A program made the position numbers and the translations under genes. The notes under the pieces were generated by a model. That model was not told the origin of the DNA, ran no database searches, and worked only from the letters and a program-made list of their open reading frames with translations. DNA of 44,842 bases, from the NCBI GenBank assembly GCA_018816185.1, contig JAHIWI010000366.1:1-44842 (forward strand), given 5' to 3'. Source of the DNA: Bacillota bacterium. GTDB lineage: Bacteria > Bacillota > Bacilli > Bacillales_A > Planococcaceae. Below, piece by piece: positions 1-44,842 of the stretch; position 1 is the first letter of the stretch; each line of letters begins with the position of its first letter.

Positions 1-1401
1 GCTGCACTAGCGAATGATACAGGACTTATTGGTATTGCACCTAATGTAGATTTATACAGCATTAAAGTATTAAATGAATTAGGCGTCGGAACAACAACGA
101 GTATCGTAAAAGGTATTGAGTGGGCAATCGAACAACAAATCGACGTTATGAACTTAAGCATCACGACAACCACGGATGATCCAATCATTGAAAATGCATT
201 AAAAGTGGCTTATGACAAAGGAATACTTTTAGTTGGTGCCGGAGGAAATAAAGGGACAGATCCTGATAATATGGTTACCTATCCAGCGCAATACGATTCA
301 GTCATTGCGGTTAGTGCGGTGAATACAGATTTAACAAAATACCCACAAAGTTCAGTGGGACCAAAGATCGAAATTGCTGCACCAGGTGCAAATATTTTTA
401 GTTCATATCCATCAGAATGGGATTACCTTGATGGGAAGCAAGATGGTTATACTCTTTTATCAGGCACATCGATGGCAGCACCACATGTCACTGGAGTCCT
501 AGCCTTATTAAAAGAACGCTTTCCAGCGATGACGAATGTCGAAATACGTAATCTATTAGGTGGAATGACAAAAGACTTGGGTGAACCTGGTCGTGATCCG
601 ATTTTCGGTAAAGGACTTCTTCAATATCCAAAAAATATTCCTGGCACACCAGAAATAGTGAAACAGACGAGCTCTGGTAAAGTAGACATATCTTTAAAAA
701 CACCAAATGTCAGTGTATCAATTTGGAGAAATGGCATGAAAGTACCACAAACCAATGGTTCATGGTCAATCTACGGAGTAAAAGGTACTTACCCAGTTGA
801 TCTCGGGTACACAACGACTAACGGGTTTCCGGTAAAAGAAAGAATAATGATTTCGTTAACTGAGCCGAATTATACCGATGTAACAACCACACAATGGTTC
901 AGTCAGCATATTGGATACTTGGCGAATAAAAACCAAATCGCAGGATACCTTGACGGTTCGTATAAACCATACCAGATCATCACAAGAGCAGAAGCTGCAA
1001 CTTTACTAGGACGAGCTTTGGAATATGACGGAACACAAACAAGTACAATATTCAAAGATGTTTCAAGTGATTCATTCGCTTCAGGCTATATTCAAAAAGC
1101 AGTAGAAGCCAATATCATTACAGGCTATGACGACGGAACATTTAAGCCAGGTAAAACAGTTACTCGTGCTGAAATGGCCATCCTCATATCAAAAGCATTC
1201 CAATTAACAACATCACCTTCAACCCAAAACACATTTAGCGATGTATCACCTTCAATGGCATCATACGCATATATTTTGCCAACGATAGAAGCCAAAGTAA
1301 CAAAAGGATACTCAGACGGGACATTCAAACCATACGAAAACATGACAAGATCTGAATTCGCTGCATTCCTAACAAGAGTTCAAACAGACGAGATACAGTA
1401 A
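1..1401 (+). CDS. Subtilisin-like serine protease (S8) with three C-terminal SLH domains, 5' end outside window
   Basis: The reading frame is open from base 1, so the N-terminus (signal peptide, catalytic Asp and His) lies upstream. Visible are the subtilase oxyanion segment VGAGGNKG, with its Asn, and the catalytic serine motif SGTSMAAPHVTG, with Ser at about window residue 157 (codon 469-471). A short beta-type region follows, then three SLH repeats at about residues 299-465, each with the GYxDGxFKP...TRAE signature. SLH domains bind the pyruvylated secondary cell-wall polymer, so this is a wall-attached extracellular protease. It may process S-layer or other surface proteins (inference). 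A strong palindrome follows the stop and the next two genes also encode SLH enzymes. The family assignment is firm; the substrate is unknown. Confidence 0.93.
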   Translation, partial: AALANDTGLIGIAPNVDLYSIKVLNELGVGTTTSIVKGIEWAIEQQIDVMNLSITTTTDDPIIENALKVAYDKGILLVGAGGNKGTDPDNMVTYPAQYDSVIAVSAVNTDLTKYPQSSVGPKIEIAAPGANIFSSYPSEWDYLDGKQDGYTLLSGTSMAAPHVTGVLALLKERFPAMTNVEIRNLLGGMTKDLGEPGRDPIFGKGLLQYPKNIPGTPEIVKQTSSGKVDISLKTPNVSVSIWRNGMKVPQTNGSWSIYGVKGTYPVDLGYTTTNGFPVKERIMISLTEPNYTDVTTTQWFSQHIGYLANKNQIAGYLDGSYKPYQIITRAEAATLLGRALEYDGTQTSTIFKDVSSDSFASGYIQKAVEANIITGYDDGTFKPGKTVTRAEMAILISKAFQLTTSPSTQNTFSDVSPSMASYAYILPTIEAKVTKGYSDGTFKPYENMTRSEFAAFLTRVQTDEIQ

Positions 1402-1403
1402 AT

Positions 1404-1470
1404 AAGGTGCCAGGTACACACACGATTTCAACCAACAATCGATTGAAATCGTGTGTGTACCTGGCACCTT
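1404..1470. repeat. Perfect 28-bp inverted repeat, probable terminator and dispersed palindrome
   Basis: Arms 1404-1431 and 1443-1470 are perfectly complementary around an 11-nt loop. The hairpin begins three bases after the subtilase stop. The outer arm starts AAGGTGCCAGGTACACAC, and related sequence recurs at 34106-34120 and 42310-42333, so this is probably one copy of a dispersed palindromic family that also works as a transcript-end hairpin. Only a short T-run follows, so it may stabilise 3' ends rather than act as a classical intrinsic terminator. Confidence 0.75.
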
Positions 1471-1720
1471 TACGTAATCTTCGTCATAATTCTGCAAATA
1501 AACAAATAACACACTAGTATCACCAGAAAACCCACAAAACAGCATTCCCTCTAATAATTCATCAATTTTCTGACTTTTGTTACACAACTGTAATGAAACC
1601 GTAACCTCACTTTAAACAAATCTTTGTTAGAATTCTAATCAGGTTGTTAAAACTATAGAAAGATTCAGGGCATGACAAAATGCACCTAGAATCTAACACA
1701 AAACTTTATCGAGGTGGAAA
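1471..1720. other. Intergenic region with possible promoter for the NlpC/P60 gene
   Basis: No gene was found here. A weak sigma-A-like pair can be drawn (TTGTTA near 1623, TTAAAA 17 nt downstream), and the ribosome site GAGGTGG lies at about 1711-1717, just ahead of the ATG at 1721. The promoter is tentative. Confidence 0.3.
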
Positions 1721-2755
1721 ATGAAGAAACGCGTGATTCAAATGGTAATAGTAGCTTTACTTATCTCAATTGCTCCGTTCATGACGACTCAAGCAAGTGC
1801 AGCCACTGGAAACGAAATAGTGAAAATCGCCAATTCTTTATTAGGTGTACGTTATCAAATGGGCGGAACCACACCAACAGGATTTGATTGCTCAGGATAT
1901 ACTTCATATGTATACAAAAAAGCAGGCATAACTCTTCCAAGAACTTCAGTTTCACAATACGGAACAGGGAAAGTCGTTTCAAAAGCTAACTTACAAGCAG
2001 GTGACCTTGTATTCTTTAATAACTTAGGACCTGGGATTACACACGTAGGAATTTATGTAGGTAACGGAAGATTCGCATCAGCAGAATCTGAAGGGATCAC
2101 AACAAGCAGCATCAATGACCCATACTATTGGGGTAAATATTATGTAGGTGCAAAACGCATTATCAACACAACGGTAACAGCAACTTCAACTCCAGCTTCT
2201 GTTTCAATGAGTGATGTATACAAAGATGTACCACTTGCGCATCCAGCATTACAAGCCATTCTGTCATTAAGTCAAGATGGAGTTATTAATGGATATAAAG
2301 ATGCAACATTTAAACCTGAAAATTCAATTACTCGTGGTCAAACTGCAGCAATGGTTAACCGAGTATTAAACTTAAAAGCGCAAAACCCAGTTAACTTCAC
2401 TGATGTATCAACAAGCAATGACTTTGCATCAGATATTGCAGCAATGAATGAGGCAGGTATTCTTCAAGGTTACTCAAATGGGAAATTTGGTGTATATGAG
2501 ACGTTAACGCGTGCTCAACTGGCAGTTATTGTGGATAGAGCTTTCGCAATGCAACAAAAAGCAGACGCAACAATACAAGCCGCATCAGCAGCTTCATACC
2601 AAGATGTGCCTGAAACCCACTGGGCAGCAGAATCTATTCATGCTTTAAAAGTTATAGATCAAACGAAAGTATTCCAAACTTCTACCTATAAACTTAGCAG
2701 TGAGGCTTCAAGAGCTGAATTCTCAGCAGCTATTTATAGTGCAACTTCAAACTAA
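1721..2755 (+). CDS. Secreted NlpC/P60 cell-wall endopeptidase with three SLH domains
   Basis: The protein has 344 residues and a clear signal peptide (MKKRVIQMVIVALLISIAPF, cleavage near QASA). The NlpC/P60 domain follows at once (about 30-145), with catalytic Cys57 in FDCSGYTSYVY, His108 in GITHVGIYVGNGRF and a third polar position near the PYYWGKYYVGAKR segment. NlpC/P60 enzymes usually cut gamma-D-Glu-diamino acid bonds in peptidoglycan stem peptides. Three SLH repeats (about 165-340) anchor it to the wall; the third is divergent and lacks the usual GY-DG core. The ribosome site GAGGTGG is 3-4 nt before the ATG. It probably forms its own transcript, ending at the hairpin at 2766. Confidence 0.93.
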   Translation: MKKRVIQMVIVALLISIAPFMTTQASAATGNEIVKIANSLLGVRYQMGGTTPTGFDCSGYTSYVYKKAGITLPRTSVSQYGTGKVVSKANLQAGDLVFFNNLGPGITHVGIYVGNGRFASAESEGITTSSINDPYYWGKYYVGAKRIINTTVTATSTPASVSMSDVYKDVPLAHPALQAILSLSQDGVINGYKDATFKPENSITRGQTAAMVNRVLNLKAQNPVNFTDVSTSNDFASDIAAMNEAGILQGYSNGKFGVYETLTRAQLAVIVDRAFAMQQKADATIQAASAASYQDVPETHWAAESIHALKVIDQTKVFQTSTYKLSSEASRAEFSAAIYSATSN

Positions 2756-2765
2756 TAAAATTCTT

Positions 2766-2798
2766 AACAGGCATGCCTCTTCTTGGCTGCCTGTTTTT
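2766..2798 (+). terminator. Intrinsic terminator after NlpC/P60-SLH gene
   Basis: An 8-bp stem (AACAGGCA at 2766-2773 with TGCCTGTT at 2788-2795) runs into a T-run, 11 bases after the stop codon. Confidence 0.85.
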
Positions 2799-2920
2799 AT
2801 TATTCCCATTATATGAAACACTTAAACATGTTATTCCAATTTTTTTTACTATTTGTTGTATTTTTTTGTTAAACTATTAGTAGATTGATAAACACATACA
2901 TAGAGTTGAAGGGAGAAACA

Positions 2921-4942
2921 ATGAGAAAACAGATCATAGCTATAATCACAGCATTCGCACTAGTGTTGTCCCTCATGCCCAATGCAAAAGCCGCTGACGA
3001 ACTAACAGGACTTACTTTAGAAGATGAAATGCGAGCAATGCTAGCACAGGGAATTATTAAAGGATATTCCGATGGAACTGTCCGACCGAAGGATGATGTA
3101 ACACGGGAGCAATTTGCCGCTTTTATCGCTCGTGCAATGGATTTGCCTGAATCAGAACCTACTTTCATTGATGTGAACAAATCCTCAGCTTTAGTAGGCT
3201 CAATAGGAGCAGTTCAACAAGCCGGAATTATGAAAGGGACACTAGACCTTAGATTCCAACCAACAAAGAAAATCTCTCGTGAAGAAATGGCAATCACAAT
3301 GGGGCGTGTTCTTAAAATGGAAGCGCTGATTATTAAGGAACCAGTTCAGATTATCATTGCAGACGCATCGAGCTTCTTCTCTGACGAAGGACGTCAAGCT
3401 GCACAAACAATCGCATCTGCAAAAATTATGAATGGATATGAAGTTAATAAAGCTGAATCTACATATAACTTTAAGCCAAAAGATATTTCTAAACGTGACC
3501 AAGTATCGGCAGTAATATTCCGTTACTTAGAATTGGTAGCAGCTCAACCAGCTCCGGAGCCTACTCCGAATCCAGTTCCGACACCACCAGTTGATCCGAC
3601 TGTTTATCAAGTTGCTTCTATTAAAGATGGTGCTCTAGTTAAAACAGCAACGGTATACAAAACGTACGACGAAGCATTAGCTGCGTTCAATTCTTCAACA
3701 ATGAAAGCCTTATATAAAGGCAGTGACATTATTAAGGTTAAATCGGGAATTGCCTATGCGGCAGATAAGACATTAAATGTTGTAGACACAACAACAGTTT
3801 ACAATAGTACATCATTAACCAATCAACTAACGTATACAACAGAAGGTCGCGAACTAAAATACAATGGCAGCGGTCCAGATTATGTCATTGTTCAAGTGGG
3901 TGGATCTATAGGTTATGCAAAACATAGCGATGTGGATTTAACACCATCAGAACTAATCACAGGCCGAGATCGTTATGTCAAAAATGGTTCAGGTATGCTT
4001 AACCATTATGTATATAACCATGTTACGAAAAGATCTGATTTCTACACTGTAGGACCTGCACCTTCAGAATTAACAGCTTTTGTGGATTATTACAGTTATG
4101 ATGGCGTTCAATTTTACAACAATTCTAATTTAACTGGACTTCAAACAACTTATTATCCATATTTCCAATTCCAGTCAGTTCGCCAACCGTCGAATTACAC
4201 AGCGGAAGAACTAGATGCCTATATTATGAATATTCTAGCTGAGAAACAGGCAACTGGGATAACTCGATATAAAGACGCGACGGTTAATTCTAAATTAGTC
4301 GGTTTAGGCTCTTATTTGAAAGAAATGGAAGGACTACATCGTGTGAACGCTATGTTCATTTTGGCAGCTGCTATCCATGAAAGTGACCACGGAATTAGTG
4401 CGAACTCTTTAACGAAAAATAATATTTTCGGAATTAAAGTGTTTGATAGTAGCCCTGAGCAAGGAACGAAATATCTGAAAGTGGAAGATAGCGTGAATGC
4501 ATTTGTCACAAAATACATCAATGGGAATTACGGTCCTCAAACAGGTGCATATGCAAAAGGGATGATTCCTGGAAACAAATCTGTTGGATTTAATGTTCAT
4601 TATGCATCTGATCCACATTGGGGAAGTAAAATAGCAGGTCATATGTATCGAATCGATACATTCCTGGGAAGCAAAGATTACAAGCAGGCAAATCTTGCTG
4701 TAACAAACCATACAGGCGTTGTAAATGCACGTTACGCACCAGAAGTATCATCCATAACACTAGCTTTCACATACAAAGCGAAAGATATTGGTTTCAATAA
4801 AATCTTTGGTTATCCTCTTGTCGTAGTAGAAGAAATGCAAGGCACTGACGGATATGTATGGTATAAAGTATTATCTGATCAAGTAGCACCAGCAGATCCA
4901 GTATGGATTCGTTCGGATATCGTCACTAAAATTTCATATTAA
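2921..4942 (+). CDS. Secreted N-acetylglucosaminidase with three N-terminal SLH domains
   Basis: An upstream in-frame ATG exists at 2885, but the start at 2921 is preferred: GAAGGGAG lies just ahead and it yields a proper signal peptide (MRKQIIAIITAFALVLSL, cleavage near NAKAADE). The product has 673 residues. Three SLH repeats occupy about 30-205, then a Pro-rich linker (about 213-225). SH3-like sequence follows, then a glucosaminidase domain (about 440-590) with the segment AAAIHESDHGISANSLTKNN, where Glu is the likely catalytic acid, and NIFGIK. A C-terminal SH3-like stretch closes it. This matches LytD/LytG-type autolysins that cleave the glycan strand. It is a monocistronic gene ended by a long hairpin. 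Confidence 0.92.
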   Translation: MRKQIIAIITAFALVLSLMPNAKAADELTGLTLEDEMRAMLAQGIIKGYSDGTVRPKDDVTREQFAAFIARAMDLPESEPTFIDVNKSSALVGSIGAVQQAGIMKGTLDLRFQPTKKISREEMAITMGRVLKMEALIIKEPVQIIIADASSFFSDEGRQAAQTIASAKIMNGYEVNKAESTYNFKPKDISKRDQVSAVIFRYLELVAAQPAPEPTPNPVPTPPVDPTVYQVASIKDGALVKTATVYKTYDEALAAFNSSTMKALYKGSDIIKVKSGIAYAADKTLNVVDTTTVYNSTSLTNQLTYTTEGRELKYNGSGPDYVIVQVGGSIGYAKHSDVDLTPSELITGRDRYVKNGSGMLNHYVYNHVTKRSDFYTVGPAPSELTAFVDYYSYDGVQFYNNSNLTGLQTTYYPYFQFQSVRQPSNYTAEELDAYIMNILAEKQATGITRYKDATVNSKLVGLGSYLKEMEGLHRVNAMFILAAAIHESDHGISANSLTKNNIFGIKVFDSSPEQGTKYLKVEDSVNAFVTKYINGNYGPQTGAYAKGMIPGNKSVGFNVHYASDPHWGSKIAGHMYRIDTFLGSKDYKQANLAVTNHTGVVNARYAPEVSSITLAFTYKAKDIGFNKIFGYPLVVVEEMQGTDGYVWYKVLSDQVAPADPVWIRSDIVTKISY

Positions 4943-4988
4943 AAAACACGAAGTCTCTGATGTTACTAAGGGGGGACTTCGTGTTTTT
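4942..4988 (+). terminator. Strong intrinsic terminator after glucosaminidase gene
   Basis: Arms 4942-4955 (AAAAACACGAAGTC) and 4975-4988 are perfectly complementary and end in a T-run. The A-rich left arm means it could also work on the minus strand. Confidence 0.88.
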
Positions 4989-5022
4989 ACTTCCTGTTTA
5001 TGAAACCCTTGCCAAGGGAAAT

Positions 5023-5054
5023 ATTACATGATTGAGAGTGGATTAATCATGTAA
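5023..5054. repeat. 11-bp inverted repeat in a convergent intergenic region
   Basis: ATTACATGATT (5023-5033) pairs with AATCATGTAAT (5044-5054) around an 11-nt spacer. It sits between two terminators, far from any start codon. A regulator site is possible, but nothing supports a specific role. Confidence 0.45.
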
Positions 5055-5107
5055 TAATAATAGAGAAAGGTACGCTTTTGGTTGGTAAGCCATTGAAATC
5101 TTTCAAA

Positions 5108-5141
5108 AAAGGTGCTGAAGCAATTTTGCTTCAGCACCTTT
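5108..5141 (-). terminator. Intrinsic terminator of the LCP operon (minus strand)
   Basis: A perfect palindrome (AAAGGTGCTGAAGCAA and its complement, minimal loop) is preceded on the plus strand by an A-run, which becomes a U-run in the minus transcript. It lies 35 bases beyond the LCP stop codon. Confidence 0.88.
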
Positions 5142-5175
5142 ATCCTATCCATTCTAGAAAACCTCTCGATATTAC

Positions 5176-6105
5176 CTACATATTCAAATGTATCTTCAAA
5201 GAATCCTGAACTTCTTTCAGTTCAGCATCATTCATATGGTAATACCAAACACCATTCGTTTTACCGCCTGTCCCTTTTTCGAAATAGAGCTGTTCCACTT
5301 TTCCAACTGCATCACGATAATTGGCTTGAACATCAACCATTTCATCAAATTCCATATTCGTTCTAACATTAGCTCCTAATGCATTAAAGATGCTCCGATA
5401 ATTTAACAAACTATTAACGGAAGCACCTTCCTTCATGATCGCTTGAATAACTTGTTTCTGACGGTTTTGACGACCAAAATCACCTGTTGGATCTTCATAT
5501 CTCATTCGAACAAATGCTAAAGCTTCTTCACCACTCAAGTTAATGTTACCGACTGGGTAATCGTAATTACCTACTGAAAAGTCTAGTGTGTTATTAACCG
5601 TTACACCACCAACAGCATCTACGATATCTTCAAACCCCTCCATATTAACTTGAACTACATAATCAATAGGAATATCTAATAATCCCTCTACAGTATCCAT
5701 GGACATTCCCAATCCACCAAATGCATAGGCATGATTAATTTTGTCTTGTGTCCCTTTACCAACGATTTCTGTATAAGTATCACGAGGAATACTGACCATC
5801 TTCGTAGATTTTTCAGTAGGGTTAACTGTCATAACGATAATCGTATCAGAACGACCTGCATCACCTTCGCGTTCGTCTACACCTAACATCAAAACTGAAA
5901 ATGGATCTTTTTCATCAAAAACAACTTTTTCTTCGCGTTTTTCAGAAACTTCACGTTTAATGGGTTCATGAATTTCTTTTAATGTTGAAGTGAAACTAAA
6001 ATAAACACTTAGAATATAGGCTCCACCAATCAGTAATAATACGCCGAGTATTCCTACAATCCAAGGCCACTTCTTTTTCTTCTTTTTCTCATCCATTCTT
6101 TTCAT
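5176..6105 (-). CDS. LytR-CpsA-Psr (LCP) family wall-polymer transferase
   Basis: The protein has 309 residues. A Lys-rich cytoplasmic tail is followed by one membrane helix (about 13-35). The LCP domain (about 66-240) has LMLGVDEREGDAGRSDTI, SIPRDTY with the key Arg-Asp, DKINHAYAFGG, and the Arg-rich GDFGRQNRQKQ motif. LCP enzymes transfer polymer from undecaprenyl-pyrophosphate to peptidoglycan, attaching teichoic acids or capsule outside the membrane. The start at 6105 is chosen because GGAGG lies 7 nt upstream; a second Met three codons in is less well placed. Only 13 bases separate it from the SGNH-like gene upstream, so the two form an operon divergent from the capsule locus. Attachment of this capsule is a reasonable inference. 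Confidence 0.94.
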   Translation of the reverse strand: MKRMDEKKKKKKWPWIVGILGVLLLIGGAYILSVYFSFTSTLKEIHEPIKREVSEKREEKVVFDEKDPFSVLMLGVDEREGDAGRSDTIIVMTVNPTEKSTKMVSIPRDTYTEIVGKGTQDKINHAYAFGGLGMSMDTVEGLLDIPIDYVVQVNMEGFEDIVDAVGGVTVNNTLDFSVGNYDYPVGNINLSGEEALAFVRMRYEDPTGDFGRQNRQKQVIQAIMKEGASVNSLLNYRSIFNALGANVRTNMEFDEMVDVQANYRDAVGKVEQLYFEKGTGGKTNGVWYYHMNDAELKEVQDSLKIHLNM

Positions 6106-6118
6106 ATCTTATCCTCCG

Positions 6119-6952
6119 TCATTTACTAATAAAGTAACTACTCAATGTATTAGCCCATAGATTAGCACCTTTACTATTTACAGTCGTGCGATCTTCAGAA
6201 AAATACGTTTGTAATTGTTCATCTGTTATTCCTGGCCATTCTGTCCAATGATCGATAAATGGAATTCCGTTAGCTAATGAGTATTCCTTCAATGCATTAA
6301 CTTCGACCGGGTAATAGACCGAATTATAAATAGGGTAACTCGGTTGCAAAATAAGCTGAGCATCAGAAACCTCTGTTTGAATAAATTCATTGATCGATAA
6401 AATGGTTTCAAAAGCATCCTCTACAATTACCACTCCATTATTGTTTACAGTAAATGGTTCAAAGAGAACAAGATCATAGCCCTTTTGCCAGTCAACATCT
6501 ACATCTTCAATTTGTTCCTGGAATTCAGTGACGGAACCATCAAAAGGTACCACATCTACCTCCATGAAATCTCCGTATGATGATTGAATATTAGTTTGAA
6601 GTATTTCAGCATAGCCAGGTTCGCCCATGTTCAAAGCTTCTGAACCCAAGACTAGCATTTGAACATTTTCTTGTTGTTCAAATCTGTTAAGAATGACTTG
6701 TTTAGAAGACTCATCAAGATTTTGAATCAAACCAGTAAGCGACTCTAAATTCAACTTTCCTTCAACTTCTTCCTCTTCATTTGGTTCCTGTTCATCAGAT
6801 TTTTCTTCTTTAACAATTTCGGTTGAATGATTTCGAGCTGAAGCATTGTTTGCAACAGATTCAATTCGAGCTTGCCATACTAAATAAGAAGTAATAAGTA
6901 TAATGACACAACCAATCGAGACGATTGCCAAGATTGTATTTTTAATTTTCAT
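6119..6952 (-). CDS. Membrane-anchored SGNH/GDSL-hydrolase-like protein, probably catalytically degenerate
   Basis: The protein has 277 residues. One N-terminal membrane helix (about 7-27) is followed by an acidic linker (EEKSDEQEPNEEEEVEG, about 49-65) and an extracellular alpha/beta domain. The first block reads VLGSEALNMG, aligning with the SGNH nucleophile block. The C-terminal block reads SEDRTTVNSKGANLWANTL, where active relatives carry D-x-x-H before PN-x-x-G. Here the His position is Thr, so hydrolysis may be lost (alignment by eye). The neighbouring LCP gene and divergent capsule genes suggest a role in polymer modification or handling. The name is by similarity of fold motifs only. 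Confidence 0.65.
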   Translation of the reverse strand: MKIKNTILAIVSIGCVIILITSYLVWQARIESVANNASARNHSTEIVKEEKSDEQEPNEEEEVEGKLNLESLTGLIQNLDESSKQVILNRFEQQENVQMLVLGSEALNMGEPGYAEILQTNIQSSYGDFMEVDVVPFDGSVTEFQEQIEDVDVDWQKGYDLVLFEPFTVNNNGVVIVEDAFETILSINEFIQTEVSDAQLILQPSYPIYNSVYYPVEVNALKEYSLANGIPFIDHWTEWPGITDEQLQTYFSEDRTTVNSKGANLWANTLSSYFISK

Positions 6953-7110
6953 TAGAATCCCCTTTCAAATAAACATACTCCTAGTTAAAGATACCATATT
7001 CATGAATCTCCTCCTATTATACGCCAAAAATAGACACAGCCATTATCCATTTTCTATGATATAATAGACAAGATTATCGAAATGTACATAAAAAAGGGGT
7101 AACTTGTCGA
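6953..7110. promoter_or_regulatory. Divergent promoter region between LCP operon and capsule locus
   Basis: A consensus -10 box, TATAAT at 7060-7065, precedes the capsule operon. A convincing -35 at 17 nt is not visible (TAGACA at 7031-7036 is 23 nt away), so activation by a regulator is possible. The ribosome site AAGGGG lies at about 7094-7099. A shorter run drives the minus-strand operon; its site near 6957-6963 reads AAGGGGA in that direction. Confidence 0.5.
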
Positions 7111-7842
7111 ATGGAAGAAACTATTAGTCTTCAAGATTTAGCAAAAACGTTACGGAAAAGACTGTCACTAATCGTTATACTGACGATTATGGCAATTACA
7201 GTTAGTGGTCTTATAAGTTATGTTTTCTTAACACCAATTTATCAAGCATCTACACAAATTTTAGTCAATCAAGAAAAGGTAGATGCAACTCAATTCAACG
7301 CACAAAATATCCAAGCCGATTTACAGTTAATCAACACGTACAATGTTATTATTAAAAGCTCCGCGATTCTATCAAAAGTAATAAATGAATTAGACTTAGA
7401 TACTTCACCCGCAGCGCTATACAGTCAAATTACAGTGACTAGTGAACAAAATTCACAAGTGGTAAATATTGCGGTGGAAGATCCAAATCCAGGACAAGCG
7501 GTTGATATAGCAAATACGATTGCAACCGTCTTTCAATCAGAGATAAAGACCTTAATGAACGTAGATAATGTGAATGTGTTAGCACCTGCAGAGTTACCTG
7601 AAAATCCATCACCTGTTAAACCGAATCCAGTTTTAAATATGGCGATTGCAGCAGTAGTTGGATTAATGCTAGGTGTAGGAGTGGCATTCCTCTTAGAATA
7701 CTTAGATACAACGATTAAAACAGAACAAGATCTTGAAGAACTATTACATTTACCTATGTTAGGTCTTGTTAGTCCAATACCGGATAAAGATATGGCACAA
7801 GCACAGTCAGAACAAATTATTCAACGGAGAGTGAGGGCTTAA
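7111..7842 (+). CDS. Capsule chain-length determinant / BY-kinase modulator (Wzz-CapA family)
   Basis: The protein has 243 residues. Two membrane helices (about 19-40 and 174-196) flank an extracellular coiled segment. The C-terminal cytoplasmic tail (LEYLDTTIKTEQDLEELLHLPMLG) resembles the activator tail of CapA, YveK and YwqC. These proteins activate the adjacent tyrosine kinase and set polymer length in Wzy-dependent export. The separation of modulator and kinase into two genes is the usual Firmicute arrangement. The gene starts the capsule operon and lies two bases from the kinase gene. Confidence 0.92.
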   Translation: MEETISLQDLAKTLRKRLSLIVILTIMAITVSGLISYVFLTPIYQASTQILVNQEKVDATQFNAQNIQADLQLINTYNVIIKSSAILSKVINELDLDTSPAALYSQITVTSEQNSQVVNIAVEDPNPGQAVDIANTIATVFQSEIKTLMNVDNVNVLAPAELPENPSPVKPNPVLNMAIAAVVGLMLGVGVAFLLEYLDTTIKTEQDLEELLHLPMLGLVSPIPDKDMAQAQSEQIIQRRVRA

Positions 7843-7844
7843 CA

Positions 7845-8546
7845 ATGGCGAAAAAGAAAAAAATCATACAACAAATGGCCAGAAAATTAATCACTCGTGC
7901 AAATCCGAAGTCTTTTGTTTCTGAACAATACCGAACAGTCCGAACAAATATTAATTTTTCAGTCCCTGACAAAGAATTACAAACACTATTGTTTACCTCA
8001 GCATCGCCGGGGGAGGGGAAATCGACAACTGCCTCGAATCTAGCGTTCACTTTTGCTTCTGAAGGCAAAAGAGTGATATTGATCGATGCTGATATGCGTA
8101 AACCGACTGTTCACTATACATTTCATTTAACAAACACCATTGGTTTATCTAATCTGTTAACGAGAAAAGCAGCTTTACAAGATGTTATTAAGGATAGTGC
8201 AACAGATAATTTGCACATCATTACATGTGGTCCTATTCCACCTAACCCCGCTGAGCTTTTAGGTTCTAAAACGATGGATCAAATGATTGAAGAATTGAAA
8301 AGTGTTTATGATTTAATTATTTTTGATGCACCCCCTGTTTTGTCAGTAACTGATTCTCAAATACTGTCAAACAAATGTGAAGGTACAGTATTAGTTGTAA
8401 GCTCGGGAGAGACTGAAAAGGAAAGCGCTAGCAAGGCAAAGGATCTTTTATTGTCTTCAAAAGCAAACATTATCGGCACAGTACTTAATAACTTCACGTT
8501 AGGGAAAGAACATCATTATTATCAGTATTATGGGACATCTGAGTAA
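7845..8546 (+). CDS. Bacterial tyrosine kinase, CapB/CpsD/YwqD family
   Basis: The protein has 233 residues, with Walker A SPGEGKSTTASNLA (about 54-67), Walker A' VILIDADMRKP (about 78-88) and Walker B LIIFDAPP (about 155-162). A C-terminal tyrosine cluster HHYYQYYG (about 224-231) is the expected autophosphorylation site. The kinase works with the preceding membrane modulator, and cycling of its phosphorylation controls polymer assembly. Its stop codon lies inside the stem of a terminator-like hairpin at 8543, so downstream genes may be partly attenuated. Confidence 0.95.
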   Translation: MAKKKKIIQQMARKLITRANPKSFVSEQYRTVRTNINFSVPDKELQTLLFTSASPGEGKSTTASNLAFTFASEGKRVILIDADMRKPTVHYTFHLTNTIGLSNLLTRKAALQDVIKDSATDNLHIITCGPIPPNPAELLGSKTMDQMIEELKSVYDLIIFDAPPVLSVTDSQILSNKCEGTVLVVSSGETEKESASKAKDLLLSSKANIIGTVLNNFTLGKEHHYYQYYGTSE

Positions 8547-8576
8547 AAAGGCTTGAAATAGCCTTTTTACTTTTTT
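8543..8576 (+). terminator. Terminator or attenuator overlapping the kinase stop codon
   Basis: GTAAAAAGGCT (8543-8553) pairs with AGCCTTTTTAC (8560-8570), followed by six T. The kinase stop TAA lies inside the left arm, so ribosomes reaching the stop would interfere with folding. It separates the modulator-kinase pair from the phosphatase and synthesis genes and may lower their expression. Confidence 0.75.
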
Positions 8577-8612
8577 GCTATTTATATACCTATAGGATAG
8601 AGGGACTAATTT

Positions 8613-9380
8613 ATGATTGATATGCACAGCCATATATTGCACGGAGTAGACGATGGACCCGCTAAATTGGAAGAATCTATATCTTTGTTAAAACAAGCAG
8701 TAAGTGAGGGGATTACTGGAATTATTTCCACTTCACATGCTTACCACCCGCAATTTGATGTTAAAAAAGAAGTAGTTATTAAACAGGTACAGTCTTTAAA
8801 CGCCTTAGCAAAAGATCTTAACTTACCGATTCAAATTTATACCGGTCAAGAACTTAGGTTAAAAGACAATACGGCAAGTGAAATTATTTCGGATGCTGCT
8901 CTAACTTTAGCGGGCTCGAAATACGTACTTTTGGAGCTTCCTTCGCAAGGAATACCTGCTTATACGATTCAAATTATTCAAGATTTATTGAACCAAAACA
9001 AGATTCCTATCATCGCTCATCCAGAAAGAAATAAAGCGATTGCTGAAAAACCAAGTAGACTTGCTAGATTAATAACTCACGGAGCATTAGCACAAGTTAC
9101 CGCAGGAAGTTTAGCAGGACATTTTGGGAGATCAATCCAAAAAACAGCTTTACAGCTTGTTGACGCTCATTTAGTCCATGTATATGGATCAGATGTTCAC
9201 AACAGTTCAACAAGACCATTTTTATATAATAAAGGACTCGACTATTTGGATAAACAAAAGCGTCATGAACTAACAGATATCCTTCTTGAAAATAATTCGA
9301 GAATCATTACAAACCAAGATTTTATCTTACTTGAACCAGAAGAACTAGAAAAACAGAACTGGTGGAAAATATTTTCCTAA
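8613..9380 (+). CDS. PHP-family tyrosine-protein phosphatase, CapC/CpsB/YwqE type
   Basis: The protein has 255 residues. The PHP metal-binding motifs are present: DMHSHILHGVDDG at the N-terminus, TSHAYHPQFD (about 41-50), GQELRL (about 82), IIAHPERN (about 134) and GSDVHN near residue 193. These manganese-dependent phosphatases reverse the kinase autophosphorylation. AGAGGGA lies about 8 nt before the ATG. Together with the two preceding genes it completes the capsule control module. Confidence 0.94.
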   Translation: MIDMHSHILHGVDDGPAKLEESISLLKQAVSEGITGIISTSHAYHPQFDVKKEVVIKQVQSLNALAKDLNLPIQIYTGQELRLKDNTASEIISDAALTLAGSKYVLLELPSQGIPAYTIQIIQDLLNQNKIPIIAHPERNKAIAEKPSRLARLITHGALAQVTAGSLAGHFGRSIQKTALQLVDAHLVHVYGSDVHNSSTRPFLYNKGLDYLDKQKRHELTDILLENNSRIITNQDFILLEPEELEKQNWWKIFS

Positions 9381-9508
9381 TTTAACTAGGGAATACAGTA
9401 CACATTCGACATGATTCGGCAAAATACCCCTTGACGTACGGTGTAAAATTGGAAATGTATTTACATTTATTTTTTAGAAAAATTATTAAATAGAAAGGAA
9501 TTGATACA

Positions 9509-11356
9509 ATGACAATGAAAAAAAGAGTTTCTATGCTTTTCTTTGTCGATTCTTGTGTCGTTCTATTTTCTTTGTTTTTCGGGTATTTCAAATATCTACC
9601 AATCAATTCAACTAGCGATCCTTTAACAAATGGTTATTTTATTGCGAGTGGGGTTTCTTTGTTAATCGCTCATCATGGATTAGCGTGGTATTTAGGGTTA
9701 TATCGAAAAGTATGGGAATATGCATCGATTGGAGAGTTGAACTCAATATTTAAAGCAGTATCTGGTTCAATTGTAAGCCTAGCAATAATCCAATTTACCG
9801 TAACGGGGAATGTATTATTCAGACCATTACTAATCACTTGGATGCTACATATCATCCTTATCGGTGGATCTCGTTTATATTGGAGAATGTGGCGAGACAC
9901 CTATTTGAAAACAAAACAGGTAGATCATAAGAAAACATTAATTGTTGGCGCTGGAGCCGCAGGAACTATGGTGGCTCGTCATCTATTAAATAACCATTTC
10001 TCTGACTTAAAACCAATTGCGTTTATAGATGATGCGAGGTCAAAGCAAGGACTTGAAATATATGGAGTACGAGTAATGAGTGGTTTAAGTAATATTAATG
10101 ATGTCGTAAAGGACAATCATATCGAGCATATCATTATTGCAATTCCTTCTCTTTCAAAAAGCGAGTTAGCTAATTTAACAAAAATGTGTGTTGACACTGG
10201 AGTTCGTACACAAACGATTCCACACATTGAAGATATTGTAACAGGGAAGGTTTCTGTTAATGAAATACGTGACGTGAAAATAGAAGACTTACTTGGTCGT
10301 GAAGAAGTCAAACTTGATATGAAAATAATAAGTGAGAAATTGACAGGTAAAACGATTCTTGTAACAGGAGCTGGTGGTTCAATCGGTTCAGAGCTATGTC
10401 GTCAAGTGATGCGTTTTAATCCTAAGCAATTGATTTTGTTAGGACATGGAGAAAATTCGATTTATTTGATTGATCAAGAATTGAAGAGTGTATTTGGTGA
10501 CATGGTGGACCTTAAACCTGTTATTGCTGACGTGCAAGATCGAGAGAGAATATTCGATATAGTGGAAGAATATAGACCAGACGTGATTTATCATGCTGCT
10601 GCACATAAGCATGTACCTTTGATGGAAGGTAATCCAATGGAAGCAGTGAAGAACAATATCTTTGGAACAAAGAATGTCGCGGAGGCTGCGGATACGTTTG
10701 GTGTTGGAAACTTTGTACTTATATCTACTGATAAAGCTGTTAACCCGCCGAACGTGATGGGTGCAACGAAGCGTTTTGCTGAAATGATTGTTCAGAACTT
10801 AGCGAAAGACAGCAAAACGAAATTCGCAGCAGTTCGTTTTGGAAATGTATTGGGATCTCGTGGTAGTGTTGTACCACTTTTTAAAAAGCAGATTGCTAAA
10901 GGTGGGCCAGTTACAATCACCGATTCCCGTATGACTCGTTATTTTATGACGATACCTGAAGCATCACGTCTAGTTATTCAAGCTGGAACTCTTGCTAATG
11001 GCGGTGAGGTTTTTGTTCTAGATATGGGTGAACCGGTTAAGATAATTGACCTTGCCAAGAACTTAATTCGACTTTCTGGATATGCTGACGGTGAGATAGA
11101 AGTTAAAGAGACTGGAATACGTCCTGGAGAGAAGCTATATGAAGAATTGATGAATGAAAGCGAAAGACAGAGTGAGGTTGTATTTCCTAAGATTTATATT
11201 GGGAAGGCAGTGCCGATATCGAAGCTTGAGCTTGTGTATTTGTTAGAGAAGTTACCGTCCCTTTCGGGACATGAGTTGAAAGAAACTTTGGTAGGGGTTG
11301 CTAATCAGAGGAATGTTGAGGTTAACCATTCAGAAGTTATAGATTTTGTTGGGTGA
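9509..11356 (+). CDS. capD: Membrane nucleotide-sugar 4,6-dehydratase (CapD/EpsC/PglF-like)
   Basis: The protein has 615 residues. Four N-terminal membrane helices (about 10-115) are followed by a first Rossmann fold (KTLIVGAGAAGTMVARHLL, about 145) and a catalytic SDR domain with TILVTGAGGSIGSELCRQ (about 282). The active-site region STDKAVNPPNVMGATK (about 405-420) has Met in place of the classic SDR Tyr, as is typical for UDP-GlcNAc 4,6-dehydratases. It makes UDP-4-keto-6-deoxy sugar for QuiNAc- or FucNAc-type residues, often the substrate of the next gene's product. AAAGGA lies 9 nt ahead of ATG 9509; a second Met two codons in is possible. Confidence 0.93.
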   Translation: MTMKKRVSMLFFVDSCVVLFSLFFGYFKYLPINSTSDPLTNGYFIASGVSLLIAHHGLAWYLGLYRKVWEYASIGELNSIFKAVSGSIVSLAIIQFTVTGNVLFRPLLITWMLHIILIGGSRLYWRMWRDTYLKTKQVDHKKTLIVGAGAAGTMVARHLLNNHFSDLKPIAFIDDARSKQGLEIYGVRVMSGLSNINDVVKDNHIEHIIIAIPSLSKSELANLTKMCVDTGVRTQTIPHIEDIVTGKVSVNEIRDVKIEDLLGREEVKLDMKIISEKLTGKTILVTGAGGSIGSELCRQVMRFNPKQLILLGHGENSIYLIDQELKSVFGDMVDLKPVIADVQDRERIFDIVEEYRPDVIYHAAAHKHVPLMEGNPMEAVKNNIFGTKNVAEAADTFGVGNFVLISTDKAVNPPNVMGATKRFAEMIVQNLAKDSKTKFAAVRFGNVLGSRGSVVPLFKKQIAKGGPVTITDSRMTRYFMTIPEASRLVIQAGTLANGGEVFVLDMGEPVKIIDLAKNLIRLSGYADGEIEVKETGIRPGEKLYEELMNESERQSEVVFPKIYIGKAVPISKLELVYLLEKLPSLSGHELKETLVGVANQRNVEVNHSEVIDFVG

Positions 11357-11456
11357 CTATGGACTTGTTAGAGCGTCCTTTTATTTTAGTGAGTAGATGT
11401 CAAATCATCTTTACTTAGATGGTCTAGCAATTTTGTGAAAGAAAGGGGAACAAAAA

Positions 11457-12038
11457 ATGTTCTCGGTTATAAAAAGAATTGTAGATTTTTCACTATCTTT
11501 AACAATTATAGTGAGTTTGTCTGTTATTTTCCTTCTATTATGTATAGTCATCAAACTGGATTCTCCAGGACCAATTCTGTTTAAGCAGAGACGTATTGGA
11601 AAAGGCAAAAGTGAATTCAACATTTTGAAATTCAGAACAATGAAGATCGATGCACCGAATGATATGCCTACTCATTTACTTGACAAACCCGATGCTTACA
11701 TAACACGAGTAGGTAAATTCCTTCGTAAGACGAGTCTGGATGAACTTCCTCAATTGATTAATATTCTTAAAGGGGAAATGAGCATCATAGGTCCTAGGCC
11801 AGCACTTTGGAATCAATACGATCTGATTGCTGAACGTGATAAATATAAGGCAAATGATGTGCTTCCTGGACTGACGGGTTTGGCTCAGATCAGTGGAAGA
11901 GATGAGCTGCCGATTGAAGTGAAGGCGAAGATTGATGGGGATTATGTTCAAAAGAAGAGTCCAGGTTTGGATTCGGAGATTTTTGTTAAGACGGTTTTTA
12001 GTGTATTGAAAAGTGATGGGGTTAAAGAGGGAAAATAA
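11457..12038 (+). CDS. Undecaprenyl-phosphate sugar-1-phosphate transferase (priming enzyme)
   Basis: The protein has 193 residues: one N-terminal membrane segment (about 9-32), then the bacterial sugar-transferase domain with FKQRRIGKGKSEFNILKFRT, SLDELPQLINILKGEMSIIG with PRPAL, and PGLTGLAQISGRDELP. This small PglC/EpsL/CapM-type enzyme loads the first sugar phosphate on undecaprenyl phosphate at the inner membrane face. Next to CapD, the likely first sugar is a 6-deoxy-HexNAc (inference). The ribosome site GAAAGGGG is well placed. Confidence 0.94.
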   Translation: MFSVIKRIVDFSLSLTIIVSLSVIFLLLCIVIKLDSPGPILFKQRRIGKGKSEFNILKFRTMKIDAPNDMPTHLLDKPDAYITRVGKFLRKTSLDELPQLINILKGEMSIIGPRPALWNQYDLIAERDKYKANDVLPGLTGLAQISGRDELPIEVKAKIDGDYVQKKSPGLDSEIFVKTVFSVLKSDGVKEGK

Positions 12039-12078
12039 AGCAATTGAGATAAATTGTTATTAAGCAAGGATGATTCGA

Positions 12079-13221
12079 TTGAAAAAGGTTATTCTGTATG
12101 TCGGAAAATTCGATCTTCCTAATGGCACAGCAGCCGCACAAAGAGTTAATGTTAATAAAAAAATATTACAAAATCTACATTATGACGTAAGATTTATTAG
12201 TACGTTTGAAAGTGATGTAGATATAAAAGAATATAACAAAGATTTTAATATTAACTATATTAGTGAGAATAAATTGTTATTTGATATTACATATTTAAAA
12301 AATATAGTAATCGAAATAGGAGAAGAAAATATACATTCAATTATTTTTTATAATTTTCCAAGCATTGCATTATTTAGAGTAAATATGTTTTTGAAAAAGA
12401 AGAATATAAATGTATACTCCGACTGCACAGAGTGGTATGGTACACCGCCTAGAACTACTATTTTAAGAAAAGTAATTAAAACGGTAGATACTGAAATTAG
12501 AATGAGATATGTTCATAAAAAGCTTGATGGTATAATTTGTATTAGTACCTACTTAAAAAGATACTATGATAAAAAAGGACTGAAAACTGTATTAATTCCA
12601 AATGTATTAGATTTATCTGAACAAAAGTGGAACATTACGGACTCAAGAAATGATGCCACAAATATAAAACTCATTTATGCAGGTAATCCAGGAAAAGATT
12701 TTGAAAAAGAGAATTTGGATTTGATAGTAAATGTATTTAACAATGAAACATTAAGTTTTTTTAATATCGAACTTAACATTTTGGGAATAGAGAAAGATGA
12801 GTTTACGGAGATTTATATAAAAAAATACAAGAAATACCCTAAGTTGAATAAAATAAGTTTTGCCGGACGTAAAACTCATTTAGAAGTACTGGAAAATGTG
12901 AAAAATAGTGATTATTTCATTTTTTTTAGACCCATTTCCAAAGCAAATAAAGCAGGATTCCCTACTAAATTGGTAGAATCTTTTGGGACGTTAACCCCCG
13001 TTATTACAAACGATGTGGGAGATGTTTCAAGGTATATAAACAATGGAGTAAACGGTTATGTATTAAATACCAATGATATAAATATATTGGCAAAAGATTT
13101 AGCTGATATATTAAAAAAACATCGTATGTATGCTGTATTTCAAGATGAGTTGAAAATAAATAATCCATTCGATTATAAAAAATATGTTGCCGATTTTGAT
13201 GAATTCATAAATAAAATGTGA
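12079..13221 (+). CDS. GT4-like glycosyltransferase
   Basis: The TTG at 12079 is preferred over the in-frame ATG at 12070, because AAGGA (12066-12070) overlaps that ATG but sits 8 nt before the TTG. The product has about 380 residues. The N-terminal half begins KKVILYVGKFDLPNGTAAAQ. The C-terminal GT-B half has LIYAGNPGKDFEKENLDLI and FAGRKTHLEVLENVKNSDYF, with SKANKAGFPTKLVESFGTLT as donor-site region. The donor sugar cannot be deduced. It is markedly more AT-rich than the genes before it, which marks the start of the variable part of the locus. Confidence 0.85.
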   Translation: MKKVILYVGKFDLPNGTAAAQRVNVNKKILQNLHYDVRFISTFESDVDIKEYNKDFNINYISENKLLFDITYLKNIVIEIGEENIHSIIFYNFPSIALFRVNMFLKKKNINVYSDCTEWYGTPPRTTILRKVIKTVDTEIRMRYVHKKLDGIICISTYLKRYYDKKGLKTVLIPNVLDLSEQKWNITDSRNDATNIKLIYAGNPGKDFEKENLDLIVNVFNNETLSFFNIELNILGIEKDEFTEIYIKKYKKYPKLNKISFAGRKTHLEVLENVKNSDYFIFFRPISKANKAGFPTKLVESFGTLTPVITNDVGDVSRYINNGVNGYVLNTNDINILAKDLADILKKHRMYAVFQDELKINNPFDYKKYVADFDEFINKM

Positions 13222-13234
13222 GAGAAGGATAAAA

Positions 13235-14260
13235 ATGTTTAAAAACAAGACATTACTTATTACAGGTGGTACAGGTTCTTTCGGAAACGCTGTACTAAAT
13301 AGATTCTTGGATACAGACATTAAAGAAATTCGTCTTTTTTCAAGAGATGAAAAAAAACAAGAGGATATAAGAAAGCGTCTAAACAATCCAAAAGTTAAAT
13401 ACTATATTGGAGACGTAAGAGACGTCAACAGTATAAATACAGCAATGAACAATGTGGATTATGTTTTCCACGCTGCTGCGTTAAAACAAGTACCATCATG
13501 TGAATTTTTTCCGATGGAAGCTGTTAAAACGAATGTATTAGGTACTGAAAATGTTCTGAATGCTGCTATACAGAATAATGTAAAAAAAGTTATTTGTCTA
13601 TCAACTGATAAAGCGGTATATCCAATCAATGCCATGGGTATCTCTAAAGCAATGATGGAAAAGGTTACTGTCGCAAAATCGAGAACTGTAAGTGTTAATG
13701 ATACAAATATAAGTGGGACACGATACGGTAATGTTATGGCTTCACGTGGTTCAGTTATTCCACTATTTATTGACCAAATCAAGGCTGGTAAACCTTTAAC
13801 TATCACGGATCCAGAAATGACGAGATATTTAATGTCGTTGGAAGACGCGGTTGAACTAGTGTTGTTTGCTTTCTTGAATTCAAATCAAGGAGATATCTTT
13901 GTTCAAAAAGCTCCTGCTTCTACAATTGGTGAACTTGCACACGCACTTATAGAACTGTTCAAAGTGGATAATACAATTGAAGTAATAGGAACTCGCCACG
14001 GTGAAAAATTATATGAAACTCTTCTTACAAGAGAAGAAATGGCTGTCGCTACAGATATGGGTGGCTACTACCGAATCCCTGCTGATAACCGGGACTTGAA
14101 CTACAATAAATATTTCACAGAAGGTGAAGAAGAAATCTCAGAAGGTTGGGAGTACAACTCCCATAATACACATCGTCTATCAATTCAGGAAATTAAAGAT
14201 TTGTTACTCACACTTGATGTAGTAAAAGAAGAACTGGCAAAAATGGGTGTTACACAATGA
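13235..14260 (+). CDS. capE: UDP-GlcNAc 4,6-dehydratase/5-epimerase CapE (UDP-L-FucNAc pathway, step 1)
   Basis: The protein has 341 residues, an SDR with LLITGGTGSFGNAVL (about 6-20), HAAALKQVPSCEFFPMEAVK (about 80) and STDKAVYPINAMGISKAMME (about 122-141), again with Met replacing the usual SDR Tyr. The C-terminus carries GTRHGEKLYETLLTREEM. In Staphylococcus aureus, CapE converts UDP-GlcNAc to the 4-keto-6-deoxy-L-arabino sugar that feeds CapF and CapG. The gene overlaps capF by four bases, so the two are translationally coupled. AGAAGGA precedes the ATG. Confidence 0.95.
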   Translation: MFKNKTLLITGGTGSFGNAVLNRFLDTDIKEIRLFSRDEKKQEDIRKRLNNPKVKYYIGDVRDVNSINTAMNNVDYVFHAAALKQVPSCEFFPMEAVKTNVLGTENVLNAAIQNNVKKVICLSTDKAVYPINAMGISKAMMEKVTVAKSRTVSVNDTNISGTRYGNVMASRGSVIPLFIDQIKAGKPLTITDPEMTRYLMSLEDAVELVLFAFLNSNQGDIFVQKAPASTIGELAHALIELFKVDNTIEVIGTRHGEKLYETLLTREEMAVATDMGGYYRIPADNRDLNYNKYFTEGEEEISEGWEYNSHNTHRLSIQEIKDLLLTLDVVKEELAKMGVTQ

Positions 14261-15369
14261 GAAAAATTTTAGTGACAGGTGCAGATGGATTTGTCGGTAA
14301 AAACTTGGTAGCAGAGTTGAAAAATCAAGGACATGAGAAATTATATCTATTTAGTAGAGGGAACTCTTCTGAAGACCTTGTTAAATTTACGAAAGACTGT
14401 GATTTTGTCTTCCATCTAGCAGGCGTTAACCGTCCTCAAAATGAAAGTGAATTCATGGAAGGAAATCAGGGCTTAACTTCTCACTTGCTCCAGTGTCTTG
14501 TTAAAAATGAAAACAACGCTACAGTATTAATGACTTCTTCGATTCAAGCAGAAAAAGACAATCCATATGGCCAAAGCAAAAAAGCTGGAGAAGATGAATT
14601 GTTTGCCTACGCAAAAGAAACAGGAGCAGATGCATTTGTATATAGACTGCCAAATTTGTTTGGTAAGTGGAGTAAACCAAATTACAATACAGTAGTAGCT
14701 ACTTATTGTCATAACGTTGCGAGAAATATAGATATTCAAGTTAACAATCCTGCCGCCCTATTAGAGTTGGCTTATATTGATGATGTGATGGAAGAGTTTC
14801 TGAGAGCTTTACAAGGAACTCCTACTATTAGTGAGAAGTATTGTGTTATTCCAGTTACTCATAAGGTGGAGTTGGGGGAGTTAGCCAAGCGGATCAAAAG
14901 CTTTAAAGATAGCAGAACCACTTTGGCTGTTCCAGCAATGAGCAATGAACTGACGAAGAAGTTGTACAGCACTTACCTAAGTTTCTTGCCTGAAGATCGT
15001 TTTTCTTATGATTTAAAGATGAATGTCGATAGGCGGGGTTCTTTTACTGAGTTCCTCCGCACCCCTGATCGCGGTCAAGTTTCGGTTAACATTTCAAAAC
15101 CTGGTATTACTAAAGGAAATCATTGGCACCATACAAAAAACGAGAAGTTTTTAGTAGTAAGTGGTAACGGTTTAATAAGGTTCAGAAATATTGATTCAGA
15201 AAGAATTATCGAATACTACGTGACTGGCGACAAGTTGCAGGTAGTAGATATCCCAACAGGATATACACATTCAATTGTGAATGTAGGAGATACGGAATTA
15301 GTTACAATTATGTGGGTGAATGAAAGTTTCGATCCTAATAAACCAGATACCATATTTTTGGAGGTATGA
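14257..15369 (+). CDS. capF: CapF: bifunctional reductase with C-terminal cupin (UDP-L-FucNAc pathway, step 2)
   Basis: The protein has 370 residues. The N-terminal SDR reductase domain has ILVTGADGFVGKNLVAEL and a YGQSKKAGE active-site segment (about 105). The C-terminal cupin domain (about 250-370) has GNHWHHTKNEKFLVVSGNG, with the zinc-binding His residues. In the known pathway CapF epimerises C3 and reduces C4 to give UDP-L-6-deoxy-TalNAc. CapG would normally follow directly; here the next gene is an unrelated glycosyltransferase and capG lies 9 kb away at 24459. Confidence 0.95.
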   Translation: MRKILVTGADGFVGKNLVAELKNQGHEKLYLFSRGNSSEDLVKFTKDCDFVFHLAGVNRPQNESEFMEGNQGLTSHLLQCLVKNENNATVLMTSSIQAEKDNPYGQSKKAGEDELFAYAKETGADAFVYRLPNLFGKWSKPNYNTVVATYCHNVARNIDIQVNNPAALLELAYIDDVMEEFLRALQGTPTISEKYCVIPVTHKVELGELAKRIKSFKDSRTTLAVPAMSNELTKKLYSTYLSFLPEDRFSYDLKMNVDRRGSFTEFLRTPDRGQVSVNISKPGITKGNHWHHTKNEKFLVVSGNGLIRFRNIDSERIIEYYVTGDKLQVVDIPTGYTHSIVNVGDTELVTIMWVNESFDPNKPDTIFLEV

Positions 15370-15648
15370 TAATATTTTAAAATTTGTATACGAGCAAAAA
15401 AATTAGCCCATATATTATGCTTATTCCTAATAATAAAAATAAAAATAAAAATTAAGGTTTAAAGTTTCATGATTTATCGAAACAAGTAACACTTTTCGAT
15501 ATTGAGGTTATATATTTTTTATGAATTATAAATCCGTATTATCACATTATGAAATCATTTTAGAACCCGAATTGAAAACATAAAAAAAGATTGTTATTAC
15601 AATTCAAAACTAGATAAGCGGTATAAATAAAGTGAGATGGAGAAAAAA
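15370..15648. other. Long AT-rich gap inside the capsule operon
   Basis: No gene, clear terminator or RNA is seen in this 279-base gap, which is unusual in an otherwise tight operon. It marks the point where capG would be expected after capF and so may be the left junction of the replaced block. Confidence 0.5.
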
Positions 15649-16896
15649 ATGTATAAAGAAGAGATATTGTTTTTAGGTGGAGTTTTTCCGAAACATTTAG
15701 AAAATGAAGTCTTTAAAAAAAGTAAGGGCAATATGCAGAATGCGGCTAATGCACTTCAATGGAATATTATAGAAGGTTTGGAAAAAAATTTAGGAAGACC
15801 GATAAATTTGATGAACTTAATGTTTATAGGTTCTTATCCTCAAAAATATCAAGACATAAGAATAAGAAAAACATTTTTTTCGCATGCTCAAGGAGCAAAA
15901 GATGTAAATATTGGTTTTTTTAACTTAACTGGTATAAAACAATTTTTATTAAAAGCAGCAGTCGAAAAAGAATTAATTGTGTGGGCGGAACAAAATAAAA
16001 AGTCGAAGAAAATATTAATCATATACTCAGCTCAGAGTTTCTTTTTGGAAGCAGCATATAATTTGAAAGAAAAATATAAAGAAATTTCAATATCTTTAAT
16101 AGTACCGGATCTTCCAGAGTACATGAGCTTAGAAAATAAAGAAAGTTTTTTTAGAAGCATTATAAAAAAAAGAAATCAAAAAATTATTGCTAAAAAAATA
16201 GATTCCGTAGATAGTTTTATCTTACTAACCAAGGATATGGCTGACTATTTTAAAATTAAAAAGCCTTATGAAGTTATTGAAGGCATGGTTAAGAGTAGAA
16301 AGATTGATATAAATGAGAAACAAATTTTTGGGAAAAATAATATAAAAACGGTAACTTACACAGGAACTCTTACAAAGAAATACGGAATTATGGATTTGGT
16401 CTATGCATTTATGGATATTAAGAATGATAATTATAATTTAGTTATTTGCGGTAGAGGAGAAACAGAAGATGAAATTAAAGAACTTGCTAAAAAAGATTTA
16501 AGAATTAAATATCTAGGTTTATTACCATATAAAAAAGTTCAGAAATTACAGGAGAATTCCACTTTGCTCGTTAACCCTCGAAAGAATAACGAAAGTTACA
16601 CTAAATATTCTTTTCCTTCTAAACTACTTGAATACCTATCATCCGGTACACCAGTACTTGCTTATAACTTAGATGGAATACCGAAAGAATATGAAAATTA
16701 TATATGGTATTTAAAAAATGACTCACAGATTCATTTAACAAAAAAAATTATTGAGTGTTGTGAAATGAGTGAAAGTTCTTTGAGGCAAAAAGGATTAGAA
16801 AACATTAAATTTGTTAATCAAGAAAAAAATTCAATTATTCAATGTAAAAAAATTTTGAAATTAATTAATATAGATTCTCAATATAATTCCTTATAA
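15649..16896 (+). CDS. GT4-like glycosyltransferase
   Basis: The start at 15649 is chosen because GATGGAG lies 6 nt ahead; the in-frame ATG at 15637 has no spaced ribosome site and lies within that motif. The product has 415 residues. The C-terminal GT-B half shows KTVTYTGTLTKKYGIMDLVY, LVICGRGETEDEIKELAK, IKYLGLLPYKKVQKL and the donor-site stretch SFPSKLLEYLSSGTPVLAYN, with the conserved Glu. The N-terminal acceptor half is divergent. It is probably a serotype-specific enzyme; its linkage is unknown. Sequence is strongly AT-rich. Confidence 0.85.
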   Translation: MYKEEILFLGGVFPKHLENEVFKKSKGNMQNAANALQWNIIEGLEKNLGRPINLMNLMFIGSYPQKYQDIRIRKTFFSHAQGAKDVNIGFFNLTGIKQFLLKAAVEKELIVWAEQNKKSKKILIIYSAQSFFLEAAYNLKEKYKEISISLIVPDLPEYMSLENKESFFRSIIKKRNQKIIAKKIDSVDSFILLTKDMADYFKIKKPYEVIEGMVKSRKIDINEKQIFGKNNIKTVTYTGTLTKKYGIMDLVYAFMDIKNDNYNLVICGRGETEDEIKELAKKDLRIKYLGLLPYKKVQKLQENSTLLVNPRKNNESYTKYSFPSKLLEYLSSGTPVLAYNLDGIPKEYENYIWYLKNDSQIHLTKKIIECCEMSESSLRQKGLENIKFVNQEKNSIIQCKKILKLINIDSQYNSL

Positions 16897-16940
16897 CTGT
16901 TTCATGAGATAATTAAATTTAAGAAAAAGTAGATGGGAAA

Positions 16941-18458
16941 ATGAAAAAAGCTGCTTTAATATTAGCCGTGATTATAGTGTTATCTAAAATGTTGGGGCTT
17001 TTAAGGGATATTACTTTATCATACTTTTACGGCGCTTCAAGTATAAGTGATGCATATTTAATTTCAATAACAATACCTGTAGTTTTATTCGGTTTTATTA
17101 TAACTGGTATTTCTACTATTTATATTCCAATTAATAATGAAATTGAAAAGCAACATGGGGGTTTACGGGCAAATGCTTTTACTAATAACCTGGTAGTGGT
17201 TATTACTATAATAATCACTGTTATTATTACTTTTGGAATGATATTTACAGAACTTCTAATAAACGTTTTTGCTACAGGCTTCGATGGTGAAACAAAAGAA
17301 ATTGCGATTTACTTAACTAAAATTAATTTATTTGGGATTTTTTTTACAGCGTATATATCGATTTTTGCTAGCTTTGTAAATATTAAAGGGAAATATATTA
17401 TAACTGCTTTTATAGGGATTCCACTAAATCTTATAGTGATTTCATCAATAATAATTAGTTACTATGGGGAGAATATAAAAGTTCTAGCTTTTGGTAATGT
17501 ATTTTCGTTAATAATTTCCTTCTTTCTACTTTACACATTTGCGAAAAAAGAAAAATACAAGTTTTATATACAATTTAATCCATTTGATTCGTATCTAAAA
17601 AAAATGATTCTAATGGCTATTCCTGTTATGCTCGGAGTTTCTATAAATGAGATTAATGTGATAGTAGATAGAACAATTGCTTCGACTTTTGAAGATGGTG
17701 GAATTTCTATATTGAACTATGCAAGTAAAATAAGTGGATTTATTCTAGGTATTTTTATACTAATATTTAATACTTTAATGTTTCCTCGTCTTTCAAAAAT
17801 GGTTGTTAATAAAGAGAACAGTGGATTTATGCATGTGGCTAATAGAACAATTATAAGTATAAATTTTTTACTTATACCAGCGTTAGTAGGAATAATGATT
17901 TTTGCAAATCCGATAATTGAAATTATATATGGTAGAGGAGCAATGTCAGAGAAATCTATTTCTGAAACTTCTCGCGCACTATTTTATTATTCTCTAGGTA
18001 TATTTGGTCTTGCTTTAAGAGAAGCCTTATCCAAAATGTTTTATGCCGTTCAAGATACTAGAACTCCTATGATCAATGCAATAATTACAATTCTATTAAA
18101 TATAATTCTAAATATTGTTTTATCTAGAGTTATGGGGCTATCAGGACTAGCATTAGCTACAAGTCTATCTGCCATATTATGCTCAATGTTACTGTATTTC
18201 AGTTTCTCGAAAAAGATAGGAAAACTGGATAATAAAAAGATAATACTTTCTTTTCTAAAGGCGTCAATATCAACATTACTAATGGCAATAATAGCGGCCA
18301 ATAGTTTTATCTACCTTCAATCCTATGTTAATTCGATTATTTCTTTAATCATTGCTATTTGTATTGGCGTACTTTTTTATATTGTATGTTTGTTCTTCTT
18401 AAAAGTTCCTGAAGTAAATATATTAGTTAAGAGCGCTAAAGATAAAATGGTGAATTAA
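16941..18458 (+). CDS. MurJ/MviN-family lipid-linked oligosaccharide flippase
   Basis: The protein has 505 residues with about 13-14 membrane helices spread along its length. The N-terminus KMLGLLRDITLSYFYGASSI, with SDAYLISITIP, is characteristic of MurJ/MviN (MOP superfamily), not of typical Wzx. In this context it most likely flips the undecaprenyl-linked capsule repeat unit. A duplicate lipid II flippase role cannot be excluded by sequence alone. It sits between a glycosyltransferase and capI, with a 44-base gap upstream. Confidence 0.88.
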   Translation: MKKAALILAVIIVLSKMLGLLRDITLSYFYGASSISDAYLISITIPVVLFGFIITGISTIYIPINNEIEKQHGGLRANAFTNNLVVVITIIITVIITFGMIFTELLINVFATGFDGETKEIAIYLTKINLFGIFFTAYISIFASFVNIKGKYIITAFIGIPLNLIVISSIIISYYGENIKVLAFGNVFSLIISFFLLYTFAKKEKYKFYIQFNPFDSYLKKMILMAIPVMLGVSINEINVIVDRTIASTFEDGGISILNYASKISGFILGIFILIFNTLMFPRLSKMVVNKENSGFMHVANRTIISINFLLIPALVGIMIFANPIIEIIYGRGAMSEKSISETSRALFYYSLGIFGLALREALSKMFYAVQDTRTPMINAIITILLNIILNIVLSRVMGLSGLALATSLSAILCSMLLYFSFSKKIGKLDNKKIILSFLKASISTLLMAIIAANSFIYLQSYVNSIISLIIAICIGVLFYIVCLFFLKVPEVNILVKSAKDKMVN

Positions 18459-18553
18459 ATGGATAATAACAAAATTAGCCTATAAGATTATATATTCATT
18501 TGATTTTTTTCGGAAATTTAAAAATAATAACATTATAGATAGGAGTAGTTTTT

Positions 18554-19558
18554 TTGCATATTTTAGTAACTGGAGCAGCAGGTTTTATAGGTTCTCATTT
18601 AATTAATAAGCTTTTGGAAATGGACCACACAATTATTGGTATTGATAATTTTAATAGGTATTACGATGTTAATTTAAAGTATGATCGAATAAAAAATATC
18701 TCAAGTAAAAATTTCAAAATGTATGAATTATCTATAGAAAATTCTATAGAATTAGAAAAAGTATTTGAGAAAGAAAGTCCTCAAATTGTAATAAATTTAG
18801 CAGCTCAAGCTGGGGTAAGATATAGTTTAGAAAACCCAAGAGCATATATAGATTCTAATATAGTAGGTTTCTTAAACATTTTAGAATCAAGTAAAAATAA
18901 TAAGGTCGATCATCTTATATATGCTTCTTCAAGTTCAGTGTACGGCGCGAATACTTCTTTGCCTTTTTCAACGGAGGATAATGTGGATCATCCTTTAAGT
19001 TTATATGCAGCTACAAAGAAATCGAATGAGTTAATGGCCCATACATATAGTAATTTGTATAATCTATCAACGACAGGGTTAAGATTTTTTACAGTATATG
19101 GACCATGGGGTAGACCAGATATGGCACTTTTTAAATTCACAAAAAATATTATTGAAGAACAACCTATAGATGTTTATAACAATGGCACTATGATGAGAGA
19201 CTTTACATATGTGGGGGATATAGTAGAAAGTATTAGCAGATTGATAATGAAAAAAGCAACACCGGACACAAGTTGGGATAGCGAAAAACCAGATCCAAGT
19301 TCAAGTTACGCTCCCTATAAAATTTACAATATAGGAAATAATAATCCTGTTAAATTAATGGATTTCATAGATGCTATTGAGGAGAAAGTCGGAAAAAAAG
19401 CAATTAAAAACTTTTTGCCACTTCAACCGGGTGATGTACCTGCGACGTATGCTAATGTAGAAGACTTATACAAAGATATTAATTTTCGACCACGAACAAC
19501 AATAAAAGAAGGTGTTAATAGTTTTGTAAATTGGTATTTTGACTACTACAAAATTTAA
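18554..19558 (+). CDS. capI: UDP-glucuronate 4-epimerase (CapI)
   Basis: The protein has 334 residues, an extended SDR with [14 protein letters not shown] (about 3-16), [20 protein letters not shown] (about 81), [17 protein letters not shown], and active-site Tyr-x-x-x-Lys in [17 protein letters not shown] (about 152). The downstream signatures [20 protein letters not shown] and [17 protein letters not shown] are typical of CapI. The enzyme interconverts UDP-GlcA and UDP-GalA. TTG is the start, with AGGAG 8 nt upstream. No UDP-glucose 6-dehydrogenase is visible in this window, so UDP-GlcA must come from elsewhere. Confidence 0.93.
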
Positions 19559-19617
19559 AAATAACCTAGTTTAATAATTAAGTTATTCTGTGCTTCAGAG
19601 GAATGGAATGAATTTAG

Positions 19618-20778
19618 ATGAAAGAGAAAATTAACTCATTAGTTTTTGCTATTCTATTAATTGCGGGGCTTGGATTCCCTACTTCAGTTGAAGGTAATAT
19701 TTCAATTGAACTGTCTATTTTACACAGTTTCCTTTTAATTTTCTTATTATTTATCTTGTTAATAAATAATGGAATTATTATTGCAAACTTGTTTATAGTT
19801 TTATTAATTAATCTATTACTTTTAACTTTCACTTTATTACAAGTGCCACTTAACAACCTTGAGAGAATCTCATTGGGAGCTTACTTACCATATTTAATAT
19901 TCTCAATTCTTTTATTAATAAATCTAAAAAAAATTCATTTAAAATCACATACTAAAATAATGTTTCTAATAGTAAATATAGTAAATATTTTATTAGGACT
20001 AACTATAATTAATGATGTCCAATATATTGAAAAATTTTTGCTTAATAATTATTCACTCGGATATGACGAGTTATTAACGAATATGTTAATTCAAAATAAA
20101 CCAGTTACATTTTTTGGAGCACACTCAATTGCTAGTTTTATGAATTTTATATTGTTTTATCTCAATTTCACTTCGTTTAAAAGAGAAAAAAACAAAATTT
20201 CGCTGCTATTAGCTTTAGGTAACTTGACAATAATTTTTTTCTTAAACTCTGTAGCTGCATATATATTTTTTGCAATGGGAGTTATTATTTTATTAATATT
20301 TTTCTTGGGGAAATATAGACTTTCTAATTATATTTTAGTTTTTTTTCTTCTAGGAATTTCTATATTTTTATACGGGGAAGTTAAAGAAAATTTAGCCAAA
20401 GTTTTTGCTTCAGAGAACAATGGTTTTCTAGGTAGATATTCTTCTGCGGGAATATTACAAAATAATTTGGATTACATTTCAAGTAATCTTCTTCCTATTG
20501 GTTTGTGGATATCAGACAATTTATATTTTACTGATTCAGGTTATATTTTAAATTATTTAAAAGGTTCACTATTTTTAGTTTTATCAGTATATACAGGATT
20601 GTTCATTTTTTTAAAGAAGAATTTATTAAGTAGGAAAATATTTATTCAACTCTTTCTATTACTTATGATTTTCGAAATCGCATATCCATTTATAAGTTAT
20701 ATAAGACTGCTTTATCTTCTTCCATTCTTTATAGTATATTTAAATTATTTATCAAGAGAAGAAATTAAAAATATTTAG
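19618..20778 (+). CDS. Multi-membrane-spanning protein, probable Wzy-type polymerase
   Basis: The protein has 386 residues and about 10 hydrophobic helices, with longer polar loops near 140-150 and 255-290. There is no clear family motif, as is usual for Wzy polymerases. Its place between capI and the dehydrogenase, and the presence of a flippase and chain-length modulator but no other polymerase candidate, make Wzy the best reading. Very low GC and Ile/Leu/Phe-rich. The start at 19618 has GAGG about 16 nt upstream, so it is only moderately supported. Confidence 0.7.
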   Translation: MKEKINSLVFAILLIAGLGFPTSVEGNISIELSILHSFLLIFLLFILLINNGIIIANLFIVLLINLLLLTFTLLQVPLNNLERISLGAYLPYLIFSILLLINLKKIHLKSHTKIMFLIVNIVNILLGLTIINDVQYIEKFLLNNYSLGYDELLTNMLIQNKPVTFFGAHSIASFMNFILFYLNFTSFKREKNKISLLLALGNLTIIFFLNSVAAYIFFAMGVIILLIFFLGKYRLSNYILVFFLLGISIFLYGEVKENLAKVFASENNGFLGRYSSAGILQNNLDYISSNLLPIGLWISDNLYFTDSGYILNYLKGSLFLVLSVYTGLFIFLKKNLLSRKIFIQLFLLLMIFEIAYPFISYIRLLYLLPFFIVYLNYLSREEIKNI

Positions 20779-20847
20779 TAATACTTATTAATTTATATAC
20801 AGAATATTTTTCTATCATTACCTTAAAATATGAAACGAGGAAACTTT

Positions 20848-22131
20848 ATGAAAAGAAAAATTGGAATAGTAGGATTAGGGTATGTTGGCTTACCAGTAGC
20901 AGTGGCTTTCGGTAAAGAACATCATATTGTCGGATTTGATATTAATAAAAAACGTATTTCTACATTAATTAGTGGAATTGATTACACAAACGAAGTAACA
21001 CATGAAAATTTGAAAGAAACCAATATTTACTACACTACGAATGCATCTAAACTTAAAGAAACTGATTTCATCATTGTGGCGGTACCTACTCCAATTAATG
21101 AGCATAATCAACCTGATTTAATTCCATTAATAAAAGCTTCTGAAACGGTAGGACGTAATTTGTCATCTGGAACAATTGTCGTATATGAATCCACTGTTTA
21201 TCCAGGTGCTACGGAAGAAGTATGTGTACCAGTACTAGAAAAATTTTCTGGTTTAACATGTGGACAAGATTTCTTTGTAGGGTACTCGCCTGAACGTATT
21301 AATCCTGGCGATAAAGAACATACATTTACAACTATTACAAAAGTGGTTTCTGCACAAACACCAGAGGTTCTTGAAGTTGTGGCGGATACATATGCGAGTG
21401 TTGTTACAGCAGGTATATATAAAGCAAGTTCTATTAAAGTAGCAGAAGCAGCAAAAGTAATTGAAAATACACAACGCGATGTCAATATCGCCTTGATGAA
21501 TGAACTGGCAATGATATTTGATCTCATTGACATAGATACGGCTGAAGTATTGGCAACTGCGGGAACAAAATGGAATTTCCTTAACTTCACTCCTGGATTG
21601 GTAGGTGGACATTGTATAGGTGTAGACCCTTATTATCTGACACATAAAGCGCAAGCTGTTGGATATCAACCGGAAGTTATTTTAGCTGGGCGCCGAATAA
21701 ATGATGGATTAGGAAAATTTATTGCCCAAACTTTAGTGAAAAAAATGATTAAACATGGCATTACAGTACAAGGTGCTATTGTAACAGTCCTAGGACTAAC
21801 ATTTAAAGAAAATGTACCAGATCTTAGAAATTCAAAAGTAATTGATGTCATACGAGAATTGCAAGAATACGATATAGAGGTTCAAATTACAGATGCCGAG
21901 GCGGATTCTGTAGATGCAGAAAGTGAATATGGTATTTCGTTGATTCCATATCAAGATTTAAAAAAAGCAGCTGCGGTGATTTTAGCTGTCCCACATAGAG
22001 ATTATCTAGAAAAATCATGGGATGGGATTCAAACTTTACTGTTAAATAATAAATCTGGAATATTAGTTGATATTAAAAGTGTTCTTCCTTTGGACCAAAA
22101 AATTGAAGAAATTGATGTTTGGAGACTTTAA
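20848..22131 (+). CDS. UDP-N-acetylhexosamine 6-dehydrogenase (TviB/WbpA type)
   Basis: The start at 20848 has CGAGGA 7 nt upstream; the in-frame ATG at 20830 has no such site. The product has 427 residues with KIGIVGLGYVGLPVAVAFGK at the N-terminus, YESTVYPGATEEVCVPVL (about 112), GYSPERINPGDK and the catalytic Cys near residue 256 in GLVGGHCIGVDPYYLTHKAQ. These blocks match TviB of the Salmonella Vi locus more closely than UDP-glucose dehydrogenases. The product would be UDP-GlcNAcA or UDP-GalNAcA, adding an acidic sugar. GC is higher than in the flanking polymerase gene. Confidence 0.92.
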   Translation: MKRKIGIVGLGYVGLPVAVAFGKEHHIVGFDINKKRISTLISGIDYTNEVTHENLKETNIYYTTNASKLKETDFIIVAVPTPINEHNQPDLIPLIKASETVGRNLSSGTIVVYESTVYPGATEEVCVPVLEKFSGLTCGQDFFVGYSPERINPGDKEHTFTTITKVVSAQTPEVLEVVADTYASVVTAGIYKASSIKVAEAAKVIENTQRDVNIALMNELAMIFDLIDIDTAEVLATAGTKWNFLNFTPGLVGGHCIGVDPYYLTHKAQAVGYQPEVILAGRRINDGLGKFIAQTLVKKMIKHGITVQGAIVTVLGLTFKENVPDLRNSKVIDVIRELQEYDIEVQITDAEADSVDAESEYGISLIPYQDLKKAAAVILAVPHRDYLEKSWDGIQTLLLNNKSGILVDIKSVLPLDQKIEEIDVWRL

Positions 22132-22164
22132 TAAGAATTTGAGGTTAAGGAGATAAAAAATTCA

Positions 22165-23046
22165 ATGATACTAATTACAGGATTTACGGGAAATACGGGC
22201 TCAATAGTATTGAAAAGATTATTGAAAACGACTAAACCGGAGGATATTATTGGTTTTTCAAGAAAGAAATTAAAGAATAATAATTTCAGCATCAAAAACT
22301 TTGTTGGAGATTTAAATGATTTTAAATCACTAGACGAATTATTTCGAAAATTCCCTATTAAATCTATTATTCATATTGCTAATATAAAATACTCTCCTGT
22401 ACTATTACAAAAAGCAAATGAATTCCACATAAAAAAAGTTGTTCTTATTCATACTACAGGAGTTTATTCTAAATATAGAAGTTATAGTACATTATATAGA
22501 GAAATAGAATCTGAAATATTAAATAATTCATATCCAAACACAAATTATCTAATATTAAGACCAACAATGATTTACGGAAATCATCGTGATCATAACATGC
22601 ATAAACTCATAAAATTTATAAACAAAAGCCCTGTGTTTCCAGTTTTTGGTGATGGGTCTTCGTTAATGCAACCTGTCCATGTAGAAGATTTGGCAGATGC
22701 CATCATTGCAGCTCATCAATCAGAAGAGCTTATTAATGAAGATTTTGATTTATCAGGCGGAAGCGTTGTGACTTACAAGGAAGTTATTACAATAATCAAA
22801 AATGGGTTAGAGAAGAAAACAAAATTACTTTATATACCAATTAAATATGCTATTTTAGGCGCAAAAATTTTAGGGAAAGTAATGGCTAAACCAATTATAT
22901 CTGTTGAACAAGTGGAGAGGTTACAAGAGGATAAAGCATATTCAAACATTAAAGCTATGGATTTGTTGGGATATAAACCGAGAAACTTTAATGAAGGTAT
23001 AATCCAAGAAATTAAGATTTTAAAAACAAAAGGTATTATTAAATGA
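22165..23046 (+). CDS. NAD(P)-dependent sugar epimerase/reductase, atypical SDR
   Basis: The protein has 293 residues. The Rossmann motif is ILITGFTGNTGSIVLKRLL; RPTMIYG, PVFGDGSSLMQPVHVEDLAD and FDLSGGSVVTYKEVI are typical of extended/atypical SDR enzymes. The canonical Tyr-x-x-x-Lys is not clear; the local sequence is YSTLYREIESEI. It overlaps the next glycosyltransferase by four bases, and such SDR-GT pairs commonly supply and transfer one deoxy or amino sugar. The actual reaction is not assignable. Confidence 0.8.
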   Translation: MILITGFTGNTGSIVLKRLLKTTKPEDIIGFSRKKLKNNNFSIKNFVGDLNDFKSLDELFRKFPIKSIIHIANIKYSPVLLQKANEFHIKKVVLIHTTGVYSKYRSYSTLYREIESEILNNSYPNTNYLILRPTMIYGNHRDHNMHKLIKFINKSPVFPVFGDGSSLMQPVHVEDLADAIIAAHQSEELINEDFDLSGGSVVTYKEVITIIKNGLEKKTKLLYIPIKYAILGAKILGKVMAKPIISVEQVERLQEDKAYSNIKAMDLLGYKPRNFNEGIIQEIKILKTKGIIK

Positions 23047-24206
23047 AAATATTACAAGTTACGGCTGTAGATTTTACAGTGAAAAAATTTCTCTTGCCTT
23101 TAGTAGACGAGTTAAACAAAGATAATTATGAAGTGCACATAGCATGCAATATAAATGATATTGGTCGAGAACTAAGTAATAAGGGATATGAGCTTAAACA
23201 TATTCCTTTCTCACGAAACCTCAATGTAGTAAGCCATATGATATCATTAATAAAAATGATTGTTTTAATTAGAAAAGAAAAATATGATATTGTTCATTCT
23301 CATACACCTGTAGCAAGTTTCATAGCTAGAATGGCTGCAAAAATTACAAACGTTCCTTTAAATGTTTATACAGCACATGGTTTTTATTTTCATGAAAACA
23401 TGAAACCACCAGTATATAAAATTGCATATTCATTGGAGAAAATTTGGGGTAAATATTTTACTGATTATTTGTTTTTTCAAAGTAAAGAGGATTATGAATT
23501 AGCCGTGCGAAATGGATTTAATATGCCAGAGAGGCTTATTCATATAAATAATGGAGTATCTGGTAAACGGTTTAATCCTGAAGATTACAATAAAGAATTA
23601 TTAAGAGAGAATTTAAATTTAACAGGTAAAAAAGTAATTTTATTTGTTGGTAGATTAGTAGAAGAAAAAGGAATAAAAGAGTTATTAAAAGCGTTTGATA
23701 TTCTTTCTTCTCGTCACAATAATATCGAACTTCTCTTAGTAGGAGGCGGGGTGACTGGAGATCGAGACGGTCTTTCACCTCTGGACCTGATGGGAAAAAT
23801 GCCTGAAACAACAAGAAAAAGTATTCATTTGTTAGGTTTAAGAGATGATATACCAGAGTTAATAGCAGCTTCAGATATATTTACGTTACCTTCTTATAGA
23901 GAAGGTTTGCCAAGATCAATAATTGAAGCAATGGCTATGGGAAAACCAATAGTAGCTACCGACATACGTGGTTGTAGAGAAGAAGTGTTTGATGAAGTAA
24001 ATGGTCTACTATGCAAACCTAGAGATGCAGAATCATTAGTAAACTCTTTAGAAACTCTTTTACTTGACGAATTGATGACTAAAAAATTCGGTATACAGTC
24101 GAGAAGAATTTTTTTAGAAGAGTTTGAAGAACAAAAAGTTTTGGATCGTCAAATGAAAATTTTTAATGAATTTCGAAAAAACTACTTTTATATTCAGTAT
24201 AATTAA
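23043..24206 (+). CDS. GT4 family glycosyltransferase (EpsD/PglA-like)
   Basis: The protein has 387 residues. The N-terminus MKILQVTAVDFTVKKFLLPL, then IVHSHTPVASFIARMAA and YTAHGFYFHENM, are typical of EpsD-like GT4 enzymes. The C-terminal half has VILFVGRLVEEKGIKELLKA, LLVGGG, IHLLGLRDDIPELIAASDIF, and the donor motif PSYREGLPRSIIEAMAMGKP with the Glu-x7-Glu pattern. It is coupled to the preceding SDR gene by an ATGA overlap. Donor and linkage are not predictable. Confidence 0.92.
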   Translation: MKILQVTAVDFTVKKFLLPLVDELNKDNYEVHIACNINDIGRELSNKGYELKHIPFSRNLNVVSHMISLIKMIVLIRKEKYDIVHSHTPVASFIARMAAKITNVPLNVYTAHGFYFHENMKPPVYKIAYSLEKIWGKYFTDYLFFQSKEDYELAVRNGFNMPERLIHINNGVSGKRFNPEDYNKELLRENLNLTGKKVILFVGRLVEEKGIKELLKAFDILSSRHNNIELLLVGGGVTGDRDGLSPLDLMGKMPETTRKSIHLLGLRDDIPELIAASDIFTLPSYREGLPRSIIEAMAMGKPIVATDIRGCREEVFDEVNGLLCKPRDAESLVNSLETLLLDELMTKKFGIQSRRIFLEEFEEQKVLDRQMKIFNEFRKNYFYIQYN

Positions 24207-24458
24207 CTGAACATATAGTTTTTCTTTATACGTTTTTATAACTTTAACAATAATATTAGAAATCATTAAGTTCTATAAATGAGAAGTTTAAGTAATTAGA
24301 CGTAATAGAATTTAGGAATGAGTTATGATTACTTTATATACAATAAATAAATAATAATTCTTTGTGAATGTAGAAAAAATGAATTTAGTTACAGTGATAT
24401 TGGTGAACTAAAGCTTTAATATTGTAAACCCTGTTACTCATTATTTGGAGGTTCAAAG
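24207..24458. other. Gap before capG
   Basis: These 252 AT-rich bases contain no gene, RNA or convincing hairpin. The region may be the right junction of the inserted block. TTGGAGG at about 24445-24451 is the ribosome site of capG. Confidence 0.45.
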
Positions 24459-25583
24459 ATGAAGAAGTTAAAAGTAATGACTGTTGTTGGAACAAGGCCG
24501 GAAATCATTAGACTTTCAGCAGTCATCAATAAATTAAAGGAATCTAATGCAATCGAACATATTCTTGTACATACAGGCCAGAATTATGACTATGAACTGA
24601 ATGAGGTTTTCTTTGAGGATTTTAATTTGAGAAAACCAGATTATTTTTTGAATGCAGCGAACGGCACAGCAGTTGAAACAATCGGAAATATTCTCGTAAA
24701 AATTGACCCGATATTAGAAGAAGTTAAACCAGAAGCCTTATTGGTACTCGGCGATACAAATAGTTGCCTGTGTGCAATTGCTGCGAAGAGAAGACAGATT
24801 CCTATCTTCCATATGGAAGCAGGAAATAGATGTTTTGATCAGCGTGTTCCGGAAGAAACAAATCGTAAAATCGTCGATCATACAGCTGATATCAACTTAA
24901 CATATAGTGATATTTCTAGAGAATATCTGTTAAGAGAAGGAATACCAGCAGATCGGATTATTAAAACTGGCAGTCCAATGTATGAAGTTCTCAATTCAAG
25001 AAAAGAAGATATTGAGAAATCTAATATAGTCGAGAAATTAAATCTAATAGAAGATAAATATTTTGTAGTATCAGCTCATCGTGAAGAAAATATCACTTCT
25101 GAAAAGAACTTCCAAGATTTATGTGAAAGTTTAAATGCGATTGCAGATCATTATGGTATGCCGATAATCATTAGTACTCATCCTAGAACACAGAAAATGA
25201 TTGATGCTAGAGGTATTAAATTCAACCCTCTAATTAAGACCATGAAACCATTAGGTTTTAATGATTATGTGAAACTTCAAATAAAAGCTAAAGCGGTTTT
25301 AAGTGACAGTGGAACAATTAGTGAAGAGTCTTCTATTCTTAATTTTAAAGCCTTAAATATCAGGCAGGCTCATGAAAGGCCAGAGGCTATGGAAGAGGCC
25401 TCGGTAATGATGGTAGGTCTAGAGAAAAATAGAATATTACAGGGATTAGAAATATTGGGAATTCAAGAATATAATACTTTGAGAAAAGTGGATGATTATT
25501 CAATGCCTAATGTAGCAGAAAAAGTTTTGCGAATTATACTTTCCTATACGGATTATATTAATAGAGTAGTGTGGAAAAAATAG
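24459..25583 (+). CDS. capG: CapG: UDP-N-acetyl sugar 2-epimerase, last step to UDP-L-FucNAc
   Basis: The protein has 374 residues and WecB/CapG-type motifs: VVGTRPEIIRLSAVINKL, HTGQNYDYELNEVFF, LGDTNSCLCAIAAKRR, HMEAGNRCFDQRVPEETNRK and SAHREENI, then SDSGTISEESSILNFKALNI. The GNRCFDQRVPEE form is typical of the CapG branch rather than WecB (which reads GLRT). CapG turns UDP-6-deoxy-TalNAc into UDP-L-FucNAc. Its partners capE and capF lie 9 kb upstream. It is the last capsule gene; the C-terminus IILSYTDYINRVVWKK extends to the edge of the repeat island. No terminator follows. Confidence 0.94.
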   Translation: MKKLKVMTVVGTRPEIIRLSAVINKLKESNAIEHILVHTGQNYDYELNEVFFEDFNLRKPDYFLNAANGTAVETIGNILVKIDPILEEVKPEALLVLGDTNSCLCAIAAKRRQIPIFHMEAGNRCFDQRVPEETNRKIVDHTADINLTYSDISREYLLREGIPADRIIKTGSPMYEVLNSRKEDIEKSNIVEKLNLIEDKYFVVSAHREENITSEKNFQDLCESLNAIADHYGMPIIISTHPRTQKMIDARGIKFNPLIKTMKPLGFNDYVKLQIKAKAVLSDSGTISEESSILNFKALNIRQAHERPEAMEEASVMMVGLEKNRILQGLEILGIQEYNTLRKVDDYSMPNVAEKVLRIILSYTDYINRVVWKK

Positions 25584-25770
25584 ATGGGCCGTTTATTTAA
25601 AAGAAAATTTTCATTTATATTTTAAACCAACATAATTAATTGGACAATATAGAACCCGTGTGAAATGGTTCACTTCGAACAAGTTCTCAGATCAGATTTT
25701 TCCATACGCAATAACATTATTAAAGCGAAACTAAATGTGCGATGTAAAAGGTGAAATGAGTGGTCAGTTA
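25584..25770. other. Capsule/repeat-island junction
   Basis: No gene or terminator is visible. A fragment resembling the 3' part of the hairpin element (GGGCCGTTTAT at about 25586) follows the capG stop, which suggests that a truncated element abuts the gene. Confidence 0.35.
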
Positions 25771-25857
25771 ATATTCGCGTCCATGTGGTAGAAACTATTC
25801 CAAATATTCACTACAATTGTATGAATAAATGGACCCTTCCAATCAGACGTAGATCTG
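25771..25857 (+). repeat. Hairpin element copy 1, truncated by the IS21-like end
   Basis: It contains the conserved flank ATATTCGCG, a terminal-repeat variant TCCATGTG, the box ACTACAATTGTAT and the left hairpin arm CCCTTCCAATCAGACGTAGA. The expected right arm is replaced by the IS21-type terminus starting at 25859. Confidence 0.8.
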
Positions 25858-25858
25858 T

Positions 25859-26285
25859 TGTAACCGCTAAAATAAAGTGAACAGTTTTCGCTCATTTCAA
25901 ATGAACACTTTTTGTCCAATCAATCCTTCCTGTAAACTAGTATTATCTGTTTGTAGGAGGAAGCATATGGAGGAAAAACGATTGTTATATATAGAGGTAC
26001 ATCAGCAGAAGAAGCAAGGATTGAGAATCTCTCAGATTTCAAAAAGGACAAAACTAACAAGAACAACGATCTATAAATATCTTGCTCTAGACTTTGAGGA
26101 AGCAATTGAAGAGTTTGATCACACTAGTAGGAAAAAGTAACTCGACGAATACCAGGATTGGATTGTCAATTGGCTAAGAGAGTATCCCTCTTTGAGTGGA
26201 GCGCAGATATATGATTGGCTACAAGAGAAGTCTCCAGATATTAATATAGTGTAAACGCTAAAATAAAATTGACAGTTTCCGCTAA
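25859..26285 (+). mobile_element. IS21-family remnant bounded by two same-direction left-end-like sequences
   Basis: TGTAACCGCTAAAATAAAGT begins at 25859, and a near copy, TGTAAACGCTAAAATAAAAT, begins at 26250. Both continue with ACAGTTT-CGCT. They lie in the same orientation, so the second is not the inverted right end; it looks like the left end of another copy that cut into the first. Between them is the 5' part of an istA-like gene. No istB and no inverted right end are present, so the element cannot move on its own. Confidence 0.7.
25967..26254 (+). pseudogene. Truncated IS21-type transposase (istA) with an internal stop
   Basis: The start at 25967 has GGAGG upstream. The product begins MEEKRLLYIEVHQQKKQGLR, followed by an HTH-like stretch ISQISKRTKLTRTTIYKYLA. 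An in-frame TAA at 26138-26140 interrupts it. Reading through, the frame continues LDEYQDWIVNWLREYPSLSG to 26254, where the second IS end cuts it off. Only about 95 of the usual 400-500 codons remain and no catalytic DDE core is present. Confidence 0.78.
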
Positions 26286-26356
26286 GATACTTTCTACACT
26301 TTCGCCAAATAGAATCAACCTTCTAAAATATTCGTGTCCCTGTGTTTGTATTCGCA

Positions 26357-26500
26357 TCCCTGTGTTAGAAACTAATCAAAATATTCACTACAATTGTATA
26401 AAGAAAATGGCCCTTCCAATCAGGAGTAGATCTGATAGTAAGGGCCGTTTGTATGAAATCTCAAGAAATGGAATAGTCAGTATTGTATCTATCACAGGGA
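26357..26500 (+). repeat. Hairpin element copy 2, complete
   Basis: This is a 144-nt unit from TCCCTGTG (26357) to CACAGGGA (26493-26500). It has the box ACTACAATTGTATAAAG, hairpin GGCCCTTCCAATCAG...CTGATAGTAAGGGCC (26409-26446), and the tail GTTTGTATGAAATCTCAAGA. An extra partial left end (TCCCTGTG at about 26337) sits directly upstream. It is followed at once by the 3' end of a RAYT pseudogene. Confidence 0.88.
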
Positions 26501-26504
26501 AAAT

Positions 26505-26976
26505 CTAAAACTCTAGTAGTGTATCCGTACCATCAACATGTGGATCCTCCTCAACTAGTTGTCGATAGGTGAGGCAATAATGACAATAACTTTGATTCGT
26601 TTTCTCATAAGGTGGTGGTAGGAATTCCTTCAATAGTTCTCGATTTTAAAAAAGAAGGAGTGGGTAGTGACTCATCCCAATACAGTGGAAAGGAACTGTA
26701 TGGATAGAGTTCTAGACGTTCGACCATAGGAAGTGTCGTATCAATTGGATTACGATGGATGTAACTACTAACTACTAACTACTAACTACTAACTACTAAC
26801 TACTAATACCCCTAGTCTACTATCAACTTCCTTGGTAAAATAACATTTTTGATAAATACGTCCAATATGGTGATAACGTTTTGAATAGGAAGTACTGAAG
26901 CGTTTGTTGATGAGTACCATAATTTAAGGAATCTCTTACAGGCTTGATAAAACGTGGTAGTGATTGGACATGAAAC
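26505..26976 (-). pseudogene. Degenerate RAYT (REP-associated Y1 transposase), 5'-truncated copy
   Basis: Parallel to the RAYT at 28125-28732 over its C-terminal three quarters. It is cut off upstream at the MSNHYH motif, where the next hairpin element begins. Defects include a one-base loss after HYHV, a net five-base loss upstream of the IMVLINKRF segment, and a 7-bp repeat expansion at 26762-26803 that breaks the frame. It retains the base that is missing from the other copy (ATGGTACTC, reading MVL). Clearly inactive. Confidence 0.85.
26762..26803. repeat. Six tandem copies of a 7-bp unit (TAACTAC)
   Basis: Six perfect copies lie inside the RAYT pseudogene. The corresponding site in the other RAYT copy (about 28381-28400) has only one and a half imperfect units. 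The unit is not a multiple of three and so destroys the frame. Slippage expansion after inactivation is the simplest reading. Confidence 0.9.
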
Positions 26977-26988
26977 ATTTAATTCGCA

Positions 26989-27131
26989 TCCCTGTGTAAG
27001 AAACCAATCAAAATATTCACTACAATTGCATAAAAAAGCGGCCCTTTCAATCAGATGTTAGTCTGATAGGAAGGGCCGTTTGAATGAAAACACAAGAAAT
27101 GGAATTGTCAGTATTGTATCGGACACAGGGA
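26989..27131 (+). repeat. Hairpin element copy 3, with RAYT 3' tail
   Basis: A complete 143-nt copy, TCCCTGTG (26989) to CACAGGGA (27124-27131), with box ACTACAATTGCATAAA and hairpin about 27039-27078. It is followed by about 45 bases that match the 3' end of the RAYT gene (stop complement CTAAAACC, then GTACCATCAACATGTGG). Confidence 0.88.
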
Positions 27132-27180
27132 GAGTCTAAAACCCAAGTGTATACGTACCATCAACATGTGGATATTTTGG

Positions 27181-27262
27181 TGCCTCCAATCAGATGTCGA
27201 TTTTTTAGGAAGATCAATTTGTATGAAAAACTAATATTCCCGACCCTGTGAAAGAAACTAAA
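27181..27262 (+). repeat. Degenerate hairpin-element fragment
   Basis: Pieces of the family are visible: CCTCCAATCAGATGTCGAT, AGGAAGATCAATTTGTATGA, then a left end ACCCTGTGAAAGAAACTA. These look like the right half of one copy joined to the left end of another. Confidence 0.6.
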
Positions 27263-27672
27263 ATATGTGATTTATAGCTGCCATAAATTTTCAATACTTT
27301 AGACCAGATTAGTTTCTCAGTGTGGAAAAAAGAGCAACATACAAATGTAATAGTATAATGCTTATTCATTCCACTATCAGTTACTGAAAGGGTACTGGAA
27401 AAGCAGTTTATTCCGATAATAAATGTATGTGGTCTTGCGCCTGCATTGGTTACAGAGAGCATATCGAATGTAGTAATCAAGTTTCACTTCTTCGTTTACA
27501 ATTTGCGGGGTGCATCGACAAACTCTTTGCTTATTAAACATAAAATCATTCCTTTACTTTAATTTAAGCTTATGAAAAGCTGTTACTAGTAAATTTGTCA
27601 ATACGCTTTAAATAAAAAATGTAAGAATTTTGTTACCGTCAACCCCAATTGAACATTTTTAAAATATTCGCG
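27263..27672. other. Unassigned segment in the repeat island
   Basis: A minus-strand frame from 27480 to 27214 (88 codons, TTG start, beginning LITTFDMLSVTNAGARPHTF) is the only ORF of note. No family is recognised, it overlaps element debris at its 3' end and its promoter is unclear. It may be a fragment of a lost gene. The rest shows no structure. Confidence 0.25.
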
Positions 27673-27814
27673 TCCCTGTGACAGAAACTAATCAAAATAT
27701 TCACTACAAATGTATAGAAAATGGCCCATCCAATCAATTGTTAATCTTAAAGGGAGGGGCGTTTGTATAAAAACTTAAGAAATGGAATAGTCAGTTTTGT
27801 ATCGGTCACAGGGA
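27673..27814 (+). repeat. Hairpin element copy 4, with RAYT 3' tail
   Basis: A 142-nt copy from TCCCTGTGACAG (27673) to GTCACAGGGA (ending 27814). Its hairpin is decayed (CCATCCAATCAATTG...AGGGAGGGGCG). It is again followed by RAYT 3' sequence (CCGTACCTTCAACATGTG). Confidence 0.85.
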
Positions 27815-27865
27815 GAGTCCAAAACCCTTATGTATCCGTACCTTCAACATGTGAATCTTCCTCAT

Positions 27866-28024
27866 CTAGTAAATTTCTAAGTGTAGAACTTCATTAACAA
27901 AATCTTCTTTAATCCAATGAATACTTTCACTCTTTTTGAAAATTGTTACACACTCTTGAATATCAGACAGCAAATCGTCTTCAGTTTTTAATTCTATTTT
28001 ATTGGTTGAGTTATCGAGTAGAGC
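27866..28024 (-). pseudogene. C-terminal fragment of an unknown gene
   Basis: Read on the minus strand, an open frame of about 53 codons (ALLDNSTNKIELKTEDDLLS..., ending VLHLEIY and TAG at 27866-27868) has natural codon usage. It has no start, because it abuts the truncated hairpin element at 28025. It is probably the end of a gene cut by rearrangement. No family recognised. Confidence 0.45.
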
Positions 28025-28120
28025 AAATGGCCATTCCAATCAGGAATTGATCTGATAGGAAGAGCCGTTTATATGAAATCTCAAGAAATGGAATAGTCAG
28101 TATTGTATCTATCACAGGGA
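28025..28120 (+). repeat. Hairpin element copy 5, left-truncated, adjoining RAYT
   Basis: It keeps the hairpin (GGCCATTCCAATCAGG...CTGATAGGAAGAGCC), the tail and CACAGGGA (28113-28120) but lacks the left terminus and box. The RAYT stop codon complement lies five bases further on. Confidence 0.85.
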
Positions 28121-28124
28121 AAGT

Positions 28125-28732
28125 CTAAAACTCTAGTAGTGTATCCGTACCATCAACATTTGGATCTTCTTCTACTAGTTGTCGATAGGTGAGGCAATAA
28201 TTACAATAACTTTGATTCGTTTTCTCATAAGGTGGTGGTAGGAATTCCTTCAATAGTTCTCGATTAAAAAAAGATGGAGTAGGTAGTGACTCATCCCAAT
28301 ATACTGGAAAGGAACTGTATGGATAGAGTTCCAGACGGTTTACCATAGGCACTTTTGGATCAAATGGATTTCGATGGATGTAACTGCTAACTACTAATAA
28401 CCCTAGTCTACTATCAATTTCCTTGGCAAAATAACGTTTCTGATAAATACGTCCAATATGGTGATAACGTTTTGAATAGGAAGTACTAAAGCGTTTGTTG
28501 ATGAGTCCATATTATTAGCCAAGTGATCTCTTACAGGCTTGATAAGAATGTGGTAGTGATTGGTCATGAAACAATAAGCAAGAATTGTAAATGGAAATTT
28601 AATATGTACATGTTGAAAGGCTTGTAAGAGCTCAAACATATCTTCTTTGGTACCGAAAATGTTTTGACGATTATTACCGTGCATAATGACATGGTAATAT
28701 ACATTCGGATTAAATTCTCTCTTCCTCGTCAT
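28125..28732 (-). pseudogene. RAYT: REP-associated Y1/HUH transposase with a single-base frameshift
   Basis: The start is taken as MTRKREFNPNVYYHVIMHGN. The HUH-type motif is in AYCFMTNHYHILIKP (His-Tyr-His). After LANNMD the frame shifts; in the next frame it resumes LINKRFSTSYSKRYHHIGRI, then YQKRYFAKEIDSRLGLLVVS, SYIHRNP, PMVNRLELYPYSSFPVYWD and ends DGTDTLLEF. Comparison with the other copy shows one base missing between 28506 and 28507. Apart from that it is nearly intact, about 200 codons. Such proteins nick and mobilise REP hairpins; the surrounding elements are its likely substrates. No strong ribosome site is seen. Confidence 0.88.
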
Positions 28733-28745
28733 GTAATTAAACCAT

Positions 28746-28994
28746 TCATCTCGTAATAGCAGCATGCACGAGAGAACCTTGAATTTTCCATTCCAGTGCT
28801 TCCTCGATTGCTAAATCTGACACGGTATCTTCACTATCAACATCGGAAATGGTACGAGCCAATCGCAGGATTTTTATTGTAGACCTACTGCTTAATTTCT
28901 CCTTAAAACAAATTTCTCCCACCCTTAGTAATTGGGTATCTGTAAATTTTACCTTTTCCTCAAACAACTTGATTGGAACAATGGTATTAATCAA
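28746..28994 (-). pseudogene. Fragment resembling the C-terminal domain of ComM/YifB (Mg-chelatase-like)
   Basis: This 82-codon frame contains FTDTQLLRVGEICFKEKLSS and RSTIKILRLARTISDVDSED, then LAIEEALEWKIQ. That resembles the helical C-terminal domain of ComM/YifB (leader-like LSxRxxxxILRVARTIADL...LAEAL). The ATPase part is absent, and the apparent ATG lies at the edge of a hairpin element. It lies directly upstream of the RAYT gene in the same direction. It is most likely a captured or rearranged gene remnant. Confidence 0.5.
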
Positions 28995-28995
28995 T

Positions 28996-29100
28996 CAGGT
29001 ACCTGTGTGAAAAACTATTCAGATTATGAACTACAATTGAATAAAAAGCTATTAGAATCCAGCAAACAAGACGTTGTTGGATTCTTTTTTTGTATAAAGA
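28996..29100 (+). repeat. Divergent hairpin element copy 6, different stem
   Basis: It has the left end ACCTGTGTGAAAAACTATTC and the box ACTACAATTGAATAAAA. The hairpin (AGAATCCA at 29054-29061 with TGGATTCT at 29078-29085, T-rich tail) has an unrelated sequence. The box and layout are kept while the stem is changed. Confidence 0.65.
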
Positions 29101-29198
29101 TGTAATCGTAGTTATTTATCGTAAATTTTAGGTGCCACCCAGAAAAGTAGGAAAAGGACAGTGAATGTAACTAGTATTCACTTGTACTGGTCTACTAG

Positions 29199-29295
29199 AA
29201 ACTAATCAAAATATTCACTACAATTGTATAAAGAAAATGGCCAATCCAATCAGTTATAGATCTGACTGGATTGGCGGTTTGTATCTGTCACAGGG
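29199..29295 (+). repeat. Hairpin element copy 7, internally deleted
   Basis: It runs from AGAAACTAATCAAAATATTC through box ACTACAATTGTATAAAG and hairpin GGCCAATCCAATCAG...CTGACTGGATTGGC to CTGTCACAGGG. About 45 bases of the usual tail are missing. It lies in tandem with copy 8. Confidence 0.82.
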
Positions 29296-29307
29296 TTAAT
29301 ATTCACT

Positions 29308-29448
29308 TCCCTGTAACAGATACTAATTAAAATATTTACTACAAATGTATAAAGAAATTAGCCCTTCCAATCAGATGTAGATCTGATTGGAAAGACCATT
29401 TGTATGAAAACTCAAGAATTGGAATAGTCAGTTTTGTATCAGTCCCAG
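29308..29448 (+). repeat. Hairpin element copy 8
   Basis: A full-length copy from TCCCTGTAACAG to GTCCCAGG, with box ACTACAAATGTATAAAG and hairpin CCCTTCCAATCAGATGTAGA...CTGATTGGAAAG. The copy 7-copy 8 junction is itself a near-perfect inverted repeat (GTATCTGTCACAGGG / CCCTGTAACAGATAC). Confidence 0.85.
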
Positions 29449-29773
29449 GTAGCTCAAAATCAAGTCCCAAGAAAAGTACTTTACTCACAACACAGCTTTT
29501 GGAATATTCATAAACTACTTATCGTGTTCGACTTGAGTTGACAATTCACATAATAAGACAAGATTATAGAATTATATCGAGAAATTTTGAATATTATTTT
29601 GGTGGAGGTTCGGTGAATTTAAAAGGGAAAAATTTTGATAATTTAGTCATATGAAATAATCAAGAACCGAAAAGTTGATTTAATTACGTAGTTAATATAA
29701 CAGTACTTATTTGTAATATTTTGTTGTATAGTGTTATTGTTGGTAATATTTCAAGGAATAGGAGAATGGTATA
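29449..29773. other. Region upstream of the Abi-C-like gene
   Basis: No gene. It is AT-rich; possible promoter elements precede the start (TTGTAA at about 29710, TATAGT at about 29728), and AATAGGAGAA provides the ribosome site for 29774. Confidence 0.35.
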
Positions 29774-30598
29774 ATGGGATTCTTAGGATTAATAGAAATT
29801 GATGTTGACCGACTTCAATATGAGGTGATTTCTGACCAGTCTCGTTTAAAGTTAACTCGACTCATTCGAAGTCTTTGTAATTGTGAAGATAGTAATCTCC
29901 AACTTTTAAGACAGAATCGTTATGTAAATCTAGCTAATAACGTACTAGGAAAGCCTATTTATGTGTTGGAATCTGATGATATGGGAGATTATCAAATGGC
30001 TGAACATTCTTGGCATTTCGGGGAAGTTGAACTTATTATGAGAAGACCGAATACTACAAAGCTGATTGAAATACTGGCAGATATGATTCAAGATCGTCTG
30101 TTAGACGTTGATGAAGTTAATGGAATCCTAAGCGAAGATGGAAGTTCTGTGCAATTTGAAATGAATCAAATGAATACAGTGTCAGTACATGTTACACCTA
30201 TTGAACAAATTGATGAAGTGGATGACTCGGAAGAACATCCCAATATCAGAAAGCTAATTCTAAGGATGGAAAATGCTCTGTCTAATGAAGACTATTCAGG
30301 GGTATTACATGCTAGTGCTTCAGTATTTGAAACTCTAGCAAAAGATGTAATTGGCTTAGCATCTGTAGAAAATCAGACCCTTGCAGGTTTCTTTCAAGGT
30401 TATCGAAATCGCTCCAATCTCCCAGAGTCCGTATTAGATTATATTCTTGAAATATACAGAAAAAGAAATATGGAACCGTTGGCTGGTCATGGTAGCACGC
30501 TACCACCTAGTATCGACCGTGAAGAAGCAATTGTACTGGCTGAGATGACAAAAACCTTTGTACGCCTTGAAAGGAAGCTTGCTATGCCCCAAGTTTAA
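29774..30598 (+). CDS. Abi-C-like protein, possible abortive-infection factor
   Basis: The protein has 274 residues, is soluble and has no signal peptide. The C-terminal domain (about 158-272), with LILRMENALSNEDYSGVLHA, ASVFETLAKDVIG, then RKRNMEPLAGHGSTLPPSID and REEAIVLAEMTKTFVRL, resembles the abortive-infection C-terminus (AbiJ-type, HEPN-like helices) that ends several phage-defence proteins. The N-terminal half is unrecognised. The gene is flanked by hairpin elements on both sides and lies just before a toxin-immunity pair, which is a defence-like context. The functional claim is inference; the domain match was judged by eye. Confidence 0.6.
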   Translation: MGFLGLIEIDVDRLQYEVISDQSRLKLTRLIRSLCNCEDSNLQLLRQNRYVNLANNVLGKPIYVLESDDMGDYQMAEHSWHFGEVELIMRRPNTTKLIEILADMIQDRLLDVDEVNGILSEDGSSVQFEMNQMNTVSVHVTPIEQIDEVDDSEEHPNIRKLILRMENALSNEDYSGVLHASASVFETLAKDVIGLASVENQTLAGFFQGYRNRSNLPESVLDYILEIYRKRNMEPLAGHGSTLPPSIDREEAIVLAEMTKTFVRLERKLAMPQV

Positions 30599-30610
30599 AA
30601 AAAAATCGAA

Positions 30611-30724
30611 TACACATTGTATTAGCAAAAGCACGTCCAATCATTTTTAGAACTGATTGGACGGGTCGTTTCTATGAAAACATAAGAAATGGAATAGTTA
30701 TTATTTCTTCATTCCCCAGGGAGA
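30611..30724 (+). repeat. Hairpin element copy 9, diverged
   Basis: The hairpin CGTCCAATCA (30634-30643) with TGATTGGACG (30654-30663) is followed by the family tail (GTTTCTATGAAAACATAAGAAATGG split over 30667-30692) and CCCAGGGAG. It lies just after the Abi-C-like gene and may serve as its 3' hairpin. Confidence 0.75.
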
Positions 30725-30938
30725 CTAAACTTTAAGAAAAATATTATGTAACAATATATGAAGAGGATGTTAATTCTAAGTATGAATCTGAGAAAAAAGT
30801 AAGTATGTCTTAGTAATGTGGAAGGATTAGATTTTTTAGAAATTTATATGTGATTCATGAAAATTCAATGTAATAATAGCAAGCAATTATGTTTAAGTTT
30901 GTAAGGTTTTAGGGTTAAAGTGGTGAAATCTTGAGGGA
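30725..30938. other. Sequence upstream of the orphan toxin cartridge
   Basis: The N-terminal trafficking part expected for a polymorphic toxin is absent; stops occur in all frames checked by eye, including TGA at 30924 in the toxin frame. No clear promoter. Confidence 0.4.
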
Positions 30939-31265
30939 ATGGATTATGGAAGAGAAGTTCTAACTCGAACAGATATAGATTTGGATGCAACTGATGTTTT
31001 TGGAAGAACTAATTTACAACGTATGGAGGAAGGATTATCTCCTCTTGTAAATGGAGAGCCAATTGAACTTCACCATATTGGACAAGAAATGGATGGTCCT
31101 CTTGCAGAATTGACTCCTTTGGAACATCGAGGACCTGGAAACTACTCTGTTCTCCATGAAGTGGGGAAGGAATCAGAAATAAACCGTACCCTATTTAATG
31201 CGGAAAAAGAAGCTCACTGGAAAGCTAGAGCAGAAGAAATTAAATTAGAAAGAGGAATTATCTGA
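30939..31265 (+). CDS. Orphan LHH-type (HNH/EndoVII) nuclease toxin cartridge
   Basis: The product has 108 residues and corresponds to a complete C-terminal toxin domain: GREVLTRTDIDLDATDVFGR, ELHHIGQEMDGPLAELTPLE, then HRGPGNYSVLHE and AEKEAHWKARAEE. The Leu-His-His and later His residues define the LHH family of the HNH/endonuclease VII superfamily, found at the tips of secreted polymorphic toxins such as LXG proteins. The delivery domain is missing and a stop precedes the ATG by four codons. GAGGGA lies too close to the ATG to be an ideal ribosome site, so expression is uncertain. The immunity gene overlaps its stop by one base. Confidence 0.85.
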   Translation: MDYGREVLTRTDIDLDATDVFGRTNLQRMEEGLSPLVNGEPIELHHIGQEMDGPLAELTPLEHRGPGNYSVLHEVGKESEINRTLFNAEKEAHWKARAEEIKLERGII

Positions 31266-31654
31266 TGTCATTAAAAGAAATGTTAACAAAACAAAATGCC
31301 CTAACTACAGGAGGAGTCGCTGATCGTTTAATTTCAGAGGCAGAGGAGCAATTAGGTTTTAGCTTTCCTTCGTCCTATCAAGATATATTGAAAAATGTAG
31401 GATCAGTCTCAATAAATGGCCATGAAGTTTTTGGACTTGGAATAGATGGGAATTTAAATGTTGTAACTTCTACTTTAAAGGAAAGAGAGTTAAGTGAAGT
31501 AGATTTAGCAGACTATATAGTAATTGAAAATCTCGGAAATGAAGGTCTATTAATTCTTTTAGATGAACAGGGAATAGTTTATCAGTATACTGAAGGTAGG
31601 TTCAAACAAATCTCATTAAATATTGAAAATTACTTTATTCAAGATATTTTATAA
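31265..31654 (+). CDS. SMI1/KNR4 (SUKH) family immunity protein
   Basis: The protein has 129 residues. The SUKH signature is visible: ISEAEEQLGFSFPSSYQDIL, then VGSVSINGHEVFGLGIDGNL and YIVIENLGNEGLLILLDEQG. Members are immunity proteins that bind nuclease toxins. The start codon overlaps the toxin stop (TGATG), so the two are coupled as in toxin-immunity loci. An inverted-repeat terminator follows at 31699. Neutralisation of the LHH nuclease is inferred from position. Confidence 0.9.
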   Translation: MSLKEMLTKQNALTTGGVADRLISEAEEQLGFSFPSSYQDILKNVGSVSINGHEVFGLGIDGNLNVVTSTLKERELSEVDLADYIVIENLGNEGLLILLDEQGIVYQYTEGRFKQISLNIENYFIQDIL

Positions 31655-31698
31655 GTATTAAAAATAGATGATTTGACTTCGTCATCAAATGGATAGAC

Positions 31699-31748
31699 AA
31701 AAAAGAGCGTCACACTTCCTAATTTATCGAAGTGTGACGCTCTTTTTT
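31699..31748 (+). terminator. Terminator after the immunity gene, copy 1 of a duplicated sequence
   Basis: A 20-bp perfect stem (31699-31718 with 31729-31748; core AGAGCGTCACACTTC) ends in a T-run. It is almost identical to 32422-32469, and the similarity continues about 20 bases downstream. Confidence 0.92.
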
Positions 31749-32033
31749 TGATTGCATTAGTATATTAAAGAAGTGTAATTCGCACGTTTGATTTTTTAAA
31801 TAAAATGATAATATTGAAGTTTTTGTAACTGGAATTAGTCAAAGTATGAAAGTAAGGGGTACGAATCTATGGTGCTATGTGCAGTAATAAAGGTTTATTG
31901 TACATAGGTGTGGAACTATAACTACTATTAGTATTATAATAATGTCGTATTTATCTGTAGTTCCTTTCCGAACCATCTTCAAAGCAACTGGAATAATTGT
32001 AAATAATTAATCCAAATAGATTTATAGGAATGG
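31749..32033. other. Gap before the small membrane protein
   Basis: No gene is seen. The first 20 bases belong to the duplicated terminator flank; the rest shows no recognisable feature. Confidence 0.35.
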
Positions 32034-32357
32034 GTGTGGAAATGCATATTGGATATAATTATTAATATAGTGATTATTCTTATATATTTAATTTTAATAT
32101 ACTTTATTACAAATGTAATCTTAGAAAAACTATTAAAAAAAGAATATGATTATTTTCATAGAATTTTACCAGTGATTCTGATCATACTGGTTAGCAGTGT
32201 AATTTTAAATAAATTACTTAATGGTTTTCTGTTTTTTGAAGTCACTATGATAATTTCTCTTTTATACGCCATATTTCTGATATTTACAATGACAGTATTA
32301 AAAAAAATTTGGAATGATAAATATAATAATATGGTTAAGAATAATGAAAGAGAATAA
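32034..32357 (+). CDS. Small hydrophobic membrane protein of unknown function
   Basis: The product has 107 residues with three or four predicted helices (about 5-28, 43-62, 65-90) and a short basic/acidic tail (KKIWNDKYNNMVKNNERE). GTG start with AGGA four bases upstream. No family is recognised. It lies between two copies of the same terminator, directly after a toxin-immunity pair, so an immunity or accessory role is possible but unsupported by sequence. Confidence 0.55.
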   Translation: MWKCILDIIINIVIILIYLILIYFITNVILEKLLKKEYDYFHRILPVILIILVSSVILNKLLNGFLFFEVTMIISLLYAIFLIFTMTVLKKIWNDKYNNMVKNNERE

Positions 32358-32421
32358 CTAATATAATGTTCCCTACAATTGCATATATGAGCCATTTTTT
32401 CTCCTTTCTAAGCAAAAGTTT

Positions 32422-32469
32422 AAAAGAGCGTCACACTTCAGAAAATTTATCGAAGTGTAACGCTCTTTT
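32422..32469. terminator. Bidirectional terminator, copy 2 of the duplicated sequence
   Basis: An 18-bp stem with one mismatch pair (32422-32439 with 32452-32469). It serves the plus-strand membrane-protein gene and could end the minus-strand transglycosylase gene, which stops at 32508. The flank TGATTGTATTAGCATATTAA matches the flank of copy 1 with two changes. Confidence 0.85.
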
Positions 32470-32507
32470 TTGATTGTATTAGCATATTAAATGGCTATTT
32501 GATTCTA

Positions 32508-33956
32508 TTATTCAATGCTTTGTGAAGGAACATATAGATAGTCTTTTTTCCCGTTAATCATGATTTCAACTGGATACCAAATGAAATTATTTTTTGAAGT
32601 TGGTAATAAGTCATATACTGGACCGCCAACTATTTTAACTGGTGTTCCAACTGGTACCTCCACTCTTAAAGCATCAGTACTAGGTTTTTCACGAAGACGA
32701 ATATTTGCCATCTTTAATTGGTCGCCTGTTTTGAATCGGTCTTTCGTAAGCGTCCCATCCGAATTCATTGTAAATTTAAGTTGATTAAAAATTATATTTT
32801 CACTCGATGCTGAATCATAGGTAAAGTCTTTTGACGACATTTGAATCGCTGGAATATTTGTTGCTAATTGGCTAGAAGTATTGATAGCCGAGAATACTTT
32901 TTCTTGATAAGCAGTTGGATTAGATGCACCAGTCGCTTTGTAGAATGGACTATTTACCGACTTAGTTCCATTGTAAGCCATCACCGCAAAATACCAACTT
33001 TCCAATTGATTCGGATCATGAGTCCCTATTTTGGGTAGGTCTGATCGATTAAAATGGTAAAGTAGCATATCGATTGCGACTTCAATATTGTATTCAATGT
33101 TGTATTTTAATTTCTCTACATCATAATCTTGTAGGCTAGTAATTTGCATTAACCCGATTCCGCCATCTGAAGAAATAATAGGTTGCCCATTAGCTTTGTA
33201 ATGTTCCCATTTGCCATTCTCAACATTGGCAATGCCCTTAACAATTTCAGGTGGAATGATTCCATCAGCTTTACGAGCAGCATTTGTAATTATACAATTG
33301 AGTGTTTGACGACTAGGGTTGATTCGTGAATCTTCATCATAACCACAACTTGAGGAGTTAAGTCTAAGATCTTCGTTCAATCCTCTAGCAAGAAATGCTG
33401 AGAAAGCTTGTCGTGAAACATATCCTGTTGGATCAAAATGATTTTCATCCACTCCACCAGTTAACCCAAATGCATGAATTTTTCTAATTGAGGTATAGGC
33501 TGTTGTCTGCATGCCGACATCACTAAATTCTTTTGCCGATTGTTCCTCGAGCTTGAATGCTCTTGCCAACAACATTGCCATTTGCTCTCGCGTAATTTTT
33601 GCATCAGGCGCAAATGAAGTCGCACTTGTCCCATTAATAATCTTTGCTTCAAAAGCTGATTGAACAGCCCCAGATAAATTTTTATTCACATCTTTAAAAA
33701 CTGTCTCACGAGGTGCAAGGTCTAAATCGAAAGCACGAGCTAACATAAGTGCTGCTTGTCCTCTTGTAAGATCTAAATCTGGTTTAAAGTCACCAGTATC
33801 GTAACCATTAATAATGTTTTCACTATTAAGGTAGTGAATATGATCATAAAAAGGATGTGACTTTGTTACATCTGAAAATTCATATCCTTCAGCAAACGTT
33901 GAGGTTGAAATTGCAAAAGTTAGAGCAACAATGCCACTTATTATTAATTTTTTCAT
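32508..33956 (-). CDS. Secreted SLH lytic transglycosylase (SLT-type) with SH3-like C-terminus
   Basis: The protein has 482 residues. Signal peptide MKKLIISGIVALTFAISTST (cleavage near TFAEG); three SLH repeats (about 25-190: INGYDTGDFKPDLDLTRGQA and two further copies). A goose-lysozyme/SLT-like catalytic domain (about 220-350) has the likely catalytic Glu in PEIVKGIANVENGKWEHY, then GGIGLMQIT, and AVMAYNGTKS. A C-terminal SH3-like segment (about 415-480) carries MANIRLREKPSTDALRVEVP. The enzyme would cleave peptidoglycan glycan strands at the surface. AGGGGGAA lies ahead of the ATG. Fourth SLH wall enzyme in the window. Confidence 0.9.
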   Translation of the reverse strand: MKKLIISGIVALTFAISTSTFAEGYEFSDVTKSHPFYDHIHYLNSENIINGYDTGDFKPDLDLTRGQAALMLARAFDLDLAPRETVFKDVNKNLSGAVQSAFEAKIINGTSATSFAPDAKITREQMAMLLARAFKLEEQSAKEFSDVGMQTTAYTSIRKIHAFGLTGGVDENHFDPTGYVSRQAFSAFLARGLNEDLRLNSSSCGYDEDSRINPSRQTLNCIITNAARKADGIIPPEIVKGIANVENGKWEHYKANGQPIISSDGGIGLMQITSLQDYDVEKLKYNIEYNIEVAIDMLLYHFNRSDLPKIGTHDPNQLESWYFAVMAYNGTKSVNSPFYKATGASNPTAYQEKVFSAINTSSQLATNIPAIQMSSKDFTYDSASSENIIFNQLKFTMNSDGTLTKDRFKTGDQLKMANIRLREKPSTDALRVEVPVGTPVKIVGGPVYDLLPTSKNNFIWYPVEIMINGKKDYLYVPSQSIE

Positions 33957-34529
33957 TTTTCATTCCCCCTACATTTAAGAATAACTGAAATAAAAGGGAA
34001 TTAATACCTTCTATGAGAAATTAACTAAATTTAGTCTCCTAAAAAACATTATTAGTGAGAAATATTCGATTAAGAGCTTAAGTAGTTTTGAAAGTTAAAG
34101 TGAAATGGTGCCAGGCACCAAAACTAATCTAAATGATTTTTCATTTCGACTTTTAAAAAGCAGCTCCAAAAAGATTCTCCGATTGTAGACATGAAATTCG
34201 AGAGATTCTGTAATTACCAGACTCGTCCATTAAATCAAAGAGGCGATCTATTTATTAGATTACCTTAATATTTTTAATTAGCATTTGATTCTATTATTCC
34301 TTGCATTTTTTAAGAGAATTAATACAAATTTAGCGTTAATCACTATTTCTCCTAGATTGTTTATTTAACTTAAATTTCAATGAATAACGAATAGTCATAA
34401 TTTGTATTGGTAATGCGAGTTTTTAATAGATTAATATATATCCTAAATATAGTAGAAATATATTTATATTAACCTATATATTAACCTAAAATAATCCCAT
34501 AATATGACGATAAATTAAATATAATGTAC
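33957..34529. other. Long intergenic region upstream of the riboswitch
   Basis: There is no gene in this AT-rich stretch. The palindrome at 34106-34120 is the only clear structure. TTTGATTCTATTATTC near 34284 matches a stretch near 32499, at the end of the transglycosylase gene. Confidence 0.4.
34106..34120. repeat. 15-bp perfect palindrome TGGTGCCAGGCACCA
   Basis: It shares the GGTGCCAGG core with the inverted repeat at 1404 and the fragment at 42310, so it is probably a minimal copy of a dispersed palindromic family unrelated to the RAYT elements. Confidence 0.6.
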
Positions 34530-34558
34530 TTGTAAAGTGATTGGGCTAGAAGTATTAT
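34530..34558 (+). promoter_or_regulatory. Predicted promoter of the riboswitch-surface protein transcript
   Basis: TTGTAA (34530-34535), a 17-nt spacer and TATTAT (34553-34558). Transcription would start near 34565 and pass through the aptamer at 34614. A sigma-A type reading is tentative. Confidence 0.45.
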
Positions 34559-34613
34559 TAAATTAGCTAGTAATAAGAAAATGTTGGGAATTGTAAGAAC
34601 TATAGGGAAGTGA

Positions 34614-34697
34614 AAAGGGCAAATCATGGGAAACTGTGAGACGCAAAGCTATGGGCCTTAACCACAGATAATGTGTGGATGGTAGCCGGTTACCACG
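34614..34697 (+). promoter_or_regulatory. Cyclic di-GMP-I (GEMM) riboswitch aptamer
   Basis: Consensus parts are present in order: GGGCAAATCA, a stem capped by a GAAA tetraloop (CATGGGAAACTGTG), the hallmark GACGCAAAGCTATGGGCC, a P3 stem (ACCACAGATAATGTGTGG) and the receptor strand ATGGTAGCCGGTTACC. The second-messenger c-di-GMP binds between the two stems in this class. A terminator hairpin follows at once and the next gene is a giant surface protein. Sign of control cannot be read from the sequence. Confidence 0.93.
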
Positions 34698-34704
34698 AGA
34701 AGAT

Positions 34705-34727
34705 GAACCTTCTTTGGGTTCTTTTTT
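34705..34727 (+). terminator. Riboswitch-controlled intrinsic terminator
   Basis: GAACC (34705-34709) pairs with GGTTC (34717-34721), followed by six T. It lies 8 nt after the aptamer and 34 nt before the start codon. The competing pairing AGAAG with CTTCT (about 34698-34713) could be the alternative fold. Confidence 0.85.
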
Positions 34728-34760
34728 ATTTGCCTTTTAAACGAAAGGTGGAGCTAATGG

Positions 34761-37700
34761 ATGATTAAGAGATTGTTTAGTATTCAAACATTTTTAGTGT
34801 TAACGATTATTTTGTACCAATTTGCTTTTCCGCTTGGAAACGTTATGGCATCAACAAGTGTGTTGCCTCCTAGTAACCTAGCGTTTCAATTAACGACTCC
34901 CGATGATGGAAAGCTTTCATGGAGTGCTGTTTTCGGTGCAACTGGATATAAGGTGTATGAAATAAAGGAAGGACAAATTGTTCCTTTAGGAACGACAACT
35001 GCAATTAGCTACAACCTAAATAATCTTCCTGAAGGATCGTACAGATACGTTGTCTCTACATTAACAAGTGATGGAGAATCGGGTCCATCTGCACCGGTAA
35101 ACGCAGAAATTGTTTATCCAAAAATGCAGGCACCTGAAGATTTGTCCTCAACGATTCGAAATGGCAATGATATTGTCCTTAGTTGGGATGCATCTAGTTA
35201 TGCTCAAAAATATACTATTTATCAAATTTCAGAAACAGGGGAAAAAACACTTTTAACTACTTCTACAACAACTTCTTATATGAAAGTGAATTCATCAGAA
35301 GGTAACTTTACCTATGCTGTTTCTGCCACTCATTCTTTATATGGAGAATCTGCTGAATCGACACCTGTTGAGGTAGTAGTAACTAATCCAGAGATGAAGG
35401 AACCTTCAAATCTTTCTTTTACGATCTCAAATGGAACGAATGTCAATTTAAAATGGCAAGCTGTACAATATGCCACTGGTTATAAAATCTATGAATTGAT
35501 TGATGGTCAGCTAGAACTAAAATCTACGGTAGCAGGAACGAACGTTTCTTTCAGTAATTTACCAGCCGGGGATTATGCTTATAAAGTTTATTCCTACAGT
35601 GACCGTTTTGGTGAATCTACTGAAGGTAGTGAGGTTTCATTAACAGTTGGTTCAATTTCAATGACAGCACCTAATAATGCTACTTATAAAATTCAAAACA
35701 TAAACGATGCAGTTTTAACATGGGAAGCTGTACCGTACGCTGACACATATAATGTTTATGAGCTTATTAATGGAGAAAAGACTCTTAAAAGTTCAGTGAA
35801 AACGACTGCCGTAACTTACTCCATGCTGAAAAGTGGAAATTACGAATACGAAATTTTTTCATACAGTGATCGTTTTGGTGAATCTGAAACAGGATCAAAA
35901 GTAGCTTTTAGTATTGAAGCTGTACAAATAAATCCTCCACAAGACATCTCTTATAACATTAAAAACGGAAATGACGTTGTGTTGAATTGGAGTCCTTCTG
36001 AAAATGCAACGAATTATAAGGTCTATCAAATAGTAGATGGACAAAAAACTTTAAAGAGCACCGTCACAGGAACAACAGTTACTTATACTAGAATGGCAGC
36101 TGGAGAATATCAATTTGAGGTTCACGCATATAGTACTCGTTTTGGTGAATCAGAAACGGGAAAACATGTATCGCTTAGTTTTGAGTCAATTAACCTTTTA
36201 GCGCCAGAAAACGTTGAGTATGAAATTAAGAATATAAATGATGTTCTTTTAACTTGGGATTCAGTAGAGTTAGCTACAAATTATAAAGTCTATCAAGTAA
36301 ATGATGGTAATAAAGTTTTGAAGTCTACAGTAACGAATCCTACCGTAACTCTTACCAATTTACAAAATGGGGATACTATATATGAAATTCATTCATATAA
36401 TAGTCGTTTTGGAGACTCTGAAACTGGAACAAGCTTAACTATATCAATCATTCATCCTGATATGAATCCTCCAGCAAATGTTACTCAAAGCGTTCTAACT
36501 CCAACCTCCTTTAAATTAAGTTGGAGTTCAGTGGAGCACGCAACGACCTACAAGGTTTACCAGATTGTTAATGATCAAAAAGTGTTGAAATATAATGGTT
36601 CAAATACAAATGTATCCTATTCTAACATGGCACCAGGCAATTATAAGTATGAAGTATATTCTTATTCTACTCGTTTTGGTGAATCACAAGAAGGAACTAA
36701 ACTACAGTTTTCTTTGGATAATCAGGCTTTGCCAGCACCAGAGAATGTTTCATTCAACATAACGAATGGAAATGATTTGAGATTGACTTGGAATGCGGTC
36801 CAATATGCAAATAATTATACTATCTATGAAGTGGAAAACGGAGAGTATATATTTAAGCGTAATGTTACGGGTACCGCTACAACATTTACAAATATGCCTG
36901 AAGGAGAATTTGACATTGTCATCAAATCAAATTCTACTCTTTTAGGAGAGTCTCCATATGTAGCCGAAGTAACCGGCATGATCGATTACCCAGTATTAGC
37001 GAAACCGCTTAATGTAACCCACAGCATTTCTAATGGAAATGATGTCATTTTGAGATGGGATGCAGTTACATTCGCTACAGCTTATAAAATCTATCAAGTT
37101 ATTGATGGTGAAAGAATTTTTAAGAAAACAGTGACGAGTACAACAACATCACTACCCAATTTATCAGAAGGACCATACGTCTTTGAGATTTATTCATATA
37201 GTGATCGCTTTGGAGAGTCTCCTAAAGGAAGCGCCGCATCAATAGAAATAGTTTTTCCAATTATGCAATCTCCAGAGAACTTCACAAAAACGATAGGTAA
37301 CGGAAATGACATTACATTAAGATGGGATTCAGCTGCTTTTGTAAAAGAGTATCGAATTTATGAAATGATAAATGGTGACAAGATTCTTAGGAAAACGGTA
37401 ACAGGAATAGCCACTACATTTACAAATATGCCAGAAGGTAATTATCATTATGTCGTCCATTCCTACAGTGATCGTTTTGGAGAGTCATCGTCGGGTACCA
37501 ACTTGAATTTTGATTTAACTCATCCGATTTTAGAAGCTCCAACTGTTAAAGGTATTATCGAAAATGCTAATAACATAACCCTTTCGTGGCCAGCTGTAAC
37601 TTGGGCAAATGAGTATATCGTTTATAAAATCAGTGGTGATAGCAAAGTAATTGTTTATAAGGGTAATAAGCTTAATCATAAAGTTTACAATCTAACTGAA

Positions 37701-39587
37701 GAGACTCATTCGTTTGAAGTAACTGCTTCTAGCACTCGTTTTGGCGAATCTGTTCCATCGAATCGTCTTGATACAACGATTGTATATCCCATTATGGAAG
37801 TTCCAACTGTTTCGCTTAAACTATTGACTGAAGATAGTGCGAGAATTTCATGGGATTTCATCACCTATGCAAATGGGTACAACGTATATGAAATTATTGA
37901 AGGACAACCAGTTCTATTAGTAGCTAACTTAAACAATCTTTCATATGAAGTTAAGAATCTTTCATATGCCAATCACGAATACTTTGTAACTTCGTATAGT
38001 AACTCTTTTGGAGAATCGAAACATTCTGAGATTGTTGTTGCTAAGTTAATCGTTGATACGGAAGCACCAAAAACACAAATTAATGCTCCAACAGATTGGG
38101 TTAACCAAACCCAATTAATCACACTTGAAGCAATCGATAATGAAGTTGGTGTAGCAAAGACGTTTTATTCTTTAAATGATGGACCTTTAAAAGAAGGAAC
38201 TTCATTATTAGTAGATCAAGAAGGCATTCATGAAATTTCGTATTATTCTACGGATAAAGTAGGGAATATTGAACAAGTAAATACACACCTTTTAAAAATT
38301 GATCAAACAGCACCAGCAACATCAATTAATGAAGTACCACTTTACGCAAAGTCCTTAAAAATGGAATTAACCGGTCAAGACGAATTAAGTGGAATAGCTC
38401 ATACTTTTTATTCTATTAACGGATCGGAATATATAGAAGGTACATCTTTCGTAATAGAGACGGAAGGACTCAATAAAATTGCTTATTACTCAGTTGACTT
38501 GGCGGGTAACAAAGAAGAAGTAAATACAATATCTGTCGAAATTGATCAAACAGCACCAACAACTAACAGCAATGAAATACCTGCTTTTGCACAACAATTT
38601 AACGTTGAACTTACTGTTAAGGATGAATTAAGTGGAGTAGCTCATACTTATTACTCTATTAATGGATCGGAATTTATTGAAGGCACCTCTTTCGTAATAG
38701 GGACAGAAGGACTCAATGAAATTTCTTATTACTCAGTGGATTTAGCTGGTAACGAAGAAGAAGTACAATCTATGGTAGTAAATATAGATAAAACCGGTCC
38801 TGTTACAACATCTGATGCACCAGTTGGTACATGGCGGAATAAAGATGTTACTGTAAACTTAACAGCTGATGATGAAAACAGCGGAATAGCGAAAACCTAT
38901 TATTCGATTGATGGTTCGAATTTTGTTGAAGGTACTTCTTTTGTAATTGGGAAAGAAGGAATCAATAAGATTTCTTATTACTCTATAGATATGGCAGGAA
39001 ACAGTGAAGAAGTTAATCATGTTGAGGTGAAACTGGATCAAACAGTACCAGTTGTTCATATAGATTTGAAAGAAGAATATGAACTTAATGAAGCTTTCAC
39101 TTTAAATTACTTAGCTGAAGATAATCTTTCAGGAATAGCAATAGAACAAGTTACTGTTAATGACCAGACCTACAAAAATGGAGACCAGATTACTTTTGAC
39201 AAACCAGGAGAGTATACAATTCAAATTAAAGTGACAGATTATGCTGGATTGTCCACTCTAATAGAAAAAACATTTAGTGTTTATATCCCTGTAACCCTTG
39301 AAGTATTACCAAAAGTAATAAAAGGGAATAAAGGCATCTTTACCGTGAAAGTAACATTGCCAATAGAATATCAATCTTCTTTATTTGATATTTCGACAAT
39401 TACGTTGAACGGAGTATCTCCAGTATTAGATAATAAAGGTTTACAAAAACAAGCTGAAAAAGGTCATTTCAAATTTAATCGTGAAGACTTTGCTTGGATC
39501 ACCGGCGAAGTTGACTTAGAATTACGAGGGTACTTAGATAATAAATATTTAGTCGTTGCCAAAACTACGGTTGAAGCGAAAAAATAA
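34761..39587 (+). CDS. Giant secreted fibronectin-like repeat protein, probable c-di-GMP-controlled adhesin
   Basis: The protein has 1608 residues. Signal peptide about 1-30 (ends GNVMA). Twelve FN3-like repeats of 86-90 residues run from about 36 to 1095, each with W...Y.VY...G...L.ST and ending SYSDRFGES or a variant. Four Ig/OmpL47-like repeats of about 82 residues follow (about 1098-1420; signature YYSVDLAGN and IDQTAP), then a C-terminal beta domain. There is no LPXTG, SLH or membrane anchor, so retention at the surface may use the C-terminus or the polymer. RBS GGTGGAG is 8 nt ahead; an ATG at 34756 gives only a three-codon frame. The upstream c-di-GMP riboswitch points to a biofilm or attachment role (inference). 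Confidence 0.88.
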   Translation: MIKRLFSIQTFLVLTIILYQFAFPLGNVMASTSVLPPSNLAFQLTTPDDGKLSWSAVFGATGYKVYEIKEGQIVPLGTTTAISYNLNNLPEGSYRYVVSTLTSDGESGPSAPVNAEIVYPKMQAPEDLSSTIRNGNDIVLSWDASSYAQKYTIYQISETGEKTLLTTSTTTSYMKVNSSEGNFTYAVSATHSLYGESAESTPVEVVVTNPEMKEPSNLSFTISNGTNVNLKWQAVQYATGYKIYELIDGQLELKSTVAGTNVSFSNLPAGDYAYKVYSYSDRFGESTEGSEVSLTVGSISMTAPNNATYKIQNINDAVLTWEAVPYADTYNVYELINGEKTLKSSVKTTAVTYSMLKSGNYEYEIFSYSDRFGESETGSKVAFSIEAVQINPPQDISYNIKNGNDVVLNWSPSENATNYKVYQIVDGQKTLKSTVTGTTVTYTRMAAGEYQFEVHAYSTRFGESETGKHVSLSFESINLLAPENVEYEIKNINDVLLTWDSVELATNYKVYQVNDGNKVLKSTVTNPTVTLTNLQNGDTIYEIHSYNSRFGDSETGTSLTISIIHPDMNPPANVTQSVLTPTSFKLSWSSVEHATTYKVYQIVNDQKVLKYNGSNTNVSYSNMAPGNYKYEVYSYSTRFGESQEGTKLQFSLDNQALPAPENVSFNITNGNDLRLTWNAVQYANNYTIYEVENGEYIFKRNVTGTATTFTNMPEGEFDIVIKSNSTLLGESPYVAEVTGMIDYPVLAKPLNVTHSISNGNDVILRWDAVTFATAYKIYQVIDGERIFKKTVTSTTTSLPNLSEGPYVFEIYSYSDRFGESPKGSAASIEIVFPIMQSPENFTKTIGNGNDITLRWDSAAFVKEYRIYEMINGDKILRKTVTGIATTFTNMPEGNYHYVVHSYSDRFGESSSGTNLNFDLTHPILEAPTVKGIIENANNITLSWPAVTWANEYIVYKISGDSKVIVYKGNKLNHKVYNLTEETHSFEVTASSTRFGESVPSNRLDTTIVYPIMEVPTVSLKLLTEDSARISWDFITYANGYNVYEIIEGQPVLLVANLNNLSYEVKNLSYANHEYFVTSYSNSFGESKHSEIVVAKLIVDTEAPKTQINAPTDWVNQTQLITLEAIDNEVGVAKTFYSLNDGPLKEGTSLLVDQEGIHEISYYSTDKVGNIEQVNTHLLKIDQTAPATSINEVPLYAKSLKMELTGQDELSGIAHTFYSINGSEYIEGTSFVIETEGLNKIAYYSVDLAGNKEEVNTISVEIDQTAPTTNSNEIPAFAQQFNVELTVKDELSGVAHTYYSINGSEFIEGTSFVIGTEGLNEISYYSVDLAGNEEEVQSMVVNIDKTGPVTTSDAPVGTWRNKDVTVNLTADDENSGIAKTYYSIDGSNFVEGTSFVIGKEGINKISYYSIDMAGNSEEVNHVEVKLDQTVPVVHIDLKEEYELNEAFTLNYLAEDNLSGIAIEQVTVNDQTYKNGDQITFDKPGEYTIQIKVTDYAGLSTLIEKTFSVYIPVTLEVLPKVIKGNKGIFTVKVTLPIEYQSSLFDISTITLNGVSPVLDNKGLQKQAEKGHFKFNREDFAWITGEVDLELRGYLDNKYLVVAKTTVEAKK

Positions 39588-39594
39588 TCTATGG

Positions 39595-39630
39595 AAAGGA
39601 CTTCTCACCTGAGAAGTCCTTTCACACTTT
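39595..39630 (+). terminator. Terminator after the giant surface protein
   Basis: A 13-bp perfect stem (AAAGGACTTCTCA at 39595-39607 with 39610-39622), then a short T-containing tail, eight bases past the stop. Confidence 0.88.
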
Positions 39631-39689
39631 AGAGAAAAATGTTTAATAATAAATAGTATAAAAACATTAATTTTTTCGGTTGAACTTGA

Positions 39690-39760
39690 ACCACTCACTC
39701 CAAATGTACAAAAAAAGACCCTTCCAATCAGTTATATAACTGATTGGAAGGACCGTTATT
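39690..39760 (+). repeat. Hairpin element copy 10, outside the island
   Basis: A perfect 32-nt palindrome (39720-39751; arm CCTTCCAATCAGTTAT) has the same arm sequence as the island copies, with family flanks CTCACTCCAAATGTACAAAA and GACCGTTATTTTGA. It shows that the family occurs at single intergenic sites about 9 kb from the RAYT genes. Confidence 0.82.
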
Positions 39761-39873
39761 TTGAAGATGCTTCACATTCTATACACAACAATTGTATGTT
39801 GAATGTGCCGTATCCAGGAACCGTAAGGGTTCAGGCTAGGTTTTTCTATTTTTATCTGTAAATAATTGTATTT

Positions 39874-41859
39874 CTAATCTTTTAGCGCTTTAACAATTTG
39901 TTCTTCTAAGGCAGGTGCCATTGTTTCGGAATATATCGTGCTAATATGATGTCGATCACGATAAACTAATACATTGCCAATGACAGAATGGCAAGTTTCA
40001 TCGTCGCAGAAATACTCCGACATATCAGCAAAGTACACATTGTCTGATATATTTTCAGTGTTCTCCCATGGGGGGATTGCGGATAAAGCATCTTCCCTTG
40101 GTGATGAACATTGGTCAGCACCATTTTCTTCCACACATAATGGGATATCTACGTTCATCCTTGGGTTATCACGGACGGCAAACACCTTCGTAATTCCTTG
40201 AAGTTCTTTCCATTTGCTAAGATATCCTTCTGGTATTGTATCTTCAATGTTTATGTTAGCTGTAGTAAATACTAAGTCAGGAGGATTCGACATCAATGGC
40301 TCCATCAAATTGTCATTCCACTCCATACACGATTCAGTTAGTAACCCATCAAAATCATCATTACTAAACCTGCATGCGTCTTTAATGTATACATCGATTT
40401 GTAAATTTAGATTTTCAGACATTTTTTCTAATGCTGGGAACCAGTGACCGGAATGAGAACCACCAACAAGTGCAATCGTGTAATCTGGATTTTCTAGCTC
40501 ACCCAAAGAACACGTTGTCACTTTAGAAGAAGTCCCAGAAGACGAACAGTTCTCTTTACCGTAGAACGACGGTAGGTGACCTTTCGCTTCAATTGCTGAC
40601 GGGATCGGTTTTATTTTTGAACTTGGAGTAATATTATTTGATATGGAACGGGCTCCAGGATGGTCAACAAGTGAATATTCATCGAGTCGAGCTTGAGACT
40701 GATCTACATAAACCATCCACGAAACTCCGACGATTACAACTGGTAGTATAAAAGCCACCAAAATACCGGACATTTTTATTTTAGATTGTTTTACATTAAT
40801 TTTCCTCACTGGTGTTTCGAGAAGTTTGATTGACAATATCGATAAAACGAATGTACTTAGTAAAATGATAATTCCAGCTAAATTGGATACGGATTCTTTT
40901 CCAAAGTAGGCGTAATAGAAAATTAAAATCGGCCAGTGCCACAAATAAAACCCGTAAGAAATACTACCGAAATATAAAAATGGTCTTGAACCTAGAATTC
41001 TTTCTACTCCAAAATGGCTGCCAGTTTCAGCAGCAATAATAACTAACATCACACCACTTGTTGGTAATAAAGCTGCATAGCCAGGAAATACATTGGATAC
41101 AGGCAAAAGAATCCCAGTAAATGCGATGATAGCCAATCCAAGCCAGCCTATCACAAAACTTACGAACTTATGAAACCTTAAATAAGGGATTAAGAGCGCC
41201 AGTATTCCCCCTAAACTAAACTCCCAAGCTCGAGCGAATGTATCAAAATATGCCCACGGCTGATTATCGTTGGTTATGTGAACTGAATACGAGATAGAAA
41301 CGATGAAAATGAAGGAAAGTACAGATAAAAGCGTCTTCCGTACAGGTGTTTTTAATATCTTCTTTGCAATAAAATAAATCACACTAATAACTAGTGGCCA
41401 TGTTATATAAAATTGCCCCTGAATAGAAAGTGCCCAAAAGTGCTGAAACGGACTGGCTACATTATTTTGACCTAGATAATCTACCGCGTTATTTGCCAAG
41501 TGCCAATTCTGAAAGTAGAATGCAGAAGAGAAGACTTCAGGAATGGTTTCGACCCACCGTGATTTTGGCAAGATAAGAATAGAAAACACTGTTGTAAATA
41601 AAATGACAATAAAAGCTATGGGGAATAGTCTTTTTCCCAATCCTAATAAATATTCACTAAAATTGATCCGTCCCTGCCTATCCATCCTTGACAATAAAGA
41701 GGTTGTAATTAAATAGCCTGATACAATAAAAAACACATCTACTCCGCCGGAAACGGAGCCTAACCAAATATGATAAACTGCGACCAGTAACGCGGCAACT
41801 GCCCTTATACCCTCTAATTCAGGACGAAACTTTTTTTCCTGTGTTCTCAAATCAATCAA
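39874..41859 (-). CDS. Acyltransferase-3/SGNH O-acetyltransferase (OatA-like)
   Basis: The protein has 661 residues. The AT3 domain begins FRPELEGIRAVAALLVAVYH and has about ten membrane helices (to about 375). The extracellular SGNH domain (about 430-661) has the nucleophile block ALVGGSHSGHWFP (Ser near 467) and the DRHH catalytic block (Asp about 633, His about 636). Such proteins O-acetylate peptidoglycan or secreted polysaccharide; OatA gives lysozyme resistance. TTG start with GGAG about 9 nt upstream. It is monocistronic. Whether muramic acid or capsule is the acceptor is open; the nearby capsule locus fits either. Confidence 0.92.
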   Translation of the reverse strand: MIDLRTQEKKFRPELEGIRAVAALLVAVYHIWLGSVSGGVDVFFIVSGYLITTSLLSRMDRQGRINFSEYLLGLGKRLFPIAFIVILFTTVFSILILPKSRWVETIPEVFSSAFYFQNWHLANNAVDYLGQNNVASPFQHFWALSIQGQFYITWPLVISVIYFIAKKILKTPVRKTLLSVLSFIFIVSISYSVHITNDNQPWAYFDTFARAWEFSLGGILALLIPYLRFHKFVSFVIGWLGLAIIAFTGILLPVSNVFPGYAALLPTSGVMLVIIAAETGSHFGVERILGSRPFLYFGSISYGFYLWHWPILIFYYAYFGKESVSNLAGIIILLSTFVLSILSIKLLETPVRKINVKQSKIKMSGILVAFILPVVIVGVSWMVYVDQSQARLDEYSLVDHPGARSISNNITPSSKIKPIPSAIEAKGHLPSFYGKENCSSSGTSSKVTTCSLGELENPDYTIALVGGSHSGHWFPALEKMSENLNLQIDVYIKDACRFSNDDFDGLLTESCMEWNDNLMEPLMSNPPDLVFTTANINIEDTIPEGYLSKWKELQGITKVFAVRDNPRMNVDIPLCVEENGADQCSSPREDALSAIPPWENTENISDNVYFADMSEYFCDDETCHSVIGNVLVYRDRHHISTIYSETMAPALEEQIVKALKD

Positions 41860-42541
41860 CTACCGACAACTCCATTTCAATGCTTTCAATTGAGTCGAAA
41901 ACTCAGTTTTTACAGAGTACAACTTAATCTATGCAATATCTTAAGTATCATCGACTTTTCCAAAACGTGTACTCTTATTCACGCTTTCTTTATAGTCTCC
42001 ATTTTATAGAACGACCATTCAAAATTTATTGAAGACTACTATGAACCTTATATTCTAATGGCACATTAGAGTTTTTGGGAAACCCAATGTCAGTTTAAAG
42101 TCAAATAATTTATACTAACACTTTGCCACCAAAGAGTACTACCATAACATGAATAACTTTATAATATCCAAACCTTAGCTGAAAAAATGTTAGCTATTTC
42201 TTAATTTTAATAACAGAACCTGAAGATATTTTATTAGAATTAATTGTGTGAAGACTATATAAAATAATTAATATTGTATTATCCTCGATGTGTTAGTTTT
42301 CTACTTTTTAAGGTGCCTAGTACACAAACAATTCTAAACGATTCTAATAGTTGACTACAATTCTATAAGAATTTGAAGGAAGTGACTGAAGACATACATA
42401 CAGTCACTTCCTTAATAGGTTATTTGTCCGAATCTTCTATTTATTATTGCTGATTATGAAAAGATAATGTAATATTTTACATGGAGCAGAGTGCAATCGT
42501 TTGCATAATTACTAGGTTTGCAAGATTTGGTGATTTATTAA
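41860..42541. other. Intergenic region with a fragment of the GGTGCC family and a variant hairpin element
   Basis: No gene is seen. AAGGTGCCTAGTACACAAAC at 42310-42329 matches the arm of the inverted repeat at 1404 with few changes. ACTACAATTCTATAAGA (about 42354) followed by a stem (AAGGAAGTGACTG at 42376-42388 with 42401-42413) resembles the box-plus-hairpin layout of the RAYT-linked elements but with another stem. Confidence 0.5.
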
Positions 42542-42564
42542 TATTAAATATGTAAGCGGTTACA
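42542..42564 (+). promoter_or_regulatory. cre (CcpA) operator with overlapping promoter for the pullulanase
   Basis: TGTAAGCGGTTACA at 42551-42564 fits the cre consensus TGNAARCGNWWWCA exactly. A possible -10 (TATTAA, 42542-42547) with TTGCAA 18 nt upstream places the operator at the transcription start, where CcpA-HPr(Ser-P) would block transcription when preferred sugar is present. Confidence 0.85.
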
Positions 42565-42661
42565 GTACTCTCGGTTAAAAGAAGTCAATTAAATTAGGAG
42601 GAACAAGGAGTTTGCTCATTTTGTCTAGAAAAAAATTTAGCTTTAGGGAGGAAATAAGAGA

Positions 42662-44842
42662 GTGAAAATGACAAAAAATATAAGACGTAGATTTTCAATG
42701 TTCATGACGACAATCATGATTTTCAGTTTATGGCTACCATTTGTGCCAGCTAAACAGGCACTTGCGGTAGATACGGTTAAGACCAATGAGGTTGAAGCAA
42801 CTGATTCGGCAGAACGCCAAGTCCGTTTTACGTACATTCGTGAGGATGAAAATTTTGGCGAATGGAACATTTGGGCATGGAACACTGGCGTTAAAGATGA
42901 GCAAATTGATTTCGAAACAAAAGAAGGTAGTGAAGCAACCGTTCATATTGCGGTTGCACCGGAAACGGAACAATTTGGATTTGTTCTTCGAAGTACTTAT
43001 GACTGGAACACAGCTCAAAAAGAGTTTGGGGATCGTTTTATTCAAGTAAATAAAAACGACTCATTGACGAAGGCTTACATCACAAGTGGAGTTGAGCAAA
43101 TTCGAATTGTCCCTGATGGATCGGCTCCTGTTATTAATCAAGGTGATGCAACGTTTTATTACCGTGATAAAGACCTTTTCACAAACGATGCCATGCATAC
43201 GATTGAAAAAGTGGAGTTAAAGTTTAATGGAGAAACAACGGAAATGACGTACGAACCTGAGAATGAGAGATTTATTGTTTCATACAACGACATTCCTAAC
43301 GGGGAAACACCATACTCATTCCTTGTAACAAAAGATGGGGGTACAACTGAAGTAAGCGATCCTTACAATACAGTGGACGGTGTTTCAACGATTGATTTCC
43401 GTCAGGCTGATTTAACGGTTTCTGGTTCAGTTAAACCCACAACTATTGACTACAATCAAAACGCGGTTTTATCTGTAGGTATCGAAGGATTAACAGATGA
43501 TGTAACGATTACGAAAATCTTTGCGGACGCATCTTCTGTAGGGGGATCAGATAAGCTAGAGATTGATCCTTCATTAAAAGAAATTGCGATTGCAGTAGAT
43601 GAAGATACAACAGCTGGAATGAAAACAATTCCTTTAACTGCAGTAGATTCTTATGGAAACAATTACGAAGGTTCTGCGCAAGTTGAAGTGAAAACGAGAC
43701 AATCAACAGGAGATGCTGATTTTGATTGGGACGAGTCCGTTATTTACTTTATGTTAACGGATCGATTCTTTGATGGCGATTCTTCTAATAATGACCCTTA
43801 CGGCCTTAACTATGATTCGTCTAAACGTGGGACCTATCAAGGTGGGGACCTAAAAGGGATTACGACGAAGCTCGACTATCTTGAAAATCTTGGTGTCAAT
43901 ACGATTTGGATTAGTCCGATCGTCGAAAATGTTAAATATGACGTTCGTTCTGGCGAAAACGGTGAACCCTACTATGCTTATCATGGGTATTGGGCTAACA
44001 ATTTCGGGGAATTGAATCCGCATTTTGGAAAGATGGAAGATTTCCATGAATTAATCGATGCTGCTCATGAACGAGACATGAAAATCATGGTCGATGTGGT
44101 ATTAAATCATACAGGTTACGGGTTAAAAGAAATTGATGGAGACATGGTGAATCCGCCAGCAGGTTTCCCAACAGATGAAGATCGTTCAAGATTTAGCGAT
44201 ATTGTCCGTCAAGGGGCTGATATTGGAACAGACGAAGTAGTGGGTGAATTAGCTGGTCTACCTGATATTAAAACAGAAGACCCAGCAGTTCGTCAGCAAA
44301 TCATTGATTGGCAAACAAACTGGATCGATAAAGCTACTACGGAAAAAGGCAATACGATTGACTACTTCCGTGTAGATACAGTGAAGCATGTTGAAGATGC
44401 AACATGGATGAAGTTCAAAACTGTGTTAACAGATAAGAAACCTGAGTTTAAGATGATTGGTGAAGCTTGGGGTGCCAATGTTAACAATCAGTTAGGTTAC
44501 CTTGAAACAGGAATGATGGATTCATTACTGGATTTCGAGTTTAAAAATACAGCTCGTAGTTTCGTAAATGGTCAGTTGAAAGCTGCGAATGATGCACTGG
44601 TTTCGCGTAACGGGAAACTTGATAATACCGCTACATTAGGCCAATTCCTTGGTAGTCATGATGAAGATGGGTTCCTGCATTCTTTAGCGGGAGATGAAGG
44701 CAAGTTAAAAGTTGCTGCATCTCTTCAAGCTACTGCAAAAGGACAACCTGTTATTTATTACGGTGAAGAGCTTGGCTTAACTGGAGCAAATAATTATCCA
44801 CAATACGATAACCGATATGACTTTGCGTGGGATCAAGTTGAA
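42662..44842 (+). CDS. Secreted pullulanase-type GH13 alpha-glucan hydrolase, 3' end outside window
   Basis: The frame is open from GTG 42662 to the end (727 codons). GTG is preferred to the ATG two codons later because AGGGAGG (42645-42651) is about 10 nt ahead. Signal peptide to about residue 41 (ends KQALA). A CBM41/PUD-like domain (about 57-150) shows RFTYIREDENFGEWNIWAWN. A further beta domain leads to the GH13 barrel from about 355: DVVLNH (about 478), FRVDTVKHV with nucleophile Asp572, GEAWG with acid Glu601 and FLGSHDED with Asp667. It degrades starch, pullulan or related glucans outside the cell. The upstream cre site indicates catabolite repression. Confidence 0.9.
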   Translation, partial: MKMTKNIRRRFSMFMTTIMIFSLWLPFVPAKQALAVDTVKTNEVEATDSAERQVRFTYIREDENFGEWNIWAWNTGVKDEQIDFETKEGSEATVHIAVAPETEQFGFVLRSTYDWNTAQKEFGDRFIQVNKNDSLTKAYITSGVEQIRIVPDGSAPVINQGDATFYYRDKDLFTNDAMHTIEKVELKFNGETTEMTYEPENERFIVSYNDIPNGETPYSFLVTKDGGTTEVSDPYNTVDGVSTIDFRQADLTVSGSVKPTTIDYNQNAVLSVGIEGLTDDVTITKIFADASSVGGSDKLEIDPSLKEIAIAVDEDTTAGMKTIPLTAVDSYGNNYEGSAQVEVKTRQSTGDADFDWDESVIYFMLTDRFFDGDSSNNDPYGLNYDSSKRGTYQGGDLKGITTKLDYLENLGVNTIWISPIVENVKYDVRSGENGEPYYAYHGYWANNFGELNPHFGKMEDFHELIDAAHERDMKIMVDVVLNHTGYGLKEIDGDMVNPPAGFPTDEDRSRFSDIVRQGADIGTDEVVGELAGLPDIKTEDPAVRQQIIDWQTNWIDKATTEKGNTIDYFRVDTVKHVEDATWMKFKTVLTDKKPEFKMIGEAWGANVNNQLGYLETGMMDSLLDFEFKNTARSFVNGQLKAANDALVSRNGKLDNTATLGQFLGSHDEDGFLHSLAGDEGKLKVAASLQATAKGQPVIYYGEELGLTGANNYPQYDNRYDFAWDQVE

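Follow-up and report, generated by a model that had tools for sequence, protein, structure and literature searches.

Hairpin elements that accompany RAYT genes in the Planococcaceae combine one sharp end with one variable end, in several genomes carry pieces of the RAYT gene that begin close to the termini of neighbouring elements, face the replication fork in a single orientation and cluster around RAYT loci. We consider one-ended transposition of the hairpin on the lagging-strand template by an HUH (Y1) transposase of the RAYT/TIRYT type to be the best explanation, and a fairly probable one.

The window, i.e. the whole stretch of DNA that was analysed, is an entire contig of 44.8 kb from a fragmented MAG of 2.8 Mb that is 82% complete, and every element and RAYT match found by BLAST in this MAG falls on it. 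It holds about nine clear element copies and several halves in a single shared orientation (Table 1). The preliminary description had named four elements, each followed at a constant distance by the 3' end of a RAYT gene, and had counted two long copies and two stubs. All four elements are present, the minus-strand stop codon lies exactly 5 bp after CACAGGG in 4/4 (at the third element it is mutated to TGG), and the attached pieces, which share one direction, measure about 870, 473, 52 and 41 bp. The piece of about 870 bp consists of a RAYT pseudogene and a ComM/YifB-like remnant, whose 5' edge adjoins the terminus of element 29003. The RAYT pieces share about 80-94% DNA identity with one another and all RAYT copies in the window are broken; the longest is 69-73% identical, in two frames, to the RAYT of P. 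halocryophilus. The junction between element 26990-27130 and the neighbouring 473-bp RAYT fragment reads GATGCGAATTAAA followed directly by TGTTTCATG. Within this fragment a 7-bp repeat (AACTACT, 26762-26806) is expanded relative to the longer copy. The half element at 25776 is followed by an HTH ORF (25877-26140) with similar sequence on both sides (GTAACCGCTAAAATAAA and GTAAACGCTAAAATAAA, within 25857-26275), which looks like an insertion-sequence remnant. At 30939-31654 an ORF with an LHH nuclease domain precedes a SUKH-family ORF, a likely toxin/immunity pair.

Table 1. Elements, RAYT pieces and ComM-like remnant in the window, in order of position.
Feature	Positions	Strand	Evidence
Partial element	25776-25857	-	BLAST
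Full element after the 473-bp RAYT fragment	26358-26499	-	Model R1, E=3e-21
473-bp RAYT fragment, truncated at codon ~54 (HUH motif)	26505-26977	-	86% identity to the longest copy; 5' edge at the terminus of the preceding element
Full element; terminus (to 26978) adjoins RAYT fragment 26505-26977	26990-27130	-	Model R1, E=2e-22
41-bp RAYT 3' stub, joined to element 26990-27130	27136-27176	-	Sequence comparison
Two half elements	27178-27261	-	Repeat families D4 and D8
Full element	27674-27813	-	Model R1, E=4e-22
52-bp RAYT 3' stub, joined to element 27674-27813	27819-27870	-	Sequence comparison
Element after the longest RAYT copy, without distal part	28024-28119	-	Repeat search, BLAST
RAYT (Y1/HUH transposase) pseudogene, longest copy, with frameshifts and stops	28125-28733	-	Y1_Tnp, E=5e-8 on 28403-28765
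ComM/YifB-like AAA+ ATPase, C-terminal remnant directly upstream of RAYT	28746-28994	-	Mg_chelatase_C, E=4.7e-9; 75% identity to the intact G005 gene
Element of the related CACAGGTACC type	29003-29142	-	Model R1, E=5e-7; this end type recurs in other species of the genus
Element, one half reduced	29195-29305	-	Repeat search, model R1
Element without attached RAYT piece	29309-29450	-	Model R1, E=3e-12
Diverged element, immediately beyond the stop of ORF 29774-30598	30600-30705	-	BLAST
Degenerate element(s) between convergent genes	39695-39887	-	BLAST 39695-39765; model match 39754-39887

The full element is about 141 bp long, with the ends CCCTGTG and CACAGGG and a variable central hairpin. Elements of the window fold more stably than shuffled DNA (z -2.8 to -6.4). 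From an alignment of 26 elements RNAalifold recovered only 7 outer pairs, without covariation, and the central hairpins appear in single-sequence folds only. The end pattern matches 28 of 46 Planococcus genomes and its reversed control none, and a search of Rfam gave no match. A terminator scan of the window found three sites, no excess over shuffles, hence we claim no terminator role for the window elements.

The two ends of the element behave differently. The shared sharp end is CACAGGG[GA]CGCGATTTT; in 91 copies the conservation past CAGGG (R-CGCG-ATTTT) drops from 0.96 bit at +8 to 0.38 at +9 and 0.16 at +10, and it is gone 9-10 nt past CAGGG. The opposite, left end is fuzzy: conservation fades gradually in the 91 copies, and inspection by eye showed no conserved motif there. 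Similarity reached more than 40 nt past the element in 16 of 534 aligned within-genome pairs, 15 times upstream only and once downstream only; for this lone pair, of type 2, a neighbouring copy is suspected as the cause. Captured DNA is not always RAYT, as one pair in genome G220 has about 250 bp of other upstream sequence in common.

Same-direction units of an element and a RAYT 3' end recur in the window, as first described, and in relatives as well, and such repeated units are indeed unlike a single-copy domesticated gene. In G220 an intact locus of ComM-like gene, RAYT and element is followed by a 549-bp copy that runs from RAYT codon 88 to the stop and includes the element; this tandem copy is 99.45% identical to its source, already 5'-truncated and joined with 2-nt microhomology. 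In P. halocryophilus a tandem of this type measures 272 bp and is 91% identical, further units with RAYT pieces occur in G038 and G218, and in G226 a 71-nt RAYT stub with its element lies upstream of the ComM-like gene, the right junction being comparable with P. halocryophilus and the left side different. In six cases from six genomes (G220, G038, G218, P. halocryophilus, the window and G005) the RAYT fragment starts 8-13 nt past the end of the preceding element; the ComM remnant of the window, at a similar offset from element 29003, makes a seventh. Three of the six direct junctions (window, G220 and P. halocryophilus) sit in an array around the source. Since the near-identical G220 unit is already 5'-truncated and truncated ends lie at preceding element termini in several species, sequence comparison suggests that the RAYT pieces were probably truncated when they were copied.

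A RAYT relative (E<=1e-8) was found in 125 of 250 genomes of the family. The intact proteins of relatives carry an HUH motif (NHYH) and a Y motif (YIHRNP) and match Y1_Tnp with E=2e-17. Several Planococcus genomes and one same-genus genome (G005) have a ComM-like AAA+ gene directly before RAYT. Among loci whose RAYT shares at least 73% identity with the P. halocryophilus protein, a ComM-like sequence, partly as a remnant, ends 0-34 bp upstream of RAYT in 16 of 16 (L057-L072). Where an element follows, the gap from the RAYT stop is a few to about 100 bp, and 223 bp in one case; some genomes have insertions or toxin-antitoxin genes after RAYT instead. The question of an intact master copy, raised in the preliminary description, is thus answered in relatives by an intact operon of ComM-like AAA+ ATPase, RAYT and element, but not in the 82%-complete MAG, which yielded no intact RAYT; as this assembly is incomplete and fragmented, a master copy may lie elsewhere in the same genome. 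A literature search found no link of RAYT to ComM/YifB. Far more distant RAYTs (38% identity), in Priestia abyssalis and Bacillus sp. FJAT-14578 (L042, L044), likewise have a ComM-like gene about 59 bp upstream, and the pairing may therefore be old or have arisen twice. Just downstream of the G220 RAYT, two elements enclose genes for a MazE-like antitoxin and a Fic/Doc toxin (L087, 10519-11168), and antitoxin-like ORFs similarly follow RAYT in G168, G038 and Jeotgalibacillus.

Replication direction was set with dnaA as the origin in the 12 genomes with mapped dnaA. All 155 copies re-scored there with two profiles are head-on to the fork, including those beside head-on genes; the regions had been chosen for holding elements and many copies are orthologous, hence the 155 are not independent events. 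A first list from a model search had 94 of 96 copies head-on, one of the two exceptions (G118) scoring equally on both strands. Nearby ORFs of at least 100 aa number 325 co-directional and 161 head-on, and within 150 bp of a gene stop 64 elements lie at co-directional and 19 at head-on genes. Separate chromosome sites keep the head-on rule, for example in G038 at -0.98 to -0.89, -0.25 and +0.61 to +0.71 Mb. Every copy in the window has the direction of RAYT; the + strand there shows a mostly positive GC skew, which agrees with the rule and is no test of it. An integron-like cassette array, suggested by co-oriented elements that often follow genes, including toxin-antitoxin and restriction-like ones, was set aside, as orientation tracks replication and not genes. 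The block by which G168 and G226 differ beside RAYT, considered as a cassette, resembles an insertion sequence.

In G220 the 11 type-1 copies listed are all found no more than 7 kb from RAYT, against 0.2 expected within 30 kb, and 6/9 in G232, 6/10 in G168 and 13/25 in G038 lie within 30 kb. The other replichore has a second focus around +0.6 to +0.8 Mb; a related type-2 element forms dense arrays there in accessory regions, and tblastn found no RAYT. Elements remote from RAYT, which the preliminary description would have counted against its reading if found in relatives that lack RAYT genes, do occur in the same genomes on the other replichore, far from any detected RAYT, yet elements are concentrated at RAYT loci. 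The type-2 arrays are co-oriented, with about 20 copies in 55 kb of G220 (C1:603456-658869, L169-L171), and are found also in G168, G051, G216, G091, G106 and G064. By their sequences, the accessory genes among them look like restriction-modification, toxin-antitoxin and other defence genes.

In the mechanism that we propose, the hairpin is non-autonomous and depends on a RAYT/TIRYT-type HUH (Y1) transposase, which mobilises it in single-stranded form from the lagging-strand template. The enzyme would cut precisely at one terminus, immediately outside CACAGGG[GA]CGCGATTTT, the presumed 5' end on the active strand. The lagging-strand template reads AAAATCGCG[TC]CCCTGTG first, which makes the fixed end the likely 5' end, as in one-ended IS91/Helitron events. 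The other boundary would be chosen loosely, such that copies made from the RAYT-side element would often run into the RAYT gene, and into the ComM-like gene, giving units of an element and a variable RAYT 3' piece. New units would land preferentially at or near the terminus of an existing element and in one orientation to the fork, a landing rule that would build directional clusters, later subject to decay. An HUH enzyme that acts on single-stranded DNA of the lagging strand would account for the fixed end, the loose end, flank capture, short overlaps and the strand-specific orientation. The RAYT would be the cutting agent, as its linkage and the chemistry of its family suggest; single-stranded DNA of the lagging strand would be its substrate, and the ComM-like partner might have some role.

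Tandem, local and same-direction copies are also predicted by replication slippage or unequal exchange. In slippage or break repair at the long palindrome, stalling at the hairpin base and re-annealing upstream at microhomology would yield tandem duplications without any transposase; the elements are strong hairpins, and head-to-tail tandem units, microhomology of 0-2 nt, local clusters and uniform direction all fit. Such a process does not readily explain why tandem and isolated copies of different species end at one outside terminus (+9/+10), why copies 0.2-1.6 Mb away from RAYT, also on the other replichore, are still head-on, or why the G226 unit lies upstream of the ComM-like gene. We hold slippage to be unlikely, and what probability it keeps it owes mainly to the lack of an empty site. 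Local flank matching and one genome search found no clean empty site or target-site pattern, which leaves transposition itself a proposal.

The preliminary description had instead proposed that whole units of gene and element were amplified and trimmed afterwards, leaving a ladder of decay states. Window pieces do vary in length and decay, and the element that comes after the toxin-antitoxin genes continues into 45 nt of one upstream sequence in G168 and into 104 nt of it in G220, a difference that could be due to later trimming. This order of events is disfavoured by the G220 unit, truncated already at 99.45% identity, and by truncated ends that coincide with element termini in six genomes, exactly at the preceding termini in several species; no tandem array of full gene-and-element units was seen at the loci examined. 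Differing junctions had been named as evidence against amplified units, and the upstream junctions do differ among copies, while the other side is fixed. Amplification followed by trimming is thus improbable. Recombination between direct repeats multiplies repeat-bounded segments and preserves their direction, and unequal crossing-over between elements could in this way have multiplied an existing truncated segment of RAYT piece and element. The first truncated junction would then be unexplained, the lengths of the pieces and their upstream boundaries differ within the window array (454, 57 and 43-46 nt), and isolated copies elsewhere are unaccounted for, which leaves unequal crossing-over highly improbable.

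The nearest known kind is the TIRYT/TIRtron. In the passages of Di Nocera et al. 2013 (PMC3733652) that describe it, a RAYT-like tyrosine transposase has long terminal inverted repeats (TIRs), not GTAG REPs, and TIRs occur also as dimers and clusters elsewhere in the genome; these passages mention no ComM-like operon partner, strict replication orientation, fixed and variable end or gene-fragment units. Psychrobacillus and Sporosarcina relatives have TIRs inverted on both sides of RAYT (arms of 36-42 bp), and of the two sides only the 3' one regularly has an element in the ComM-linked clade. TnpA_Y1 class 2/RAYT is defined by HUH and the Y-motif Y---NP in a Y1_Tnp domain (PMC6006769), and the intact relatives belong here by NHYH, YIHRNP and Y1_Tnp. 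With the NCBIfam model REP_Tyr_transpos (NF047646) the G220 RAYT scored 67.4 bits, below the curated cut-off of 80 bits. TnpA_Y1 subclass 2.1 (RAYT group 1) has NHVH or NH[YF]H, YIELNP or Y[IV]HLNP, a conserved C-terminal extension and, in some members, an HTH; here the HUH motif fits, YIHRNP is one residue off, subclass 2.8 is also close by motif, and Pfam found no HTH domain in the RAYT of 200 aa.

REPINs/REPtrons with RAYT groups 2-3 (subclasses 2.2, 2.5) likewise consist of hairpin doublets that are non-autonomous, accompany a Y1 HUH gene and lie mostly in intergenic DNA downstream of genes. REPs and REPINs have a GTAG foot and many dispersed copies in both orientations, whereas here no GTAG foot was noted, the ends are CCCTGTG/CACAGGG, the element is about 141 bp long with a variable central hairpin, and at most a few tens of copies cluster at RAYT, strictly head-on. 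IS200/IS605 elements (IS608, ISDra2) share Y1 HUH chemistry and the proposed lagging-strand targeting, but here no tnpB was seen, the element is a long palindrome in place of small subterminal hairpins, and YIHRNP differs from the Y---Q motif of subclass 1.1. In Helraiser and IS91 one end is fixed and the other can be bypassed, with overlaps of 2 nt (PMC4778049). The constant end and the variable end with flank capture agree with them as a pattern, and an HUH enzyme, 2-nt overlaps and a putative helicase partner are further likenesses; their helicase is fused (PMC4778049), whereas the ComM-like ATPase is encoded by a separate gene, the enzyme here has a single tyrosine (Y1), and circles and empty sites are not demonstrated. 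A bacterial Helitron-like system, in which a Y1 HUH transposase and a ComM-like AAA+ helicase from the same operon would move hairpin ends one-endedly on the lagging-strand template, capture gene pieces and whole genes and build directional arrays in accessory and defence regions, is a bolder reading that we regard as doubtful.

The dissemination of repeats by RAYTs is described, in a passage of PMC8266576, as poorly understood. With one terminus mapped in natural copies, the other end variable, the strand rule unbroken in the final scored set and junctions that look newly made, the step that the RAYT performs can be tested directly in an environmental genus that grows in culture. The ComM-like partner in the operon, present at least as a remnant in 16/16 loci of the clade, would be a new lead on RAYT function, and one-ended, uniformly oriented copying hints at a route by which such repeats spread.
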